NCBI RefSeq assembly: GCF_023276355.1
Contig: NZ_JALLPL010000001.1
Location: forward strand, 1,798,001 to 1,862,000
Length of the DNA: 64,000 nt
From: Haloplanus sp. XH21
Lineage (GTDB): Archaea > Halobacteriota > Halobacteria > Halobacteriales > Haloferacaceae
Direction of reading: 5' to 3'
Shown here: positions 1 to 64,000 of the stretch, piece by piece
How the letters are laid out: each line of letters begins with the position of its first letter
Position numbering within the stretch: the first letter of the stretch is position 1
Made by a program: the position numbers and the translations under genes
The notes under the pieces: model-generated
Told to the model about the DNA's origin: nothing
Databases searched by the model: none
What the model saw: only the letters and a program-made list of their open reading frames with translations

Positions 1-14
1 CTGACTAACTAACG

Positions 15-515
15 ATGGCGTCACTCGTCCCGCTGCTCGCAGTGAGCGACCACTTCCCGCGCGGGATACTGCCGTATCTCCTCGGCGGGTTGCTCGTCGG
101 GCTCGGCGCGGCGGTCATCTATCTCGCAACCGGGATCATCGCGGGCGCGAGCACGTTCCTCGAGTCGACACTCTCGTATGTCTCTACCGTCGACCGATTC
201 AACCGGTTCAAGTACGTCCAATCGCGCGGCTGGCGAGTCGTGTTTACGCTCGGCATCGTCAGTGGTGCGGCCATCTGGGGGCTCGCCCTCGCACCCGATC
301 CGACCATCTGGACGACTGACGTTCAGTGGTGGCGCCTGCTCGGCGGCGGCGTCCTCGTCGGCATCGGCACACGTCTCGGGAAAGGCTGTACGTCGGGCCA
401 CGGCGTCTGTGGGGTCGGCTCGCTGTCGAACACCTCGTTGGTTAATGTCGTGACGTTCCTGGCGTTCGCGATCGGAACCGCCCAACTCGTGCAGGCACTG
501 GGGGTGGCTCCATGA
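15..515 (+). CDS. YeeE/YedE-type sulfur transporter, first half
   Basis: This 166-aa integral membrane protein matches the YeeE/YedE family, which moves thiosulfate or other reduced sulfur compounds across the membrane. Four hydrophobic segments are visible. The family cysteine motif GKGCTSGHGVCG lies at about residues 122-133, where the cysteines are thought to relay the substrate. The full-length bacterial protein is about twice as long; here the second half is a separate gene whose ATG overlaps this stop by 4 bases, so the two are probably translated together and form one channel. The start at 15 is the first ATG after in-frame stops near the window edge; the promoter may lie outside the window. 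The family is clear, the exact substrate is not. Confidence 0.88.
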   Translation: MASLVPLLAVSDHFPRGILPYLLGGLLVGLGAAVIYLATGIIAGASTFLESTLSYVSTVDRFNRFKYVQSRGWRVVFTLGIVSGAAIWGLALAPDPTIWTTDVQWWRLLGGGVLVGIGTRLGKGCTSGHGVCGVGSLSNTSLVNVVTFLAFAIGTAQLVQALGVAP

Positions 516-964
516 GTGACACCGCCCGCAGTCCGCTGGTCCTCCCCGTCATTTACATCGGGGGGCTGATCTTCGGACTGGGACTGGCCATCAGTGGGAT
601 GGCCCGCCCGGAGGTCGTCTTGGACTTCCTCCAGCTCGAGGACTTCGGCCTCCTGTTCGTGATGGGAGGCGCCGCCATCGTCACGGGGATCACCTTCACC
701 GTCGCGACGCGCTATCTGGACCGCGCGCCGCTCACCGCTAGTGAGTACACGCGGCGGGTGAAAGAGTTCGACCACAACGTCGTCATTGGGGGGGCCATCT
801 TCGGCGTCGGCTGGGGTCTCTCCGGGATCTGCCCCGGCGCGGCCTACGCAAGCTTCGGCGTCGGCAACTACCCCATCCTCTGGGCGATTGCGGGCATGTT
901 CCTCGGTGCGTACGTCCAGGGATACGCTCGCTCGTTCCGGGGCGGCGATACAGGAGGCAGCTAA
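512..964 (+). CDS. YeeE/YedE-type sulfur transporter, second half
   Basis: This 150-aa membrane protein is the partner half of the YeeE/YedE transporter encoded just upstream. It has the second family motif, GLSGICPGA, at about residues 102-110, with a cysteine matching the substrate-relay cysteines of YeeE. Hydrophobic helices cover most of the chain, with a polar loop around residues 70-85. Its ATG overlaps the upstream TGA in an ATGA arrangement, which suggests translational coupling. In haloarchaea this split pair commonly sits with TauE/SafE, rhodanese and DUF302 genes, and the same neighbours occur here. Thiosulfate or persulfide-type sulfur import is inferred from the family. Confidence 0.87.
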   Translation: MSDTARSPLVLPVIYIGGLIFGLGLAISGMARPEVVLDFLQLEDFGLLFVMGGAAIVTGITFTVATRYLDRAPLTASEYTRRVKEFDHNVVIGGAIFGVGWGLSGICPGAAYASFGVGNYPILWAIAGMFLGAYVQGYARSFRGGDTGGS

Positions 965-1054
965 TCCCTGTCCCACACGCTTACAGGATCGAGGCTGGCC
1001 AGTAATATTGTATAATGATGGAAATTCAAAGCAAGATAGCAGAGAGTCGGTCCC

Positions 1055-1204
1055 ATGTTCGGACTTGAGAGCTTGAGTAGTTCAACGCAGGCGGTAGCCA
1101 CCGTGGGACTCGTCCTTGCGGAGGCCATCGTCCTGTACGTTGGGTACGGTGCGCTCAGTAACACAGTCGGACCGGCCGTGGTCGACGCGATCGGGGGTGC
1201 CTGA
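1055..1204 (+). CDS. Small single-span membrane peptide (DUF7512-like)
   Basis: A 49-residue reading frame begins MFGLESLSSSTQAVATVGLV and ends just before the TauE/SafE gene. It has one hydrophobic segment at about residues 15-33. I recall similar peptides of about 50 residues directly in front of haloarchaeal sulfite-exporter genes, annotated DUF7512. The gap to the next ATG is only 2 bases, so the pair is almost certainly cotranscribed. An AT-rich stretch with a TATTGTATAATG core lies about 45 bases upstream and probably holds the promoter. A role as an accessory subunit of the exporter is inference; no catalytic motif is present. Confidence 0.72.
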   Translation: MFGLESLSSSTQAVATVGLVLAEAIVLYVGYGALSNTVGPAVVDAIGGA

Positions 1205-1206
1205 AG

Positions 1207-2205
1207 ATGGCCATCTTCGGCATGAGCCTCGTGATGCTCGCGGTGTTCGTCGGCTTCGGGCTGCTCATCGGGACCCTCTTCGGGTTCTTCGGCATGGGTG
1301 GATCGTTCCTCGTGACGCCCGCGCTGCTGGTGATGGGGTATCCGTCAACGGTCGCCGTTGGGAGCGGACTCGCGTTCGTCTTCGGGACGAGCGTTATTGG
1401 TGCGCTCCGCCACCGGGATCACGGACAGGTTGACTACAAACTCGCGGTGATCATGACGATAGCGATGACCCTCGGAATCGAGGGCGGGAAGAGCGTCGTG
1501 TTCTTCCTCGAAGCCACCGGGTTGGCCGACCTCATCATCAACGTCGCCTACGTCGGGCTTCTCGCCGCTGTCGGCCTGCTCACGCTGCGCGACGCATGGA
1601 CGGATGATGAGGACACCGAAGCCAGTGGCGACCTCGCAGACCGGGTTCAGTCAATCCACATCCCACCGATGGTGACGTTACGTGGCGGTATTCGCGTCTC
1701 GGGGACGCTCATCTTCGCTGTTGGGCTCGTCATCGGCATCCTCTCGGGGTTCCTCGGCGTCGGCGGTGGATTCCTCCTGATGCCCGCGATGATGTACGGG
1801 CTCGGCGTCCCTGCCGCTATCGCCGTCGGGACGGATATCCTCCAAATCACGATTTCGGGCGCGTTCGGCGCGTTCACGTACGCACAATCCGGGTCGGTCG
1901 CAGTCCCGGTCGTCGTCTTCCTGCTCGTTGGAAGCGCCCTCGGGGCACGCATCGGTGCGTGGGCGACGAATCTCGTCGATGAAGACGAGATTAAGGGGTA
2001 CTTCGCGGCGATGTTGCTGGCCGGGAGCGTGGCGGTCGCGTCGAACAAGCTTGGCACGGTCTACGGGATCGACCAGCTCAACACGGTGAGTACCGTGCTC
2101 ATCTTCGGGGCCGCGCTACTCGTCAGTAGCGCTGTCGTCCTCGCTGCAGTCTGCCGACTCCGGAACGACGAGACCGGAACTTTGTGTCGACTCACCACAT
2201 CATAG
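1207..2205 (+). CDS. TauE/SafE family sulfite/organosulfur exporter
   Basis: This 332-aa polytopic membrane protein has two TauE/SafE repeats. The first carries the glycine-rich GFFGMGGSFLVTPALL motif near residue 28, and the second carries GFLGVGGGFLLMPAMM near residue 182. A charged cytoplasmic loop near residues 135-160 separates them. The family exports sulfite, sulfoacetate or related anions. The gene directly follows the 49-aa membrane peptide and lies beside the YeeE/YedE pair, which fits a sulfur-oxidation or sulfur-transfer locus. Length is somewhat above the usual 250-300 aa because of the loop and a C-terminal extension. Confidence 0.88.
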   Translation: MAIFGMSLVMLAVFVGFGLLIGTLFGFFGMGGSFLVTPALLVMGYPSTVAVGSGLAFVFGTSVIGALRHRDHGQVDYKLAVIMTIAMTLGIEGGKSVVFFLEATGLADLIINVAYVGLLAAVGLLTLRDAWTDDEDTEASGDLADRVQSIHIPPMVTLRGGIRVSGTLIFAVGLVIGILSGFLGVGGGFLLMPAMMYGLGVPAAIAVGTDILQITISGAFGAFTYAQSGSVAVPVVVFLLVGSALGARIGAWATNLVDEDEIKGYFAAMLLAGSVAVASNKLGTVYGIDQLNTVSTVLIFGAALLVSSAVVLAAVCRLRNDETGTLCRLTTS

Positions 2206-2271
2206 ACCGGGATAGTATTGTGCTAACTATACAAATACTTTTGAGGCCATATCTCCTACGTTCCGCTGGTA

Positions 2272-2661
2272 ATGGCTGACTCAATGAGCGAGATGCTCCG
2301 AAAAGATATGCAGTGCGAGGGGTTGCTGGAGTGTTTCCACGACCTCAAAGAGATCGATAAGGACATCTTCCAGTTGCTTCAAGCTCAACAGGAGCCACTC
2401 ACCGTCGACGAAATCGCAGAACAGGTCGACCGTGAGCGATCAACCGCCTATCGTGGCGTCCAGCGTCTTCTCCAAGCTGGCTTCATCCAGAAGGAACAAG
2501 TGAACTACGAGCAGGGCGGCTACTACCACGTCTACCATCCGCGTGATGCTGAGGAGATCACGACCGAGATGCAGCGGACGCTCAATGACTGGTACGCCAA
2601 AATGGGGCAGCTCATCGGTGAGTTCGAAGAGAAGTACAGTCGGAAGTCAACCCACGACTAA
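2272..2661 (+). CDS. Winged-HTH transcriptional regulator of the sulfur cluster
   Basis: A 129-aa protein with a MarR/TrmB-like winged helix: helices at about residues 25-75 include the DNA-recognition segment EIAEQVDRERSTAYRGVQRL, followed by a wing at VNYEQGGYYHVYHP. Two N-terminal cysteines, C15 and C21 (MQCEGLLEC), could act as a thiol or sulfide sensor, but this is inference. The C-terminal helix may dimerise. An AT-rich region with ACTATACAAATAC lies about 35-45 bases before the ATG. The last codons run into an IS200/IS605-like hairpin at 2651-2670 that supplies the stop codon, so the extreme C-terminus may not be original. Its position suggests it controls the sulfur genes. Confidence 0.8.
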   Translation: MADSMSEMLRKDMQCEGLLECFHDLKEIDKDIFQLLQAQQEPLTVDEIAEQVDRERSTAYRGVQRLLQAGFIQKEQVNYEQGGYYHVYHPRDAEEITTEMQRTLNDWYAKMGQLIGEFEEKYSRKSTHD

Positions 2662-2670
2662 AGCCGTGGG
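2651..2670. mobile_element. IS200/IS605-like end hairpin (remnant)
   Basis: The stem CCCACG / CGTGGG with an ACTAAAGC loop, followed by CTTTCAC, looks like the terminal hairpins of haloarchaeal IS200/IS605-group elements. No transposase gene is nearby, so this would be a solo end or footprint. It overlaps the last codons and TAA stop of the HTH regulator. It could also be a transcription terminator of similar shape. Confidence 0.4.
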
Positions 2671-2730
2671 CTTTCACCATGGACTTCCACTCTAACCGAA
2701 TCGGCAGGCGATGAGAGGCCGCGATCCGCT

Positions 2731-2877
2731 TCAGAACTCGTAGCAGGCGACATCCTCAGCACCGCAGCTCGGACACTCATCGGAGTCTTCTGAAAGCGTC
2801 TCCCCACAGTTTCGGCACTCCCACAGAGTCGACGAATCGTCCCCGACGGCTCTGCGGAGTGTACTCAGGAGTCCCAT
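2731..2877 (-). CDS. Small CPxCG-type zinc-ribbon protein
   Basis: The 48-aa product has two CxxC pairs, ECRNCGE and ECPSCGAED, the typical pattern of a one-domain zinc ribbon. Haloarchaeal genomes encode many such small zinc-finger proteins with mostly unknown, possibly regulatory roles. The frame stays open further upstream on the minus strand, but the ATG at 2877 gives the short product expected for the class and the upstream residues do not look conserved. No partner gene is obvious: the gene points back toward the HTH regulator. Confidence 0.66.
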   Translation of the reverse strand: MGLLSTLRRAVGDDSSTLWECRNCGETLSEDSDECPSCGAEDVACYEF

Positions 2878-3011
2878 CCTATCCCGGCTGATGGGCGCGC
2901 AGTTGTTAACACCATCCCCTGATAGCCGCCCTGTGTTAAACAACCCTCCGAAGGACGTGTTTTGGACCCCCGAGGAGTGTGGCGCGTTCCGAACGGCCAC
3001 AGTCGCCGTGA

Positions 3012-3239
3012 GGGGTTCTATCTCCCTCATCGCGTTCGCGCTCTCCGGCTTTCTGGTGTACGCCTCGCCGTGGTCTCGGTCCGCCCGGCCAGTACCGAGA
3101 CCCCGTCTGTGGGATGCGGACCGACGACAGCGAGCCGCCGGCGACAGACGACGAGACGCACTACTTCTGCTCACAGACCTGCAAGGAGACCTTCGAGGAG
3201 CGTCCAGACGAAGACGCCACCGGGCAGCCGATGGTGTGA
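3012..3239 (+). pseudogene. YHS/TRASH metal-binding domain fragment
   Basis: In this frame the DNA reads DPVCGMRTDDSEPP and then HYFCSQTCKETFEERPDE, ending at a TGA at 3237. This is a clear YHS (TRASH-type) metal-binding domain with the cysteines C-G-M and C-x3-C. The frame opens after a stop at 3009 with no usable start before the conserved part. An ATG exists only inside the motif (3114), which would lose the first cysteine. It is therefore best read as the 3' remnant of a YHS-domain or metal-transporting ATPase gene, left by rearrangement in this scarred region. Confidence 0.55.
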
Positions 3240-3461
3240 TGGCGGGCCACGATCACTAACGGCCGTTTCATCGGTGAACCCTCACTGTACGGGGATCAGC
3301 CAGTCGTATGGCGTTGCATCTTCTACGCATGTCTGTCACCAGCCGAACGCTGGGGCGGCCGCAGCGTTCGGCGTCGACGAGATCCTCCGGCAGATGTCCC
3401 CAGTGTGACTGTGTCAATCGCGTACTTGGGGCTCGATTAGACGCCCCCTGTCGTGGTTACT
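3240..3461. other. Gene-poor interval without a supported gene
   Basis: No convincing reading frame is seen. Short frames occur on the plus strand, one ending near 3408 with the residues AAAFGVDEILRQMSPV, but none has a start, a promoter or recognisable family residues. Together with the YHS fragment upstream, the stretch looks like decayed coding DNA. Confidence 0.4.
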
Positions 3462-3791
3462 TCATTCCGAGCGTTCGAGTTTGTCTCGCCGAGCTTCGAA
3501 CTCTTCGTCGGTGAGGTCTCCACGAGCGTACGCCGTGCGTAACTCCTCCATCGCGGGATTCTGAGACGATTTCGACCGTGTCACCTGGCGGAAGACGAGA
3601 TATCCCCCTCCCAGCAGAACGAGGAGGAAGACCAGCTGGACGAGCATCCCGACGAGTGGCCACCACCAGCTGGTCGTTCCGTAGCCCATTCCGCCGAACC
3701 CCATCCCCATTGTGAGCATCGGCAGGACGACGATCGCCCCCAGGACGAGGAGGACGATCGTCGTAGTGTCGAGTTGATTCGAGGACGACAT
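3462..3791 (-). CDS. SHOCT-domain membrane protein
   Basis: The 109-aa protein has two hydrophobic segments (about residues 10-30 and 44-66) and a C-terminal SHOCT domain, seen as the pattern MEELRTAYARGDLTDEEFE near residues 80-100. SHOCT domains are short oligomerisation-type helices at protein ends. Haloarchaea have many copies of unknown function. The gene follows the DUF302 gene with a 5-base gap on the same strand, so the two are likely one transcript. A second, broken SHOCT gene lies on the same strand just upstream of DUF302. Confidence 0.82.
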   Translation of the reverse strand: MSSSNQLDTTTIVLLVLGAIVVLPMLTMGMGFGGMGYGTTSWWWPLVGMLVQLVFLLVLLGGGYLVFRQVTRSKSSQNPAMEELRTAYARGDLTDEEFEARRDKLERSE

Positions 3792-3796
3792 CGATA

Positions 3797-4213
3797 TCAG
3801 GCCTCCGAGGTGGGTTCGAATGCGTCAGCGACGCTGGCGAGGACGCGTTCGAATCGGTCGTGGACTTCGTTCGCGACCTCGTCGAGTGCCTCGTTGTTGG
3901 CGATGCCGACGAGCTGTTGCGGGTCGACCGCGCTCACCATGACCTCGCCGTCGTCGGTTTCGTAGACGATGACGTTGCAGGGGAGGAGTGCGCCGAGTTC
4001 GACTTCCTCGCTCAGACCCTCGTGTGCGAGCGTCGGATTGCACGCACCGAGGATGCGGTACTGTCGAAACTCCTCGCCGAGTTTCTCCTTGAGCGTCGCC
4101 TGCACGTCGATGTCGCAGAGGACGCCGAACCCTTCGTCTTTGAGAGCGTCGATCGTTGTCTCGACGACCCGGTCGAAATCACCGGACACAGACAGTTGTA
4201 TTGTGTATACCAT
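3797..4213 (-). CDS. DUF302 domain protein
   Basis: The 138-aa product matches the DUF302 fold: an N-terminal strand-helix with FDRVVETTIDALKDEGFGVL, then YRILGACNPTLAHEGL, and a C-terminal half ending in a helix rich in acidic residues. The cysteines in GACNP and LLPCNV are typical of the family. DUF302 proteins occur often in sulfur-oxidising gene clusters and bind small or metal-containing ligands, but the function is not established. A perfect 7-base inverted repeat, TACCATA-CAA-TATGGTA, spans the ATG (4208-4224) and could be an operator. Confidence 0.85.
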   Translation of the reverse strand: MVYTIQLSVSGDFDRVVETTIDALKDEGFGVLCDIDVQATLKEKLGEEFRQYRILGACNPTLAHEGLSEEVELGALLPCNVIVYETDDGEVMVSAVDPQQLVGIANNEALDEVANEVHDRFERVLASVADAFEPTSEA

Positions 4214-4224
4214 ACAATATGGTA
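4208..4224. promoter_or_regulatory. Palindrome over the DUF302 start codon
   Basis: TACCATA-CAA-TATGGTA is a perfect inverted repeat with a 3-base spacer. It includes the start codon of the minus-strand DUF302 gene, a position where a bound regulator would block a leaderless transcript. It shares a TATTGTAT-like core with AT-rich sequences before the 49-aa peptide gene (about 1008-1020) and, less closely, before the HTH regulator gene (about 2212-2240). Confidence 0.4.
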
Positions 4225-4238
4225 CTCTATTGGTGAAC

Positions 4239-4470
4239 TTAACTGTAGGGTTCCGAAGCGCTCACCGTGAGCCCGAACTCGAAGGGATCGGTACGTTCCC
4301 GCTGTTCGCACCGCCGTTCGGATTCCCCGTCCGGGAGTTCGCCGCGGGCGTATCGCTCCTGGATGACGGCGAGTGCGCTGTCCTCAGTGCACCGTTCGAT
4401 CGTGACCGCGTCGCCAGCCAGTAGACGACGTAGACGGGGCGGGCGATGACGAACAGTAAAGTAGATCGGC
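4239..4470 (-). pseudogene. Frameshifted SHOCT-domain protein remnant
   Basis: On the minus strand one frame gives a membrane segment, LLFVIARPVYVVYWLATRSR. The neighbouring frame then gives a SHOCT motif, ALAVIQERYARGELPDGE, followed by a short tail and a stop at 4239. Joining the two frames restores the usual order of a haloarchaeal SHOCT membrane protein, so a single-base-type frameshift near 4390 has broken the gene. There is no clear start upstream. The remnant marks the left border of the BREX island. Confidence 0.55.
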
Positions 4471-4560
4471 AGACTTCCTCGGCCTATGACGATCCGTTCG
4501 GATGGTGGGGGACCGCAGTTGGCCTCACTCTCCCGCGAGTTCTCGCCGCCGGAAGTAACC

Positions 4561-5325
4561 ATGGATCTAACCATGTGTGGACTTCCCGTCGGACGAGCCG
4601 AGGAACTCGCGCGCCTGTACCAGAAACACGGAACCTGGAGTCGGGTCGAGGAGGTCTGGTTCGAGGAACGCCGTGCGAACCGCAGCACGCGGGAGAGCTT
4701 CCGTGAGCTCTCCCGCGTCCTCACGTCGCGATTCAAAAACGCGCCCGCCAGCCTCCCCAACCCGCGTGACGTTCCCAGCGTGTTGGATGCCTGCGCGACG
4801 CCGCGGGACAAAGCCCAGGTTCTCTATCCCTATCTCGTCGCCGATGACGCGCTCGGTCGCTACGTCGTCCACGAGTACGCGCAGCGACTGTTGGCGGACC
4901 ATCCTGACGCGCTCGATTTCTCCACCGAGACACTCACGGCCGTCCTGAAGCAGTTCAAGTCCGCTGACGGGACCCCGTTCGACTACGCCGACTCGACCAC
5001 TGAGCGATGGGGCGAAGGATTCCGATCAGTCATGCGCGAGGTCGGTGTTCTGGAGAACCAGCGAACGGTCGTGGGCACCCCCCCATCGCTGGGCGACGCC
5101 CCGCTTCTCGTCGCAATGGGGCACTCGTACGAAGCAGGCGAGGACGCGTCGGTCGAGTCGCCAGTCGGGCTCCAGTACCTGTTCCAGCCGAGTGCTCGAT
5201 GGGCGGCGCTCTACGACAGAGTAGCGGAGACGGACGCGTGGGAGTTCGTCGAACTCCACGGAAGCCTCCAACTGCGGCCGGTGGACGAGCCGTACGCGTG
5301 GATCACCCGAGAGGGGGCTGATTGA
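4561..5325 (+). CDS. brxA: BrxA-like BREX protein (DUF1819)
   Basis: From the ATG at 4561 the product is 254 aa; an upstream ATG at 4486 would add 25 residues that do not look like the family. The central part follows the DUF1819/BrxA pattern: helices with NRSTRESFRELSRVLTSRF, then DKAQVLYPYLVADDALGRY and a long helical bundle ending in SVMREVGVLE. BrxA is a small DNA-binding helical protein of BREX phage-defence systems, usually about 200 aa, so this copy has a C-terminal extension. The TGA overlaps the ATG of the following brxC gene, placing it first in a four-gene operon. I see no strong TATA box in front. Family assignment is from memory of the pattern. Confidence 0.72.
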   Translation: MDLTMCGLPVGRAEELARLYQKHGTWSRVEEVWFEERRANRSTRESFRELSRVLTSRFKNAPASLPNPRDVPSVLDACATPRDKAQVLYPYLVADDALGRYVVHEYAQRLLADHPDALDFSTETLTAVLKQFKSADGTPFDYADSTTERWGEGFRSVMREVGVLENQRTVVGTPPSLGDAPLLVAMGHSYEAGEDASVESPVGLQYLFQPSARWAALYDRVAETDAWEFVELHGSLQLRPVDEPYAWITREGAD

Positions 5326-8300
5326 TGGTCGACGCAACGTGGTTCGACGACCTGCCCGAAGACTTCGAAGAATCAGTGCGGATCGATCGTCAAGACCGGT
5401 CTGCGGGCGAACACAAGCACAGGGAGCACGCCATCGAGTCATACCACGTTACGGCCGACTCCCAGCGCTTCCTCGAAGACTTCGTCAACCGACTCCTCGG
5501 CGACACGGCGGACATGCGCACGGGGGCGAACTACTGGCTCTATGGCTACTACGGCAGCGGGAAGAGCCACCTGCTGACCGTTCTGGATGGGTTGATGGAT
5601 ACCCAGTGGCTCCAGCGTCGCGACGACATCTGGCGTGACCTCGTTCCGGACACGTCGGCGGAACGCGACCTCGATGCGTTGCGCAGCGACTGGGAACGTG
5701 TTCATGCCGCGTATCACGTCATCCCGGTGTCGGTGAACTTGCTGAAATATCAGGGCCAGAAGCAACGCAGTTTCAGTGAAATCGTCCTTCGGCACGCCCA
5801 CCAGAACTCGACACTCACGGGCGTTGCTGACGGGGTCTCCACCGGGCTGTCGTCCCAGCTCGATGTCGCATACTTCGAGGACTGGTACCGGACGACCGAG
5901 GCATGGTCGGAACGACGGGATCGGGCGGCAGCCGTCGTCGACGGGGTGACCCCGGAGGATCCACGATACGAGTGGAAACCGGACGAGCTCTGGACCGACA
6001 TCCAGCAGTACAGCGCGCTGTCCGATGTCGTGCTTCCAGAGCTGTTCGAACAAGTGACGGGCACGCGTGACGGCTACACCGACCTCCAGCCGTCGGATAT
6101 CGACCCCGAGGCGGTCGTCAGTCGACTGGAATCGCTTCGGCAGGCACGCGAAGCGGAATTCGAGGACCCAGTCAAGCTCGTTCTCCTGCTCGACGAAGTG
6201 AGCCTCTTCATCGGAACCGACTTCGAGCGTCTCACCGAGCTGCAGACGCTCGCCGAAAACGTCGACGACATCGGTGAGGGCGACATCCAGCTCGTCGCGA
6301 CGGCGCAGGCGAAAATCGAGGACGGCCAACCGAAGTTCGCGGCCCACGGAGCTGATTTCAGTATCGTCAAAGACCGGTTCCCCCACCGGTATCAGCTCCC
6401 GAGCAAGCACGTCGGCGACATCGCCAAACGGCGGCTCTTCCAGAAGTCAGAACCGGGCGAAGACGCGGTCCGGCGCATCCTCGATGACGCCGACGTGAAG
6501 CCGACCGAATCGCTCGTCTACAACGAGATCAAGCAGAACACGAAACCACCACTCGATGCGGTCGACGACGAGGAACTCGTCGAGTTCTACCCGTTCCTCC
6601 CGTCTCACGCGCCCCTGTTCCTCGAGATCCTGTTCAACCTCCGTCGAGAGGCGAACGATCCGGCGAAGTCCATCTTCTCGGGGACTGCGCGGGCCATTCT
6701 GGCGCTCATGCACGGGCTACTGGTGGACTGGATCGACGACGGCGAGGACGACCGGATCATCTCGCTGGTCGACCTCTTCGAGTTGATCGAGCCCGAACTC
6801 CGCGAAATCCTCCCGCAGGATATGCGTGTCGTCGAGGGCGTCGAGGAGACGACCGGCATCGCGGACGAGGTAGCCGACGGCGGGAGTGAGCTACAGACGT
6901 TCGACCTCGACGTCGCGAAGGCGGTCCTCCTGCTCCAGCACGTGCACGAAATCGTCCCGCTGAACGAGGGGAACATCGCGGTCGCCGTGATGAGCGACCT
7001 GAACGGCCAGTCCTGGATCAGCACGACGAACCGCGTCGAGGAGTCACTGGATCGGCTGCAGAAGTTCATCCGGCCGACGCAGGGCGAGAGCGGGGCTCGC
7101 TACCGGTTCGCAACACAGGAGGAGCGCCTCATCTACGACGAGGCCGAGGAGAACGAAGCGGCCCCGGACTGGGACGCCGTCGTCGAAACGCTCGACGAAC
7201 ACCTCTGGGAGCGCATCACCCAGGACCTGCCGCTCCCAGAATCCGTACCGTACGGTGAGTCCGGTGACGAGTACCCGGTCTCGTATCACTTCGAACTCGA
7301 CGGGACGACGTTCGAGACCAATGTCGACTCCGAGGAGGGGCTGGATATCGACGTCGCCGTCCGGGGGGTTCGCCCGGGCACAGCGCACGAACGAGCCGAT
7401 GCAGACACACTGTACTGGGACATCGACACCGATGGGCTCCAGGACCTGCGTAACCGACTGGTCGAATGGTGGGCGCTTCGTGACGCGATCGCGACGAGCG
7501 ACATCCCTCCAGCAGTCGAGCGCGACCTCGAACGGCGGGCGACTGCCGTCCGCAGCAAGCTGACCAGCGCGATGGCGAGCGGCTCGCACACCGTCAAAGA
7601 CCGGACGGACATCGGCGGCCTCTCGAAGGCGGTTCAGGTCGCAGTGGGCGTCACGTATCCCGACGACTTCCACCCGATGATGCTCCAGATCGACGAGCGT
7701 CGACTGCGCGAGCTGCGTGAACTCGACGGCGATGCACCGCTGCCCGCATGGGCGCGGACGATCCAGGTCCCTTCGTCGAATCAGAACGGCGGGCACGGCA
7801 AGCAGACCATCCAGCGAAACGTCATGTCCCTCACCGGTCGACAGCTGAACGACCGCGACGAGGGTCTCAACATGAATACGATCCTCGCTGGCATCGTCGA
7901 ACAGAAGCCGTTCTACGACGAGGCGCGGCCGGCGCTCCGGGCGATCATCTGGGGGTTCTGTCGGGAGGGGCGACTGCTGCCCATCGACGAAGACGGAAAC
8001 ACGCTGGAAGACGGCGCCGTCCTCGATTTCGACACACCCTCGACGCCGAGGCTAACACTCCTCCCACGCACGAACTTGAGCAAGCTTCTGGAGGCGGGTG
8101 GGTTCAAGGAGACGACCGAAACCGTCGCGGACGGTCTCATCCACCTCCAGGAAGCGAACCGACGTGTTCGCTCGACGCTCACTGGACTTCGCGAGGACGT
8201 GACTCTGGCCGTCGACACGGACGTTCAAACCGACGAAGTCGCCGGGTTACTCGAGGCGTTTGCTGCCGAACTGACCGAACGGATCGGCGCGACCGACGAC

Positions 8301-9068
8301 CGCCTGTCGACCGTCAAATCACAAGGTGACGGTATCGACGGCGTCATCGGCGAGACGAACGACACACAGGAGTGGGTCGAAGAGGTGACCGACGTCTGGA
8401 ATCGTCGTCTGCCGACGCTGCAACAGCTCGACGCGGTGTTCACGATCGGAAGTCGTCAGTTCGACTGGCTCGACGAGGACGCCCGCTCTCTCGTCGACGC
8501 CCGTTCGACTGTGGTCTCGTCGTTCGACGGCGCGTGGTGGACGGCGGACGGGTGGAGTACGCTCTCCGGAGAGTTGGTCCCCGATCTCGCCCCCGACCTC
8601 GAGCGGTCGTGGAACACGTTCGTCGACGAACGTGGCCTGCGTGAACTGGTCGATCGTATCGAGGAGCATCCCTGGGTGCGCCCGGCGACCGCCCTCCCGG
8701 CAGGCGTCCACATCGCCTTCGAGGGCGAGTACATCACGCCGCTGCGTCAGCTCCAGCAGTGGTACGAAACGATCGAGAACGCCATCACGACGCTGTCGGG
8801 TGGTGCAGATGCGGACGAGATCGCCGAGGTAACGGACGGCGTGGCGCAAGTAGAGCCGCTCGACGGCGCGGTCGAGGTCGGTCCGGCTGCGTTGACTGCT
8901 CGGCTCGACGAACTGTCGTCGATCGTCGGCGACCGAGCGCCCGACGACATCGACCAGATCGGCATCGTTCCCGACGACCGGCAGAAACTGAACCGTCGCG
9001 TGGCGCGTCTCGTCGAACAGCGAGCCCTCGAAATCGAGGAGACGGCCGACGGGGTGATCATTCGATGA
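5325..9068 (+). CDS. brxC: BrxC/PglY-type BREX P-loop ATPase, first copy
   Basis: A 1247-aa protein with a Walker A motif GYYGSGKSH at residues 74-82 (Lys80) and a Walker B LVLLLDE at residues 285-291, followed by SLFIG and a sensor-like LVATAQAK near residue 326. This is the arrangement of BrxC/PglY, the large AAA-like ATPase of BREX systems. The middle and C-terminal thirds are helical and acidic without recognisable domains. A TTG precedes the ATG, but the ATG at 5325, overlapping the brxA stop by one base, is preferred. The gene also overlaps brxB by 4 bases. A second, divergent BrxC follows brxB; two BrxC copies are the hallmark of the haloarchaeal type 5 BREX layout. Confidence 0.8.
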   Translation: MVDATWFDDLPEDFEESVRIDRQDRSAGEHKHREHAIESYHVTADSQRFLEDFVNRLLGDTADMRTGANYWLYGYYGSGKSHLLTVLDGLMDTQWLQRRDDIWRDLVPDTSAERDLDALRSDWERVHAAYHVIPVSVNLLKYQGQKQRSFSEIVLRHAHQNSTLTGVADGVSTGLSSQLDVAYFEDWYRTTEAWSERRDRAAAVVDGVTPEDPRYEWKPDELWTDIQQYSALSDVVLPELFEQVTGTRDGYTDLQPSDIDPEAVVSRLESLRQAREAEFEDPVKLVLLLDEVSLFIGTDFERLTELQTLAENVDDIGEGDIQLVATAQAKIEDGQPKFAAHGADFSIVKDRFPHRYQLPSKHVGDIAKRRLFQKSEPGEDAVRRILDDADVKPTESLVYNEIKQNTKPPLDAVDDEELVEFYPFLPSHAPLFLEILFNLRREANDPAKSIFSGTARAILALMHGLLVDWIDDGEDDRIISLVDLFELIEPELREILPQDMRVVEGVEETTGIADEVADGGSELQTFDLDVAKAVLLLQHVHEIVPLNEGNIAVAVMSDLNGQSWISTTNRVEESLDRLQKFIRPTQGESGARYRFATQEERLIYDEAEENEAAPDWDAVVETLDEHLWERITQDLPLPESVPYGESGDEYPVSYHFELDGTTFETNVDSEEGLDIDVAVRGVRPGTAHERADADTLYWDIDTDGLQDLRNRLVEWWALRDAIATSDIPPAVERDLERRATAVRSKLTSAMASGSHTVKDRTDIGGLSKAVQVAVGVTYPDDFHPMMLQIDERRLRELRELDGDAPLPAWARTIQVPSSNQNGGHGKQTIQRNVMSLTGRQLNDRDEGLNMNTILAGIVEQKPFYDEARPALRAIIWGFCREGRLLPIDEDGNTLEDGAVLDFDTPSTPRLTLLPRTNLSKLLEAGGFKETTETVADGLIHLQEANRRVRSTLTGLREDVTLAVDTDVQTDEVAGLLEAFAAELTERIGATDDRLSTVKSQGDGIDGVIGETNDTQEWVEEVTDVWNRRLPTLQQLDAVFTIGSRQFDWLDEDARSLVDARSTVVSSFDGAWWTADGWSTLSGELVPDLAPDLERSWNTFVDERGLRELVDRIEEHPWVRPATALPAGVHIAFEGEYITPLRQLQQWYETIENAITTLSGGADADEIAEVTDGVAQVEPLDGAVEVGPAALTARLDELSSIVGDRAPDDIDQIGIVPDDRQKLNRRVARLVEQRALEIEETADGVIIR

Positions 9069-9685
9069 GCCAGGGAAGTCCGTCGCCGTTCCGCGACTTC
9101 AAGACGAAGCTGTGTACGTTCGCGAAGGGCCAGCACGGAATCCGCAATCCGTTCGTCATCGCTGCCGTCGCCCCGGCGATCGAACATCGGGTCACGGACC
9201 GCCTCGAGACCTGGTCGACTGGCCGAGGGAAATCCCCGGTGGTTCCAGACGACATCACCGTGCAGCCGATCTGGCTCGACGAACTCCTCCCACAAACCGA
9301 CGTGTACAAGCTCCTCGTCGATCTGGGCGAGCCCCTGGCTGAGATCGGCGGCGAGAAATCCTCGGGTGAGCGGATCGCGGAGACGATGCAGGATCGGCTC
9401 GCCGAAGAGCTCGTTCAGGGGATGATCGAACACGAGCTCGGCGACGCTCAGCTGGAGACGCAGAGTCACGTGGTGCTGCTGCTCAACCTGGGTAGTCTGT
9501 ACCCGTTCACGCGCGCGTTGGAACTGCTCGATGAACTCGACCGACGAAACGTCAAGTCCACGGTCGGCATCCCGTTCCCCGGGGATGTCGTCGGGGGGAA
9601 GCTGAGCTTCTTCGGTGGCGAATCGCCACACTACTACCCCGCCCACCAGATCGACGGCCAGATCCAGGGGGTACATCTCCAGTGA
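9065..9685 (+). CDS. brxB: BrxB-like BREX protein (DUF1788)
   Basis: The 206-aa product matches DUF1788/BrxB. It contains LLLNLGSLYPFTRALELLDEL near residues 138-158, VGIPFPGDV near residue 172, and a C-terminal end with SFFGGESPHYYPAH. These features (an NLG-P-R core and a closing PFPG / Y-A segment) recur in the family. BrxB is a core BREX protein of unknown biochemical role, probably part of a complex with BrxC and PglZ. Its ATG overlaps the brxC1 TGA, and its own TGA overlaps the GTG of the second brxC, so translation is coupled through the whole operon. Confidence 0.77.
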   Translation: MSQGSPSPFRDFKTKLCTFAKGQHGIRNPFVIAAVAPAIEHRVTDRLETWSTGRGKSPVVPDDITVQPIWLDELLPQTDVYKLLVDLGEPLAEIGGEKSSGERIAETMQDRLAEELVQGMIEHELGDAQLETQSHVVLLLNLGSLYPFTRALELLDELDRRNVKSTVGIPFPGDVVGGKLSFFGGESPHYYPAHQIDGQIQGVHLQ

Positions 9686-12600
9686 CGATCGCCGACCTCT
9701 TCCACAGCGATCCGACGCGACAGCTCGAAGAGGTACAGAAGGTCAACGCTCGCGAACGGGCCGAGACCGACGTGAGAGAGTTCTACGAGACCGACAGCGC
9801 CGAGCGGGTTCTCGGGCAACTCGGCGAGGCGATCCAGACACGTCTCGGTGAGGCTGCGCGCTTCCTCTACATCCACGCGACGTTCGGATCAGGGAAGACC
9901 CACCTCCTGAAGCTGGTTGGCTTCCTCGCTGACGACGAATCCGAGTTCGCCTCTCTGGGTGATCGACTGGCCGAGCAGTGGCCAGGGTTCGACGAGCTCC
10001 AGCGGTCCATCGGTGACTCGCACGCCGACCGCCTCAAACCGATCTTCCTCAACCTGCTCGACCGCGACGCGTCGAAGGAGCCACCGCTGCCGTTCCTCAT
10101 CTTCGAAGCGATCGGCCGCGAACTCGGATATCCGACCGGGCCGAACTGGCTGCTCGAGTGGACCTGGACGCTCGATATGGAGTATCAGGGTGTCTGGGAG
10201 GCGCTCCAGACGGTCGAACACGACGGGAAGACGTTCGACGACGTGCTCGACGAGCGGGCCACACTCCGCAGCTGGCTCTACGACGCGTTGCCGGCGATGC
10301 CGGAGACGGCCGGGACGGCGCTCGACAGCCGTTCGGGCGTGAAAGCTGCCATCGAAACCGCGGAAGACGACATCGAGCCCGACGCGTTCGACCCCGGTGA
10401 TCTCGTCTCGCGTGTTGAGACCGCAACGGAAGCCCTGAACGACGGGAGCAAGCGAACCGAGTTGCTGCTGGGTCTGGACGAGGTGGCGCTCTTCGTCGGC
10501 GACAGTCGCCACCGCTACCGTGAGTTCGAGGCGACGATGGAGGCGCTCCAGCGGGGTCCGAACCCCGTCGTCGTCACCACCGGGCAGTACTCGCTTCCGG
10601 AGACGCGCGCGAGCCTCATCGGAGAGCCTCCCGAAGACCACTGGACACACCAGCAGGTCCCGCTCGAAGGCGCAGACGCGGAGATCATCGTGCGAAAACG
10701 GTGGCTCCAGAAGTCCGATCCCGATGGCCGGGAGCGCGTCGCGTCGCTGGTGGCGTCGATGCCCGACCTCTCGCTCCGGACGTACGGGGCGGTGACGAGC
10801 GCCGACCCGGACCCGGTCGAGTCCTACCCGTTCCGCGAGTACGACCTGTCGCTCCTGCGGGCGGTGATGCAGGAACTCATCACGCAGGGACGCTCGGCCG
10901 ACCGCGACGACATCCAGGGCCGAGCACTGCTCGTCCTGGTCCGGTCGCTGTTCACCAAGTTTGGCTGGGCGTCGAAGGAAGCGGGATCGCTCGTCACGTG
11001 GGATATCCTGTTCGACCTGCTGGTCGAGGAGACGACGTACCTTCCGCTCTGGGTCCAGGAGATGGTCGACAACACGCTGGTGCCGACGTTCGACGGTGAC
11101 GACGCCGCCTGGGAAGTGCGCCTCGCGAAAGGGCTCTACCTCCTGAACCAGGCGCCGGCTGTCCCCGCGACGCCCGAGAACCTCGGTCGGTTGATGGTCG
11201 ACGACGTGACGGCGTCCGCCGACGGCGTCGTCGAGCGAACCGAGTCGGGGTTGGAGACGCTCGTCGACAAGCAGAAGATCCTCACCGAGACGAACGACCA
11301 GGGAGACGAAGTGTATACGCTCGTCTCGGAGGAACAGGAGAGCATCCTCAGCCGGGCGCAAGACAAGGCCGCCAAGGTTTCGCCACACCAGCTGTCGGCG
11401 TGGCTGGAGACGCGACTACGCGAGAACGACGACTTCTTTCGCAGCGACGGGAGCCGCCACGAGGCCGACATCGGCGACGAGCGCCTCGTCCCGCTTCGGT
11501 ACGACTACTCCGTCCTCGAACCGGTCGACCGAGCCCCGTCCCCCGAGTACGACGCGCTCCGGGTTCGCGTACTGGCCGACGATCACGACACCGTCTCCGA
11601 CCAGGTCGAGACGTGGCAGGACGTGAACGACGACCGCGACGGTGGCGAACACGTCCTGCTCACCATCGAGGTTCCGGAGACGATGCTCGAGCGGATTCGG
11701 AACATCATCGGGATGGGACAGGTGCTGGACGAGGAGACCGAGTCCCACGAGGACCTCGAGCGCGAGCACCGCGCCGACAAACGCTGCCTCGAATCGTCGG
11801 TGACCGCGATTCTGGCGGACGCGTCGGTGTATACGGTCCACGAACGCCGCGGCGCACGCGCTACCGTGTTGGGCGATGTCGTCGCGGATCAGGTCGAGGC
11901 GGTGTTCGGCTCGTCGCGGAAGACGCTCTCGCGGCCGCTCGTCGAGGTGGACGACGCGAAGGGGATGGCAAAATTCTTCCGCGGTAGCGGCGCGTGGCCG
12001 CTCTCGGACGCCGACGCCGCGATGCTCGGGGTCGATACCGGCAGTGCCGAGATCGCCGACACCGGGTGGTGTCGCGAGTTCATCGACACGTACGAGTCAC
12101 AGAAAGCGGTCGATGTCGAGACGCTCCGCCAACAAACACGGACTGCCAACGGCGACTATCGGGGAACGCCACAGGAGTCGATCGCCGCGCTTCTCATCAC
12201 ACTCGCCACCTCGAACGAGTCCGTCGCGCTCAAGCAGGACGCCGAGTACGTGTCCGACCCGGCCGCTATCGGTCGGCAAGTGCGAACCAAAGGGGGACTG
12301 ACGTCGCTGCAGGTTCGCTTCGGTGTCGAGATCATCGACCCGAAGGCGGTGAGAGAGATCGTCGCAACGGTGCTCGGCGAGGAACCGGCGGGCGACGGGC
12401 CGGACGAATGGCTGACTGCGCTCGGCGCGTGGGTCGGCGAGCACAGCGCGACGGTCAAACGCACGCTGAAAGGCGCCACCCGAGCGTTCGACGTGACGCT
12501 CGACGCCTTCGAGGCAACGATCGAACCGGCCCTCGGCGGTGGGGAGCTTTCCACGTCCGATCTGGGCAGTGGGACCGACCTCGACACGGTGCTCGCGGAG

Positions 12601-13515
12601 GCCACGACCTTCGCGGACGCTCGCGACCTCTTCGGCGTCGAGGAAGACGGGACGACGCTCTGGGAACGCTTCGACGACGAACTGGACACGATGGCGTCGC
12701 GTTACCCGAACGCGTCGATCACCGACAGCATGCGGGTAACGGCGGAGAGCAGTACCGTCCCCAGTGTCGCGACGGTCGAGTCACAGCTTCGGGACGCTGC
12801 GGGGCATCGCGTCGATGCAACGGGGACACAGTACCGGCGGATTACGGGGGAGGCTACCACGGACGCCGATCCCGAGAGCATCTGCGACGACCTGCGCGCG
12901 TGGCTGCGGTCGAACGAGGACGACGTTCGGGGCATCGTCGACGCCGCCATCGGCGAGTTCGACGGCGTCGTGCTCGACGATCTGGCGGGGATGTTCCAGG
13001 CGGTCTGGAACGGCGAAGACCTCTCGGAACGTGATGTCGTCGACTCGGCCGTCGTCCAGCAGACCGAGACGTACGCGCAGGTCCGTGACCTGTTCGAGGA
13101 CACCGGCGGTGCGAGCCTCTGGTCGCAGCTACAGGAGGCGGGCCGAGAATTGCGCGAGGCGCATCCGGACTCGCCGACGACCGAGACCGTCGAGACGGCG
13201 CTCGCCGCCTCGCGACCACCCACGGAACGGCGGGTGCGCCAGCTCATCGAGCGGGCCACGGAGCCGAAGCCGCCCGGACCGGACGGCGGTGCCTGGGCCG
13301 AGCTGCAGGCGGCCGCCGAGGAACTGCGTCAGGAGCTTCCGAACGCCGAGGTGACCGATGAGGTTACGGCCGCTGTCGATGCGGACGAGAAACCGAGTGA
13401 AGAACGCGTGAACGAGTTGCTCTCGGAATCCGAGGCGGTCCTGGAGCGGATTCGGAACGTGACGGAACGGCTCGACGGGCTAGAGGATGGCAGTATCGTG
13501 TTGATCGACGACTGA
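9682..13515 (+). CDS. brxC: BrxC/PglY-type BREX P-loop ATPase, second copy
   Basis: This 1277-aa protein starts with GTG at 9682, overlapping the brxB stop. Walker A is FGSGKTHLL (Lys72) and Walker B is LLLGLDE with the acidic pair at residues 266-267, followed by VALFVGD. The phrase DEV-LF-G is shared with the first BrxC, but the rest is clearly divergent. The last third contains repeated acidic helical units, predicted coiled coil, ending in a helix with RIRNVTERLDGLEDG. Two unlike BrxC ATPases in one operon suggest a hetero-oligomer. A regulator with its own promoter follows, so this gene probably ends the first transcript. Confidence 0.8.
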   Translation: MTIADLFHSDPTRQLEEVQKVNARERAETDVREFYETDSAERVLGQLGEAIQTRLGEAARFLYIHATFGSGKTHLLKLVGFLADDESEFASLGDRLAEQWPGFDELQRSIGDSHADRLKPIFLNLLDRDASKEPPLPFLIFEAIGRELGYPTGPNWLLEWTWTLDMEYQGVWEALQTVEHDGKTFDDVLDERATLRSWLYDALPAMPETAGTALDSRSGVKAAIETAEDDIEPDAFDPGDLVSRVETATEALNDGSKRTELLLGLDEVALFVGDSRHRYREFEATMEALQRGPNPVVVTTGQYSLPETRASLIGEPPEDHWTHQQVPLEGADAEIIVRKRWLQKSDPDGRERVASLVASMPDLSLRTYGAVTSADPDPVESYPFREYDLSLLRAVMQELITQGRSADRDDIQGRALLVLVRSLFTKFGWASKEAGSLVTWDILFDLLVEETTYLPLWVQEMVDNTLVPTFDGDDAAWEVRLAKGLYLLNQAPAVPATPENLGRLMVDDVTASADGVVERTESGLETLVDKQKILTETNDQGDEVYTLVSEEQESILSRAQDKAAKVSPHQLSAWLETRLRENDDFFRSDGSRHEADIGDERLVPLRYDYSVLEPVDRAPSPEYDALRVRVLADDHDTVSDQVETWQDVNDDRDGGEHVLLTIEVPETMLERIRNIIGMGQVLDEETESHEDLEREHRADKRCLESSVTAILADASVYTVHERRGARATVLGDVVADQVEAVFGSSRKTLSRPLVEVDDAKGMAKFFRGSGAWPLSDADAAMLGVDTGSAEIADTGWCREFIDTYESQKAVDVETLRQQTRTANGDYRGTPQESIAALLITLATSNESVALKQDAEYVSDPAAIGRQVRTKGGLTSLQVRFGVEIIDPKAVREIVATVLGEEPAGDGPDEWLTALGAWVGEHSATVKRTLKGATRAFDVTLDAFEATIEPALGGGELSTSDLGSGTDLDTVLAEATTFADARDLFGVEEDGTTLWERFDDELDTMASRYPNASITDSMRVTAESSTVPSVATVESQLRDAAGHRVDATGTQYRRITGEATTDADPESICDDLRAWLRSNEDDVRGIVDAAIGEFDGVVLDDLAGMFQAVWNGEDLSERDVVDSAVVQQTETYAQVRDLFEDTGGASLWSQLQEAGRELREAHPDSPTTETVETALAASRPPTERRVRQLIERATEPKPPGPDGGAWAELQAAAEELRQELPNAEVTDEVTAAVDADEKPSEERVNELLSESEAVLERIRNVTERLDGLEDGSIVLIDD

Positions 13516-13552
13516 GCAGCTCCACGAACATCCGTCGTTCAGAACCCGGCCC

Positions 13553-13612
13553 CACGATGTAACATAACAGGAAACTTATTTATAAATAAATTGCGTATCA
13601 CGTTACATCGTG
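13553..13612. promoter_or_regulatory. Promoter and operator of the BREX-linked regulator
   Basis: A perfect 11-bp inverted repeat, CACGATGTAAC at 13553-13563 and GTTACATCGTG at 13602-13612, brackets an AT-rich TATA box (TTTATAAATAAATT, about 13579-13592). The right arm includes the GTG start codon at 13610. The TATA-to-start distance of about 25 bases means the transcript is leaderless. A dimer on both arms could loop out or cover the TATA box and start site, so autoregulation is likely. Confidence 0.72.
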
Positions 13613-14479
13613 CTCCGGCGCATCGAACTCGAGGTCCTCGCCACGGTCGACCGCGGCGACACGATCTCCGAGCTCGCGACGAAGCTCGACCACAGCGAGA
13701 GCTACCTCTCCCGCGCCGTCGGAGACCTCGGCGAGAAGGGTCTCGTCTACACGGAGCGCGACGGCCGCCGCAAGCGGGTCGTTCCGTCTGCTAGCCGGGC
13801 CGTCGAACTCTACCAGGACCTCGCCCGTCAGCACTCTCACATCGACTTCTCGGAGCTGTTGGCCGGCAAGACCCTCGAAGTGCTGTACTATCTCGACCAG
13901 CCGCGGACCGTTTCCGAGATCGCTGACCGGAGCGACAACTACCGCAACACGGTCAACCGCGTCCTCAAGGGACTTCGCGACCGCGGTCTCGTCGGCACGG
14001 ACGACGGTCGCTATGCCTTCAACGCCGACTTCGGCCGCCTCCACGAGTTCGCTCGTGAACTCGCCCACCGTCTTCATCGCCAACGGCTCGAATCCGTCGC
14101 ACCGAACGGGACGATTCTCTGGGAAGACCACGATGAATGCCTCGCCCAGACCGAGACGGAGGTCGACGCGGAGGGGTTCCACGAAACCGGCCTCGCTCGG
14201 TTCGCGGCATTCGACCTCCAGTTTCTGCTGACCCGCCGCCACTACTACCTCTACTCCGAGGACGTAGCGGAAATCTCGCCGGCGGAACTCTGCTGTCACA
14301 CGCTGCTGATCGACGACGACTCCCGTCACCGCTCGTACTGTCTCCTCCTGCTCAGCCACGTCGACATCGACGAGGGGGACCTCCGAGAACGAGCGGCGAA
14401 ATACGGGCTGGAAGACGAAATCGACGCCTTGCTCCGCTACCTCGAGACCCACGGCGAGGTCGCCGACCAGGTGCTGTAA
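13610..14479 (+). CDS. Two-HTH transcriptional regulator of the BREX locus
   Basis: The 289-aa product, starting at GTG, has two winged-helix units. The first is at about residues 3-60 (ISELATKLDHSESYLSRAVGDL, then a basic wing DGRRKRVV) and the second at about residues 85-140 (TVSEIADRSDNYRNTVNRVL). The C-terminal 120 residues contain RRHYYLYSEDVAEISPAELC, HTLLID and a final AAKYGLEDEIDALLRYLE helix. That C-terminal part reminds me of AbiEi-like antitoxin/regulator proteins, but no toxin gene is adjacent. The gene has its own promoter with a perfect palindrome and is followed 2 bases later by pglZ, so it probably controls pglZ and itself. Confidence 0.75.
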   Translation: MLRRIELEVLATVDRGDTISELATKLDHSESYLSRAVGDLGEKGLVYTERDGRRKRVVPSASRAVELYQDLARQHSHIDFSELLAGKTLEVLYYLDQPRTVSEIADRSDNYRNTVNRVLKGLRDRGLVGTDDGRYAFNADFGRLHEFARELAHRLHRQRLESVAPNGTILWEDHDECLAQTETEVDAEGFHETGLARFAAFDLQFLLTRRHYYLYSEDVAEISPAELCCHTLLIDDDSRHRSYCLLLLSHVDIDEGDLRERAAKYGLEDEIDALLRYLETHGEVADQVL

Positions 14480-14481
14480 CC

Positions 14482-16644
14482 ATGCCCGCAACCAAAACTC
14501 TCCCCGAGTGCGTCGCAGACGCCATCCAGAACGCCATCGACGACGCGGCCGACGACGACCCAGTGATCCTCTGGTGGGACGACGGCGGCTACCTCCGCGA
14601 GATTGTCGAGCGCGTGAGCCAGGCGCGGGGGTGTGCGTTCCACGCCGCCGAGGGGACGCCGCTGGAGCTCCGCGCCGACGCGCCCCGTGACCGAACCGTC
14701 TGGTACGTCCCCCAGGCGAAGCGCGACGACGTGGACTGGTTCAGAGACATCGAGAGCACCGGCGGCGTCGTCGAAGCCCACATCGGCAAACTCGCAGCGC
14801 GCTGTTTCGAGAACGACCGCCTGCAGTCGGCCTCGGTCCGGACGGCCTACGAGAAAGCGGATGCACACGACCGCGAACAGGTCGCAAGGACGCTCTTCCG
14901 GGCACTCAACGGCGAGGGTGGTCTGCCGACGCTCCAGGAGCTCCAGACGAAGATCGTCCTCGACGGGCACGACGACCCGGTGCAGTTCGTCCTCGAACAC
15001 GGCACCGAGAGCCTCCCCGACGGCGATGACCTGCTGCAGCTCCGCGACCTGCTGGTCGAGGGCGGCGTCACGGCCGTCGAGGGCGTCACCGACGAGCGCG
15101 TGCTCGTGACGCGCACGCGCCGCTGGGCGGTCGCCGAATGGCTCGTCGAGGACGGACTGGATGAGGCGCTGCTCGACGCCGAGTATCGGCCCGAATCCGG
15201 TTCCAGTCTGGCCATCTCTCGACCCGAACTCCAGTCGCTACTGAGCACGGTCGGCCCCGAACGGGCCGAAGAGCTGGCGCACGTCTATCTCGATCCGGAC
15301 GCCCGGTTCTGGCACGACGTGTTGCGCACCCACGACGACCCGTGGGCCCTCGCCGACTGTCCCGTCGACGCCTCGCTCGAACACGAACTCTGGGACGCGT
15401 GGACGCAGGCGTTCCACGCGGGCGAGTACGAGACGTGCGCGTCGCGGGCGTCCACGCGCCACCAGCGCCTCGACACGACCTACGGCGACGTGCCGTGGAC
15501 GCGCGTCTGGGCGCAGGCCGTCGAGGTCGCCACCCTCGCGCACGAACTCGAGACGTGGGCGGAGCGCCGCGACACGACCGATGTCGTCGACCTCTACGGC
15601 GACGTCGACGACGGCACGTGGCAGATCGATAATGCCGTGTACAACCTCATCGTCTCGGGCGAACCCGAGGGCGACCTGCCCGCGGAGCATCCCGCGACGG
15701 CGACGCTCGACGAGCTTCGCACGTCGCTGACGGAGTCGCGGTATCTCGACTATCTCAGCGACCTCGCAGACCTCGTCGTCGACCAGATCGAAGCCGGCTC
15801 GCCCTTCGTCGGCGAGAACTACGCCCACCAGTTCTTCGACCAGGAGCAAGACCACCTCCAGAGCGGCCAGAGCGTCGCGCTGTTCATCGTCGACGCCTTG
15901 CGCTTCGATCTGGCGCACGAGCTAGCCGAATCCGTCCGTCGTGACCTCCCGAGCCTCGAAGTCGACGAGGCCGCCTGGGTCGGGACGCTCCCCTCGGACA
16001 CCGCGTTCGGGAAGGCGGCGCTCACGCCCGGTAGCAAGTTCAGTTTCAACGTCGAACTCGACGATGGAGAACTCGTTCCGGAACGCAACGGCCACGCGAT
16101 CACCAACCACCAGCGCAAGAAGTTGCTGAAGGACGAAGGCTGGAGTTACATCACGCAGAGCGAGGACGACGCGTCGGGCTGGTCGAGCACCCGCGTCGCG
16201 TACTACTGGAACGACCTCGACAAGGCCGGAGAGGGGGAACTGACCGACTTCGAGGCGCTGTTCAGCGACCGCCTCGAGACGATTTCGGCCATCATCTGCG
16301 AGCGGATCGATCAGGGCGAGTGGGACCGCGCGTACATCCTCGCCGATCACGGCTTCGTCTCCCTGCCACAGAGCGTCGACATCGACGACATCCACCCGCC
16401 GGACGCGGCCGAGAAAGTAACCCGCCGGTGGGTCGCCGGCGAGGATCTCGACGAGAACGCACCTGGCGTCCTCCTCGACGAGAACGCCCATCTCGGCTAC
16501 CTCGACGACGAGACGAAGATCAGTGTCCTTGCGGATCCGATCCAGCGCTTCCGCAACCAGGGGCTCCCGGACGCCCGCTTCTACCACGGTGGGGTCCTCC
16601 CACAGGAGTTCGTGTTGAACTTCGTTACGATCACGCAGGAGTAG
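14482..16644 (+). CDS. pglZ: PglZ-domain BREX protein (alkaline phosphatase superfamily)
   Basis: The 720-aa protein has a helical N-terminal two-thirds and a C-terminal PglZ domain. Two metal-site signatures are visible: FIVDALRFD at residues 468-476 and LADHGF around residue 622 (D622, H623), as in alkaline-phosphatase-like PglZ. A segment GTLPSDTAFGKAAL near residue 500 fits the substrate or nucleophile region. PglZ is the only protein common to all BREX types; its in vivo substrate is unresolved. The ATG lies 2 bases after the regulator stop, so both are one transcript. No pglX methyltransferase lies before or after it, which is unlike described type 1, 2, 3, 5 and 6 systems. Confidence 0.85.
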   Translation: MPATKTLPECVADAIQNAIDDAADDDPVILWWDDGGYLREIVERVSQARGCAFHAAEGTPLELRADAPRDRTVWYVPQAKRDDVDWFRDIESTGGVVEAHIGKLAARCFENDRLQSASVRTAYEKADAHDREQVARTLFRALNGEGGLPTLQELQTKIVLDGHDDPVQFVLEHGTESLPDGDDLLQLRDLLVEGGVTAVEGVTDERVLVTRTRRWAVAEWLVEDGLDEALLDAEYRPESGSSLAISRPELQSLLSTVGPERAEELAHVYLDPDARFWHDVLRTHDDPWALADCPVDASLEHELWDAWTQAFHAGEYETCASRASTRHQRLDTTYGDVPWTRVWAQAVEVATLAHELETWAERRDTTDVVDLYGDVDDGTWQIDNAVYNLIVSGEPEGDLPAEHPATATLDELRTSLTESRYLDYLSDLADLVVDQIEAGSPFVGENYAHQFFDQEQDHLQSGQSVALFIVDALRFDLAHELAESVRRDLPSLEVDEAAWVGTLPSDTAFGKAALTPGSKFSFNVELDDGELVPERNGHAITNHQRKKLLKDEGWSYITQSEDDASGWSSTRVAYYWNDLDKAGEGELTDFEALFSDRLETISAIICERIDQGEWDRAYILADHGFVSLPQSVDIDDIHPPDAAEKVTRRWVAGEDLDENAPGVLLDENAHLGYLDDETKISVLADPIQRFRNQGLPDARFYHGGVLPQEFVLNFVTITQE

Positions 16645-16714
16645 CGAAGAGAGGCGAATACACGGCTGGTCGTCCTTCCTCAGAGTAATGGCGCTCGGGC
16701 GATATCGGGGGACC

Positions 16715-17134
16715 ATGTCCCGCAATGATGGCCACCGTGCCGGGGAACTGTCGGAGTTCGCCGTCGCCGCCGACCTCGTTGACAAAGGGTGTCGGGTCTC
16801 TCACACTCACGGAGAGTACAAGTACGACCTCGTCGCGGATTGGGACGGCTGTCTCCTCAGAGTGCAGGTGAAGAAGGCGAACCAAGACACCGAGAAACCG
16901 TGGAAGTACCGGATATTCACGGATCGCTACGAGGCCGGTGATGTCGATCTGTTCGCCGGTCATCTCGTCGACGAAGACGAAGTTTTCTACGCGACGTTCG
17001 AAGACGGCGGATCGAACGAGTTTCGGATCAATTCCAAAACCAGCGCTGAAATCGAGGAGTATAACTCTCACGCGAAACTTGTCGAGGACTATACGTTCGG
17101 TCGAGCGATTTCTCGGTTGTGCGATGACCAATAG
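16715..17134 (+). CDS. PD-(D/E)XK-type nuclease-like protein
   Basis: The 139-aa product (start 16715; an ATG at 16688 would add 9 residues) resembles the small PD-(D/E)XK proteins first seen with group I introns. Candidate catalytic residues are E11/E14 in the first helix (GELSEFAVAADL), D38 in KYDLV, and Q51-x-K53 in the strand RVQVKKA, the known Q-x-K variant of the motif. A C-terminal helix ends the fold. It sits 70 bases after pglZ on the same strand and is the last gene of the defence island. It may be a BREX-associated effector or an independent defence nuclease. No intron or homing site is visible around it. Confidence 0.72.
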   Translation: MSRNDGHRAGELSEFAVAADLVDKGCRVSHTHGEYKYDLVADWDGCLLRVQVKKANQDTEKPWKYRIFTDRYEAGDVDLFAGHLVDEDEVFYATFEDGGSNEFRINSKTSAEIEEYNSHAKLVEDYTFGRAISRLCDDQ

Positions 17135-17317
17135 TTAAGCGTGGAGAATCAGCCCAACTGAGTAATGGACCATCTGGAACCTCCGCCGAGGTGATCAAGA
17201 TCTGCGCGGTCGGTGACCTCGACGGCCTCCGGGCGTACGTCGAAGACACGGGCTACGACGCAGTCGCGTAATCGCCCGACGTCTGCATCGGGACCGCGTC
17301 GTCGGCCCGGACCCGAC
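17135..17317. other. Intergenic stretch with a short reading-frame fragment
   Basis: A plus-strand frame with GTG at 17191 reads VIKICAVGDLDGLRAYVEDT and stops at 17271. Codon use looks like coding DNA, but the family is not recognised and the product would be only 26 residues. It may be the tail of a lost gene at the right edge of the defence island. RNase J is encoded convergently to the right. Confidence 0.3.
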
Positions 17318-18661
17318 CTACACCAGTTGAATGACGTTGCCGTTCGCGGTGACGTGGAGGTCGCGGCCGAGGTCATAGCCCAGACCGCTCGCCAGGTCGA
17401 CGTAGCCGGAGAAGCCGGCCATATCTTGGTGGGCGGGGATGACGTGCTGGGGCTGGAGGGCGTCGAGCATCTCGTAGTGCCCCTCCTGTCGCAGGTGGCC
17501 CGAGACGTGGACGTCGTCGTAGATACGGGCGCCCTGCATCCGGAGGAGTCGCTCGGACTGGTAGCGCTGGCCCTCGTTCGTCGGCTCCGGAATCACGCGG
17601 GCCGAGAAGATGACCTTGTCGCCGTCGTCCAGTTCGTACGGCGTCTCGCCGCGGCCCATCCGCGTGAGCATCGCGCGCGGCTCGCCCTGATGCCCGGTCA
17701 CGACGGGCAGGAAGTTCTCCTTGCCCTCGTTCATGATGCGCTCGAACGCGCGGTCGACGGACTGGCGGTGGCCGTACATCCCTAGGTCGTCCGGGAGGTC
17801 GACGGCGCCGATGCGGTCGGCCGTCCCGGAGTATTTCTCCATCGAGCGCCCGAGCAGGATGGGTTCGCGCCCGATGTCCTCGGCGAACTCGACGAGACTG
17901 CTCACGCGGGCGATGTGGGAACTGAACGTCGTGGCGACGATGCCGCCGTCGTAGTCCTCGATGCTCTGCATGACGTCGCGGAGTTCGCTCCGCGCGACGG
18001 CTTCGCTGGGCGTGCGCCCTTTCCGGTTCGCGTTGGTACAGTCCTCGATGTAACAGAGGACGCCCTCGCCTTCGCGGCCGATCTCGCGGAACCGCTTCAT
18101 GTCGATGGGGTCGCCGACGACCGGCGTGTGGTCCATCCGCTTGTCGAGGCCGTAGACGACGGCCCCTTCCGGCGTGTGGAGGACGGGATTGATCGCGTCG
18201 ATGATCGAGTGGGTGACGTTCACGAACTCGAGTTCGCAGCGCTCGCCGATGGGCATGGTTTCGCCCGCCTCCATCTCGACGAGATCGTTTTCGACGACGA
18301 ACTTCCCTTCGTCTTGAATCTCTTCCTTGACGAGTTCGAGCGTGAAGGGAGAGGCGACGATGGGGGCGTCGTAGCGGTGGGCGAGTTTCGAGATGGCACC
18401 GATGTGGTCGAGGTGACCGTGGGTGGGGACGATCGCCTGCACGTCCCCTTCGAGGTCGCTCATCACCCGGTCGTCCGGGATGGCGCCCATGTCGATCAGG
18501 TCGAGGCTATGCATCTGCTCCGTCTGGAGGTTGTCGTGGACTAGAACCTGCGAGAGGTTCAGGCCCATGTCGAAGACGACGATGTCGTCACCGGCACGGA
18601 CGGCAGTCATCTGGCGGCCGACTTCTTCGTAGCCGCCGATTGTTGCGATTTCGATTTCCAT
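17318..18661 (-). CDS. rnj: Ribonuclease J (archaeal RNase J)
   Basis: The 447-aa protein has the metallo-beta-lactamase motif [11 protein letters not shown] near residue 80, an N-terminal [15 protein letters not shown], the beta-CASP region with [10 protein letters not shown], and a C-terminal [20 protein letters not shown] followed by P-AHQD. These are features of RNase J, which degrades RNA 5'-to-3' and trims mRNA ends. Length agrees with euryarchaeal members, which lack the bacterial C-terminal extension. The ATG at 18661 is used; the plus-strand PQQ gene lies beyond, with a divergent intergenic region of about 290 bases. Confidence 0.92.
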
Positions 18662-18951
18662 GGTTGGGATCCGATCAGAGCAATCCCAGAACTCGTCAGA
18701 GTGCGCCTGGTGAAGGAGAGACTAGCGTGAACGGACGCCGACGGTCGATTTCGATGGCCATCGGCCGCGGTCCACGCCAGTCCCGGGGACAGCGCGTATT
18801 TCGGTTGTATGGCTATCGGTCGCGGCGACGTATATACCCCGTGGAACAGGCGCCGGTAGGAATAGTCGCCATAAGAGAGGGCGAAGTAGACTGGTGGGAT
18901 CGTCGTCGACCGGTCACCACACTATTAGTTCGACCGGCTGCTGCGTGGCGT

Positions 18952-20139
18952 ATGGTCGATACGCGACGGCGGCAGATCTTACGGATTGGTGGTGTGGGGA
19001 TGGCAGGTTTCGCTGGCTGTGCATCCACGTCGTCAACTGACGACACGCCGGCGGGACAATCGGGGGGCGCGAATGGCGCCACTGACGCGGGCTCAGCCAC
19101 GCTGGAGTTCGGCACCGATGGAGAAATACTCTCGTCGCCGACGGTCGTCGACGGGACGGTGTACGTCGGGTCGGCCGACAACCGGCTATACGCGGTCGAC
19201 GCGACAACGGGTGACGAGCAGTGGCGGTTCGGGACGGACGGTACGGTCTACTCTTCGCCACAGGTCGTCGACGGGACGGTGTACGTCGGGTCGGGGTTGG
19301 GACAGGACCCGGGGGACACTCGGCTGTACGCGGTCGACGCGGCGACGGGTACCGAACAGTGGCAGTTCGAAACCGGGAATCGGGTGAAGGCGTCGCCGAC
19401 TGTCGCGGGCGAGACCGTCTACGTCACGTCCCGGGACGGAAACCTCTACGCGATCAACGCGGCGTCGGGGGAGCAGCAGTGGGCCTTCGATATCGGCTAC
19501 ACCGCCGAATCATCGCCGGCCGTCGTCGACGGCACGGTGTACGCGGGGTCGTTCGACAACAACCTGTACGCTGTCGACGCCGAATCGGGGACCGAGCGGT
19601 GGCGGTTCGAAACCGGCGACCTCGTTCGGTCGTCGCCGACGGTAGCGTCGGGAACGGTGTACGTCGGGTCGTCCGACGACACCCTGTACGCGCTGGACGC
19701 CGCGACGGGGGACCTGGCGTGGGAGTTCGCGACGGAGGACTCGGAGTTCGGCGTTCAGTCGTCGCCGACGGTTCACAACGGGATGGTGTTTGTGGGCGCC
19801 TACGACACGACCCTGTACGCCGTCGACGCGGAAGCGGGAACGGCGGAATGGGGCGTCGCCACGGACGACGTCGTCGTCTCCTCACCGACGGTCGTCGGTG
19901 GGACCGTCTACGTCGGCTCCCAGGACGGCAACCTCTACGCGGTGGACCGCGAGACGGGCGACGAACGCTGGAGCCTGTCGACCGGGGGCAGCGTGTTCTC
20001 GTCGCCGACGGTAGCGTCGGGAACGGTGTACGTCGGGTCGGACGACACGACTCTCTATGGAGTGGCGCTCGACGGTAACGGGTCGAGCGAGGGGTCGCGC
20101 ATCCGTCACCGGACGCTGGGACACCACGGAAGCGAGTGA
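18952..20139 (+). CDS. PQQ-like beta-propeller Tat lipoprotein
   Basis: The 395-aa product begins with a twin-arginine signal (TRRRQILRIGG) and a lipobox ending at Cys23 (GFAGC), so it is exported folded and anchored by lipid. The rest is eight PQQ/YVTN-type propeller blades, each with the pattern SSPTV-GTVYVGS-D-LYAVDA-TG-W. This is BamB-like architecture used as a protein scaffold or sensor. ATG 18952 is chosen because it starts the Tat signal; the longer frame to 18640 has no signal peptide. An AT-rich ACTATTAGTT at about 18921-18930 is a plausible promoter. One 42-base stretch is repeated exactly in two blades (19630-19671 and 19999-20040). Confidence 0.88.
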   Translation: MVDTRRRQILRIGGVGMAGFAGCASTSSTDDTPAGQSGGANGATDAGSATLEFGTDGEILSSPTVVDGTVYVGSADNRLYAVDATTGDEQWRFGTDGTVYSSPQVVDGTVYVGSGLGQDPGDTRLYAVDAATGTEQWQFETGNRVKASPTVAGETVYVTSRDGNLYAINAASGEQQWAFDIGYTAESSPAVVDGTVYAGSFDNNLYAVDAESGTERWRFETGDLVRSSPTVASGTVYVGSSDDTLYALDAATGDLAWEFATEDSEFGVQSSPTVHNGMVFVGAYDTTLYAVDAEAGTAEWGVATDDVVVSSPTVVGGTVYVGSQDGNLYAVDRETGDERWSLSTGGSVFSSPTVASGTVYVGSDDTTLYGVALDGNGSSEGSRIRHRTLGHHGSE

Positions 20140-20169
20140 CTGACCGCCGGTCGTGTCACGCTCAGATAA

Positions 20170-20221
20170 TTTAGGCCCACCTAAAGTTCGAAAGTGGTTT
20201 AACTATTTAGGCTGGCCTAAA
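20170..20221. promoter_or_regulatory. Paired iron-box operators, first ABC operon
   Basis: Two palindromes, TTTAGGCCCACCTAAA (20170-20185) and TTTAGGCTGGCCTAAA (20206-20221), lie 36 bases apart on either side of a TATA-like TTTAACTAT (about 20197-20205). The ATG is at 20226, so the transcript would be leaderless and the right site covers the start of transcription. The sequence type fits DtxR/IdeR-family iron or manganese repressors. Confidence 0.82.
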
Positions 20222-20225
20222 CATC

Positions 20226-21350
20226 ATGTCGCAGGAACCGAACCGTAGCGGCCTGACACGGCGAGCGTATCTGACATGCGGCGGCGCAGTCGTTGCCGGG
20301 GGACTGCTCGCTGGCTGTGCGGGCGGCGCGGGGTCGTCGCCCGACTCGGACGCGGGCGAGTCGCACAGCGTCTCTATCGAGCCAATGGGAGAGGTCACGT
20401 TCGACGCCGTCCCGGAGCGGTGGGTGGCGAACAACGGCAGTTGGGCGGACATGGGCGTGGCGCTCGGCCTCGAACCGCCGAAGGCCGTTTGGCTCACGAG
20501 CCGCTATCATACCCAGTACTACGACGCCGTGCCCGGCGTCTCGGTCGATGCGAGCGACATGGTCCCGCTCTATCAGGACGGCGTGAGCAAGGAGCTGTTC
20601 TACGAACTCGACGCCGATGTCCACGTGATGGATCCCAACTTCCTCATGAACCGGTTCGACGGGTGGGAGCGATCGGACGTCGACGAAATCGAGGAGAACG
20701 TCGCCCCGCTGTTCGGGAACTGCATCTACGCCCAGCATTACCCCTGGCACGAGGACTACCGCTACTACACCCTCTACGAGGCGTTCGAGAAGCTCGCGCG
20801 GGTGTTCGACCGCGTCGACCGATACGAGGCGTTCGAAGGCGTCCACGCCGACTTCCAGCAGTCCCTCTCCCCGGTCGTCCCCGGTGAGGACGAGCGCCCG
20901 TCAGTCGCCGTCACCTGGGGCGTCGGCGACGCGCCCGAATCGTTCTACCCCTACATCATCGGCAAGGGGACCGGATTCAAACACCTGCGCGACCTCGGCG
21001 TTCGCGACGCCCTCGCGAACACGGCAGTCAAGGACTTCCACGGCAGCCGCGCGGCCATCGACCTCGAGACGCTGCTGGAGGTCGATCCCGAGGTGCTGCT
21101 GCTCCGCGGCTACGAGGCCAAATCCGCCGACGAGTTCCAGGAGACGGTCGCGTCGTTCCTCCGGGACCACGACACCGCGAGCGAACTCACCGCGGTGCAG
21201 AACGGCGACATCTACCGCGCCGGTGGCCTGTATCAGGGACCGATCACGAACATGGTGCTCACCGAGCGCACGGCTCGGCAGCTCTACGGGGTCGAGGACG
21301 ACCTGTTCGACCGTGACCGCGTCGCGGCCATCGTCGACGGAGCGCTGTAA
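20226..21350 (+). CDS. Iron-type ABC transporter substrate-binding lipoprotein
   Basis: The 374-aa protein has a Tat signal (LTRRAYLTCGG) and a lipobox with Cys31 (LLAGC), followed by a periplasmic-binding fold of the FecB/BtuF type: EPMGEVTFDAVPERWV, then IDLETLLEVDPEVLLLRGYE and a closing NGDIYRAGG. It is the first gene of an operon with permease and ATPase genes, under paired iron boxes, so it likely binds a ferric siderophore or another iron complex on the cell surface. A cobalamin ligand is less likely because a separate btu-type cluster lies at 50.8-54.3 kb. Confidence 0.87.
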   Translation: MSQEPNRSGLTRRAYLTCGGAVVAGGLLAGCAGGAGSSPDSDAGESHSVSIEPMGEVTFDAVPERWVANNGSWADMGVALGLEPPKAVWLTSRYHTQYYDAVPGVSVDASDMVPLYQDGVSKELFYELDADVHVMDPNFLMNRFDGWERSDVDEIEENVAPLFGNCIYAQHYPWHEDYRYYTLYEAFEKLARVFDRVDRYEAFEGVHADFQQSLSPVVPGEDERPSVAVTWGVGDAPESFYPYIIGKGTGFKHLRDLGVRDALANTAVKDFHGSRAAIDLETLLEVDPEVLLLRGYEAKSADEFQETVASFLRDHDTASELTAVQNGDIYRAGGLYQGPITNMVLTERTARQLYGVEDDLFDRDRVAAIVDGAL

Positions 21351-21437
21351 CGATGGTCGGAACGAACAGCCACCGACGGTGTGTGGTCGCACGTGGTCGT
21401 GAACCTGCGGCCGGCGCGATGAGGAAGGTGAGTTCTC

Positions 21438-22568
21438 GTGGCCAGTGAATCGGTGACCGACACCGGTGCAGCCAGACACCGCGACGGCTGGCTCGGCTGG
21501 ATCAACGGCTCGCTCGTGGCGCTCTGTCTGGGCAGTCTCGCCGTCGTCGTTGCAGGCGGACTCGTCCAGGTGAGTTTCGGCGCGTTCTCCATGACCGTCG
21601 TCGAAGCCTGGCAGGCCGTGTTCAACCCCGCGGTGCTCTTCGACGGGCAGGCGTGGCGATCCTTCCTCCTCGGGGGCGACCTCCCCGAGATGAACCACCG
21701 CAGCCTCATCGTCTGGAACATCCGCCTGCCCCGCGTGTTCGTCGGCGTGTTGGTCGGGATGAACCTCGCCGTCTCGGGTGCGATCTTTCAGGCGGTCACC
21801 CGCAACGAACTCGCCAGTCCGTTCATCCTCGGCGTCTCCTCGGGAGCCGGCCTGCTGATCTTGCTCACGCTGGTCGTGTTCTCCGGGCTGTCGGCGTTCC
21901 TGCCACTGATCGCCGCCGTCGGCGGCTCGGTGGCATTTCTGATCGTCTACGCCATCGCGTGGAAAAACGGGACGTCGCCCGTCAGACTCGTTCTCGCGGG
22001 GGTCATCGTCGGCACCGTCTTCGGAAGCCTGCAGACGGCGCTGTTTTTCTTCGCGAACGACATCGGCGTCGTCCAGTCCGCCATCGCGTGGACGACTGGC
22101 TCGCTGACGGGGACGGACTGGGAGCAGGTCCGGATGGCCCTGCCGTGGACCGTGGTCGCCATGGTCCTCGCGCTCGCCAGTTCGCGGCAGTTGAACGTCC
22201 TCCTGCTGGGCGAGCGGACGGCGCGGTCGCTGGGCATGAGCGTCGAGCGGGTCCGGTTCGCGCTCTCGGGCGTGGCCGTGCTGGCCGCCGCCGCGAGCAT
22301 CGCCGTCGCGGGTATCGTCGGCTTCGTCGGCCTCATCGTCCCGCACATGGTTCGGAACGTCGTCGGCAGCGACTACCGCCAACTCGTCGTCGGCTGCGTG
22401 TTCGCAGGCCCGGCGCTGATGGTCGTCGCCGACGTGGGCGCGCGACTCGGCCTGCAGATCCTCACCGGGTCGAGCGCCCAGATTCCCGTCGGCATCGTCA
22501 CGGGACTCGTCGGCGGGCCGTATTTCCTCTATCTCATGCGCAAACAGGACAAACTGGGTGAACTCTGA
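21438..22568 (+). CDS. FecCD-type ABC transporter permease
   Basis: The 376-aa membrane protein starts at GTG 21438 and has about ten hydrophobic helices typical of the FecCD/BtuC family. Family motifs visible are NIRLPRVFVGVLVGMNLAVSG near residue 94, ELASPFILGVSSGAG, and the ATPase-contact region IAVAGIVGFVGLIVPHMVRN near residue 290. It exports nothing; it is the channel of an importer working with the binding protein upstream and the ATPase downstream, which starts on its last base. The 87 bases between it and the binding-protein gene hold no clear gene. Confidence 0.92.
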   Translation: MASESVTDTGAARHRDGWLGWINGSLVALCLGSLAVVVAGGLVQVSFGAFSMTVVEAWQAVFNPAVLFDGQAWRSFLLGGDLPEMNHRSLIVWNIRLPRVFVGVLVGMNLAVSGAIFQAVTRNELASPFILGVSSGAGLLILLTLVVFSGLSAFLPLIAAVGGSVAFLIVYAIAWKNGTSPVRLVLAGVIVGTVFGSLQTALFFFANDIGVVQSAIAWTTGSLTGTDWEQVRMALPWTVVAMVLALASSRQLNVLLLGERTARSLGMSVERVRFALSGVAVLAAAASIAVAGIVGFVGLIVPHMVRNVVGSDYRQLVVGCVFAGPALMVVADVGARLGLQILTGSSAQIPVGIVTGLVGGPYFLYLMRKQDKLGEL

Positions 22569-23473
22569 TGCACGACGATCATTCGAACACCGAGAACCGC
22601 CCCGACCCATCGACCGCCGGTGGGTCCGCATCGCTCGCGGGCGAGGAACTGGTCCTCGCGTATCCGGGGGGCGACGATCCGGTCGTCGACGGCGAATCGA
22701 TCACGGTCGAACCCGGCGCCGTGACCGCGCTCGTCGGACCCAACGGCTCGGGCAAGAGCACCCTGTTGAAGGGGCTCGCCGACCAGCTCGCGCCCCAGCG
22801 TGGCTCGGTGTTGCTCGACGGGCGCGACGTCGAGGCCCACGGGTCGAAAGAACTCGCTCGAAAGCTCGGACTGCTCTCCCAGGAGAGCACTTCGCCCGAC
22901 GGAATCACCGTCGAGGACCTCGTGTACCACGGCCGCTACCCCCACCGGGGGGTCTTCGAACGCGTCACCGACGAGGATCAGCGGGCGGTCGACCGGGCGA
23001 TCGATCTCGCAGGCTGTGACCATCTCCGAGACCGCGCCGTCGGCAGCCTCAGCGGCGGGCAGCGGCAGTTGGCGTGGATCGCGATGGCGCTCGCCCAGGA
23101 GACGGACGTTCTCCTGCTCGACGAGCCGACGACCTTCCTCGACCTCCATCACCAGTTGGAAGTGATGGAGATCATCGAGACGCTACGCGACGAGAGCGAC
23201 ATCACCGTCGTCGTCGTGCTTCACGACATCGAACAGGCGGCGCGACTCGCTGATCGTATGGTCGCGCTCAAGGACGGCGAGATCCGGTCGCGCGGGTCGC
23301 CGAAAACCGTCGTCACCGAGGGGCTGCTCGCGGACGTGTTCGATGTCGACGCCGACATCGAGTGGACGGAACGGGGACCACGGGTCACGCCGCTCCGCGC
23401 CCGACACGACGGCGCTGACTCGGGTCACCGCGCTCCGACGCCCCATGCTGACGGCGGGAGCGTCGAACAGTAA
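22568..23473 (+). CDS. FecE-type ABC transporter ATPase
   Basis: The 301-aa ATPase has Walker A GPNGSGKST near residue 58, the signature SGGQRQLAWIAMALAQ, Walker [14 protein letters not shown] and the switch histidine in VLHDIEQA. It matches the siderophore/heme importer ATPases of the FecE group. An acidic N-terminal extension of about 25 residues precedes the domain. The ATG overlaps the permease stop by one base, so the transporter is assembled from one transcript. The C-terminal tail (RHDGADSGHRAP) is not conserved in the family. Confidence 0.92.
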   Translation: MHDDHSNTENRPDPSTAGGSASLAGEELVLAYPGGDDPVVDGESITVEPGAVTALVGPNGSGKSTLLKGLADQLAPQRGSVLLDGRDVEAHGSKELARKLGLLSQESTSPDGITVEDLVYHGRYPHRGVFERVTDEDQRAVDRAIDLAGCDHLRDRAVGSLSGGQRQLAWIAMALAQETDVLLLDEPTTFLDLHHQLEVMEIIETLRDESDITVVVVLHDIEQAARLADRMVALKDGEIRSRGSPKTVVTEGLLADVFDVDADIEWTERGPRVTPLRARHDGADSGHRAPTPHADGGSVEQ

Positions 23474-23559
23474 CCAACGGGACACCTTGCGGTCGGACGG
23501 GTCCGGACCGTCCGCCGCGGTCGGGGAGCACCCGTTCGGTAGATCGGCCCACTCTTGTT

Positions 23560-23612
23560 TTTAGGCCAGCCTAAAGACCGGCAGTTATTTATAGAATTTA
23601 GGCTAGCCTAAA
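23560..23612. promoter_or_regulatory. Paired iron-box operators, surface-protein gene
   Basis: TTTAGGCCAGCCTAAA (23560-23575) and the complete palindrome TTTAGGCTAGCCTAAA (23597-23612) are 37 bases apart and flank the TATA box TTATTTATA (about 23585-23593). The gene starts at 23617, about 30 bases after the TATA box. This is the best-conserved pair of the three in the cluster. Confidence 0.85.
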
Positions 23613-23616
23613 ACCG

Positions 23617-24825
23617 ATGCTACCATCGATCGGTACGACGCGACGTTGGACAGTGTGGACAGCCGTTCTCCTGTGTTTCCTACTCGTTGGCAGTGCAGCG
23701 ACCGTCGTCGCGACGGCGCCCGCGCACGTCTCCGTCTCGGGAATGAGCGTCTCGGACGACGAACCGACGGTCGGGGAGACGATCACCGTCACACCGACGA
23801 TCCGACACTCGGGGTCGGGAAGCGGTAGTTTCCAGGTGACGGAGGTGACGCTCGTCGACGCGAGCGGGACGCGCTACGCCGAGGCGAGCGACCTCGGCAC
23901 GCTCGGCGCGGGCGACACCATCGACGTGCCGCTCAGCGCGACGCTTCAGTCCGCGGGGGAGCGAAAGCTCCTCGTCGAGGTTCGCGGGGTGCAGTACGAC
24001 TCCGACGGCAAGTGGAACCGCGTGATCTACACGCGTCACCCCCTCTACGTGAGCGTCTCCGAGCCGACGACATCGACGACGAAGCCGCAGTTGAACGTCG
24101 ACACGGCGGGTCTGACCGCCCGCACCGAGTCGACCGTTCGGGTGACGGCGTCGAATGGCGGCGACAGCGAACTGACGGACCTCTCGCTCCGCCTCTCGGG
24201 GAGCGATGGACTAGAGAACCGGACGAAACTTCAGCCCGCGCTCGCCGCGCAGAACTCGACGACGTTCGAGTTCGACGTGCGTCCGTCCCAGGCGGGGACC
24301 CAGCAGCTCAACGCGACGCTGCAGTACGACGGCGGGAGAACCGTCTCCACCACGAAAGACATCGAGGTCGCACCACTTCGAAACGACGCGGCCGTCTACG
24401 CGACCCTCTCCGAGCAAAACGAGTCGACGGTCCTCCAGTACCGGGTGAGCAACCACGGGAACACGCCGCTGGAGAACGTCGTCGTCTCCGGTGCAGCGAC
24501 GGGGACGCCGCTGCCGACGACGGTGATGTCGACGGTCGAACCCGGCGCGTCGGAGACGGCGACCGTCGAGTTGAACGAACGGCCGTCGGGGGCAGCGACA
24601 GTGTCCGCGACCTACCAGATCGGCGCGACGACCGGACAGGCCGACCAGGCGATCCAGTTCGCCGCGGCCACATCGGACGAAAACGCGCCGGCGACGCCGA
24701 GCGACTCCCAAGGAATGACCGCCGCGCAGAACCGGGAGAACTGGTTCGGACCGCTCCCCTTCCTCACGGGCGGAGTCGTCGCGACCGGCTCCATCCTCGG
24801 CTACCGAAGCTGGCAGGGCAGGTAA
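23617..24825 (+). CDS. Iron-box-controlled surface protein with CARDB-like domains
   Basis: The 402-aa protein has an N-terminal signal peptide (hydrophobic from about residue 12 to 32), two or three immunoglobulin-like repeats of the CARDB/NEW3 type (for example ISVSGMSVSDDEPTVGET and the repeat starting AAVYATLSEQNESTVLQYRV), and a C-terminal membrane span (FLTGGVVATGSILGY) followed by a basic tail. It is therefore a cell-surface protein facing outward. The family function is unknown. Its promoter has two strong iron boxes and it lies between two binding-protein genes, so a role in capturing or passing on iron compounds is inferred. Confidence 0.72.
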   Translation: MLPSIGTTRRWTVWTAVLLCFLLVGSAATVVATAPAHVSVSGMSVSDDEPTVGETITVTPTIRHSGSGSGSFQVTEVTLVDASGTRYAEASDLGTLGAGDTIDVPLSATLQSAGERKLLVEVRGVQYDSDGKWNRVIYTRHPLYVSVSEPTTSTTKPQLNVDTAGLTARTESTVRVTASNGGDSELTDLSLRLSGSDGLENRTKLQPALAAQNSTTFEFDVRPSQAGTQQLNATLQYDGGRTVSTTKDIEVAPLRNDAAVYATLSEQNESTVLQYRVSNHGNTPLENVVVSGAATGTPLPTTVMSTVEPGASETATVELNERPSGAATVSATYQIGATTGQADQAIQFAAATSDENAPATPSDSQGMTAAQNRENWFGPLPFLTGGVVATGSILGYRSWQGR

Positions 24826-24854
24826 CACCGGCCGCGCGGCTGGCTCGGTGAGAG

Positions 24855-24906
24855 TTTAGGCGCCCCGAAAATCCGAAAACGCTTTATTGTTTTAGGTAGG
24901 CCTAAA
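24855..24906. promoter_or_regulatory. Paired iron-box operators, second binding-protein gene
   Basis: A good site, TTTAGGTAGGCCTAAA (24891-24906), and a degenerate upstream site, TTTAGGCGCCCCGAAA (24855-24870), are 36 bases apart, as in the other two promoters. The TATA-like CTTTATTGT (about 24882-24890) lies between them, with the ATG at 24911. Confidence 0.78.
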
Positions 24907-24910
24907 TATC

Positions 24911-26107
24911 ATGGTGGGCGACGACGCGACGCGCACACTGACGACGCGGAGAGACGCGATCACGTGCGGTGCGGTCGCCCTGGGAGGTGCACTCACGGGG
25001 TGTCTCGGTGGGGGAGGGTCGGCCACCGAACCGGCCGAGACGACGGGGTCGTACAGCGTGACCATGTCCCCGGCCGGATCAGTGGGGTTCGAGAGCGTGC
25101 CCGAACGCGTCTTCACCGTCTTTCCGCAGTATCTGGACATGGCCGTCGCGCTGGGACGCGGCGACGCCGTCAACACGGTCTACGTCCCCGAGATGTCGGG
25201 GACGACGATGAGCCACTACTACCACCGCCTTGACGGCGTCGATCTGGCGTGGGACGGACTCGTCGACCCCCTGAGCGACGGCCTATCCAAGGAGCACCTG
25301 TACGCGCTCGACAGCGATGTTCACCTCGCGGATCCCGCGTGGGCGTCGACACAGACAAACTGGAGTCGCGAGGACATCGCGGAGATCGCCGACCAGGTCG
25401 CGCCGTGGGTTGGAAACTTCTACAGCGGGACGCAGGCGACGCCTCCGGACGGCTACGACGACTACGACTACTACTCCCTGTGGGACCTGTTCGGGAAGGT
25501 TGCACAGGTCTTCCAGGAGCAGGAGCGCTACGAGGCGCTCGCTCGGGTTCACGACGATCTCGTCTCGACCATCCAGGCCGACCTGCCGCCGGCAGAGGAG
25601 CGCCCGACGGTGGTGCGGTCGACGCTCGCGGCCGACGGATCGAGCTTCTACAGTTACCACCTCAACAAGCCGGGGTACTGGTTGGCCGACACGCGACCGC
25701 TGGGGGCGCACGACCCGTTCGACGACGCCGACTGGGGCGGTCTATGGGGGACCGTCGATTACGAGACGATGCTCGAGGCGGATCCCGACGTCTTCCTCCA
25801 CCTGTGGGGGCTGACGCCGAACTACCAGATGGACGAGGTCCGGCAGTCGCTGGAGAGCCACGAGGTCGGCAGCCAGCTCGCTGCCGTCGAGAACGACCGC
25901 GTCTATCCCGCCGGGATGCGTTACCAGGGGCCGATCATGAACCTGTTCCAGATCGAAATGGGGGCGAAACAGCTCTACCCCGACCGGTTCGGGGCGTGGC
26001 CGGGCTACGAGGACGGCGATCACTACCCGGAACTTCCCGAAGACGAGCAGTTGTTCGATCGCCAGCGGGTTGCGGACATCGTCACCGGGAGGGCGGAGGG
26101 CGAATGA
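24911..26107 (+). CDS. Second iron-type ABC substrate-binding lipoprotein
   Basis: The 398-aa product has a Tat signal (TTRRDAITCGA), a lipobox ending at Cys31 (LTGC), and a FecB-like binding fold: MSPAGSVGFESVPERVF, YETMLEADPDVFLHLWG, and a final VYPAGMRYQGPIMN. It is paralogous to the first binding protein in the cluster, sharing the DGLSKEHLYALDSDVH-like and NRVYPAG-like segments, but no permease or ATPase accompanies it, so it may feed the same transporter. Control by the iron boxes in front of it is strongly suggested. Confidence 0.86.
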   Translation: MVGDDATRTLTTRRDAITCGAVALGGALTGCLGGGGSATEPAETTGSYSVTMSPAGSVGFESVPERVFTVFPQYLDMAVALGRGDAVNTVYVPEMSGTTMSHYYHRLDGVDLAWDGLVDPLSDGLSKEHLYALDSDVHLADPAWASTQTNWSREDIAEIADQVAPWVGNFYSGTQATPPDGYDDYDYYSLWDLFGKVAQVFQEQERYEALARVHDDLVSTIQADLPPAEERPTVVRSTLAADGSSFYSYHLNKPGYWLADTRPLGAHDPFDDADWGGLWGTVDYETMLEADPDVFLHLWGLTPNYQMDEVRQSLESHEVGSQLAAVENDRVYPAGMRYQGPIMNLFQIEMGAKQLYPDRFGAWPGYEDGDHYPELPEDEQLFDRQRVADIVTGRAEGE

Positions 26108-26170
26108 CGGGCGCCCCGTCCGGAATCGCCTCGAACGAGCGCCCCGCCGCACCGCCACGCACCGGCTGAG

Positions 26171-26956
26171 ATGGCCGTCGAGACACACGTCGACCAGGCC
26201 CGGTCGCGCGTCAACGCGGAACGGGCGGCGGTCGTGGCCAAGCGCGACGCGTTCGAGACGTTCCGCGACCGGGTGGCGGGGATCGCACCCGAGCCGACGC
26301 CGTCGCTCTCGTCGGGCATCTCGACGACGGCCGGCGCCGTCCACGGGGAGTCCAGTACCGACGACCGCTGTCGAACGGTTCGGACGGCCTTCGCCGAGAC
26401 CGTCCGCCCGCACAGCGTCGACGACGCGGCCGACGCCGAACCTCTGCTCGCGACCATCCGGGCCGAGTTCACGGATTCGATCGCCGTCGCGCTCGCCCCG
26501 ACGACTGCGCCGCCGTTCTCGGCGGAACTCAAGCGGGCCATCGTCGCCGAAACCACTGCCCGGCAGGCCGAAATCGAGACGCTGGATCGGGCGCTCGAGC
26601 GGGAGCGCGCGCAGCTCGATGACGCCGGAACGGTCCTCTGGACGGTCACCGACTGGATCGCCGACGCGAACGAGACGCCGCTGTCGGCGCTGGGGTTCGA
26701 CACGCTCCGGAAGCGACACGAGACACTCGCGGCACACCGCGATCGGTGTGCGGACCTCACCGAGCAGCGGCAGGCGTTCCTCCGAGAGACGACGACCGGG
26801 GACGCCGGCGCCGAGATCCACCACCGCGACCTCGTTCCGTATCTCTACGGGGAGTCTCCGGTCGACTATCCGGTCCTGACGACGGCCACGCGTCTGGACG
26901 ATGTCTGTGCCGCGTGTCAGCGAACCGTCCGCGACCATCTGGTACGGAGGGCCTGA
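26171..26956 (+). CDS. Haloarchaeal DUF7260-like helical protein
   Basis: This 261-aa soluble, mostly helical protein resembles a haloarchaeal family I recall as DUF7260, with a C-terminal signature HHRDLVPYLYGESPVDYPVL followed by a short C-x2-C pair (CAACQ). No catalytic motif or membrane segment is seen. The N-terminal half is predicted coiled coil (ERAAVVAKRDAFETF). It lies between the second binding protein and the DtxR-like regulator on the same strand, with a 63-base gap before it and 7 bases after it. Any role in iron metabolism is guilt by association. Confidence 0.6.
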   Translation: MAVETHVDQARSRVNAERAAVVAKRDAFETFRDRVAGIAPEPTPSLSSGISTTAGAVHGESSTDDRCRTVRTAFAETVRPHSVDDAADAEPLLATIRAEFTDSIAVALAPTTAPPFSAELKRAIVAETTARQAEIETLDRALERERAQLDDAGTVLWTVTDWIADANETPLSALGFDTLRKRHETLAAHRDRCADLTEQRQAFLRETTTGDAGAEIHHRDLVPYLYGESPVDYPVLTTATRLDDVCAACQRTVRDHLVRRA

Positions 26957-26963
26957 CCGGACG

Positions 26964-27359
26964 ATGAGCGGGGCGTCCGAGTATCTCCTCGTCCTCTACA
27001 TCGCCGAGCAAGGGGCGGGGGCACCCGTCCCACCGGGTGATGTCGCCGAGGCGGTCGGTCGCTCCCCGTCCGCGACGACGGAGATGCTCCAGCGACTCGC
27101 CGAGCAGGGCCTCGTCACGCACGAACCGTACGAGGGGGCGACCCTGACTGCCGACGGACGGGCGAGAGCCGAGGAGATCCACGGGACGTACACCACCCTC
27201 TCGCGGTTCTTCGGGGAGGTGCTCGATCTGGACGACCCCGAGGATGCCGCGATGTCGGTGGCCGGGAACATCAGCCCCGCTGTGGCAAACCGGCTCGCCG
27301 CGACCCTCCTCGATGGGGATCCCATGCAGAGTCGGCTGTCGAACGGGGAACAGTCGTGA
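26964..27359 (+). CDS. DtxR-like regulator lacking usual metal ligands
   Basis: The 131-aa product has the DtxR-family N-terminal winged helix: SEYLLVLYIAEQG, then DVAEAVGRSPSATTEMLQRLAEQGLVTHEPYEGATLTADG. The dimerisation domain is present but short (LSRFFGEVLDLDDPEDAA to ISPAVANRL). In typical DtxR/IdeR the segment here carries E-A-C-x2-E-H metal ligands and an R-H-R-x-L-E helix; this protein has AAMSVAGNIS and GTYTTLSRF instead, so canonical metal-site residues are missing. There is no SH3-like third domain. It is the obvious candidate to bind the TTTAGG-N4-CCTAAA sites in the cluster, but may use a different signal or partner. Confidence 0.78.
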   Translation: MSGASEYLLVLYIAEQGAGAPVPPGDVAEAVGRSPSATTEMLQRLAEQGLVTHEPYEGATLTADGRARAEEIHGTYTTLSRFFGEVLDLDDPEDAAMSVAGNISPAVANRLAATLLDGDPMQSRLSNGEQS

Positions 27360-27420
27360 TCGCCGCCCCGCTGCGGACGGATCGAAAAAGAGGCGTTCGA
27401 GGCCGACGACGACACGATCG

Positions 27421-27708
27421 ATGACGGAGTCAGAGACCACCGACCGAACGACGATTCGCACCGGCCGCGAGTTCGAACAGGAGTACCGTCTCGACGCGAG
27501 CGAAGCCGGCGATTTTCTGATCGACCTCGGCGAGCAACTCCGTGACGGCGACGAACTGACCCTCGTCGAGGAGGAGTGGGAACTCCCCTTCGCCTTCGGT
27601 GAGCCGGTCGACCTCGACATCGACTTCGACGGCGTCGGCGAGCCGACCCTGGAAATCGAAGTCGAACTTCCCGGTCGAACCGACGAAAAAGCGCCCGATA
27701 TCGCGTAG
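27421..27708 (+). CDS. amphi-Trp domain protein
   Basis: The 95-aa acidic protein has the pattern of the amphi-Trp domain: RTGREFEQEYRLDASEAGDF, LIDLGEQLRDGDELTL and a closing WELPFAFGEPVDLDI-like segment with alternating hydrophobic residues. These small proteins are common in haloarchaea and bacteria. Function is unknown. The gene lies 61 bases after the DtxR-like gene, and its stop ends one base before the convergent Dps gene's stop codon, so the two transcripts probably overlap at their 3' ends. Confidence 0.75.
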   Translation: MTESETTDRTTIRTGREFEQEYRLDASEAGDFLIDLGEQLRDGDELTLVEEEWELPFAFGEPVDLDIDFDGVGEPTLEIEVELPGRTDEKAPDIA

Positions 27709-27709
27709 A

Positions 27710-28255
27710 TTAGTTCGACGCGGAGTCGAGGACGAGCGTGTCGTCCTCGAGGTAGTGGTGGAAGACGTGGGCATGGTCCTCGATGCCTTCGAGCTGCTCG
27801 CGCAGCATCTGGGCGGTCGCGTGGTCGCCGAGACCCTCCGCGAGCTCGATGTGTTCGCGGTAGCTCTCGATGATGTCGCCGTACATCTCGAGGTCGTTCG
27901 CCAGCGAGGTTCGGATGTCGTAGACATCCTCGTTTTCGGGGTCGACGGTAGCCACCTCGGAGAGGGTAGCCATGTTCGCGTGGGGAACGCCGCCGAGCGC
28001 CTGGAGCCGCTCGGCGAGTTCGTCGGCCGCGGCCTCGACTGCCTCGTACGCCTCCTGCAGGAAGACGTGGATGTCGCGGAACTCCGCGCCCTCGACGTTC
28101 CAGTGGTGCTTGTGGAGCTGATGGTACAGCACGTACGCGTCCGCGAGGTCCGTGTTCAGCGCCTCGATGATCCGCGCCGTCTTCTCCTCTTCGAGTCGGA
28201 CCGGGTTCTCGCCAACCGTGCCTGCTTCCTGACGAACCGTCTTGTGAGTGTTCAT
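27710..28255 (-). CDS. dpsA: DpsA ferritin-like DNA protection protein
   Basis: The 181-aa protein is a Dps-family ferritin. The helices carry the ferroxidase-site residues of the family: HKHHWNVEG near residue 52, and FLQEAYEAVEAAADELAERL about 15 residues later. Dps forms a 12-subunit shell that oxidises and stores iron and protects DNA during starvation and oxidative stress. A short N-terminal extension (NTHKTVRQEAG) is typical of halobacterial DpsA. A TATA box (AAGTTATAAG on the minus strand, about 28283-28292) gives a leaderless start, with a degenerate iron box further upstream. Confidence 0.95.
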   Translation of the reverse strand: MNTHKTVRQEAGTVGENPVRLEEEKTARIIEALNTDLADAYVLYHQLHKHHWNVEGAEFRDIHVFLQEAYEAVEAAADELAERLQALGGVPHANMATLSEVATVDPENEDVYDIRTSLANDLEMYGDIIESYREHIELAEGLGDHATAQMLREQLEGIEDHAHVFHHYLEDDTLVLDSASN

Positions 28256-28310
28256 TGCGTTTCATACGACGCTCGCCATCCCCTTATAACTTTTCAATAA
28301 TCGTACAATT

Positions 28311-28326
28311 TTTCGCACGGCCTAAA
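28311..28326. promoter_or_regulatory. Degenerate iron-box upstream of dpsA
   Basis: TTTCGCACGGCCTAAA matches one arm of the TTTAGG-N4-CCTAAA operator exactly and the outer TTT of the other. It lies about 30 bases upstream of the dpsA TATA box, a position that suits activation rather than repression. No second site at 36 bases is seen. Confidence 0.45.
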
Positions 28327-28555
28327 ATCGGAGATAATAGCACATTTTCCCGTTCTATGCGGTTATTCCTGCTAATCGGTGTTTCCGCAGTCTCAGATCA
28401 TATCAGTATTAATATATAATACAGATCCGTAAGTGACGGGCCGATCATCGTGTCGAATCCCCATTTCTGCGGGGAGAGCGAGTGTTCGTCGACAGGACGG
28501 TGGATCACCGGGACCGACCGCGGGATATTTAGTATTACACGGTCATTTCACGGCC
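28327..28555. promoter_or_regulatory. AT-rich intergenic region with palindrome and TATA box
   Basis: The region between dpsA and the surface-protein gene is AT-rich for this genome. It contains a perfect inverted repeat GTATTA-ATATA-TAATAC at 28406-28422 and, nearer the gene, a TATA box GATATTTAG at 28524-28532 that suits a leaderless start at 28556. No gene is supported in between; a GTG-initiated frame at 28450 would be 98 aa but crosses into the surface-protein gene out of frame. Confidence 0.5.
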
Positions 28556-30052
28556 ATGCGACAATCGGTCCTCGCCGGCTTCGGTGTGTTTCTGCTCTGT
28601 ATAGCGGCGCTCGGCGCTCCGCTAGCAGGGGCGAACGGAGAGTACGATGTCACCACGGATCGAGGGATCGACGTCCCCGACCGGACGGTCGAACAGGGTG
28701 GCGACACCTTCACGATCACCACGATCTCACGGGGCGACCCCGGTGATTCGGTTTCGGTGACTGCGAACGCCCCCGAGGGGACCGATATCACGCTCTATCT
28801 CTACAACAGCGATCAGGCTATCGTCGACGCCCGCGAGGGGACCGGGACCACGACGTTCGAGTTCGCCCTCGAGAACGACAGCGGGGCCGGATACGAGTCC
28901 GGAACCTACGCCTTCATGCTCCAGCAGGACGGCTCGCGCGAAGCGGTCCACCCGCTCGTGGTCCGGGGCTACTCGACGGCCGTGAACGTTCCGGGATCGG
29001 CCACGGCGGGTGAGGACGTGTCTATCTCCGCCACCATCGAGAAACTCCGCGGGCAGGACCGAGAACGCGTCGAGATAGCAGTCGCGAACGAGGGGACGAC
29101 GGTCCGTGAGACGGCGACCGAAGACGGCTCGGGGACGTACAGCGCCACGGTCGACACGAGCGAGCTCTCGCCCGGAACGTACGACGTGTACGCGACCGTT
29201 CGCGGCTCGGAACAGGCGCTCGGTCAGAACGAGATCCTCGGACTGGGCGACCCGCAGACGCTCACCATCGAAGAGGCGGAGACATCGAACGGCGGTGGTG
29301 GCGGAGGCGGAGGCGGCGGTGGCGGAGGCGGCAGTAGCGGCGAAAGCGACACCGCGGAGCCGGACGACACGTCGGACGAGACGACGCCCGCCGAGGACCA
29401 AGCACGGAACGTCGCGGAGTCGGTGACCAAGGGGATCGTCGACGAGGACGCCGAGTCACAGGGCGTGAGCGTCGAGATCGACACCGAGACGCTGACCGAA
29501 ATCACGTTCTCCGACGGGGCGGTGCAGGCGACCGGGGATCTCACAGTCGAACGCCACGCCTCGCCGTCATCGACGTTCACCCAGCAGTTCGGCGACTCGG
29601 ACGTCGTGACATCAGTGAACATCGAGGTGCCGCCAGCGGCGGCGGACAGCCCCGCAACGCTGCGGTTCACGCTGAGTGAGGAATCCCTCGGTGATCGGAA
29701 CCCCGAGAACATCGGCGTCGTGCGGGCCGTCGACGGCGGGCTACAGCTGATCCCGACAGAGGTCGAATCGACCGACACGGGCGTCGTCGTCACGGCCGAG
29801 ACACCCGGGTTCTCGGAGTTTGCCGTCGTAACCGTCGAGCCGGATTCACAGGATACGAGCGGGACGGCGACGGCCGACGCGACATCGACGCCAGACGCGA
29901 CGGCGACCGACGGCGGGGCGCTCACGCCGAACACGCAGACGGGGACCGCCGACGGGACGGCGACGAGCGGTGACGGCTCGACACGTATCGTTCAGGTCGT
30001 CGTCGCGACGCTCCTGCTCGTGATCGTCGGCGCGCGGCGATACCGGGTCTGA
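28556..30052 (+). CDS. Surface protein with poly-Gly linker and PGF-pre-PGF-like domain
   Basis: The 498-aa product has a signal peptide (hydrophobic residues 4-24), beta-rich Ig-like domains, then a run of 14 glycines near residue 247 and an acidic linker. The second half resembles the PGF-pre-PGF domain (VNIEVPPAA, IGVVRAVDGGLQLIPTEVES, ETPGFSEFAVVTV). The C-terminus is a Thr-rich stretch, a membrane span (IVQVVVATLLLVIVG) and a basic tail, with no clear PGF motif. ATG 28556 is supported by the TATA box 28 bases upstream and by the signal peptide; the frame continues open to 28433. It heads a MoxR/DUF58 cluster. Confidence 0.78.
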   Translation: MRQSVLAGFGVFLLCIAALGAPLAGANGEYDVTTDRGIDVPDRTVEQGGDTFTITTISRGDPGDSVSVTANAPEGTDITLYLYNSDQAIVDAREGTGTTTFEFALENDSGAGYESGTYAFMLQQDGSREAVHPLVVRGYSTAVNVPGSATAGEDVSISATIEKLRGQDRERVEIAVANEGTTVRETATEDGSGTYSATVDTSELSPGTYDVYATVRGSEQALGQNEILGLGDPQTLTIEEAETSNGGGGGGGGGGGGGGSSGESDTAEPDDTSDETTPAEDQARNVAESVTKGIVDEDAESQGVSVEIDTETLTEITFSDGAVQATGDLTVERHASPSSTFTQQFGDSDVVTSVNIEVPPAAADSPATLRFTLSEESLGDRNPENIGVVRAVDGGLQLIPTEVESTDTGVVVTAETPGFSEFAVVTVEPDSQDTSGTATADATSTPDATATDGGALTPNTQTGTADGTATSGDGSTRIVQVVVATLLLVIVGARRYRV

Positions 30053-30059
30053 TTCCAGC

Positions 30060-31160
30060 ATGCGGCTCTCCGTCCTCGGACGCACGCTGTCCATCGGCGC
30101 GCCTCAGGCCGTTCTCGCGGGGTTGTCGCTCGCGTTCGTCGTCGCCCTCGTGACGGCCGGCGTGACGGCCACAGCGCCGTTCGCCGCGTACAACGCCGAC
30201 TGGACGGGAACGGCCGACCTGCGAGCGTTGGCCGACGAGGGCGACCGGAGCGTGTTCGTCGTGTCGAACGCGATGCTCCCGGCCGAAACGCGGCCCAACG
30301 AGACGGTGCTGCTGTTGCTCGGCGTCGGTGAACTGACGCCCGAGACACGAGGTGACGTGGAACAGTTCGTCGAACGGGGCGGGACGCTCGTCGTCACCGC
30401 GGACGCCGATACGAACAGCACCCCCCTGCTGGAGACGGTCGGAGCGACCGCCCGAATCCAGGACGGCCCGCTCCGCGATCCCCGAGAGTACTACCGGTCG
30501 CCCGCGCTCCCGATAGCCGAGCCGACCGAAAACGCCGAACTGCCGAACGGCTCCGGTATCATCCTCAATCACGCGGGCGTCGTCGACCCCGGTGGGGCGA
30601 CGGTCCTCGCGCGGACCTCCGAGTTCGCGTACATCGACACGAACCGAAACGGGGAGTTCGACAGCACCGAATCACTCGGCTCGCGCCCCGTCCTGACGAC
30701 CGAACGGGTGGCCGACGGGCGCGTGGTCGTCCTCAGCGATTCGAGCGTGTTCGTCAACGCGATGCTGGACCGACCGGGGAACGAAGCGCTCGCCACAGCG
30801 CTTCTCGCGGACCACGAACGCGTCGTGCTCTCCAGTGACGGAGCGGCGCCCGTCCCGCCGGTCGCCAACGCCCTCCTCGTCCTGCGTCGGAGTCCGGGGC
30901 TTCAGATGGTGACGCTCGTCGGCCTCCTCGGGACAGTCGTGGCATCGCGGCGGTATCTCGAACGCGGCGAGGCGTTCGGCGAACGCGATCCGACCGGTGA
31001 CATCGGGCAACCGGGTGAATCAGGCGACGATTCGACGCCGTCGGAGCGGGTCGAGGGGTTCGTCGCCGTGCTCCGACAGGACCATCCGGAGTGGGACCGC
31101 GGACGGCTCGAACGCGTCGTGCGCGCAGCGATCGATCGAGAGGATTCCAACGATGAGTGA
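30060..31160 (+). CDS. DUF4350 domain membrane protein
   Basis: The 366-aa protein has an N-terminal membrane span, an extracytoplasmic DUF4350 domain of the type VETPGTLVVTADAD (here FVERGGTLVVTADADTN near residue 105) with a glutamine amidotransferase-like fold, a second span near residue 280 (MVTLVGLLGTVVA) and a cytoplasmic tail ending in an acidic helix that resembles DUF4129-type tails. The gene overlaps the MoxR gene by 8 bases. In haloarchaea DUF4350, MoxR, DUF58 and DUF4129 genes travel together; the cluster probably builds or remodels surface proteins. Confidence 0.82.
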   Translation: MRLSVLGRTLSIGAPQAVLAGLSLAFVVALVTAGVTATAPFAAYNADWTGTADLRALADEGDRSVFVVSNAMLPAETRPNETVLLLLGVGELTPETRGDVEQFVERGGTLVVTADADTNSTPLLETVGATARIQDGPLRDPREYYRSPALPIAEPTENAELPNGSGIILNHAGVVDPGGATVLARTSEFAYIDTNRNGEFDSTESLGSRPVLTTERVADGRVVVLSDSSVFVNAMLDRPGNEALATALLADHERVVLSSDGAAPVPPVANALLVLRRSPGLQMVTLVGLLGTVVASRRYLERGEAFGERDPTGDIGQPGESGDDSTPSERVEGFVAVLRQDHPEWDRGRLERVVRAAIDREDSNDE

Positions 31161-32151
31161 CACTGACCCCGTCGAGACGCCGCGTACCGTGTACACAGAC
31201 ATTCGAGACGCCGTCGAATCGGTGCTGATCGGGAACGATCCGATCATCCGCGGGTTGACGATCTCCCTCCTGACAGGCGGGCACGTCCTGATCGAAGGGG
31301 TTCCCGGCGTGGGAAAGACTACCGGAGCACGGCTGTTCGCCCGAGCGACGGGCCTCGATTACGGCCGGATCCAGATGACGCCCGACGTCCTCCCGGCGGA
31401 CATCACCGGCACGGAGGTCTACCGGGAACACACGGGCGAGTTCGACCTGCAGCGCGGGCCGATATTCGCGAACGTGGTCGTCGCCGACGAGATCAATCGC
31501 GCGACGCCGAAGACCCAGAGCGCGCTGCTCGAAGCCATGCAGGAACGGACCGTCACGATCGGCGGAGACACGCTCTCGCTCCCCGATCCGTTCCTCGTCA
31601 TCGCCACCCAGAACCCCATCGAGTACGAGGGAACGTTCTCGCTCCCGGAGGCCCAGCGCGACCGGTTCCAGTTCAAACTGATCGCCGGGATCCCCGACCG
31701 GGACGACGAGACTGAACTACTCGACCGCTTCGACGAGCATCCTGATCTCGGCGCGGACGACATCGATCAGGCCGTCACCCGGGAGCAACTCGCTAGCGCG
31801 AGCAGAGCCGTCGAGGAGGTCTACGTCGCGCCGGAGATCAAGGAGTACATCCTTGATCTCGTGGACGGCACGCGAACCACCGACCAGTTGGCACACGGCG
31901 CCTCGCCGCGCGCCGCGCTGGATCTGCTCCAAGCGGCCAAAGGCAACGCCGCGCTCGAGGGGCGCGACTACGCGATTCCGGACGATGTCAAGTCCCTCGC
32001 GCTGATGACGCTCGGGCACCGGCTCGTGCTCAGCACCGACGCCGAACTTAGCGAACGGTCGGCGCGCGACATCATCCAGTCCGTGATCGACGACACCAGC
32101 GTGCCCTCAGTCGATACCGGTTTCGAACCCAGCGCGGTGGCCGACGACTAG
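31153..32151 (+). CDS. moxR: MoxR-family AAA+ ATPase
   Basis: The 332-aa ATPase has Walker A GVPGVGKTT near residue 48, Walker B VVVADEINRA near residue 112, sensor-1 IATQNPIEYEGTF and arginine-finger region EAQRDRFQFKL, which identify the MoxR/RavA group. MoxR proteins are chaperone-like ATPases that assemble or activate partner complexes, often with von Willebrand or DUF58 proteins. A DUF58 gene lies 1.5 kb downstream on the opposite strand. The start overlaps the end of the DUF4350 gene. Its TAG stop shares the CTAG at 32148-32151 with the stop of the convergent gene. Confidence 0.93.
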   Translation: MSDTDPVETPRTVYTDIRDAVESVLIGNDPIIRGLTISLLTGGHVLIEGVPGVGKTTGARLFARATGLDYGRIQMTPDVLPADITGTEVYREHTGEFDLQRGPIFANVVVADEINRATPKTQSALLEAMQERTVTIGGDTLSLPDPFLVIATQNPIEYEGTFSLPEAQRDRFQFKLIAGIPDRDDETELLDRFDEHPDLGADDIDQAVTREQLASASRAVEEVYVAPEIKEYILDLVDGTRTTDQLAHGASPRAALDLLQAAKGNAALEGRDYAIPDDVKSLALMTLGHRLVLSTDAELSERSARDIIQSVIDDTSVPSVDTGFEPSAVADD

Positions 32152-33074
32152 GCGTCGGACTCTGCGCGCCGTGACTCGTCCCATTCGAGGGCGAGACGGT
32201 ACGTCCCCCCCTCCGACGTAGCGCGTTCGGCGATTTCGACGGGGGCGTCGAGGCCCTTCGCCACGCCCGCGCTCACGAACGAGGTGAGCGGGTCGTCGAC
32301 CGTCCCCGGTTCGAACGCTGGCTCTTCGATCACGACCGCTAGACGCGTCGTCTCACTCGCGTCGGCCGTCGCTGTCGAGGGGTCGATACCGTCGTTCGTG
32401 ACCGATGTACGTTCGGTTCGCACCGCGTCCGCGAGTTCGAACTGTTCGGTGAGGCCGTCGGCCAACTGCTCGGCGAGGCGGTCGATATCCGACGGGAGCG
32501 GCCGGTCGAGCGTTCGTTCGAACTCCCGAAGCAGGGTGCCGCCGGTCGGAACGGCGAACAGCCCCCGCGACCGACGGTTCTCCGGAGCGGCGATACCGGG
32601 CGACGGCGACGGCGGGAGTTCGTACGCTGCGGCTTGCGGAACGAACAGGAGGACATCCGCCGCCTGCGCGTCGTGACCGTCGGTGAGCGGGACGTACACG
32701 TGTGCCTCCTGTAGTCCGAGGTCGGCGATCAGGGCGTGCAGCGTCGCGCCGTGTGCCGCGGCGACGCGTTCGCTGACACGCGCAGCCACGAACCGCTCCG
32801 GCGTCAGATAGTACGTGAGTAGACCGGCGAACAGCCCCGTCGCGCCGAGGGCAAACAGGACGCCCCTGGTGTTCGGGAACAGTACCGCTGCGCTGACCCC
32901 CAGGGCGCCGAGGAGATATAGGCCGACGGCGGTGCGTCGGTACCGGGTCCGCTGGGTCGCCGCGTACGCCCGGCGCAAGCGTCGGTTCTCCGCCCGCAAC
33001 TGCTCCAGTTGAGCGAGCAGTTCCTCGGCGGATCGATCCTCGTCTCCCCGCGCCGTCTCGTCGACGCGACTCAC
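32148..33074 (-). CDS. Haloarchaeal membrane protein of the MoxR cluster (DUF7982-like)
   Basis: Starting from GTG at 33074, the 308-aa product has an N-terminal coiled coil (ELLAQLEQLRAENRRLRRAY), two membrane spans (about residues 53-95), and a cytoplasmic or extracytoplasmic alpha/beta domain. I recall this type in haloarchaeal MoxR/DUF58 clusters as DUF7982. The longer frame to 33455 overlaps the neighbouring gene almost fully and lacks any signal, so the short form is preferred. The GTG overlaps the stop of the 183-aa gene upstream (GTGA), which couples their translation. Function unknown. Confidence 0.7.
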   Translation of the reverse strand: MSRVDETARGDEDRSAEELLAQLEQLRAENRRLRRAYAATQRTRYRRTAVGLYLLGALGVSAAVLFPNTRGVLFALGATGLFAGLLTYYLTPERFVAARVSERVAAAHGATLHALIADLGLQEAHVYVPLTDGHDAQAADVLLFVPQAAAYELPPSPSPGIAAPENRRSRGLFAVPTGGTLLREFERTLDRPLPSDIDRLAEQLADGLTEQFELADAVRTERTSVTNDGIDPSTATADASETTRLAVVIEEPAFEPGTVDDPLTSFVSAGVAKGLDAPVEIAERATSEGGTYRLALEWDESRRAESDA

Positions 33075-33622
33075 GACTCGCCCTCCTCGCCCGCCGTCCG
33101 CACGGTAACGGTTCGAGACAGGACACCGCTGAGAAAGAGGACGAGCCCGCTGGAGACGGCGGTGGTGGCGTAGATCGATAGCGCTTCGAGGTGGGCGATA
33201 GCGAGCACGCTGGCGAAGACGGCGACGACGAGGAGGCTCCCGATTCCGAGCGCTCGCGTCGGCCGGCGGGCGGTCACGACGGGTTCGAAAGCGAGTCCGG
33301 CGACGCCGGCACCGAGGAGACCGACGCCGACGACGGGCGACGGGAACGTCGTCTGGGTCCCGGCGAACACCGTCGACACCGTCGCTGGCTCCGTGAATCC
33401 GGTGATGCCGATCGTTCCGACGGCGATGGCCGCAGGCGTCGATCCGAGCAGCCACAGTAGCGACGCCACGACGCCGACGATGATCGCGGGCCGTCCACCC
33501 AACGCGGAGCCGCCGGCGACGACGAGGGCGACGCCGACACCCCCGAGGAGCGTCCGCTCTCGAAGCCCGTTCCGTAACCGGTCGCGCACTGCGCCGTCAC
33601 GTCGCTGTGTTCGTGTGCTCAT
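33071..33622 (-). CDS. Six-span haloarchaeal membrane protein of the MoxR cluster (DUF7519-like)
   Basis: The 183-aa product is almost all membrane-spanning, with about six hydrophobic segments and small residues, and a short basic N-terminus. No catalytic motif is visible. The family resembles one I recall as DUF7519, found with MoxR and DUF58 genes in haloarchaea. It ends 2 bases inside the next gene's GTG, and its start lies 2 bases after the DUF58 stop, so the three minus-strand genes are one operon. Confidence 0.66.
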   Translation of the reverse strand: MSTRTQRRDGAVRDRLRNGLRERTLLGGVGVALVVAGGSALGGRPAIIVGVVASLLWLLGSTPAAIAVGTIGITGFTEPATVSTVFAGTQTTFPSPVVGVGLLGAGVAGLAFEPVVTARRPTRALGIGSLLVVAVFASVLAIAHLEALSIYATTAVSSGLVLFLSGVLSRTVTVRTAGEEGES

Positions 33623-33624
33623 CG

Positions 33625-35157
33625 TTATGGAGTTGATCCGCGCTGGTCGGTGCTAGCCGGCGCACCCGTCAGAACGGTTGCGAGTCGGTCGCGTGGGCCG
33701 ACCTCGAAGGCGGTGACGCGCTGGTACTGGTCGAGCCGTTGACGCAGCTGTTCGAACGAACGGTACCGTTCGTAAGCCGCCCCGAGGTCGTCCGGATCGA
33801 CGGCATCGAACAGCACGGAGGGCGTGAGAAAGACGAGGACGTGGTTGCCACCCTGTCGCGCCGTCCGGACCGCTTCGAGCAACTCGGCGGGCCGGCGGTC
33901 GCTCGTGACGATGACGAACCACGTGGTGCCGGCCACGCGCCGCCCGCCGACTCGTACCCCCTGAAACAGCGGATCATCGGAGATGCGATGCAGGTACTCC
34001 GTGGTGTCGGCGAAAAACGGACGGAGACGCGTCGCGAACGCCGAATCATCGGCCGACAGGGACCGCGCGACGCGCCGCCGCTCCCGGACCGTGGTCGGCG
34101 CGCGCGGTCCGTCAGCTCTCACCGCGGAGTCACTCTCGGTCCGTCGCGGGGTGTCTTGGCTCCCAGATTCGTCAGGCGGCGTCGCGTTGGCGTGCTCCGC
34201 CGCCGTCGGCTCGAGCGTTTCGAGCGCGCGCTGGGCCCGCTGGTACTGATTCGGGGTGCTCTTGGGGCGGACGAAGTCGGTGAGGCCGTCGTCGCCGACG
34301 GCCAGCCATCCGAGCGGGTCGGTCAACTGCTGTGCAGTCGCGACGACGGCGATACCGACGCTCCGGGCGTGATCGAGCATCGTGCGCCCGGCGGCGCCGA
34401 GACCCATCTCGTCTCTATGGTCGACGACCAACAGCGTCTGGCGGTCGGCAGTGGCCTCGTACTCGCGGATATACGGCTCCGCCAACCGGGCCGTGGCCTT
34501 CCAGTCGATGCGAGAAAGCGAATCCCCAGGGACGTACTCGCGCAGTTCGAGGGGTTCGATGCCGCCGCCGCTGTGTTCCGTCTCGTGTTCGCCGTAGCCA
34601 CGTCCGAGCGACTCCCGCCCGCTGCCGACGTGGATGTTTCGCGGGCCATATGGACGCACGTCGATGGTCGGGCGGCAGTCGTCGTCCGTCCGTTCCCAGG
34701 TGTGGACGAACAGGCCCTGCGAGTCACGCAGGCGGAGTTCGACGCCACGCGGCGCCGTCCGCCCGGCGACGTCCATCGTCGCGTCGTACGCGGCCTCGGC
34801 GTGGTGCGCGCCGGCGTCGAGGCGGGCGGTCCGGCCCGACGGAGACTGGGCGGTGGCGGCGAGCGGCGGCAGCGAGGTGAGACGAAGGGGACACGGCGCG
34901 GCGTCGGCGCAGTCGGCTGCCAGTCGGATCGTAACCGTATCACCGGCCGTGATCACGGACTCGCTCACCGTCTGACCGAGCGTGAGGTCATCGGTAACGA
35001 GGGCCGTGTAGTGGGCGAACCGGAGTTGGTGCAACAGGAGCCACGTCCAGACGCCGACGGCGCCGACGAGCAGGAGCGGCCGGGCGAAGACGAGCGCTCC
35101 AGCGGCGACTAGCGCGCCGATACCGACACCCTCCCAGTACCGCGCGGTTCCACGCAT
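33625..35157 (-). CDS. DUF58 domain protein
   Basis: The 510-aa product has two N-terminal membrane spans (about residues 8-45), a beta-rich middle part and a von Willebrand-like DUF58 domain with the signature YVPGDSLSRIDWKATARL near residue 220, followed by QTLLVVDHRDEM. DUF58 proteins are substrates or partners of MoxR ATPases. Several acidic and Ala/Pro-rich insertions near residues 320-360 are haloarchaeal. It is first in a minus-strand operon of three genes; a divergent gene starts 63 bases away. Confidence 0.88.
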   Translation of the reverse strand: MRGTARYWEGVGIGALVAAGALVFARPLLLVGAVGVWTWLLLHQLRFAHYTALVTDDLTLGQTVSESVITAGDTVTIRLAADCADAAPCPLRLTSLPPLAATAQSPSGRTARLDAGAHHAEAAYDATMDVAGRTAPRGVELRLRDSQGLFVHTWERTDDDCRPTIDVRPYGPRNIHVGSGRESLGRGYGEHETEHSGGGIEPLELREYVPGDSLSRIDWKATARLAEPYIREYEATADRQTLLVVDHRDEMGLGAAGRTMLDHARSVGIAVVATAQQLTDPLGWLAVGDDGLTDFVRPKSTPNQYQRAQRALETLEPTAAEHANATPPDESGSQDTPRRTESDSAVRADGPRAPTTVRERRRVARSLSADDSAFATRLRPFFADTTEYLHRISDDPLFQGVRVGGRRVAGTTWFVIVTSDRRPAELLEAVRTARQGGNHVLVFLTPSVLFDAVDPDDLGAAYERYRSFEQLRQRLDQYQRVTAFEVGPRDRLATVLTGAPASTDQRGSTP

Positions 35158-35219
35158 CCTCGACTGGTTAGTGCCAGAGACCGTGCGTATATTAATCCCT
35201 GCGAGTCTAGCAGTGCGTA

Positions 35220-37334
35220 ATGCGCCGCCGGACTGAACGGTATCTTCTCGTCGCGGCCACCGTCAGTGCGGCGGTCTTACTCGTGGCGGCGGCCTCCGTC
35301 GCCGGCATCTCGCCCCTCCAGTCCACTTCCGATGCGACGCCGTCCGGAGCGGCGAACGTCACCGCGGTCCCGGACGACGGCAACCGTTCCGATCCGGTCG
35401 TCCGCCACCGCGATCCAGACACCATCGAGCGGTCCACCGTCGCGCTCGATCGGACGGGACTCGAACTCGCACGGTCGCTCGGCGTTCGACTCAACGTCAG
35501 CGCGAGCGAACTCCGTGAGGAGGACTTCACGACGGCGGAGAGCCAACTCGGCTCGGACTATCAGACCGACGTGATCCGGCTGACGGAGATCGCGGAGGCC
35601 ACCGAGAACACCAGCGACGACGAAATCGCCGCGGCCTACCGCGAGGCCGGCACCGAGCAGCGCGAGACGATACGGAACGCCGAGGAGTTCCAGGAGCTGT
35701 ACACCGAGTACCAGCAGGCCCGCGCCAGTCAGAACGAAACGCGCGCCCGGGAAGCAGCACGGCGACTCTCCGCGGAGTTCGAAGAAATCAACGCGAGCGC
35801 CGACGAGCTTCGCGAGGCCTACGGCAACCTCGAACGAGTCAACGAATCGCAGGCCGAGTTGGCACAGCGACAGATCAACCAGAGTCTCGACAGAGCAAGC
35901 CGCATCACGCAGACGGCACGCACCTCCTCGTACACCGAAACGACGCTGACGGTGACCGCGGTGCGGCCGCACGGCTCGCCGACCCGTCCCTTCATTCTGT
36001 GCGGGGAGTTGCGGAGTGCCGACGGCGAGCAGCTAGCGAATCGGACCGTCGTGATAGGCTCGGAAGCGCACAACACGACCGTCCAGACGGATCGCAACGG
36101 GCAGTTCACGCTACGGCATCGACCGACCGTCCTCAAACAGGGACCACAGACGGTACAGGTCCGTTACGTGCCGAACGCGACGGCAGGTTATCTCGGTGAG
36201 ACGGCCACGACCAACGTCTCGGTCGTCCAGCGGGCGTCGACGGTTCGGCTGCGGACCACGCCCGAAACCGTGGCGAACGGGACGATGGAGCGGGCCTTGG
36301 GGCGCGTACTGGTCGATGCGCGGGGTGTCGAGGGCGTACCGGTTGCACTCCGAATCGGTGAGACTCAGGTTGCGACCGGACGGACGAACGCGAGCGGTGG
36401 GTTCAACCTCACCGCCAGCCCGCCGCTCTCGGTGCCGGCGGGGGAGACCGACGCGACCGTCGTCGTGACCACGACGGACCAGGCCGTCGCGCGGAGTCAG
36501 CGGACGGAGCGCATCACCGTCGGCGACATCCCAACGACGCTCACGCTGTCCGCCGAGCGCACCGACTCGCGGACGATGCGCCTCACGGGAACGCTCCGCC
36601 GAGAGTCGGGTGAGCCGCTGGCCGGACGGACGGTGACCGTTTCCACCGGAGATCGGACGCTCGGCTGGTTCCGAACGGACGACAACGGTCGGTTCGCTGG
36701 AAACCTCACGCTCGTGGCAGACCAGCCCGGAATCGACAGCGCGGACGTCGCGGTCACGGCGGCGTTCGACGGGGCGTCGACACATCTCTCGACGGCGCGG
36801 ACGACGGCGGCGGTCACGTTGCCGTCGTTCGCACCACCGGGCGTGTTCGGTTACGGCGTGCCGGCCCGAGCGTGGGGGTTACTCGCCGGTGCGGTGGCCC
36901 TTCTCGGCGGGGCCGTCGTTCTCACTCGCCGCCGGACCGCGAGCGACACCGCGCCGGCGGCCGATCCGGCACGCGCCGAGGTGGATTCGTCGGCGCCGCG
37001 CTCGGCTCAGTCGGCGCCGCCGGACCCCCTGTCGATGCTCGAGTCGGCACGGGCGGCCGTCGCCGACGCGCCGCGGGACGCTACCCGTCTCGGGTACATC
37101 GCCGTGCGAAACGAGCTAGCCGGCGACATGGGGCTCGACGACCACGCGTCGATGACGTACTGGGAGTTCCACGCAGCGTGCCGCGAGCAGGCCGACGACC
37201 GCTCAGCGGAGCGGTTCGCGAGATTTCAGGAGCTGACGGAGCTGTACGAACAGGCGGCGTACACCGACCGCCCGCTTTCAGACGAGCGAATCGACGAACT
37301 GCTCGAGTATTTCGCAGCGGCGTTCGACGCCTGA
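35220..37334 (+). CDS. DUF4129-tailed cell-surface protein with Ig-like repeats
   Basis: The 704-aa protein starts with a signal peptide (hydrophobic residues 8-27), an acidic helical region with a long coiled coil around residues 110-240, and two or three carboxypeptidase-regulatory/Ig-like repeats (for example RTVTVSTGDRTLGWFRTDDNGRF). A membrane span near residue 560 (WGLLAGAVALLGGAVVL) is followed by a cytoplasmic DUF4129 domain whose signature is MTYWEFHAACREQ. DUF4129 proteins accompany MoxR/DUF58 and transglutaminase genes. The start at 35220 is 4 bases after a short AT-rich stretch (TATTAATCC). Confidence 0.84.
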   Translation: MRRRTERYLLVAATVSAAVLLVAAASVAGISPLQSTSDATPSGAANVTAVPDDGNRSDPVVRHRDPDTIERSTVALDRTGLELARSLGVRLNVSASELREEDFTTAESQLGSDYQTDVIRLTEIAEATENTSDDEIAAAYREAGTEQRETIRNAEEFQELYTEYQQARASQNETRAREAARRLSAEFEEINASADELREAYGNLERVNESQAELAQRQINQSLDRASRITQTARTSSYTETTLTVTAVRPHGSPTRPFILCGELRSADGEQLANRTVVIGSEAHNTTVQTDRNGQFTLRHRPTVLKQGPQTVQVRYVPNATAGYLGETATTNVSVVQRASTVRLRTTPETVANGTMERALGRVLVDARGVEGVPVALRIGETQVATGRTNASGGFNLTASPPLSVPAGETDATVVVTTTDQAVARSQRTERITVGDIPTTLTLSAERTDSRTMRLTGTLRRESGEPLAGRTVTVSTGDRTLGWFRTDDNGRFAGNLTLVADQPGIDSADVAVTAAFDGASTHLSTARTTAAVTLPSFAPPGVFGYGVPARAWGLLAGAVALLGGAVVLTRRRTASDTAPAADPARAEVDSSAPRSAQSAPPDPLSMLESARAAVADAPRDATRLGYIAVRNELAGDMGLDDHASMTYWEFHAACREQADDRSAERFARFQELTELYEQAAYTDRPLSDERIDELLEYFAAAFDA

Positions 37335-37380
37335 CGACAGCTATCTTTAATTGTCGCCAGCGCCGTGTCACGACTATTCG

Positions 37381-38106
37381 ATGAGTCCACGGAGCGACCC
37401 TGAGACGCCGGCTATCACGTGCCAGGGGGTTTCTCGCGAATACGTCCGCGGGGAAACGGGGTGGTTCGGGCGCGGGCGCGCACAGACGGTCACCGCGCTC
37501 AACAACGTCTCCCTGCGGGTCGACTACGGCGAGTTCGTCGGGGTCGCCGGGCCGTCCGGCAGCGGAAAGTCGACGCTCCTCCACCTCCTGTCGGCGCTCG
37601 ACACGCCCACGTCCGGCCGCGTCACGCTCGCCGGCGTCGATCCGGCCGAGCGTTCGCGAAGCGCTCGGGCCCGTCTCCGACTCGATCACGTTGGGATCGT
37701 GTTCCAGCGCTTCCATCTCCTGCCCGCCCTCTCCGCGCGAGCGAACGTCGCAGTGCCCCTGATAGAACAGGGCGTTCCACGGAAAGAGCGCCGCGAACGC
37801 GCAGAGCGGCTGCTCGCGGACCTCGACCTGCAGGATCGGGCGCACCACAAACCCGGTGCGCTGAGCGGCGGCGAACAGCAACGGGTCGCGATCGCGCGCG
37901 CTCTCGCGACCGATCCGGATGTCCTCGTCGCGGACGAGCCGACGGGCGAACTGGACACCACGACCGGCGCGAGCGTCCTCGATGCGTTCGAACGGGTCGC
38001 GTCCGATCGGGCCGTCGTCCTCGCTTCGCATGACACACAGGCGCTCGACCGAACCGACCGCGTGATCCGACTCCGGGACGGAAAGCGGATCGAGGATACG
38101 ACGTAG
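37381..38106 (+). CDS. MacB/LolD-like ABC transporter ATPase
   Basis: The 241-aa ATPase has Walker [10 protein letters not shown] near residue 57, signature [15 protein letters not shown], Walker [13 protein letters not shown] and the H-loop in ASHD. The DEPTGELD end is typical of the MacB/LolD/FtsE group, which powers FtsX-type permeases. Two FtsX-like permease genes follow at once, so this is a three-part exporter or membrane-remodelling system. ATG 37381 is chosen, about 35 bases after an AT-rich TTTAATTG element; an upstream TTG at 37351 would add 10 residues. Confidence 0.92.
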
Positions 38107-39360
38107 ATGTCGGGACGCCTCCGCGCCGGCTGTCGCCGGGTGTGGCAGCTCTCGGGATTCGCCGTACGGCGGGTAGTCGGCCAACTCGGCGGTCCCGGTT
38201 CCCGCCGTCTCGCGCTCACGCTCCTCGGAGTCGCTATCGCCATCATGTTGATGACGACGGTGACGGGCGTCGCTCTGGGACTGTCCTCACAGACGGCCGT
38301 CCAGGCCGACGGCGTGGATTACTGGATCGTTCCGGAGGGCGGCGACCTGAGTACGATCGCCGTCTCGACCGACGGTCCGCGGCTGGGCTCGACACACCAG
38401 CTCACCCAGCAACTCCAAGGGGACCGTCGGGTCGACTACGCGACGCCGGTACTGTTACAGATCGTCTCCGTGCGTAACCTGGACACCGACAGGGAGACGT
38501 ACGTGCTGCTTGTCGGCGTCGTCGTCCCCACTGACTCGCGCCCGCGGATCGCCAACCTGCCTACACAGCCACTCACCGCGGGGGATCCCTACTACGCCGA
38601 CGGCGAGTACGACGGGGAGTGGACCGGCGAACTCGTCGCCAGCCAGGCGACGGCGACGGCGCTCGACGGCGACGCCGGCGACCGTCTCGCCCTGTCGCAG
38701 GCGTCTGCCGATCAGCGGTTCCGGGTGAGCGCCGTCGCGGACGCGGATCTGACGACGGGTATCGGCGCGACGCCAGTCGCGATCGTCCACCTCAGCGAAC
38801 TCCAGGCGGTGACCGGCGCCCAGGAGGGCGACATCGCCGATCAGATCCTCGTCAGCACCGACGACCGGAGCGTCCGTTCGGATCTCGAAACGCTGTACCC
38901 GCGGACGAGCGTCGTGGCCCGATCGGGGATCACCGCCGGCGACGCCTCGACGACCAGCCTCCCCATCGCGATGGGCATCGCGGCGTTCGTCGTCGCGTTC
39001 GCGGTGGGCGTGCTGTTCACCGCGACGATGATGGGACTCGAAGTGTCCCGAGACCGCGAGACGCTGGCCGTGCTGTCGGCGATCGGCTACTCTGACCGGT
39101 CGCTGATGCTCCTCGTCGCGGTCGAAACCGTCACGCTCTGTCTGCTCGGTGGCGCCGTCGGCGTCGGCCTCGGCGTTGGAGGGATCTACGCGACGAACGC
39201 GCTGCTTTCCACCGTCGCCGGTCTCCCCGCCGTGGCGCTGTTTCGGCCGCTCCTCCTCGGGTACGGACTTTTGACCGCGGCGCTGATCGGCGTAGTATCG
39301 GTGCCGTATCCGATCTGGCTGCTCCGCCGGGTGTCGCCGACGGGAGGGTTGCGTGCGTGA
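38107..39360 (+). CDS. FtsX-like ABC permease (first)
   Basis: The 417-aa membrane protein has the FtsX/MacB layout: one N-terminal span (residues 33-58), a large extracytoplasmic MacB-like periplasmic-core domain (about residues 60-280), and three C-terminal spans (about 285-305, 345-370, 375-405). It directly follows the ATPase stop codon (ATG at 38107 after TAG at 38104). The last four bases overlap the second permease gene, so the exporter would be a heterodimer. Its cargo is unknown; haloarchaeal MacB-like systems may move lipoproteins, peptides or other surface components. Confidence 0.88.
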
Positions 39361-40583
39361 TCGTGCTCACGCGCCTCCGAGCAGTCGTGGGCATCGCCGC
39401 GGCCCAGCTCACCCACGCGCGGATGCGAACGACTCTCTCGGTGATCGGCGTCGCGATCGCCGTGCTGGCGGCCACGCTGCTGGCAGCCACCGGCCTCGGC
39501 GTCGTCCAGACGGGTCAGGAGAAGTTCGATTCGGCCGATCGGGACCTCTGGATCACCGGCGGTCCGGTCGAGTTCGCGCCAGGAACGGTCGGCGGCGTCC
39601 AGAATTCGATCCGCGATTCACACCGCGTCGCCGACGAACTCCGGGGCCGAGAGGACGTCGCGACGGTCGGGACGCTCCTCTTTCAAACCGTCTACGCCAG
39701 TCCGAACGGGAGCGAATACCGCACGATCGCCGCGCTCGGCGTCCCGCGAAGCAGCGGCCTGAGCGTCACTAGCGGGCGTGGCTTCCCGGGCGACCCACAC
39801 TACGCGGACGGCAACTACACGGGGCCGATGACTCACGAAGTGTTGATTGACCGCCGGACCGCCTCGCTGTTCGATATCGGCGTCGGTGACTCGCTGCACG
39901 TCGGGGGGACGATCACCGCCGCCGACCGACACCGCTTCGTCGTCGTCGGCATCTCCCCGACCGGATCGCAGTTCCTGGGCGTGCCGACGGTCTCGATGCC
40001 GCTCAGCGAGTTACAGGAGATCACGGGCAAGACGAGCAGCGATCCGGCGACGCTCATCACGATCACGACGACGGAGTCGGCGTCAGTGACGGCCGTCCAG
40101 CACGATCTCGAGCGAACCTATCCGCAGTACACCGTCCGGACGAATCGGGAACAGCTCCGGGCGACGGTCGAACGGCAGGCCGTCGTGCTGGCGGGCGGGA
40201 CGAGCCTCGTCGCGCTCGCGATCCTCGCCGGAATCGCGCTCACGCTCAACGCGCTCCTGTCGATGTTGATCCAGCAGGCCCGCGTCTACGCGGCCCTGAA
40301 ATCGCTCGGCACGTCGACGACGACGCTCACGCTGACCGCACTCGTCCAGACGCTGTGCATCGGACTCCTCGGCGGTGGGCTGGGACTGGCCTGTGCCCTC
40401 CCGCTGGCCACGGGTTTGAACCACATCATCGGCACGCTCGTCGGCTTCGAGAACGTCGTTCGGCTGACGCCACAGATCCTCCTGGTCGGTGGAGGGATCG
40501 CACTGGCGATGAGCTTGCTGAGCGGCGCGCTGGCTGGCGTCTATCTCTGGCGCATGCAGCCACTCGAACTGCTGCGGTCGTGA
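39357..40583 (+). CDS. FtsX-like ABC permease (second)
   Basis: The 408-aa permease starts with GTG 39357, overlapping the stop of the first permease (GTGA). Four membrane spans again frame an outside domain: one N-terminal span, and three at the C-terminal end. It is paralogous to the first permease, sharing the MacB_PCD-like SDR-VRSDLE / EVLIDRRTA-type segments, but clearly diverged. The downstream region ends after a short gap with the convergent surface-glycoprotein gene. Confidence 0.88.
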   Translation: MIVLTRLRAVVGIAAAQLTHARMRTTLSVIGVAIAVLAATLLAATGLGVVQTGQEKFDSADRDLWITGGPVEFAPGTVGGVQNSIRDSHRVADELRGREDVATVGTLLFQTVYASPNGSEYRTIAALGVPRSSGLSVTSGRGFPGDPHYADGNYTGPMTHEVLIDRRTASLFDIGVGDSLHVGGTITAADRHRFVVVGISPTGSQFLGVPTVSMPLSELQEITGKTSSDPATLITITTTESASVTAVQHDLERTYPQYTVRTNREQLRATVERQAVVLAGGTSLVALAILAGIALTLNALLSMLIQQARVYAALKSLGTSTTTLTLTALVQTLCIGLLGGGLGLACALPLATGLNHIIGTLVGFENVVRLTPQILLVGGGIALAMSLLSGALAGVYLWRMQPLELLRS

Positions 40584-40613
40584 TGTCGGGCGGAAAAAGA
40601 CGGGCGTCTACGG

Positions 40614-42947
40614 TTAGTCGCGCCGCCGGAGGAGGAGGCCGGTCGTCACCAGCGCAACGAGCGCGACGATGGGACCGAATCCGGGGAGTAGTCCCTCGGT
40701 CGTTTCGGCCGGCGTCGCCGTTCCGGTCGCGGTCTGCGTTCCGGGACCGGTCGGGGTTGCCGTATCAGTCGGCGTCGCGGTTCCGCCGCTCGGCGTCGTC
40801 GTACCGACCGGCGTTCCGGTCATCTGTGCCTGCTGGGTCGAGATGGCGAACAGCGAGAAGCTGTCGACCGAGACCTCGATGACGACATCCTCGTCTGTCG
40901 TCGACTGAACGGTGGTCGTGACCGAATCCCACGCACCAGCAGCCGGATCGTACTTGTACACCTGGATATCGGCGGGGTCAACGTCGCGGTCGACCGTCAC
41001 CTCGAACGATCCGGGCGAGCCACGAACCGACTCGGGCACAGTGATATCGAGACCAGTAACGGAGGTTCCGGGCACCTGAGCGACATCGGCCGGGAACGTC
41101 TGCAGTTCGCTCACCGTTGCCTCGTCCGTCGTGGTGCCCTCGACAGTGATCGAGATGCGCTGGACGGCCTGGGCGTTACTGATAGCGGGATTGAAGTTCG
41201 TGGAGATAGCCGCGAAGCCGGCACCGCCGCCTCCGCCGCCTCCGCCACCACCGCCCCCGCCACCACCGCCGGTATCGCCGTCACCGCCGTCGCCGTCAGT
41301 CGTCCGTTCACCGAGGGCGAACAGGGAGAATCCTGGCGTTTCGAACTCGACGGTGATGGTGGAGTCAGTCTCGTCTTCGAGAGACGTGGAGAGCCTTTCC
41401 CAGCTCTCGGTCTCCTCGTTGTACCGAAGCATCTGGACGTTGCCCGGCGCGATACCGTTCAGCGCGCTCTTTTGGACCGTCGTGGTGACGGTCGCGTTCT
41501 CACCGGGATCAGGCTGTTCACTGGTGATGTCGAAATACCAGGACGATTGCCGACCCGGCGGATCGGGCACGCGACCGGGTTTGCGATCCAGCTCCTTGAT
41601 CGACGCGCGACCGCTCTTCTGATTGTTGGGTCCGTAGTTGATCGTGATCTCCGTCACGACGCCGTTAGACGGCGGCGTGATAGTCACCTGATTGCCGGAG
41701 AAATCGACGGTCTCGCTCGCGACCGGTTCCTGAACCGATATCGTTCCAGTGGCCGTACTGACGGCCGACTCGTTGCTCTCGAGCGTCCCGATGTAGACGT
41801 AGCGGTAGGTTCCCTCGGACCAGTTGCCGAGCGTTTCGACCGTCACCTCCTGCTGTGGCGGGTCACTCGCCTGCCCTTCGACGGACGCGTAGAGCGTCGT
41901 GTCGCCCGTCGAGTCGGTGTTGGGCGGGTTCGCGCCGATGTCCTCAGCGGCGAAATCGATGACGTTCGCCAGGTCCACGGAGCGGGCGACGCGCCCGTCA
42001 GTGAGGTCGATACCGTTCACGCTGATCCCATCCTCGACATCGGCTACCCCCACCGTGTCGTCGATCGAATGTTCCAGCGTACTGTCCTCGCTGAGGTTCA
42101 GATCACGGTTGATCTCGCCGTCTTGGACCGTCATCACGAACTCCGTCTGACCGATATCGGTGAACGTGTCCTCGTTGTACACGGCGACGACGTGTGTCAC
42201 GTCGTTCTGATCGAAGTGCTCGCTCGTGTCGACATCGAACGTGATGTCCTCACCCGGTGCCACGGTGGCCGGCCGATCGACGCTCGCCGGGCCCCGCTGG
42301 GCCGTGAGCTGGTCCATGCCGACGACCGTCACCTGGCTGTCGGTCGAGATGTCGCCGTTCGAGTCGACCGAGAACCCCTGTCCACCGCCGGTGGCGGCGA
42401 CGAAGAGGACGTAGTGACCGGGCGTGTCCGGCGTGAACGTGAACGTCGTCGCGCCGTCGCTGCCGAGGCCACGCGAGGCGACGACTTCCTCGAAGGTGGC
42501 GTTCTCGTTCGCGTTGTCCATCGACACCAGATCCATCGCGCTCGAGAAGTCGTTCGGAACGTCTCCGCTCCCGCTTCCCGTGACACGCGCGGCGATGAGT
42601 TCGACCTCAGCGCCGTCCAGCGCGTTCGAGTTGGTGAGACCCTGGTCGAACTCGACGGTCACCTGTTCGCCGGCGTTCACGACGCCGACGGGATCCTTGT
42701 TGAGACTCGTCTCCTCGGTACCGAGCGCACCCCTGAACTCGGCGTTCGGCACTTCGGTCGCTGCGCCCTCGAAGTCGGTACGGAGCGTCAGCGCCGAGCG
42801 TTCCCATACATCGACACTACTACTGGCTTCGAACGTCTGGTCATCGGGAATACTACTCGGTGGATTCCCGCTAACCGGAACCGCGGCGACGCTGACCACC
42901 ATCAACGCCGCCAGGATGATCGCTAACCCCCTTGTCTGAATAGACAT
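40614..42947 (-). CDS. PGF-CTERM surface glycoprotein
   Basis: From the ATG at 42947 the product is 777 aa. It starts with a signal peptide (MSIQTRG, then a hydrophobic stretch ending near VSG), has beta-rich surface-protein domains of the haloarchaeal S-layer/BGTF kind, and two PGF-pre-PGF-like modules with the closing TPGFSLFALGE. These are joined by a run of 13 glycines. A Thr/Pro-rich stalk leads to the C-terminal PGF-CTERM signal LPGFGPIVALVALV with a basic end, recognised by archaeosortase ArtA, so the protein is lipid-anchored. Upstream Met codons would add residues without a signal. It probably belongs to the cell envelope. Confidence 0.88.
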   Translation of the reverse strand: MSIQTRGLAIILAALMVVSVAAVPVSGNPPSSIPDDQTFEASSSVDVWERSALTLRTDFEGAATEVPNAEFRGALGTEETSLNKDPVGVVNAGEQVTVEFDQGLTNSNALDGAEVELIAARVTGSGSGDVPNDFSSAMDLVSMDNANENATFEEVVASRGLGSDGATTFTFTPDTPGHYVLFVAATGGGQGFSVDSNGDISTDSQVTVVGMDQLTAQRGPASVDRPATVAPGEDITFDVDTSEHFDQNDVTHVVAVYNEDTFTDIGQTEFVMTVQDGEINRDLNLSEDSTLEHSIDDTVGVADVEDGISVNGIDLTDGRVARSVDLANVIDFAAEDIGANPPNTDSTGDTTLYASVEGQASDPPQQEVTVETLGNWSEGTYRYVYIGTLESNESAVSTATGTISVQEPVASETVDFSGNQVTITPPSNGVVTEITINYGPNNQKSGRASIKELDRKPGRVPDPPGRQSSWYFDITSEQPDPGENATVTTTVQKSALNGIAPGNVQMLRYNEETESWERLSTSLEDETDSTITVEFETPGFSLFALGERTTDGDGGDGDTGGGGGGGGGGGGGGGGAGFAAISTNFNPAISNAQAVQRISITVEGTTTDEATVSELQTFPADVAQVPGTSVTGLDITVPESVRGSPGSFEVTVDRDVDPADIQVYKYDPAAGAWDSVTTTVQSTTDEDVVIEVSVDSFSLFAISTQQAQMTGTPVGTTTPSGGTATPTDTATPTGPGTQTATGTATPAETTEGLLPGFGPIVALVALVTTGLLLRRRD

Positions 42948-43098
42948 GTGTACTTGACTTACTCCCAGGATTATAGTGGTTATCACTGGTTGACACAGAA
43001 TCCTCATGATCGAACATGTACGAGTGCCCATCTCGTGGCCTGCCCTCCCGCCCCCGTTCCGATGCTACTAATGAGGCCGTCGTCGTAGGGATCCGTGT

Positions 43099-43368
43099 AT
43101 GGCGACGCCTCGACGCCTGCGGTTCGTCTACGCGCAGACGGGGCTGATGGTCGCCAGCGTCCTCGTTCTCGTCCTGTTGGGCGCCTTCTCGCTCGAACTG
43201 TTTTTCGTACTCTCGCTCATCAGCGCCCTCGTCGTGACGGAGTTGACCGCGCCGTTCTCGACGACGCCCGCGTGGCGACGCCGTCTCAGGTGGGTTCTCC
43301 TGCTCGGCTTGCTCGGGTTCGGTTACATCGTCGCCCGCCGCATCGCCACGATTCTCGCGAATTCCTGA
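43099..43368 (+). CDS. Small two- or three-span membrane protein
   Basis: The 89-aa product has hydrophobic segments at about residues 14-50 (with a break) and 64-82, and basic ends. No family signature is recognised beyond similarity to short haloarchaeal membrane proteins. The start at 43099 is the first ATG, close to a TACTAATGAGG element. The DUF1616 gene follows on the same strand after a 77-base gap that has its own TATA-like element, so the two may be separately transcribed. Confidence 0.62.
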   Translation: MATPRRLRFVYAQTGLMVASVLVLVLLGAFSLELFFVLSLISALVVTELTAPFSTTPAWRRRLRWVLLLGLLGFGYIVARRIATILANS

Positions 43369-43445
43369 CACTGCCGACGACACGACGAGCGGCGCCTGAT
43401 GGACCGGTGGGGTTTAACCGATCCAGTCGAATCTGCAGACAAGCA

Positions 43446-44534
43446 ATGGATCGGACGCGAGCGTGGCGGATTCTCGTACCGGGGAGCGTACGACGGCTCC
43501 CCCAGGATCTCCAACTAGTCGCTGGATACCTCGTCATCGCGACGGCCGTCGTCGCACTCCCAGTCGTCCGGACGACGCTGCTCCGCCCCGCACTCGCGTT
43601 ACCGCTCGTGTTGTTCGTGCCGGGATATCTGTTCGTCGCGGCCCTCTTTCCGGAGGTCGGAACGGCACCCGACGATACCGGCGACGACGCGGCAGAACGC
43701 GGGATCGACGGGATCGAACGCGTGGCGCTCGCCTTCGGGACGAGCATCGCCATCGTGCCGCTGCTCGGGTTGATACTCAATTTCACGCCCTTCGGCATCC
43801 GGCTGGGACCGGTCATGGCGGCGCTGCTCCTGTTCTGTCTGGTAGCGCTTGCGGTCGCCGCGCGGCGACGCCAGTCCGTGCCGGCCGCCCAGCGCTTCAC
43901 GGTCGACGTACGGGGAGCGATAGCGGCCGGTTGGACCGACCTGACGACCGCCGAGTCGCGCAGGGACGGCGCGCTCAACGTCCTGCTCGTCTGCAGCGTC
44001 CTGCTGGCGGCCGGGAGCGTCGGCTACGCGGTCGCCGTCCCGAAACAGGGGGAAGCGTTCAGCGAACTCTACCTGCTCACCGAGAGCGAGGGCGGCGAAC
44101 TCGTGGCCGACGACTACCCGACAGACCTCACGCGAGGCCAACCGGCGTCGCTGGTCGTCGGCATCGGTAACCACGAACACGAGGCGACGGAGTACACCGT
44201 CGTGGTAGCTCTTCAGCGGGCGCTCGTCGTGAACGAAACCGGCTCGAACGAGACGACGGTGCAGGTCCAGGAGCAACGGGAGCTCCGCCGGTTCGACGCC
44301 CGGGTGGCCGACAACGAGACCTGGCACCGGCAGCATACGATCGAACCGCCGATGACGGGCGAGCGGCTCCGCCTCGTCTATCTGCTCTACCGTGGTCCAC
44401 CGCCAGCGGCGCCGTCGACGGAGAACGCCTACCGCGAAGTGCATCTGTGGGTAAACGTCTCCAGTCCGGACGCCCAGCGACTCGGCCCGGTTCACGGTAC
44501 AGCGAGCGACACAGCAGTCTTCCACGGTCGATAA
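43446..44534 (+). CDS. DUF1616 membrane protein
   Basis: The 362-aa protein begins with several membrane spans containing the DUF1616 pattern: RPALALPLVLFVPGYLFVAALFP near residue 50, ERVALAFGTSIAIVPLLGL, and a conserved LNFTPFGIRLGPV. The second half is an exposed beta-rich domain (YTVVVALQRALV, RLVYLLYRGPP). DUF1616 proteins occur near glycosylation and S-layer genes in archaea; function unknown. ATG 43446 is chosen because the first span follows directly; a GTTTAACC element lies about 35 bases upstream. Confidence 0.85.
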   Translation: MDRTRAWRILVPGSVRRLPQDLQLVAGYLVIATAVVALPVVRTTLLRPALALPLVLFVPGYLFVAALFPEVGTAPDDTGDDAAERGIDGIERVALAFGTSIAIVPLLGLILNFTPFGIRLGPVMAALLLFCLVALAVAARRRQSVPAAQRFTVDVRGAIAAGWTDLTTAESRRDGALNVLLVCSVLLAAGSVGYAVAVPKQGEAFSELYLLTESEGGELVADDYPTDLTRGQPASLVVGIGNHEHEATEYTVVVALQRALVVNETGSNETTVQVQEQRELRRFDARVADNETWHRQHTIEPPMTGERLRLVYLLYRGPPPAAPSTENAYREVHLWVNVSSPDAQRLGPVHGTASDTAVFHGR

Positions 44535-44540
44535 CCCCAG

Positions 44541-45089
44541 ATGCTCCCGCTGGGTCACGCCGCCGTCGCGTATCTCTCGTATGTCAGCGTCGCCGCGGCG
44601 ACCAGACGACACCCGTCCCGGCTCTCCCTCGTCCCCCTGCTGGTCGCCAGTCAGCTACCGGACCTCGTCGATAAGCCGCTGGTGTTCCTCCGGGTACTCC
44701 CCAGCGGGCGGTCGCTCGGGCATTCGGTGTTCGTGCTGTGTCTGTGGCTGCTCCTGCTCGTACTGGTGCGACGGCGCGTCGCCACGGATCCCGCATCGAC
44801 ATCGTTCCTTCATCGGCTCGTCGCGTACAGTCCCGTCGCGTTCGCGGTCGGCTACGCGTCACACCTGCTCGCCGACTCTTACGTCGCGCTTCTCGACGGT
44901 CGCTGGCACGCCGCGTCGTACTTGCTGTACCCGCTGCTTCCGGCGCCGGTGTATCCGGCGGACGACATCTCGCCGCTAGTGCGATTGGCGCGGATCTATG
45001 CGACCCCCTGGCACCACGACCAGTTCTGGCTGGTCGTACTCGCGGGCGGAACGGTCGCGCTCCACTGGCTGTGGCTGTATCGTGAGTGA
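44541..45089 (+). CDS. YdjM-like membrane-bound metal-dependent hydrolase
   Basis: The 182-aa membrane protein shows the YdjM/DUF457 family pattern: LPLGHAAVAYL at the N-terminus, LLVASQLPDLVDKPL near residue 37, GRSLGHSVFV near residue 55, and YASHLLADS near residue 110. The conserved His and Asp residues resemble a metal-dependent hydrolase site within the membrane. It follows the DUF1616 gene by 6 bases and is probably cotranscribed. The substrate is unknown. Confidence 0.8.
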   Translation: MLPLGHAAVAYLSYVSVAAATRRHPSRLSLVPLLVASQLPDLVDKPLVFLRVLPSGRSLGHSVFVLCLWLLLLVLVRRRVATDPASTSFLHRLVAYSPVAFAVGYASHLLADSYVALLDGRWHAASYLLYPLLPAPVYPADDISPLVRLARIYATPWHHDQFWLVVLAGGTVALHWLWLYRE

Positions 45090-45104
45090 TCGACGGCCCG
45101 GAGC

Positions 45105-46109
45105 CTACTCGTTGACGAGCAGCAGTTTCCCGACGAAGTCGCCGCGCTCGGCGTGCCGGTGGGCGTCCGCCACCTCGTCGAACGCGTACCGTGCGTCGAT
45201 ACGCGGGACGATCACGCCCTTGTCGACGAGCGTCGCGATCGTCTCAAGTTCCGCGCCGATCCGTTCCTGGCCGGCACCGGCCAGCACCGGGTGAATGACG
45301 AGGACGACGCCGAGTTCTAACGAGGCAGCGTGCATCGGTGCGAGGTCCACGTCCCCGGCGTCGCTCGACTCGGTCGTGACGACTGCACCGTAGGGCCGGA
45401 CCGCCTCGAACGACGTGTTGAGGTGGTCGTCGCCGATGGGGTCGAAGACGACATCGAAGCCGTGCCCGTCCGTGTGGTCGGCGACGTACGATTCGACAGC
45501 GGTCTGCGTGTAGTCGACCGTGTGATCGGCGCCGAGGTCCGCGGCGAGCGCACGCTTTGCCTCGCTCGAACCAGTCGCCGTTACGGTCGCCCCGAACCAG
45601 TCGGCCAGTTGGACGCCGATATGGCCGACGCCGCCCGTGGCGCCGTAGACCAGCACGTCGTCGCCGATGTCGACGGTGGTCTTGTCGGCGAGCATCTCCC
45701 ACGCGGTCAGCGCGACGACGGGGAGCGCGGCGCTCTCCTCGAGCGAAAGCGAGTCGGGGGCGTGAGCGAACGTGCCCGCGTGGCCGACGACGTAGTCCGC
45801 GAGCGACCCCTGTCGGCCCACGCCGCCGGGCATTCCGTACACCTCGTCGCCCGCCTCGAACGCCTCGACATCCTCGCCGGTCGCGTCGACGACGCCGGCG
45901 ACATCGCAGTGGAGCGTCGCCGGGAAATCGGGCGCGAAGTCGGGGATGTGCCCCTGGCGAACTTTGTAATCGACCGGGTTGACGCTGGAGGCAACGACCT
46001 CGACCCGAATTTCGTTCGGGGCGGGATCGGGGACCGCCGTCGTGGTCCGCTCGAACACGTCCGGACCGCCAAATTCCTCGATCGTGTAGGCATCCATCTC
46101 GGAAGGCAT
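45105..46109 (-). CDS. Zinc-independent MDR oxidoreductase (quinone reductase type)
   Basis: The 334-aa enzyme is a medium-chain dehydrogenase/reductase: an N-terminal GroES-like domain with SVNPVDYKVRQGHIP near residue 43, then the nucleotide-binding motif VYGATGGVGHIGVQLADWFGA near residue 155 and a closing YAFDEVADAHRHAERGDFVG. The usual catalytic zinc cysteine/histidine set is absent, which points to NADPH:quinone oxidoreductase or enoyl-reductase members. An internal Met at position 5 (46097) is another possible start. Its neighbours give no pathway clue. Confidence 0.88.
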   Translation of the reverse strand: MPSEMDAYTIEEFGGPDVFERTTTAVPDPAPNEIRVEVVASSVNPVDYKVRQGHIPDFAPDFPATLHCDVAGVVDATGEDVEAFEAGDEVYGMPGGVGRQGSLADYVVGHAGTFAHAPDSLSLEESAALPVVALTAWEMLADKTTVDIGDDVLVYGATGGVGHIGVQLADWFGATVTATGSSEAKRALAADLGADHTVDYTQTAVESYVADHTDGHGFDVVFDPIGDDHLNTSFEAVRPYGAVVTTESSDAGDVDLAPMHAASLELGVVLVIHPVLAGAGQERIGAELETIATLVDKGVIVPRIDARYAFDEVADAHRHAERGDFVGKLLLVNE

Positions 46110-46221
46110 CTCGGATCGGAGTTGGGGACTCGGACGGATGTACTCGGTGTTTCCGGGTCATGTCCATCACGCTGTCTCGGCACGTCTGGGTGTGAGAATG
46201 GTCCGCTCCGACGAGAAGGAT

Positions 46222-47361
46222 TCACCACGAGCCGTCGATAGCGCACCGGTAGGCGTCTTCGGCCTGGTCGGCGACGGCGTCCCAGTCGTATCTCTCGGCG
46301 CGCTCACAGGGGCTTTCAACGGGTCGCGCACCGTCGAGAACGCGTTCGAGCGCGTCGCCGAGACGGTCCGCGGTAGGGGTGACCAGAAAGCCGGCGTCGC
46401 CGATGACCTCGTTCGCGGCGGAGTCGGGATGGGAGGCCGCGATGACGGTACAGTCGGCGGCCATGGCCTCCGCGAACGTGAGGCCGAATCCCTCGCGTGT
46501 CGATGGCGAGACGAAAACATCGGTCGCGCGCATATGCCCGAGGACGGCCTCGTAGTCGTCGAGAAATCCCAGGAAGTCGACGCGGTCGGCGTGGGTCAGG
46601 GCGTCGCGCTGGATTTCGAGGCGGGCTTTCTCCGGGCCGTCGCCGATGATGCCGAGAGTGGCATCGTGGTCCGTGGCGACCGCGTCGAAGGCCTCCAGCA
46701 GGAGGTCGACGTTCTTGTGTTCGACGAGTCGGCCGGCGAACAGGACATCGTACCCCCGTTCAGGACGCGGGGCGGTCCGGATCTGCTCGGTGTCGATCCC
46801 GTTCGGGACGATTTCGATATCGGCGCGGTCGGGACCGATAGTTGCGAGGCGGTCGGCGGTGACACCGGAGATGGCGATGGGATGCTGGGGCGTGCGGGCG
46901 GTGAGTCGTTCGGTGCATTTGCCGAAGGGAGCGAGCGCACCGAGATACTCCCCCCAGTAGTCGCCCCAGACCTCGTGCCAGGTGGTGACCAACGGAGTGT
47001 CGGTACGGTGGCTGGCGAGTTTCGCAGCGAAGACCGGAAAGTACGGGAAGACGCTGGCGACGACGACATCGTGGTCGTCGCGCCGGAGATATCGACGGAG
47101 CGTCGGCAGCGCGCGAACCGCGAAATCGAGCGCCTCCGTGATGGACCGACGCTCTCCAGCGTAGAGTTCCGTCTCGGGGGCGACCGCTCGGAGCGTCATC
47201 CCCTCGTGACGCATCTCTTTCGGGCCGTCCCAGAAATGGCGTCCGTAGACCGTAACGTCGTGGCCGTCGGCCGCGAGACGACGACCGATCTCGTGGATGC
47301 GCTTCTCGGCACCGCCGGTGACGAACGGATAGACGACGTTGCTCACGAACGCGACCCGCAT
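46222..47361 (-). CDS. Glycosyltransferase family 4 protein
   Basis: From the ATG at 47361 the product is 379 aa and begins MRVAFVSNVVYPFVTGGAE, the standard N-terminal Rossmann motif of GT4 enzymes with the glycine-rich GGAEKRIHEIG. The C-terminal half has LFAGRLVEHKNVDLLLEAF and the donor-site signature STREGFGLTFAEAMA. GT4 enzymes transfer sugars from nucleotide donors, here perhaps to glycolipid or surface-protein glycans. The frame is open much further upstream but has no coherent protein there. The gene stands alone between the oxidoreductase and a gene-poor stretch. Confidence 0.9.
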   Translation of the reverse strand: MRVAFVSNVVYPFVTGGAEKRIHEIGRRLAADGHDVTVYGRHFWDGPKEMRHEGMTLRAVAPETELYAGERRSITEALDFAVRALPTLRRYLRRDDHDVVVASVFPYFPVFAAKLASHRTDTPLVTTWHEVWGDYWGEYLGALAPFGKCTERLTARTPQHPIAISGVTADRLATIGPDRADIEIVPNGIDTEQIRTAPRPERGYDVLFAGRLVEHKNVDLLLEAFDAVATDHDATLGIIGDGPEKARLEIQRDALTHADRVDFLGFLDDYEAVLGHMRATDVFVSPSTREGFGLTFAEAMAADCTVIAASHPDSAANEVIGDAGFLVTPTADRLGDALERVLDGARPVESPCERAERYDWDAVADQAEDAYRCAIDGSW

Positions 47362-48063
47362 CACTGTAGCCGAGACGTGGCCCCGCCAATACGGTTTCGG
47401 TGGCGCGAGGGGGTGAGTGATGCGAGTCCGTCGGCTTCGATGCCTGATCGGAGCGGCGGCCGTCCTCACGGGCTGTTGCGGCCGCCCCCCGGAACCGTCC
47501 CGAACATCTCGACGCGGAGACAACGGTCGAGCGCGATGGGGATCCACGCCTCCTTGGCGGTATCCACCCAGCGACCACCGGCCCGACTGGTTCCGGTTCC
47601 GTCTGTGGCCACCCGCGTCGTATGACGGCCGGATCAACCATCGCGTGCGCGTCGAACCACCCGGTCAGTGGGAGGGTTTACCCCCGACGAGACGATATTC
47701 GAGGATCCGTCCGCCGGACTACGGTCGAACTCCGAAACATCGCCACCCAGGGCCCGATCATCGTTCCCGTCGTGTTCGCTGCCGGGGTAGACTCACTCCC
47801 TGACCGCCTGCACTGTTCGTTTACGATCCAGGCCTCCCGTTCCGGGACCCTCGGCCGCACCGTTCGCGTCGCGGTGCAAGACTCGCTTCCGCTCACAGAG
47901 GGGTAGATATCGACGCCATCAGTGAACCACGCCCTCACTGAACGTCGGTGGCTTCTCAACACAAAAACGACACTATCGCTCGGACGTCGCTATCTGACAC
48001 TCTGTTATAAGTTATTGAACGCTTTCGAAAAACTTCATAGTATTACAGTGCTGAGCGAGCGTG
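47362..48063. other. Gene-poor region with decayed sequence
   Basis: No well-supported gene is seen in these 700 bases. A plus-strand frame from 47417 starts like a lipoprotein (CLIGAAAVLTGC) but loses any coherent character after 30 residues. At about 47924-47955 there is an imperfect inverted repeat between GAACCACG and CGGTGGCTTC that looks like a degenerate IS200/IS605-type end. The last 100 bases are AT-rich (TTATAAGTTATTG at about 48005-48017) and probably hold the promoter of the small zinc-ribbon gene. Confidence 0.45.
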
Positions 48064-48195
48064 ATGCCGGATGTCGTGTGTCAATCGTGTGGAAATCGGC
48101 AAACGATCCCGATATTCGAGATCGAGCCCGAATGTGAGCACTGTGGTGGGACCGAGTTCTCCCCTGCGGACACCTCCGAATTCGACGAGGAGTGA
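48064..48195 (+). CDS. 43-aa zinc-ribbon protein
   Basis: The short frame encodes a protein with two CxxC pairs, VCQSCGN and ECEHCGG, separated by 15 residues, as in the one-domain CPxCG zinc-ribbon proteins of haloarchaea. The tail is acidic (TSEFDEE). The AT-rich region with TTATAAGTTATT lies about 50 bases upstream, so a short leader is possible. The function is unknown; some small haloarchaeal zinc fingers of this size affect growth or stress responses. No operon partner is seen, and a 150-base gap follows. Confidence 0.6.
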   Translation: MPDVVCQSCGNRQTIPIFEIEPECEHCGGTEFSPADTSEFDEE

Positions 48196-48346
48196 ATCTC
48201 CGTGACTGGAAAATTGGGATAGGGTTGCGAACGCCCGGGCGTCAGTGACAGGCACCGAGCGCGGTGCGCCCGCACGAACGCTCGGAATACGTGTTACGCG
48301 CAGAACATTTCGAGGCGTTTAACCGCGCAGTTCTCGAAACCGGGGC

Positions 48347-48733
48347 ATGACCCCAGTTGGGACCGTCTGGGACGAACTCTTCGGACAGGTCGGAGACCCC
48401 CTCCGGGCAGTGACGCAGTTTCGGAACGCTAAGTTCGAAACGCGGATGCGCGACGACGTCCGCGCGCAGTACACGCGGGCAGAGGATCGGACGCTCGTCG
48501 ACCGGATCATCATCGACCGACTCCTCTCGAAACCGCTCGAAGAGGAGTTCAAATGCGGGGCGCTCACCGGCTCGGTTCACATTTTCGAGGACGCCCAAGT
48601 GCTGGTGCAAGCCCATCCGAAACGGCCGAAGACGGGGTATCTGGTCTCGATCGATCGGACCGAAAACGTGCGACTGGGCGATCTGGAGTGCTGTTTCGAG
48701 TATCTGCGGACCGAAGCGTTCGGGGGCGAGTAG
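48347..48733 (+). CDS. Haloarchaeal conserved protein of unknown function
   Basis: The 128-aa soluble protein has an alpha/beta pattern: a helix with LVDRIIIDRLLSKPLEEEF, strands SVHIFEDAQVLVQAHP and YLVSIDR, and a C-terminal helix ending CCFEYL. The arrangement resembles small haloarchaeal families annotated DUF7522, which I cannot confirm. No catalytic motif is present. The gene has its own promoter region with a TTTAACCG-type AT-rich stretch (about 48317-48324) and a leaderless-type spacing to the ATG. Confidence 0.62.
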   Translation: MTPVGTVWDELFGQVGDPLRAVTQFRNAKFETRMRDDVRAQYTRAEDRTLVDRIIIDRLLSKPLEEEFKCGALTGSVHIFEDAQVLVQAHPKRPKTGYLVSIDRTENVRLGDLECCFEYLRTEAFGGE

Positions 48734-49048
48734 CGGGGTGGGGGTTGCTGGGTTCTCACTGTTGTGACAGGAGTGAGCACTGTCGATACGGTGAGCGAGG
48801 TCCCCTCGGGATGTGACGACGGCGAAATTCCGGCGGAGACGATCAACGAAACCGAAACCGCGGTTGCCCGACTCATCGGTGTGAGCATATCGTGAGTAGA
48901 ACGGGATTGTGGCAGCTGAATTTCTCGTCGGTCACACCAGCTCTTCAATCGTATCGAGGACCGGCGGGTGTGGTAGTAACTCGGTTCTGTCGAAGGCCTC
49001 AGTAGGTGATTGAGCCACTCATCGCTCAGTATAGGGGAACTATCGACC

Positions 49049-49160
49049 GCGAGCGAACGGAGTGAGCGAGCGGGCCAAGGAGGCCCCGAAGGGGCCGACG
49101 CAGGCTTTTGATCGAGCTTTTGCCAGCGAGGAGCCGAAGGCTCCGAGCGCAGCAAAAGGT
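49049..49160. repeat. Haloarchaeal REP-like element with nested hairpins
   Basis: The element starts with GAGCGAACGGAGTGAGCGAG, a tract common between haloarchaeal genes, followed by a perfect hairpin GGCCCC-GAA-GGGGCC (49082-49096) and a second perfect hairpin GGAGCC-GAA-GGCTCC (49130-49144). The second is nested in a longer imperfect stem from CTTTTGC (about 49116) to GCAAAAG (about 49158). Both loops are GAA. It may act as a terminator or be a small mobile repeat. Confidence 0.55.
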
Positions 49161-49538
49161 CGGTGGGGCACTCCTACTGAGCGGGTGTTTCAATCCGAAT
49201 CGTGTCTGAAAAAGAGAACTTCAACAGAGACAGATACAGTGGGTTCCGAACAATGACGAACCGCCCCCATAGGGGATTTTCTGAGGTAATAACACGGGAA
49301 GAGTAACGGCAACTGGATGGGTTCGAGTTGCCCGACGCCATCCCCGATTTCCGGTTCCTTTTCTGAAACCGCACGACTGCGGAGCACCGTGTCCGCCACG
49401 GAATCAAATGTTCCCGGCAAAGCAGGGTGGTGAGACCTACTCAAATGTCTCCAGCAGAGGCTACCTTGAGAGAAATATTCGAGTCAGAGCACCGCTAACG
49501 AGCGTTTACGGTCATTAACGAGGCGAAGCCGAAGTTAA

Positions 49539-49562
49539 GCCGGTGGAGGGGATTGTGAACCA
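49539..49562 (-). repeat. Partial duplicate of tRNA-Thr 3' end (possible att remnant)
   Basis: The plus-strand text AGCCGGTGGAGGGG-ATT-GTGAACC nearly repeats the tRNA-Thr 3' end about 100 bases away (AGCCGGTGGAGGG-ATTT-GAACC). Duplicated tRNA 3' ends on the downstream side of a tRNA gene are the usual trace of integrase-mediated insertion. No integrase gene is nearby, so this would be a relic. Confidence 0.45.
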
Positions 49563-49638
49563 CGGTCGTTCCGCTTCGCTTCACTCCCTGGCTCAAATCC
49601 CCCCGTGGCCTTCGCTGCTCACGTCGTTCGAGCAGAAG

Positions 49639-49711
49639 AGCCGGTGGAGGGATTTGAACCCTCGGCCTATTCCTTACGAAGGAATCGCTCTGCCAGCTGA
49701 GCTACACCGGC
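49639..49711 (-). tRNA. tRNA-Thr (anticodon CGU)
   Basis: The 73-base minus-strand sequence folds as a tRNA: acceptor GCCGGTG pairs with CACCGGC, the D-arm contains AGCTCAGCTGGCAGAGC, the anticodon arm ATTCC-TTCGTAA-GGAAT shows anticodon CGT, and the T-arm GAGGGTTCAAATCCCTC is canonical. The discriminator base is T (U), which agrees with archaeal threonine tRNAs. CCA is not encoded, and no intron is present. A poly-T-poor downstream side holds the duplicate of its 3' end. Confidence 0.96.
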
Positions 49712-49765
49712 GCGCACTCATCCGTACTGCAATGATTCAAATAAGGGTTCCGAAACGCCCCGCCG

Positions 49766-50764
49766 TCACCGGGACAGACGCACGTCCAGACAGACGTTGA
49801 GTTCGTGGGGCGCATAGGATCGAACGACGTGTCGCGCCTCGATTTCGACATCGTAGTCGGTCGCCGCCGCCCGAATCGCCTGCTCGCCGGGGCCGAAGGG
49901 GTCGTCCTCGTGCTGGATGTCGTAGTAGTGGAGCACGCAGTCGTCGCCGGCGAGGGTGACGGCGCTGTCGAGGAACGCGTCGGCGCTGTGGGGGAGGTTC
50001 ATCACGATCCGATCGGCCGAATCGGCGTAGTCGGCTGCGACCTCGCGCACGTCGCCCTGGATCGCCGTCACGCGGTCGGCGACGCCGTTGCGGCGGGCGT
50101 TGGCGCGGAGGTAGTCGATGGCGGCGGGGTTGAGGTCGACACCGACGACGGTCGCCTCGCGGTCGGCCATCGGAATGACGAAGGGGCCGACGCCGGCGAA
50201 CATATCGACCGCGTGCTCGCCCGCCGCGACCTGTTCGGTGACGCGGTGGCGTTCGGTTGCGAGTCGGGGTGAGAAGTACACCCGCGAGAGGTCGAGCAGA
50301 TACTCGTAGCCGTACTCGCGGTGGACGGTTTCGGTGATGGGGCGGTCCCGGTCGTCACCGGTCGTCGCGAGGACGGTCCAGTCGCGGATCCGGAGCTCGC
50401 CTTTCACCTTCGAGGCGCGGTTGAGCACCGCGCGCACGGGCAGGTCGGAGTCGATGATGGCGTCGGCGATGGTGGCCGCGCGGTCGGGGTCGTCCTCGTC
50501 GACGATGGCCACGTCACCGAGGCGTTCGTAGGAGGGATCGAAGCCGAGGATGTCGGCGGGCGTGCGCTGGCCGTCGTGAGCCGGAACGTCGCGATAGACG
50601 ACCTCGTACTCGGCGGCGACCGCGTCGGGATCGGTCACGGGGAGATAGAGCGTGCCCTCGTCGACGACGATTTCGTGCTCCTCGTCGATGAGGGCGGCGG
50701 CGGCGAGAGCCTGGCGGGTCTCCTCGCCGGCCTCCCGCGGGACGCGAACGCACGGCCGTTCCAT
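49766..50764 (-). CDS. trm5: tRNA (guanine-37-N1)-methyltransferase Trm5
   Basis: The 332-aa protein has the Trm5 layout: an N-terminal domain (CVRVPREAGEETRQAL to SYERLGDVAIV), then a Rossmann methyltransferase with the SAM-binding VDMFAGVGPFVIPMA near residue 195 and the catalytic-loop RIVMNLPHSA near residue 262. The enzyme makes m1G37 in tRNAs to keep the reading frame. ATG 50764 (MERPCVRV) is chosen because the longer frame to 51148 overlaps the convergent or adjacent coding sequence without family residues. Confidence 0.9.
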   Translation of the reverse strand: MERPCVRVPREAGEETRQALAAAALIDEEHEIVVDEGTLYLPVTDPDAVAAEYEVVYRDVPAHDGQRTPADILGFDPSYERLGDVAIVDEDDPDRAATIADAIIDSDLPVRAVLNRASKVKGELRIRDWTVLATTGDDRDRPITETVHREYGYEYLLDLSRVYFSPRLATERHRVTEQVAAGEHAVDMFAGVGPFVIPMADREATVVGVDLNPAAIDYLRANARRNGVADRVTAIQGDVREVAADYADSADRIVMNLPHSADAFLDSAVTLAGDDCVLHYYDIQHEDDPFGPGEQAIRAAATDYDVEIEARHVVRSYAPHELNVCLDVRLSR

Positions 50765-50816
50765 ACGGACGCGACGCCACCCGCGGGAGTAAGCGTGACG
50801 CTTCGACGCCGGGCGA

Positions 50817-52115
50817 CTACGGCCGAGGGTCGTCGACCGTCGGGGGTCGTGGGTCGGCATCGTCGGGAGCGTCCTCCGCCCGGGCCACGGCGCGGCGGAC
50901 CGCGTCGACGACATCGGCGGAACCGACGACCGTCCCGCGCGTCCGGAGGGCGGCGTGGACGCGCTCGCCAGCCGCACCGGCCGTGTTTCGCTCCGCGAGC
51001 GGACGGCCGTCGACGACGACGGTCGGCGTCGCCGCGTCGGCGACGGCGGTGAGAGTCGGGAGGTTCCCGGTCGCCAGCGGCACGTCAGCGACGACGACGG
51101 CGTCGGCGCGGCGGATCCGCTCGGCGACGGCGTCTGCTGTCTCGGCATCGACCGGCGCGTAGGGCGGGACGGTCACCAGGTCACCGTCGAGCGCGCGGGC
51201 CGTCTCGGCGTCGGGATCAGCAGTGCCGACGGCGCCGACCGAGAGGTCGAACCCGGCGGCGGCGAGGCGGTGGAGCAGGGGCGTGGCGCTGCCGCCGCCA
51301 CCGACGACGTGGACGCGCCCCGAGGCGTCGCCATCGCCGGTGAACGCGGTCACGGACGCCGATCCGGTGACGGGGTGGCGAGCGACCGTCGCGTTCGTAT
51401 CGAAGGCCGCTTCGACCGCCGTGTCGGTGAGGACCGCGTCGGGTGCCCCGGCCGCTTGCACGCGCCCGTCGTAGAGGAGGCGGAGTTCGTCGCAGTAGCG
51501 CGCCGCGAGATCTAGGTCGTGGATGGCGGCGACGACGGTGCGACCCTCGTCGACTAGCTCCCGCACGAGTTCGAGCGTTCGCACCTGGTGGTTCACGTCG
51601 AGATCCGACGTCGGTTCGTCGAGCAGGAGGACGGGCGTGTCCTGGGCGAGGGCGCGAGCGAGGAACACGCGCTGGCGCTCGCCGCCGCTCACCTCGGTCA
51701 CGGGGCGGTCGGCGAGGTGGGCGACCGACGCTCGCTCCATCGCGTCGTCGACGGCGCGGCGGTCGGCCGCCGTTCGACCCTCGAACCGGTCGACGTGTGG
51801 GGTTCGGCCCATTGCGACGATCCGCCGAACGTCGAACGCGAACGTCGACGCGGTCGACTGGGGGACGGTCGCCACGAGCCGACTCGTCGCCCGCGAATCG
51901 AGACGGTCGAGTCGCCGCCCGGACACCTGAACGGTTCCCGAATCGGGGGTGAGCACGCCGTTGACGACGCGGAGCAGCGTCGTCTTGCCCGCGCCGTTGG
52001 GCCCGACGAGGCCGACGAGTCGCCCCTCGTCGACGGTCGTCGACACGGATTCGAGGACATCGACGCCGCCGAACGCTACGGAGACAGCATCGATGTCGAT
52101 CGCGGGATCAGTCAC
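50817..52115 (-). CDS. btuD: BtuD-type cobalamin ABC ATPase with C-terminal extension
   Basis: From GTG 52115 the product is 432 aa. The first 250 residues are an ABC ATPase: Walker [12 protein letters not shown] near residue 39, signature [15 protein letters not shown], Walker [14 protein letters not shown] and H-loop AIHD. The remaining 180 residues form a second, Rossmann-like domain with [21 protein letters not shown] and [14 protein letters not shown], not part of usual BtuD. This extension is found in other haloarchaeal BtuD proteins, as I recall, and its role is unclear. The GTG overlaps the btuC stop (GTGA), so it is cotranscribed after btuC. Confidence 0.85.
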
Positions 52116-53122
52116 GGCGTCTGCACCTCCCGGTTGCGGAGGAGATAGAGGAAAAACGGAGCGCCGACCGCGGCGGTGACGATGCCGACCGGGAGTTCCG
52201 CGGCGCCGGCCCGGGCCACGGTGTCGGTGGCGACGAGAAAGGAGGCGCCCGCGAGCGCGCTGGTGGGGAGCAGGATGCGGTGGTCCGGCCCCACGAGCAA
52301 GCGCATGATGTGCGGGACGACCAGGCCGACGAAGCCGATGACGCCCGCGACGGCGACGGCAGCCGCGGTCAGGAGGCTCGCGACCGCCAGCAGGATGCAT
52401 TTGGTGCGTTCGACCTCGATCCCCAGCGAGTGGGCGTCCTCCTCCCCGAGCAGCAACACGTTCAGATCGGGTGCGTACACGAGCATCGCGAGGAAGCCGG
52501 GGATGACGATGGCGGCGGCGGCGCCCGCTTCGAACCACGTGCTGTGGTGAAGATGTCCCATCAGCCAGTAGATCGCTTCCCGGATGTCGCGCCCGGCATG
52601 CACCAGAAGGAAGGAGACGGCGGCGCCGAGAAACGTCTGGACCGCGACGCCAGCTAAGAGAAGCGTCTCGACGGGCGTCCGCCCGCCCTCGCTCGCGAGC
52701 AGATAGACGCCGAACGCGGCGATCAGTGCCCCGAGAAAGGCGGCGACGGGGAGCGCCAGCGGGATCGGCACGGGCGCGACGATGGCCGCGACTGCGCCGG
52801 TCGCCGCGCCCGCCGAAACGCCGACAATCGACGGATCCGCCATCGGATTCCGAAAGAATCCCTGCATCACGGTCCCCGCCGAGGCGAGCGCGAAGCCGAC
52901 GACGGCGCCGAGCGCGATGCGGGGCAGGCGAACCGAGAGGACGATCGTCCGGTGGCTCTCCGGCGCGACGGCAGCGCCGCCGAGCAGCGCCGAGAGGGCG
53001 ATTTCCGCGACGCTGCGGACGCCGATAGCGACTGGGCCGACAGTGGCGCTGGCCAGCGTCACGGCGACGAGCGCGACGGCCAGGCCACTGACCCACGCGC
53101 CCGTCCGGGCGCCCACATGCAT
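52112..53122 (-). CDS. btuC: BtuC-type ABC permease
   Basis: From the ATG at 53122 the product is 336 aa with about ten membrane helices and FecCD/BtuC motifs: [20 protein letters not shown] near residue 70, [15 protein letters not shown], and [19 protein letters not shown] near residue 250. It is the channel of a cobalamin-type importer with the BtuD gene behind it and the binding-protein gene diverging in front. The start is supported by a minus-strand TATA element AAGTATTTAC (53148-53157) about 30 bases upstream. A Met further upstream (near 53164) would add 14 residues and lose that spacing. Confidence 0.9.
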
Positions 53123-53183
53123 AGGTTCGAAGGCCTGCTTGCAGTAGGTAAATACTTGTTGCATACCGTCCGAAAATCCGGTA
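53123..53183. promoter_or_regulatory. Shared divergent promoter of btuC and btuF
   Basis: Only 61 bases separate the two divergent genes. The AT-rich GTAAATACTT at 53148-53157 lies about 26-35 bases from the btuC ATG on the minus strand and about 27-36 bases from the btuF ATG on the plus strand, so one AT element may serve as TATA box for both leaderless genes. No cobalamin riboswitch is seen. Confidence 0.5.
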
Positions 53184-54284
53184 ATGCGACTTGTCTCAGT
53201 ACTCCTTGCGCTCGTGCTCGTCCTCGTCGGCAGCGTGGCCCCGGTCGCGGGAAGCACGCCGGCAGCGACCGGAACGACGCCGGCGACGACCGACGCGACG
53301 CGATCTGCCGACTGCTCGTTTCCCGTGACCCGCACCGACGCCACGGGCACGGCAGTCACGCTCTCCACACCGCCCGAGCGCATCGCCACCCTGAACCCGA
53401 GCGCGGCCCAGACGCTGTGGGAAATCGGCGCGCAGAACCGCGTCGTCGGCGTCTCCGAGTTCGCGCGCTATCTCGACGGCGCCGAGGATCGAACCGTCGT
53501 CAACACCGCGTCGGGCGGAATTCGGACCGAACGCCTGATCGCGCTCGACACCGACCTCGTGATCGCACCGGGGACGATATCGCCCGACACCGTCTCGACG
53601 CTCCGCGACCAGGGACTGACCGTCTTCGCCCTCGAAAGCCCCGCGACCATCGGCGGCGTCGCCGAGCAAACCACGCTCCTCGGCCGCCTCACCGGATCCT
53701 GTGCCGGGGCCGCCGAGACGAACGCCTGGATGCACGCGAACGTCGAGGCCGTCCGCGAGGCCGTCGCCGGCGAACCCCGTCCGACCGCGCTGTACGTCTT
53801 CTCCGACGGCTGGACCGTCGGCACCGAGACGTTCATCAGCGACGTGATGACCACCGCCGGGACGCGAAACGTCGTCGGCGACGCCGTCTCCGGGTACGCG
53901 CGGGTCAGCCCCGAGGTGGTCCGCGAGCGCGACCCCGACTGGATCGTGTACAACGATCGGGACGGGATCCCCGACACCGCGGCCTATCGAGAGACGACGG
54001 CAGTCCAGGAGAACCAGACCGTCGAAGTCGGCGTAAACTACCTCAATCAGCCGGCGCCACGGAGCATCGTCCGCGCGCTGCGCACCGTCGCGATGGCGGT
54101 CCATCCGGACGCCGTCGGCGAATCGAGTTACGTCCCGCGGTCGTCCGCCGAGCCACCGGTGGCCACGACCACCGGCGACACGCCGACCGCGACGGCGGGT
54201 GACGCCCCCGGCCTGGGCGTCGGCGTCGCCGTCGTCGGCCTGCTGTCGTTCGTCGTGGTCGCCCTCGACCGTCGGCGACGGTGA
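53184..54284 (+). CDS. btuF: BtuF-type substrate-binding protein, PGF-CTERM-like anchor
   Basis: The 366-aa protein has a Sec signal peptide (residues 1-23), then a BtuF/FecB-type binding fold: [20 protein letters not shown] near residue 60, the linking helix, and [19 protein letters not shown] near residue 290. The C-terminus is Thr-rich followed by [16 protein letters not shown] and a run of arginines, which resembles a PGF-CTERM anchor (PGLG in place of PGFG). It is therefore tethered by its C-terminus, unlike the Tat lipoproteins of the iron cluster. Cobalamin as ligand is inferred from the adjacent btuCD genes. Confidence 0.86.
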
Positions 54285-54344
54285 CCACGCCGACGGCGCG
54301 CCGCCATCCAAAACCGTATTACGGCCGGCGCGCCGGGTAGGCGT

Positions 54345-54623
54345 ATGGTAGAGAACGTCATCTGGCCGGCCTACCTGGACGCGACGAAGAGTCGCGCCGA
54401 GGGCCGGCGCGTCTCCGAAGACGAAGCCGTTCCGGATCCGACGGTCGACGAGATCGCGGAGGCCGTCCAGCAGGTCGGCTACGACGCGGTGATCGAACGC
54501 GACGTCACCTATCCGCGGGAGTACGAGCCCCGCGGTCGCGTGCTCGTCAAGGGGGCAGACGACGCCTCGAAGAGCGACCTCATCCAGGCCGTCGCGGCCT
54601 ACGTGGACATCCTCCGGGACTAA
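54345..54623 (+). CDS. srp19: Signal recognition particle protein SRP19
   Basis: The 92-aa protein begins with the SRP19 signature [21 protein letters not shown] (starting at residue 2) and goes on with [16 protein letters not shown] and [11 protein letters not shown]19 binds the SRP RNA and prepares it for SRP54, so the protein acts in membrane targeting. Length is typical for archaea. The stop TAA shares its last base with the ATG of the gar1 gene, so the two are translated together. The SRP RNA gene itself is not seen close by. Confidence 0.95.
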
Positions 54624-54847
54624 TGCGTCGCCTCGGAACCGTCACCAAGACTGCGCAGGGCCTGGCGATCGTCCGCACGGACGACGGCACCCCCGAAATC
54701 GGCACGATGGCCGTCGACGAGTCGCTCTCCTCCGTCGGGCGCGTCGTCGACGTGTTCGGCCCCGTCGAGCGCCCCTATCTCGCCGTCTCGCCGGACGACC
54801 ACGTCCGCCTCCCGGACCTCCTGGGGACGAAACTCTACGCACGATGA
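54623..54847 (+). CDS. gar1: H/ACA ribonucleoprotein subunit Gar1
   Basis: The 74-aa protein matches archaeal Gar1: a compact beta-barrel with LGTVTKTAQGLAIVR, VGRVVDVFGPVERPYLAV near residue 40 and LLGTKLY near the end. Gar1 joins Cbf5, Nop10 and L7Ae in H/ACA RNPs that pseudouridylate rRNA. The first base of its start codon is the last base of the SRP19 stop, a pairing that is common in euryarchaea. It lacks the glycine-arginine tails of eukaryotic Gar1. Confidence 0.9.
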   Translation: MRRLGTVTKTAQGLAIVRTDDGTPEIGTMAVDESLSSVGRVVDVFGPVERPYLAVSPDDHVRLPDLLGTKLYAR

Positions 54848-54923
54848 GTCGGCACCGAGCGCCAACCCAACGACAGTCATGGCGACCGGAGGGGCCGGAC
54901 AGTCGCGGCGATCGGAGGCCGGT

Positions 54924-55901
54924 ATGAACGCGCGCGAGATGCGGGGAATCGCCGTCGCCGCCACGCTGTTCCTGCTCGTTCAGGTCGGCGCGGTGGCGAT
55001 GGTCGGCCCGTTCGACGCAGCGGGGTATCAGGCCGTCGAGGACCCCTCCGATCCCACCAACAGCCTCGTCTACTTCGCCGCCATCCTCGTCGCGACGGTG
55101 TTGATGCTCGCCGCGTTCAAATACGCCTTCGAGCGCGCAGTGCGCGCGGTGGTCGTCCTCTCCAGCGCGCTCGTCTCGTGGTACGTCTTCAGTGTCGTCG
55201 CCCCGTCGCTCGTCGTCGGCACCGTCAACCTCGTCGCGGTCGGTCTTTCCGTCGGCGTCGCCGTCGCGCTCCTGGTGTACCCCGAGTGGTACGTCATCGA
55301 CGCCGCGGGCGTCGTGATGGGCATCGGCGCCGGCGCGCTGTTCGGCATCAGTTTCGGGCTGTTGCCCGCGATCGTGCTCCTGTCGGTGCTCGCGGTCTAC
55401 GACGCCATCAGCGTCTACGGCACCGAGCACATGCTCAGTCTCGCGGAGGGCGTGATGGATCTCCACGTCCCCGTCATCCTCGTGATCCCGCTCTCCCTGT
55501 CGTACTCCCTGCTCGAGGACGACTTCTCGGGCGCGAGCGACGTGCACGAGGATGCGGAGGACGCCGACGCCGGGGACGAGTCCGACGACACGGAGCGCGA
55601 CGCCTTCTTCATCGGCCTCGGCGACGCCGTGATGCCCACCGTGATGGTCGCGAGCGGCGCCTTCTTCTCGCCCGCGCCGTCGCTCGGGATCGCCGTCCTC
55701 CCCGCGCTCAACGCCCCCGCCCTGTTCGCGATGATCGGCACGTTCCTCGGGCTCGGCGCCCTGCTCTGGGCCGTGATGAAGGGACGCGCACACGCCGGCC
55801 TCCCTCTGTTGAACGGCGGCGCCATCGGCGGCTACCTGTTCGGGGCAGCACTTGCGAACATCCCGCTCACGCAGGCGCTCGGCATCGCCGCGTATCTCTA
55901 G
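54924..55901 (+). CDS. Presenilin-family intramembrane aspartyl protease
   Basis: The 325-aa membrane protein has about nine spans. Two aspartates sit in the expected contexts: LAVYDAISVYG near residue 158 (YD motif) and GLGDAVMPTVM near residue 234 (GxGD motif). A PAL-type sequence (LPALNAPALF) follows near residue 265. These define the presenilin/signal-peptide-peptidase superfamily; archaeal members cleave membrane segments of unknown substrates. An acidic loop near residues 200-225 separates the catalytic spans. ATG 54924 is preferred over 54879 as the first span follows soon after. The TAG stop shares CTAG with the convergent PUA gene. Confidence 0.9.
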   Translation: MNAREMRGIAVAATLFLLVQVGAVAMVGPFDAAGYQAVEDPSDPTNSLVYFAAILVATVLMLAAFKYAFERAVRAVVVLSSALVSWYVFSVVAPSLVVGTVNLVAVGLSVGVAVALLVYPEWYVIDAAGVVMGIGAGALFGISFGLLPAIVLLSVLAVYDAISVYGTEHMLSLAEGVMDLHVPVILVIPLSLSYSLLEDDFSGASDVHEDAEDADAGDESDDTERDAFFIGLGDAVMPTVMVASGAFFSPAPSLGIAVLPALNAPALFAMIGTFLGLGALLWAVMKGRAHAGLPLLNGGAIGGYLFGAALANIPLTQALGIAAYL

Positions 55902-56362
55902 TCGGCGCCCTCGCGCACCTTCACCGCCATCCCCGTCTCGAAGTCGTGCATGGCGTCGGCGGCGAGTTCCGCACGGCCCACGCCGAGGATCGCACCCTCG
56001 TGGTGGACGACGGCCACCTCGTCGTCCGGGCGCACGTCGTCATCGACATCGCGGACGAACTTCGCGAAGACGTTCTTGCCGTCGCGGACGAACGGGTCGC
56101 TCTCCGACCCGACGACGACGCGGGCACGCACCCCATCCAGTGCCGCGACCAGTCGACGGCCGCCTTCGAGGCCGAGCGTGAACCGGCCGTCCGTGCCGTA
56201 GGAGACGACGCGCCCGGCGGCGGCGCGGACCTGGCGCGGACGACCGCCCGTCGACCGCGTCACGGTGAGATCGTCGGCTGGCGGAAAGAGCGCGGCCCCC
56301 GCGCCAGCACCGAACTGGTAGTCGGCGACAGTCCGGAGCCGCGGGAGGTCCTCCTGAGTCAT
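55898..56362 (-). CDS. PUA-domain RNA-binding protein
   Basis: The 154-aa protein begins with an N-terminal pre-PUA-like part (DLPRLRTVADYQFGAGAGAALFP) and a C-terminal PUA domain: VRDGKNVFAKFVRDVDDDVRPDDEVAVVHHEGAILGVGRAEL. The archaeal class is common as a separate small gene related to archaeosine transglycosylase tails. It likely binds tRNA or rRNA. The start at 56362 (MTQEDL) is preferred over a longer frame whose extra residues are basic and unlike the family. It converges with the presenilin gene, overlapping by 4 bases. Confidence 0.8.
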   Translation of the reverse strand: MTQEDLPRLRTVADYQFGAGAGAALFPPADDLTVTRSTGGRPRQVRAAAGRVVSYGTDGRFTLGLEGGRRLVAALDGVRARVVVGSESDPFVRDGKNVFAKFVRDVDDDVRPDDEVAVVHHEGAILGVGRAELAADAMHDFETGMAVKVREGAD

Positions 56363-56461
56363 GGGTCGATTCGACCGCCCACACGCAAAAGTCTTCTCGG
56401 CTGCGGCCGTCATGCTCGATTTGGGGAGGAGCTAAACGTCGTCCACGTCAAACACACCGGT

Positions 56462-56899
56462 ATGTACGATCGAATCCTGGTACCGACTGACGGCAGCGAG
56501 GGGACGAGCGAGGCCATCGACCACGCGATCCGTATGGCCACGGACCAAGGGGCCACGCTCCACGCCATCTACGTGGTCGAAAACGTGGCGGGCGGCGAGG
56601 CGACGGCCGCGACGGTGCTCGACGCCCTCGAAGCGGCGGGACAGGAGGCCATCGACGACCTCATCGAGCGGGCCGAATCGGCGGGCGTCGAGACGGTCGA
56701 GGGCGTCGTCGCCCGCGGCACCCCCCACCAGGCCATCCTCGACTACGCCGACGAGCACGACATCGGCCTCGTCGTCATGGGCACCCACGGCCGGACGGGG
56801 GTCGACCGCTATCTCCTCGGCAGCGTCGCGGAACGAGTCGTCCGCCTCTCCGACGTGCCCACGCTCGTCGTGCCGCTCCCGGACGAGACGGGCGACTGA
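56462..56899 (+). CDS. Universal stress protein (UspA family)
   Basis: The 145-aa protein has the complete UspA fold: MYDRILVPTDGSEGTSEAI at the N-terminus and the ATP-binding signature GTHGRTGVDRYLLGSVAE near residue 108, followed by VPTLVVPL. Such proteins bind ATP and act in stress responses, osmotic and oxidative included; haloarchaea carry many copies. The ATG follows a short AT-rich sequence; no operon partner is obvious, since the PUA gene diverges from it. Confidence 0.93.
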   Translation: MYDRILVPTDGSEGTSEAIDHAIRMATDQGATLHAIYVVENVAGGEATAATVLDALEAAGQEAIDDLIERAESAGVETVEGVVARGTPHQAILDYADEHDIGLVVMGTHGRTGVDRYLLGSVAERVVRLSDVPTLVVPLPDETGD

Positions 56900-56909
56900 T
56901 ACCCTAGAC

Positions 56910-57442
56910 TCACTGAAGCGTGCGCGCGAACCAGTCGGCCGCTTCCTCGGCGACTTCTTCGAGTTCGCCCTCGTCCTCGAAGAGGTGACCTGCCCCCGGG
57001 ACGACGTGGAGATCCTTCTCGCAGTCGAGTTGCTCGTAGGCCTCGCGGTTGAGTTCGAGAACGTCGGTGTCGTCGCCGCCGACGATGAACAGCGTCGACG
57101 CGCGCACGTCACTGAGGACCTCGGAGGCCATGTCCGCGAGACACGACGGCGTCGATATCGTCGCCGTAGCGCGCGGCCGCCCGAAGCGTCGCCGCGGCGC
57201 CCGTACTCGCGCCGAAATAGCCCACGTCGACGTCTTCCGTCGACTCCCGGCCCCGGATCCACTCCGTCGCGGCGACCAACCGATCCGTGAGTAGCGGGAT
57301 GTCGAACCGGTTCTCGTGGTCGCGGTCCGCCGCTTCCGTGGGCGAAGACGACCACGCCCGACGCGTCGTCGGGCACGTCGAGGAGGCCGGGGAGTTCGGC
57401 ACCCTCGGCAGGGATGGTGACGGTGTCTTGGCGTTCGGCCAT
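56910..57442 (-). pseudogene. Alpha/beta hydrolase (dienelactone hydrolase-like), broken
   Basis: Three frames are needed to read it. The first gives ERQDTVTIPAEGAELPGLLD to VVVFAHGSG; the second continues DRDHENRFDIPLLTDRLVAA and has DVGYFGASTGAAATLRAAA with the nucleophile motif G-x-S-x-G (GASTG); the third ends LASEVL-like SEVLSDVRASTLFIVGGDDT and GAGHLFEDE, the catalytic His region. Intact relatives have about 30 more residues after the oxyanion HGSG segment and a few more before ASEVL, so two deletions with frameshifts have occurred. It is unlikely to be functional. Confidence 0.75.
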
Positions 57443-57487
57443 CCCCCGCATATGCCGGGGACGAACTTCACTGCCGAGGGTGATCGG

Positions 57488-58330
57488 TCACTCCTCGGTC
57501 CGCAAGTCGCGCACGCGGTCGATGTTCCAGGCGTACCCCTTCTCGTCGACCGGCGTCTCCAGCACCATCGGTTTCTCGCACAGAGCGTCGTGGGTGACGA
57601 AGCGACGGAACCCCTCGTCGCCGATCTCGCCCTCGCCGATGTGTTCGTGTTCGTCCTTCTCGGAGCCGAGCGGGTGTTTCGAGTCGTTGAGGTGGAGATA
57701 GTGGATGTGCTCGATACCGACGGTGTCCCGAATCTCGTCGATCAGGTCGGCCATCGATGCATCGTCGGTGAAGTCGTAGCCCGCCGCGAAGAGGTGACAG
57801 GTGTCGAGACAGACGCCGATGTCGTCGTACGAGTGGTCCGAAACGGCGACCATCTCGTCGAGATGGGCGAGACGGCGGCCGACGGTGGTGCCCTTGCCCG
57901 CGGTGTTCTCCAACAGGACCGTCACTCCGTCCGGAACCTCGAGATCCGAGAGCCGATTCCCGACGTTCTCGATCCCCGTCTCCTCGCCGGCGCCGGTGTG
58001 GGCGCCGGGGTGGAAGACGTAGTAGGGGATGTCGAGCGCCGCTGCCGCGTCGAGTTCGGCCTGGAGGCAGTCGAGGGATTTGGCCGCCAGGTCGTCTTTC
58101 GGCGTCGCGAGGTTGATGAGGTAGGTGCCGTGGACGATCCAGGGGCGAACGTCGCGGTCGGCCGCAGCCTCGCGAAACGCCTCGGCTTCTGCGTCATCGA
58201 CGTCGCTGACCGCCCACCCCCGCGGCGAGCCGACGAATATCTGCCCGCAGTTGCCGCCGAGTTCGCCTTCGTGTTCCACCGCGTCCGGGTAGCCGTCCGC
58301 AATCGAGACGTGTGCGCCAACTCTGAGCAT
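57488..58330 (-). CDS. nfo: Endonuclease IV (AP endonuclease)
   Basis: The 280-aa protein is a TIM-barrel deoxyribonuclease IV. Visible family elements are VGAHVSIADGY at the N-terminus, VFHPGAHTGAGEETGIENV near residue 105, LLENTAGKGTTVG near residue 137, GVCLDTCHLFAAGYDF near residue 172 and HLNDSKHPLGSEKDEHEHIG near residue 218, containing the metal-binding His, Asp and Glu. The enzyme cleaves DNA at abasic sites in base-excision repair. The start at 58330 is the first ATG with the family residues. Confidence 0.94.
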   Translation of the reverse strand: MLRVGAHVSIADGYPDAVEHEGELGGNCGQIFVGSPRGWAVSDVDDAEAEAFREAAADRDVRPWIVHGTYLINLATPKDDLAAKSLDCLQAELDAAAALDIPYYVFHPGAHTGAGEETGIENVGNRLSDLEVPDGVTVLLENTAGKGTTVGRRLAHLDEMVAVSDHSYDDIGVCLDTCHLFAAGYDFTDDASMADLIDEIRDTVGIEHIHYLHLNDSKHPLGSEKDEHEHIGEGEIGDEGFRRFVTHDALCEKPMVLETPVDEKGYAWNIDRVRDLRTEE

Positions 58331-58405
58331 ACACCGCCTTGTGACGGGGGGTGGGTCAAGGTTTCTCTCTCCGTCGCGGTCCCGGGACGGTCACGACGTG
58401 ATCAC

Positions 58406-59833
58406 TCAGACCGCGAGCGTGTCGACGACGACCGCCAACAACAGCGCGCCGAGATAGGCGTTCGAGGCGTGGAACGCGCGGAAGGCCGCGGATTCGGTGC
58501 GGTCGAAATGGAGGCGGACGACCGCCCACAGGAAGACGGCGCCGAGGGCGACGCTGACGAACACGTAGAGCCACCCGAGCGACTCCCAGGCCGCCAGAGC
58601 GCCGGCGCCGACGAACGTCGCGCCCAGCCACCAGAGGATGTGTTTCCGGGTCTCCGTCTCGCCGCGGACGACGGGCATCATCGGGAAGCCGCCGCGGGCG
58701 TAGTCGTCCTTGTACGCCAGCGCGAGGTTGTAGAAGTGCGCGGGCGTCCAGAGGAAGATGACGGTTGCGAGCAGGAGGCCACCGAGACCGATGGTGCCCG
58801 TGACCGCGGCCCAGCCGATCAGTGCCGGGAGCGCGCCCGCGGCCCCGCCGATGACGGTGTTCTGCACCGTGTTCGGCTTCAGAACGAGCGTGTAGATGAC
58901 GCTGTAGAAGACGATAGCGACGAGGCCGAGGACGGCCACCAGCGGGTTGACGGCGGCGAAAGCGGCGAGCGACCCCAGAGTCAACAGGGCGCCGAACGCC
59001 AGCGCGTTGCGCACCGACACAATGTCGGTCGCGAGCGGGCGGTCGCTGGTGCGGGACATCCGACGGTCGATGTCACGCTCGAAGACGTGATTGAAGGTGC
59101 CGCTCGCGCCGATGGAGAGCACGCCACCGAGCAGCGTCAACACGACTGTCCGGGGTGCGAGCGCCGGGCCGGCGGCCAGCGCCATACCAGCGGAGGCGAC
59201 GAGACAGAGCAGCCACATCAGGCGTGGCTTCGTGAGTCGGAAATACGCCGCGGCGACGGTGCGGGCGCGGGCGAGCGGCGCCTCGGGGAGCGTGGGCCGC
59301 TCCGTCCTTCCCACGGACGCCTCGGGCGGCGAGAGGTCGGCGACAGGCCCCTCGTCGGTGTCGCCCGTCGCGAGTTCAAGCGTCCACGCGAGCGCGGCGA
59401 CGAGGCCGCCGAAGATGACCATCCCGACGAGGAGATGGAGAGCGGACAGGGCTTCGGTCGCCCCGGTCGTCGCGACGAGCGCACCGAGGGCGGCCTGGAC
59501 GGGATAGCAGAGGAGGGAGACGCCGAGGGCGGCGCGGACGCGACGGGAGCAGTCGGTTCGCCAGGCGGCGATACCGGCTGCGAGGACGAGGAGGCCAACG
59601 CCGACGGCGGCGACGCGGTGGCCGACGACCAGTGCGCCGGCGGCCGTCGTCGGGAGGGACGATCCGGAGCCACAGGCGGGCCACGCGGCACACGTCCGGG
59701 TGGCGTCGGTGACGGCGATGGTGGTCCCGACGAGCACGAGCAGATAGACGCCCATCGCACTCGCGGCGAGGAGGCCCGGGAATCGGTCGGCTACGTCTCG
59801 ACCCACGGTTCGATCACTGGCGGCGTTTGGCAA
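58406..59833 (-). CDS. ctaB: CtaA/COX15-like fused to heme o synthase (CtaB)
   Basis: The 475-aa membrane protein has two parts. Residues about 1-160 look like half of a heme a synthase (CtaA/COX15), with CAAWPACGS and GHRVAAVGVG. Residues about 190-475 are protoheme IX farnesyltransferase (CtaB) with the prenyl-diphosphate motif NHVFERDIDRRMSRTSDRPLA near residue 265 and YTLVLKPNTVQNTVIGG. CtaB adds a farnesyl group to heme b to give heme o for terminal oxidases. The divergent coxB gene lies 112 bases away. Fusions of this kind are known in haloarchaea. Confidence 0.92.
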   Translation of the reverse strand: MPNAASDRTVGRDVADRFPGLLAASAMGVYLLVLVGTTIAVTDATRTCAAWPACGSGSSLPTTAAGALVVGHRVAAVGVGLLVLAAGIAAWRTDCSRRVRAALGVSLLCYPVQAALGALVATTGATEALSALHLLVGMVIFGGLVAALAWTLELATGDTDEGPVADLSPPEASVGRTERPTLPEAPLARARTVAAAYFRLTKPRLMWLLCLVASAGMALAAGPALAPRTVVLTLLGGVLSIGASGTFNHVFERDIDRRMSRTSDRPLATDIVSVRNALAFGALLTLGSLAAFAAVNPLVAVLGLVAIVFYSVIYTLVLKPNTVQNTVIGGAAGALPALIGWAAVTGTIGLGGLLLATVIFLWTPAHFYNLALAYKDDYARGGFPMMPVVRGETETRKHILWWLGATFVGAGALAAWESLGWLYVFVSVALGAVFLWAVVRLHFDRTESAAFRAFHASNAYLGALLLAVVVDTLAV

Positions 59834-59920
59834 TCCCCCTACTTAGGCCCGCCGCTTTTTCGCCCGCGCTGAGGGAAACGACGGGGCCCCGTGGTGCGCC
59901 CTATCAGTAGCTATTTATGG

Positions 59921-59928
59921 GGATGATT
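59921..59928 (+). promoter_or_regulatory. TATA box of coxB
   Basis: CTATTTAT lies about 22 bases before the coxB ATG at 59946, a leaderless spacing. An inverted repeat ATGGGG ... CCCCAT (59927-59932 and 59935-59940 region) lies between box and start and could bind a regulator, though it may be chance. Confidence 0.5.
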
Positions 59929-59945
59929 CCAACGCCCCATAGAGC

Positions 59946-60746
59946 ATGAAACGGTCGCGCCTCCTGCTGGCGTCGCTGCTCTCGGTGGTGGCTCTCTCCC
60001 TCGCCGCCGATCCAGTAGCGGCCCAGCCGTCAACCACTGCAGAGCTCATCTATGGGCTGAACGACACATTGCTACTGATCGCCGTTCCGATCACCCTCCT
60101 CGTCGAAGGCATCCTCATCTACACGGTGCTCCGATTCAAGGACGCCGACGAAGCCAAGCCGACCCGGGAGAACCGCAAACTGGAGATCACGTGGACCGTC
60201 GCCACGGCGATCATCCTGCTGTTCGTCGGCGTGGCTTCCTATGGCGTCCTCGCGAACGAAGACGTCACCTTCGAGAGCGACGAACAGACCATCGCGCCCG
60301 AGGACGACGACGTGGTCGTCAAGATGACCGCCTTCCAGTGGGGCTGGCAAGCCAGTTACCCCGAGGAAGGGGTGCAGGCGTCGGGCACCGCGCCGACGGT
60401 GGTGATCCCGAAAGGACAGGACGTCTACTTCAACATCACGTCCAGGGACGTGTTACACGCGTTCCACGTCCCCAAACTCGGACTGAAACAGGACGCGATG
60501 CCCGGGCAGGCGAACGTGATCAAGACCGTTGCGCTCGAAGAGGGCACCTATCAGGGCTACTGTGCGGAGTTCTGTGGCGTCGCCCACTCGCAGATGTACT
60601 TCGAGATCCAGGTCGTCTCCCAGGAGGAGTACCAGTCGTATCTCGACGAACAACGGAGTGGATCGAGCGATCTCGAGCCCGACGTTAGCGACGAGGAGAT
60701 CCGCGCACACGACGTGACGGCCACACAGGCGCCGATCCAGGCCTGA
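59946..60746 (+). CDS. coxB: Cytochrome c oxidase subunit II
   Basis: The 266-aa protein has a signal peptide (residues 1-27), two membrane spans (about 45-65 and 82-102), and a cupredoxin domain holding the CuA site: FQWGWQASYPEEG near residue 134, HAFHVPKLGLKQDAMPG near residue 176, and the cysteine pair in CAEFCGVAHSQM near residue 203. It accepts electrons and passes them to subunit I. Subunit I is not in the window, though heme a/o biosynthesis (ctaB) is adjacent. The Asp/Glu-rich C-terminus is typical of haloarchaeal subunit II. Confidence 0.93.
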   Translation: MKRSRLLLASLLSVVALSLAADPVAAQPSTTAELIYGLNDTLLLIAVPITLLVEGILIYTVLRFKDADEAKPTRENRKLEITWTVATAIILLFVGVASYGVLANEDVTFESDEQTIAPEDDDVVVKMTAFQWGWQASYPEEGVQASGTAPTVVIPKGQDVYFNITSRDVLHAFHVPKLGLKQDAMPGQANVIKTVALEEGTYQGYCAEFCGVAHSQMYFEIQVVSQEEYQSYLDEQRSGSSDLEPDVSDEEIRAHDVTATQAPIQA

Positions 60747-60767
60747 ACGTCGCTGTCACGCGGCCGA

Positions 60768-60777
60768 GCCGTTTTTC
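60768..60777. terminator. Putative T-rich terminator between coxB and ribL
   Basis: The run GTTTTTCTC in the 31-base gap between convergent genes could end the coxB transcript, since archaeal termination often uses T tracts. The signal is short and unsupported by a hairpin. Confidence 0.3.
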
Positions 60778-61206
60778 TCAGCACCGACGGTCGACGATCC
60801 GATCGACGATCCGTCCCGTCGAGCAGAGTTCGTCGTCATCGCTGGATTCCCGCGCCGAGGCGCGCCTGAGTTCGCAGTCCACGCCACGCGACCGGAGCGC
60901 CGCCTGCAGTCGCTCCTCGTCGTGATGTTGATCGTAGCCGAGAACGATGACGTCGGGATCGATGCGCTCGATGGGAACGAAGATGTCCTCGGGGTGGCCC
61001 AGGTGGGCCTCGTCGACGACGCCGAGGGCGGCGACCATCTCCCGGCGCTGCTCGTCGGGCAGGATGGGTTCGGGTTTGTGCGTGACGTTCTGACTCCGGG
61101 CGACGATGACGTGGAGGTCGTCACCCATCGCCGCGGCGTCGGAGAGGTAGTGGACGTGACCGGGGTGGAGGATGTCGAAGGTCCCCTGTGCAACGACGGT
61201 CGTCAT
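60778..61206 (-). CDS. ribL: FAD synthetase RibL (cytidylyltransferase family)
   Basis: The 142-aa protein starts with the nucleotidyltransferase signature [21 protein letters not shown] (residues 8-28), which contains the HxGH of cytidylyltransferases, and ends with [19 protein letters not shown] near residue 87. Archaeal RibL makes FAD from FMN and ATP. A cysteine in the C-terminal CELRRAS region matches archaeal RibL. The length is right for the family. It converges with coxB. Confidence 0.9.
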
Positions 61207-61463
61207 GGGTGGCTATCGGTCGCCTCCTGGGTCGCAGTGGGCGAGCGACGCGCCGCCCGAACCGCGCGAACCGGGAGCGGGATCGGACAGCCGTTTGGCG
61301 GTCCAGACGGGGGATGTCGACCGGAAGAGCCGCATGCTATGCGGTCGGGTGCGTCGCCTTCTAAGGGTTCCGGATGGCGGGAACGGGCGAACGGTGGCCA
61401 CGCACACGACGACGGTCGGCGTATTCTGCAAGGCTTAACTTCGGGCGCCGATCACACAGTAGT

Positions 61464-63371
61464 ATGACAACAGGGACTGCCGGGGATTCCGGCACCGACG
61501 CCGCCGACGAGGCTCGTCCCGTGGTGTACGATCTCGCCCCCGACTGCACAGCCGACGACGTCGAACTCGGCGACTACTACCACGCCGTCGTCAACGGCGT
61601 CGTCCCCTACGGCGTCTTCGTCGACATCTCGGACAACGTCTCCGGACTCGTCCACGAATCGAACCTCTCCGACGAGTACGAACTCGGCGATAGCCTGCTC
61701 GTCCGCCTCGACGAGATCAAGGAGAACGGCGACCTGGCGTTCGTCGAGGCCGACCTCGACGACTACCGGACGGTCGCTGTCGACCACCAGCCGACTGTGA
61801 CGCCGATCCGCGACCTCTCAATCGGTGAAACGGCGACGATCGAAGGGATCGTCACCCAGATCAAACAGACGGGCGGGCCGACCGTGTTCCGCTGCTGTGA
61901 CGCCACCGGCATCGTTGCCTGTACCGCGTTCGAGGAGGCCGGAGTGCGCGCCCATCCCGACGTCGAACTCGACGACGCGGTCCAGATCACGGGCACCGTC
62001 GAGGAACACGAGGGCAGCCCCCAGATCGAAGTCGAGTCGCTCGCTCGCCTGACCGGCGAGGCGGCCGAAACCGTGGCAGAACGCGTCGACGAGGGCCTGA
62101 CCGAGCGCGCGAAGCCCCACGATGTCGAGCCGCTGGTCGAGTGGGACGCCTTCGAGAAACTCCGCCCGGATCTCGAGGCGGTCGCACAGCAACTCCGCCG
62201 GACCGTCCTCGAAGGCCGACCGATCCGCGTCCGCCACCACGCCGACGGCGACGGGATGTGCGCCTCCCTCCCCGTCCAGGTGGCGCTCGAACGCTTCATC
62301 GAAACGGTCCACGACGACGAGGACGCCCCCCGACACCTCATCAAGCGCCTCCCGAGCAAGGCGCCCTTCTACGAGATGGAAGACGTCACCCGTGACCTCA
62401 ACTTCGCGCTCGAAGGCCGCGAGCGCCACGGACAGCAACTCCCCCTCCTGCTCATGCTCGACAACGGGAGCACGGAGGAGGACGTCCCCGCCTACGAGAA
62501 CCTGGCTCACTACGACGTTCCCATTCTCGTGGTGGACCACCACCACCCCGACCCGGACGCGGTGAACCCCCTGCTCGACGGGCACGTCAACCCCTATCTC
62601 CACGGCGAGGACTACCGCATCACCACCGGGATGATGTGTGTCGAACTCGCGCGCATGATCGACCCCGACATGACCGACGAACTCCAGCACGTTCCCGCCG
62701 TGGCGGGGCTCTCGGACCGATCGAAAGCCGAGACGATGGAGGCGTTCATCGAGTTGGCGAACGACGCGGGCTACGACCGCGAGGATCTGTTCCGCATCGG
62801 CGAGGCGCTGGATTACGCCGCCCACTGGCTCCGCTACAGCGAGGGTGAAACCATCGTCAGCGACGCGCTCAACGTCGACTGCGACGACGAGCGCCGCCAT
62901 CAGGAACTCGTGGACTTCCTCGCCGACCGCGCGGAACGGGACATCGACCGCCAGCTCGCCGCGCTCGACCCACACGTCGAACATGAACGCCTCGACAACG
63001 ACGCCCACCTCTACCGGGTCGACCTCGACGACTTCGCCCACCGGTTCACCTATCCCGCGCCCGGGAAGACGACCGGCAACCTGCACGACCGCAAGGTTCA
63101 GGAAACGGGCGATCCGGTCATCACCATCGGCTATGGCCCCGATTTCGCCGTGCTCCGGTCCGACGGCGTCCGTCTCGACATCCCCGAGATGGTAGCCGAA
63201 CTCGACGAGGAGGTCATTGGCGGCGGCGTCTCGGGTGGCGGCCACCTCGTCGTCGGGTCCATCAAGTTCGTGAAGGGGATGCGAAGCGAGGTCATCGAGA
63301 GCCTGGTCGAGAAAATGTCCGACGCCGAACTCGACGAGGCGCTGTCGAGCGCGACGGCGCTCGACACCTAA
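61464..63371 (+). CDS. S1/OB-fold DHH-family nuclease (RecJ-like)
   Basis: From the ATG at 61464 the product is 635 aa. Domains in order: an S1-like RNA/DNA-binding domain (DYYHAVVNGVVPYGVFVDIS), an OB fold (ATIEGIVTQIKQTGGPTVFRC), a DHH phosphoesterase core with RHHADGDGMCASLPVQ near residue 258 and VVDHHHPDP near residue 355, and a DHHA1 tail with GGGVSGGGHLVVGSIKFVKGM near residue 590. The GGGH segment and the DHH are RecJ-like; in archaea such proteins act as single-strand nucleases in replication or repair. The frame is open to 61374, but the ATG at 61464 is preceded by an AT-rich TAGTATGAC element. Confidence 0.88.
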   Translation: MTTGTAGDSGTDAADEARPVVYDLAPDCTADDVELGDYYHAVVNGVVPYGVFVDISDNVSGLVHESNLSDEYELGDSLLVRLDEIKENGDLAFVEADLDDYRTVAVDHQPTVTPIRDLSIGETATIEGIVTQIKQTGGPTVFRCCDATGIVACTAFEEAGVRAHPDVELDDAVQITGTVEEHEGSPQIEVESLARLTGEAAETVAERVDEGLTERAKPHDVEPLVEWDAFEKLRPDLEAVAQQLRRTVLEGRPIRVRHHADGDGMCASLPVQVALERFIETVHDDEDAPRHLIKRLPSKAPFYEMEDVTRDLNFALEGRERHGQQLPLLLMLDNGSTEEDVPAYENLAHYDVPILVVDHHHPDPDAVNPLLDGHVNPYLHGEDYRITTGMMCVELARMIDPDMTDELQHVPAVAGLSDRSKAETMEAFIELANDAGYDREDLFRIGEALDYAAHWLRYSEGETIVSDALNVDCDDERRHQELVDFLADRAERDIDRQLAALDPHVEHERLDNDAHLYRVDLDDFAHRFTYPAPGKTTGNLHDRKVQETGDPVITIGYGPDFAVLRSDGVRLDIPEMVAELDEEVIGGGVSGGGHLVVGSIKFVKGMRSEVIESLVEKMSDAELDEALSSATALDT

Positions 63372-64000
63372 CGCTCGAAGCGGATCGTTTTGCGGGCGAC
63401 GACGAGGGCGAGCACCAGCGCCGCGAGGGCACCGGCCGCGACGATCCACGTCGTCCGGTCGATCCCCTGCTTCCAGTCCGCCTCGAACACCTCCCGGAAG
63501 TAGGTCGCTAGCCGCTCGCTGCGGACGGCGACGGCCACCTCCCGGTTCTGGGTGGCCGCGTTCGCGTTCCAGTTGAGGCTACCGACGACCACTACGTCGT
63601 CGGCGACGACTCCCTTGGCGTGGATTTTCTCGAAGCGGCCCCGTGGTTCGGCGACCCGCGCCGACAGCGGCAACCCTCGCCGCTCGGCGATGCGGTTCAG
63701 CCAGTCGACGAGGGCGGCGTTCTCCTCGACAGCGTACCAGGCGCCCGAGAGGAGGATCCGAACCTCGGCGCCGCGCTCGGCGGCACGGATCGTCGCGTCG
63801 AGCAACGGCCCGTCGCGCCGCCCGATAGAGGGCTGGATCACGTCGACGCGCTCCGTGGCGCCGTCGATGACGCCGACGAGTGCCGATTCGGCGTTCCCCG
63901 GTGCAGTGAACACCTGGATGTCGGTGGCGGTCGCCGTCATCGGCTCGGTGTTCGAGGGATAGGTCCCGTTCGCTGGCGGAACGGGGTCGAATCGCTTCCC
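63368..64000 (-). CDS. Phospholipase D-like protein, cut by window end
   Basis: The 3' end lies at 63368 and the frame is open to base 64000, giving at least 210 residues. A PLD half-motif is complete: KIHAKGVVADDVVVVGSLNWNANA, the H-x-K-x(4)-D/S-x-N type. The C-terminus is a membrane span (TWIVAAGALAALVLALVVA) with a basic tail, and the part before the first visible ATG (FDPVPPANGTYPSNTEP) is clearly coding. The missing upstream part probably holds the other PLD half-domain. Its stop codon overlaps the DHH gene's stop by 4 bases. Confidence 0.85.
   Translation of the reverse strand, partial: GKRFDPVPPANGTYPSNTEPMTATATDIQVFTAPGNAESALVGVIDGATERVDVIQPSIGRRDGPLLDATIRAAERGAEVRILLSGAWYAVEENAALVDWLNRIAERRGLPLSARVAEPRGRFEKIHAKGVVADDVVVVGSLNWNANAATQNREVAVAVRSERLATYFREVFEADWKQGIDRTTWIVAAGALAALVLALVVARKTIRFER

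Follow-up and report, generated by a model that had tools for sequence, protein, structure and literature searches.

A conserved dyad of 50 bp (13558–13607) lies over the promoter and start region of a regulator gene that stands directly upstream of the BREX-5 phosphatase gene pglZ in the 64-kb stretch of DNA analysed here (the window). On sequence comparison we consider it likely that this dyad is the autoregulatory operator of a toxin–antitoxin (TA)-type regulator with two winged helices, that operator and regulator together replaced pglX as one module, and that pglZ is now probably expressed from the borrowed promoter. The locus would then be a case, visible at the level of DNA, of a defence gene gaining regulation by capturing an operator-plus-antitoxin module at short homology and not by evolving a regulator, and would define a family of autoregulated cassettes that is widespread among haloarchaea. 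Should the unit in the window work, the balance of PglX and PglZ could be tested in an archaeon in which the two genes are uncoupled.

The preliminary description of this DNA had reported a perfect 11-bp inverted pair, CACGATGTAAC (13553–13563) and its exact reverse complement GTTACATCGTG (13602–13612), which brackets a TATA box and overlaps with its right arm the GTG start codon of the regulator (13610–13612); positions, bracketing and overlap are all as it gave them. The arms are separated by 38 bp (49 bp start-to-start) with the TATA-like ATTTATAAAT in mid-gap, and a repeat search placed them in a 60-nt quasi-palindrome that is 80 % complementary. The 11-mer pair is by itself unremarkable, since the window has about eight separate places at which an 11-bp sequence is followed, after a gap of ≤60 bp, by its exact reverse complement. 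The 50-bp dyad, to which no strand is assigned, is built of two arm pairs, one nested within the other, with the TATA box in their middle, and it ends 2 bp short of the GTG. Its outer arms are TGTAACA (13558–13564) and CGTTACA (13601–13607); its inner arms, GGAAACTT (13570–13577) and AAATTGCG (13588–13595), adjoin the TATA-box-like sequence (13578–13587, + strand) at the dyad centre. A TATA box ~27 bp before the start codon, a position kept in relatives, fits a leaderless haloarchaeal promoter. This distance, read with general knowledge of such promoters, suggests that the regulator transcript starts at the GTG.

Scored over 25 pairs, the symmetry of the dyad (19/25) is the highest of all centres in the window, where five other centres reach 18, and 20,000 Markov resamplings of the 97-bp intergenic sequence never attained this value. 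The pattern TGTAAC-N(30–46)-GTTACA occurs once in the window (0.01 expected), and TGTAAC-N(36–40)-GTTACA once in the whole genome. The outer 5 bp of the reported arms, CACGA (13553–13557, no strand) pairing with TCGTG (13608–13612), behave differently from the conserved dyad. Among 86 clade A relatives (defined below) only one, the window locus, has all five of these pairs matching, and a functional role for this extension was rejected on that ground. The CACGA/TCGTG pairing is probably chance or a by-product of a junction; five extra pairs outside the conserved dyad would arise by chance at one given locus about 1 time in 1000. The 11-bp arms do not stand as a conserved unit; only the inner 6–7 bp of each are conserved in relatives. 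Conservation of the arms wherever the gene is conserved, on which the preliminary description had made its reading depend, holds for the TGTAAC cores and fails for the full arms.

The abundance of short-gap inverted pairs in the window and the restriction of the outer 5 bp to one locus are what a chance inverted repeat in an AT-rich promoter would produce, and for the outer 5 bp that explanation stands. For the dyad core it is refuted by the resampling result and by comparison with relatives, and as an account of the whole it is extremely unlikely. The relatives fall into clade A (>80 % identical in protein; 86 distinct upstream regions), clade B (~50 % identical; 27 upstream regions) and clade C (~35 %), and inverted repeats with the 50-bp dyad architecture lie over the promoter in all three, with architecture and spacing the same in clades A and B. 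The clade A consensus, TGTAACA-CTACT-CGAAACTT-CTTTATATAC-AAGTTTCG-TACTA-TGTTACA, ends 2 bp before the start codon. Clade B carries TGTTGCA...TGCAACA or GTTGCG...CGCAAC with inner CGAA...TTCG, and clade C is less regular (e.g. GTAAAC...GTTTAC). The position and spacing of the start codon (GTG or ATG) are likewise kept.

When symmetry was scored at every possible axis, a single sharp peak was found at −27 in clades A (68 % of pairs) and B (48 %), and at −29 in clade C (45 %); across the 113 distinct upstream regions of clades A and B, axes neighbouring −27 fall to background. Between clades A and B both sides have changed with complementarity kept at inner pairs k10–11 and outer pairs k20–21, and slid axes yield fewer such compensatory pairs than the true axis; the counts refer to sequences and not to independent events, and the A/B split accounts for most of them. 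A fixed axis with changing arm sequence is as expected of a protein-bound dyad that tracks its own regulator, and would amount to an operator code for the family: four half-sites and a fixed dyad, with arm sequence varying with protein clade. That the dyad is instead the site of another regulator, or a structural element of DNA or RNA, is improbable to our minds. The protein and the DNA are linked by association and covariation only, and the right arm overlaps the start codon in the window, both of which such a reading could accommodate; however, arm sequences vary from one regulator clade to the next at constant position and spacing, and the TATA spacing suggests transcripts that begin at the GTG, in which case the dyad would be untranscribed.

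Few clade A operators have diverged as far as the window copy. Of its 50 positions, 12 are off the clade A consensus, against a median of 2; the count is higher still in L026 and L069, two relatives that seem to be displaced by an indel. Three of the changes fall in the inner arms (GGAAACTT/AAATTGCG vs the consensus CGAAACTT/AAGTTTCG) and the pair −46/−9 is broken; the cores TGTAAC and GTTACA are intact. Viral contigs gave 93 matches to TGTAACA-N5-CGAAACTT, not one of which came with the regulator or a complete operator. A wide-spaced outer pair (L252), which lacks inner arms, was set aside as chance.

The regulator (13610–14479, + strand, GTG start) is a protein of 289 aa. Pfam assigns it two winged-HTH units (about residues 4–59 and 88–137) and a truncated HVO_2833_C domain. 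An AlphaFold model (pLDDT 92.5) contains two complete winged helices, a long helix (143–163) and an alpha/beta C-domain, and thus bears out the two winged-HTH units that had been described. In a structure search, residues 1–62 superpose on winged helices of the MarR family at about 1 Å. The structure list is filled by MarR/ArsR winged helices over residues 1–129 only and contains no AbiEi, an absence that carries no weight given this coverage; the AbiEi family is also absent among the listed Pfam matches. PADLOC matches to CARF, Csa3 and CasR cover the winged helices only and were discarded as generic HTH similarity. The family is widespread, with a match in 236 of 391 genomes at E 1e-20 or better (paralogues included), and nothing on HVO_2833 or DUF6036 was found in the open literature searched. 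Native clade A relatives mostly have 304–308 residues; the window protein lacks the tail LPEWDEFQELAADY, which clades A and B retain and which can still be recognised in clade C. The omega of the regulator is 0.16 vs 0.13 in relatives (5–95 % range 0.08–0.19) and, lying within that range, gives no sign of decay; the purifying selection that it records may predate the capture. A further regulator, at locus L155 (G000:C2:142674–143585), is 94 % identical to that of L001 and has a near-consensus operator, with no nucleotidyltransferase gene after it.

Of the 90 clade A loci with sufficient sequence, 57 have a DUF6036 nucleotidyltransferase gene after the regulator, and in the loci read the two genes overlap at start and stop; no such pair is present in the window itself. 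Other clade A neighbours are a convergent PIN/MazE pair, a winged-HTH polymerase-beta-type nucleotidyltransferase or an HTH gene. The nucleotidyltransferase model (pLDDT 92.4) has MenT1 as its best solved match (Z 14.0, 177 aligned residues, 3.5 Å, 22 % identity), with MenT3 and MenT4 below it, and its GG...DxD motif is invariant. Model and motif thus place a nucleotidyltransferase of MenT/AbiEii fold in the ancestral cassette. Given this neighbour and the MenT1 match, the relatives look like AbiE/MenAT-type TA cassettes with an unusual double-winged-HTH partner. BREX genes were found in none of 109 relative loci within flanks of 1.5–3 kb. The genes after the regulator vary at L018 (3962–4696), L022 and L065, which suggests that the clade A cassette site is modular.

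A BREX-5 pglZ gene was detected in 61 of the 391 Halobacteria genomes sampled. Upstream of 64 pglZ genes, pglX sequence was present in 42 cases (two of them remnants only), a brxC-like gene without pglX in 11, neither in 10, and the regulator in one; it was found at none of the 63 other pglZ loci. In a junction search, a DNA query covering 13545–14720 was compared with 170 family genomes. Regulator cassettes align from query base 12–16, mostly from base 14, which is 13558, where the left outer arm begins, and their matches stop mostly at query base 916–923, mostly reaching up to 14467. Matches to BREX loci begin at query base 915 (14459). The right junction is the 9-bp overlap GTCGCCGAC (14459–14467, no strand), at which regulator-type sequence passes into pglX/pglZ-type sequence, and among the matches listed from the 170 genomes only the window itself spans this join. 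In the protein, HGEV continues with ADQVL and the stop vs DDDRLPEW in native relatives (native HGEVDDDRLPEW), and pglX genes end in ...VDDQVL and a stop or similar, followed by cc-ATG. These comparisons indicate that a ~910-bp segment, comprising the operator and regulator codons 1 to ~283, has replaced pglX, and that the regulator gene is by sequence a fusion whose 3′ end is formed by the final codons of pglX, 2 bp short of pglZ. The preliminary description had noticed neither the lack of pglX in this slot nor the fused nature of the regulator. A join at the short homology GTCGCCGAC would have put the module into the BREX-5 locus.

The same brxC2–pglZ slot has lost pglX in two other genomes (G240:C7:731222–731488 and G108:C67:62367–62726), where short remnants persist and no regulator was gained; G108 keeps pglX residues 1–57 and 1331–1400, and both genomes have pglX homologues elsewhere. 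Thus, pglX seems to have moved or been lost repeatedly.

The remainder of the locus is recognisably BREX type 5. PADLOC identifies brxA, a first brxC and brxB (4486–9685, + strand; BrxB also by Pfam), and a second brxC (brxC2; 9682–13515, + strand) as the upstream neighbour. The 3′ flank of brxC2 (13516–13552) resembles, by eye, the post-brxC2 flank of the BREX-5 locus L150. The pglZ gene (14482–16644, + strand; 720 aa; PADLOC PglZ) begins 2 bp after the regulator stop and its product scores 1090.8 bits against NCBIfam NF033444 (BREX_PglZ_5), for which the cut-off is 250. The reading frames of the regulator, pglZ, brxA, brxB and both brxC genes are intact. Two type 5 components are missing from the locus. 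No pglX lies between brxC2 and pglZ; the best homologue in the genome (G000:C1:1519658–1523872; 50 % identity over query residues 4–1400) is ~290 kb away. No brxHII is present either, and a query with the 968-aa gene beside pglZ in L141, which we take to be BrxHII, gave only a 36 % match at a remote site (C1:245120). With pglX and brxHII missing from the locus, the BREX system may not work. A PDDEXK_5 endonuclease-like gene (16688–17134) lies just after pglZ, as it does beside pglZ in L112, L115, L120 and L135, and may serve BREX-5 as an accessory gene. Elsewhere in the genus, one genome (G414:C1:1111624–1113900) has its pglZ match split in two (residues 1–136 and 122–720), owing perhaps to a break in the gene or to an insertion.

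The regulator had been read in the preliminary description as a regulator of BREX, which would make it a dedicated factor comparable to BrxR. BrxR is a WYL-domain dimer that binds ~11-bp repeats 5 bp apart near its own promoter, and its control of BREX provides a precedent (PMC9122589, PMC9122601). The regulator in the window likewise adjoins a BREX gene, pglZ, has winged-HTH units and has a palindrome over its own promoter. It differs from BrxR in that no WYL model is among its Pfam matches, the C-domain being HVO_2833_C, and in that its dyad is a nested one of 50 bp around the TATA box. It would also be a captured gene, not a resident one. By descent it does not belong to BREX: its relatives adjoin nucleotidyltransferase or other TA-type genes, stand beside no BREX gene in the loci checked, and are missing from the other pglZ loci examined. 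No second copy of the operator occurs near brxA or elsewhere in the window, and there is thus no sign of control over the brxACBC genes. A BrxR-like factor is therefore very improbable here, and no dedicated archaeal BREX-5 regulator was found in the open literature searched.

A serious rival is that the regulator fragment is a relic, a passenger of the recombination that removed pglX, within a decaying BREX locus whose operator has no present role for pglZ. Its standing comes from the lack of pglX and brxHII in cis, from the diverged operator and lost C-terminal tail, from an arrangement seen in one genome only, and from the two genomes in which the slot lost pglX without gaining a regulator. 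Against this, all the frames named above are intact, the outer operator cores are still exact matches, the omega is that of a constrained gene and a pglX homologue is present in trans. We regard such a relic as possible, if somewhat doubtful.

If the captured module is functional, as we favour, the regulator is predicted to bind as a dimer with four winged-HTH units, two on the outer TGTAAC half-sites and two on the inner half-sites. When the protein is plentiful, the bound dimer would sit over both TATA box and start region and so block TBP/TFB and RNA polymerase. Autoregulation had been predicted from the sequence, and a site over the TATA box and start codon fits it. Co-transcription of pglZ with the regulator, also proposed, is likely from the 2-bp gap, and pglZ would probably follow the borrowed, self-limiting promoter, with whatever effect on defence this may bring. 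The accompanying claim that this transcription is separate from brxACBC is not sustained, as read-through from brxC2 (stop at 13515) is possible. Given the diverged operator, the weakened inner arms and the lost tail, regulation in the window may be altered or lost. A more elaborate proposal is that the TA regulator and operator were recruited as a self-limiting switch that doses pglZ, with pglX acting in trans, and that a paralogue of 84 % identity, encoded on another contig behind a near-consensus operator, could cross-talk with it, linking BREX to a TA network. This is tentative and on balance unlikely.

The individual parts, autoregulating antitoxins, inverted-repeat operators and regulated BREX, are known; no description of the regulator family or of pglX replacement by an operator–regulator module was found in the open literature searched. 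The closest parallel is AbiE, in which an antitoxin-type winged-HTH gene precedes a nucleotidyltransferase gene, as in the relatives, and the promoter is autoregulated (PMC3985639, PMC7319586). The abiE promoter has outer 11-bp arms, TGTTGCTTTTA-N27-TAAAAGCAACA, that lengthen to 23 bp on either side of N3 and so span 49 bp (PMC3985639), vs 50 bp here, and the clade B arms TGTTGCA/TGCAACA share its TGTTGC motif; this resemblance may be convergent. AbiEi is described as having a single N-terminal winged HTH and a COG5340-type C-domain, whereas the regulator has two winged-HTH units and HVO_2833_C (PMC3985639, PMC7319586). Moreover, the window has pglZ in place of the nucleotidyltransferase, and a TA role is putative. 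The likeness to MenAT lies in the modelled match of the relatives' nucleotidyltransferase to MenT1, MenT3 and MenT4 and in the conserved GG...DxD motif. In contrast to MenT, that protein belongs to DUF6036 in Pfam, not DUF1814, and has a C-terminal winged helix, and its gene is absent from the window.

A second inverted repeat and a small divergent gene accompany many of the native cassettes. The small protein has no Pfam match, and the repeat is missing in the window. The region concerned is that ~88–130 bp upstream of the clade A regulator start (L001–L110). The gene (MSYEPPTPPANLPTEIVNTLN..., 87–107 aa) lies upstream of the regulator, and the repeat, TTAACCAA...TTGGTTAA, is placed between the two in 80 of 91 loci, mostly at 33 bp start-to-start.

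Follow-up and report, generated by a model that had tools for sequence, protein, structure and literature searches.

Replacement of the canonical metal ligands in an Idr-type haloarchaeal protein of predicted DtxR fold, a probable regulator encoded at a siderophore-type uptake locus

The window analysed here, a 64,000-nucleotide stretch of DNA from Haloplanus sp. XH21, encodes an Idr-type regulator that, as judged from its sequence, is a member of the DtxR superfamily by descent and stands outside the metal-dependent class, whose defining ligands it lacks. The computations establish that ligand replacement extends throughout the clade as sampled, that the predicted fold is kept, that the gene is under selection, and that iron boxes are present at the locus. 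We propose, as a tentative reading with close to an even chance of being correct, that Idr is a metal-blind DtxR paralogue that obtains its iron input via its own iron-box-controlled expression and would bind DNA as a metal-free dimer; we infer its DNA binding, its dimer state, its targets and its iron-dependent expression. The features of the locus are as follows.

20170-20185 and 20206-20221: tandem iron boxes ahead of the SBP1 gene
20226..21350, plus strand: substrate-binding protein SBP1 (Peripla_BP_2, 57.0 bits)
21438..22568, plus strand: FecCD-family permease
22568..23473, plus strand: ABC ATPase (best NCBIfam matches to FecE and enterobactin types, all below their cut-offs)
23560-23575 and 23597-23612: tandem iron boxes ahead of the CARDB gene
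23617..24825, plus strand: CARDB-domain protein
24855-24870 (one mismatch) and 24891-24906: tandem iron boxes ahead of the SBP2 gene
24911..26107, plus strand: substrate-binding protein SBP2 (Peripla_BP_2)
26171..26956, plus strand: DUF7260 protein, 261 aa, all-helical model, ending 7 nt ahead of idr
26964..27359, plus strand: idr, Idr-type DtxR-fold regulator, 131 aa plus stop (ORF list, Pfam, predicted fold)
27246..27275, plus strand: A-A-M-S-V-A-G-N-I-S, residues 95-104 of Idr, in place of E-A-C-x-x-E-H-x-x-S (by alignment C102 to M, E105 to A, H106 to G)
27421..27708, plus strand: amphi-Trp domain protein (NCBIfam 43.6 bits, cut-off 31; Pfam 20.9 bits, below the cut-off of 27)
27710..28255, minus strand: dpsA (haloarchaeal DpsA), convergent with idr
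28311..28326, minus strand: composite half iron box TTTAGG-N5-CGAAA, ~70 bp upstream of dpsA

The idr gene is the next-to-last gene of a same-strand, siderophore-type uptake array that extends from SBP1 to the amphi-Trp gene, the product of which was searched starting at its second codon (27424). The iron box, a TTTAGG-N4-CCTAAA palindrome, was derived by dyad counting in upstream regions; seven matches with at most two mismatches are found in the window versus 0.06 expected, and they comprise three pairs and one dpsA site. The spacing within the three tandem pairs is 36-37 bp, and BRE/TATA-like sequence is seen by eye between the boxes. The whole genome carries 17 sites with at most one mismatch, versus one for a backward control. 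The pair ahead of SBP2 is the nearest one upstream of DUF7260-idr, ~2.1 kb 5' of idr, and idr may be co-transcribed with SBP2, to judge from gaps of ~64 and 7 nt. The preliminary description had placed the regulator inside an iron regulon, and an iron locus is supported by the iron boxes, the siderophore-type ABC genes and dpsA. To this it can be added that iron-box promoters precede the gene and would supply an iron input through transcription. We also note that an oxidoreductase gene of the FAD/pyridine-nucleotide type (Pfam on L057) lies directly 5' of idr in 7 of 17 cluster-bearing loci (L055, L057, L059, L067, L095, L101 and L103), and its product is a candidate ferric-siderophore reductase.

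The alignment of relatives favours the ATG at 26964 as the start of idr, and a longer same-frame ORF from 26901 was rejected. The winged-helix domain of the window protein (PF01325, Fe_dep_repress) scores 45.6 bits in Pfam against a cut-off of 26, and the metal-binding/dimerisation domain (PF02742) reaches 17.7 bits, below its cut-off of 27, and is absent at E 0.001 in the family search of the own genome. The AlphaFold2 model, built on a 63-row alignment and having a mean pLDDT of 86.5, predicts a two-domain DtxR fold with helices at residues 63-86, 92-102 and 105-116 and no third domain; residues 119-131 have pLDDT below 50. Superposition of the predicted model on DtxR (1ddn_A) gives a Z of 15.9 and 2.2 Å over 114 residues, in which residues 1-117 match DtxR residues 3-122, and the model also superposes on IdeR and MntR structures. 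The loop ahead of the ligand helix has two residues fewer than in TroR and most other aligned relatives; the same is true of SirR, a name that we take here for a haloarchaeal DtxR paralogue, with the paralogue in the own genome as guide. The shortened dimerisation domain described earlier is therefore apt for the low PF02742 score, the loop, the missing third domain and the poorly modelled tail, but not for the predicted core, which still superposes on DtxR. The HTH domain, regarded earlier as normal, is so in family score and fold, but its base-contact positions are unlike those of TroR. The base contacts of IdeR are given in an excerpt of PMC10317159 as Ser37, Pro39, Thr40 and Gln43. The corresponding residues are T, P, T and S in TroR (each 11/11), S, A, S and E in SirR (each 16/16), and S (61/63), A (49/63), A (46/63) and E (60/63) in Idr. 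Since these residues resemble those of SirR, the sequence recognised by Idr may be closer to that of SirR than to that of TroR, and both a heterodimer and a separate set of targets are conceivable. Action of Idr on the same boxes as TroR is not assured either, because its recognition helix is nearer to that of SirR than to that of TroR.

The ligand columns were counted in 63 Idr-type proteins, namely the window protein and 62 haloarchaeal relatives from named genomes. Out of 106 confirmed matches in the search for relatives, 80 were retained; 63 of these 80 are haloarchaeal (L051-L113), and the fragment L113 was excluded from these counts. The comparison set (n = 16) consists of the TroR-type protein of the own genome and 15 non-haloarchaeal relatives, with L120 and L128 unused, and the SirR-type set consists of 14 proteins, with L021 excluded. 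In the window protein, the DtxR ligands Met10, His79, Glu83 and His98 correspond to E6, Y76, S80 and E93, and Cys102, Glu105 and His106 correspond to M97, A100 and G101. The primary metal site, which takes Met10 or Asp/Glu, Cys102 or Glu/Asp, Glu105 and His106, thus reads E, M, A and G, and the ancillary site of His79, Glu83 and His98 reads Y, S and E; neither set is present. Cys102, Glu105, His106, Glu83 and His98 are each found in 0/63 Idr-type proteins and His79 in 1/63. The residues found instead are Q 34, E 12, R 12, H 2, T 2 and L 1 at column M10; Y 61, H 1 and F 1 at H79; S 56, A 4, L 2 and V 1 at E83; E 56, D 6 and R 1 at H98; M 55, L 4, R 3 and I 1 at C102; A 49, V 11, T 2 and C 1 at E105; and G 56, D 3, A 3 and E 1 at H106. 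In the comparison proteins, E105 and H106 are present in 16/16, one of C, D or E at column 102 in 16/16, H79 in 14/16, E83 in 14/16 and H98 in 12/16. The earlier claim that the canonical metal ligands are missing is borne out by the alignment, in which E-A-C-x-x-E-H has become A-A-M-S-V-A-G at residues 95-101. The replacement is real, conserved and no artefact; a local artefact is excluded because the 62 other loci show the same state and dN/dS lies below 1.

Some other haloarchaeal DtxR-like proteins bear on the same motif. L161, L162 and L165 are without E-A-C-x-x-E-H, and in these proteins the metal site may have been lost a second time; their grouping in the tree is weak (94/75, long branches). 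L163 and L158 have an intact E-A-C-R-L-E-H, and L163, which also has a SirR-like C-P-D-C-Y tail, is a possible intermediate between canonical and SirR/Idr types.

Metal could still be bound through other residues. The preliminary description had considered both ligands displaced but present elsewhere and new ligands altogether; no clear shifted set is found in the 63 proteins, and none of their columns holds a substitute Cys or His in 70% or more of them. The most frequent His column is residue 73 (His in 39/63, Tyr in 23/63, H in the window protein), followed by residues 92 (His in 34/63, window P) and 16 (His in 27/63, window Q). For Cys, the best-populated column holds this residue in 11/63 only, 27/63 proteins have no Cys at all, and 6/63 have no His. 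Acidic and Met columns are conserved by the old site, namely E93 (56/63), E95 (57/63) and M97 (55/63). E6 and E93 of the window protein are not alien at their columns, because Glu occupies the M10 column in 11/16 and the H98 column in 4/16 comparison proteins. With E6 and E93 at ligand columns, H73, and the conserved E93, E95 and M97 positions, the window protein may still bind metal weakly. A metal site built from H73, E93, E95, M97 or other residues would draw on this conservation, but E95 is Ala in the window protein, the Cys and His columns all fall short of 70%, Ala or Val predominates at column 105 and Gly at column 106, and Tyr is nearly always found at column 79; the part of the suggestion that stands is the conserved acidic/Met patch with H73, and we consider such a site very unlikely.

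A tree of 79 rows and 104 columns was computed with the ligand columns removed, leaving out L157, L158, L164 and rows more than 90% identical to a kept row; its midpoint root serves for drawing only, and its inner forks are often weak. All 40 Idr rows form one clade (100/99), which contains both the window protein and I_L070, an aconitase-linked protein of Haloferax. The nearest clade is SirR, and TroR forms a clade of its own (7 rows, 100/96). For 23 proteins in four groups, compared over their first 115 codons, dN/dS is 0.03-0.54 in 53/56 pairs, the other three having too few synonymous changes for a value. Purifying selection maintains the Idr-type protein. The gene might instead be degenerating and functionless, as could be suggested by a broken copy in G010 and an incomplete copy from Natronorubrum thiooxidans (L113). 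Its distribution is also patchy, because matches of at least 150 bits occur in just 86/293 genomes of the order (88 places); two further genomes have places at 136 bits, and SirR-type matches come next in score. Against decay stand the dN/dS values and a full-length idr in 62/63 haloarchaeal loci, so that we give it hardly any credence. An apparent premature stop in L006/G017 was rejected, the TGA being the natural end after residue 120. Among 30 listed of the 52 plasmid records matched, at least 14 show 44-63% identity, and 13 of those 14 are annotated as “metal-dependent transcriptional regulator”, a database name given to a clade without canonical metal ligands.

In seven Haloferax species, the genes are ordered aconitase, a small DUF6069 membrane-type gene, DUF7260 and the relative of idr, with dpsA facing them; for one of these loci (L070), Pfam confirmed the aconitase, DUF6069, DUF7260 and a ferritin-like protein. 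The H. volcanii genome also contains a DUF7260, which was found as a search control. Excerpts of the literature give acnA of this organism as HVO_0541 (PMC3828320) and Idr as HVO_0538 (PMC11349517), that is, three gene numbers apart. Because the aconitase-DUF6069-DUF7260 gene order and the HVO numbering agree, the group is named Idr here; gene order in the seven species and the H. volcanii gene numbers make it very probable that the clade is the Idr group already described from haloarchaea, orthologous to HVO_0538. The ligand loss, which the preliminary description had reported for one protein, is shared by this whole clade.

Iron boxes accompany idr in most loci. Among 64 loci (63 haloarchaeal ones and the window), 47 have a box no more than 1.6 kb upstream of idr, the window not being one of these, and in eight Halorubrum loci it is found at -19/-20 of the chosen idr start. 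Exact tandem pairs are present in 25/60 relatives' genomes, with and without idr, and the idea that they are Idr-specific was rejected (11/16 genomes with Idr vs 14/44 without; Fisher p 0.017, ignoring relatedness). According to PMC10317159, a single box is usual at genes that IdeR represses and several boxes are more typical of those that it activates, and for this reason paired boxes alone are no proof of repression.

The preferred reading, a metal-blind Idr controlled by its own expression, would work as follows. Idr appears to retain its winged-helix domain for DNA binding together with the helical core of the dimerisation domain, with the metal-site residues lost and the third domain absent. 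At high iron, the iron-box promoters would be shut by a metal-binding paralogue, putatively the genome's own TroR-type protein, and with falling iron Idr would be produced along with siderophore uptake. TroR reportedly represses idr in H. volcanii, according to a 2024 paper in Nucleic Acids Research. The level of Idr would be iron-dependent because the iron boxes would act through the metal-binding paralogue, and the iron dependence would reside in the amount of Idr made. Bound to DNA as a metal-free dimer, the protein would then serve as a second-tier or feedback regulator of iron-network promoters, candidates being those of the linked dpsA and of the uptake genes. Full activity of IdeR needs both metal sites filled, as stated in an excerpt of PMC10317159; according to the same excerpted review, M. 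tuberculosis IdeR without the SH3-like domain dimerises in the absence of metal, which makes a metal-free Idr dimer plausible. A two-domain protein with both sites replaced would therefore most simply be a metal-free dimer, of which the level, not the occupancy, is informative. DtxR proteins that lack metal ligands or are metal-independent are absent from the titles and abstract openings listed, although the ligand loss may have been noted before.

The DUF7260 protein encoded upstream offers a different route, in which Idr would sense a redox, ligand or protein cue, for example via this neighbour. DUF7260 is the same-strand upstream neighbour of idr in 19/64 loci, its gene overlaps idr by 4 nt in the seven Haloferax loci, and its C-terminal C-Q-R-x-V-R-x-H-L signature is invariant (20/20). 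However, the neighbour was not detected in the other 45/64 loci (tblastn, E 1e-3), a second DUF7260 is found elsewhere in the own genome, and Idr has no conserved Cys for redox sensing; we regard sensing of another signal as rather unlikely.

The promoter of dpsA points to a further possibility. A dpsA gene is situated within 3 kb of idr in 35/64 loci; a box-like match is present upstream of 34 of these dpsA genes, and 33 have the TTTAGG-N5-CGAAA form. In a comparison that covered the best 30 dpsA places with loci, the exact composite form is found in 7/7 idr-linked and 1/23 unlinked dpsA. The genome has two dpsA genes (27710-28255 of the window and G000:C1:1169398-1169940), which are 69% identical, and the composite-box check covered the idr-linked copy. 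These sites would suit a heterodimer, in which Idr, partnered with SirR or TroR, would tether or poison the metal-sensing subunit and read half of the composite site; the composite site and the iron box are equal in total length, and SirR is the clade nearest to Idr. On the other hand, G047 (a MAG, 78% complete) has the composite site with idr not detected, and the right half of the site may belong to basal transcription, because CGAAA resembles a BRE. Shared descent may also explain the composite promoter, since the idr-linked dpsA copies are mostly the closest relatives of the query. Taken together, we consider the heterodimer unlikely. A doubtful combination, which we rate as quite unlikely, is that sensing and acting are split: TroR would set the amount of the metal-blind paralogue, which would pair with SirR or TroR on TTTAGG-N5-CGAAA and thereby set the linked dpsA. 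If so, a member of the DtxR family would be a dose-controlled partner and not a sensor. More generally, a metal-independent Idr would mean that sensor and effector are separate in the iron network of haloarchaea, and that DtxR-fold proteins can be dose-controlled regulators. These proposals are testable in a genetically tractable organism, in which the conserved composite box at the linked dpsA provides a target.

Comparison with known systems places Idr closest to SirR, with which it shares, besides adjacency in the tree, the two-residue loop deletion and the S-P-A...E-M recognition helix. SirR-type proteins have Y at column 79 (14/14) and A, S, P or G at column 106; unlike Idr, they retain E105 (14/14), E83 (13/14) and a C-P-D-C-F...C tail, and these hallmarks (Glu83, Glu105 and the Cys-rich C-terminal tail) are absent from the window protein. 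TroR, DtxR and IdeR share the DtxR fold with the window protein, as seen in the superposition of the predicted model on 1ddn_A, but they have both metal sites and the third domain, of which the window protein has neither. The recognition helix of TroR (T-x-P-T...S) is also unlike that of Idr, and the TroR-type protein of the own genome (G000:C1:2006696) has D, H, E, H, D, E and H at the ligand columns. MntR has a two-domain size like that of the window protein and the fold predicted for it; in contrast to Idr, it retains metal ligands, with Asp/Asn and Glu replacing Met10 and Cys102 according to an excerpt of PMC10317159.
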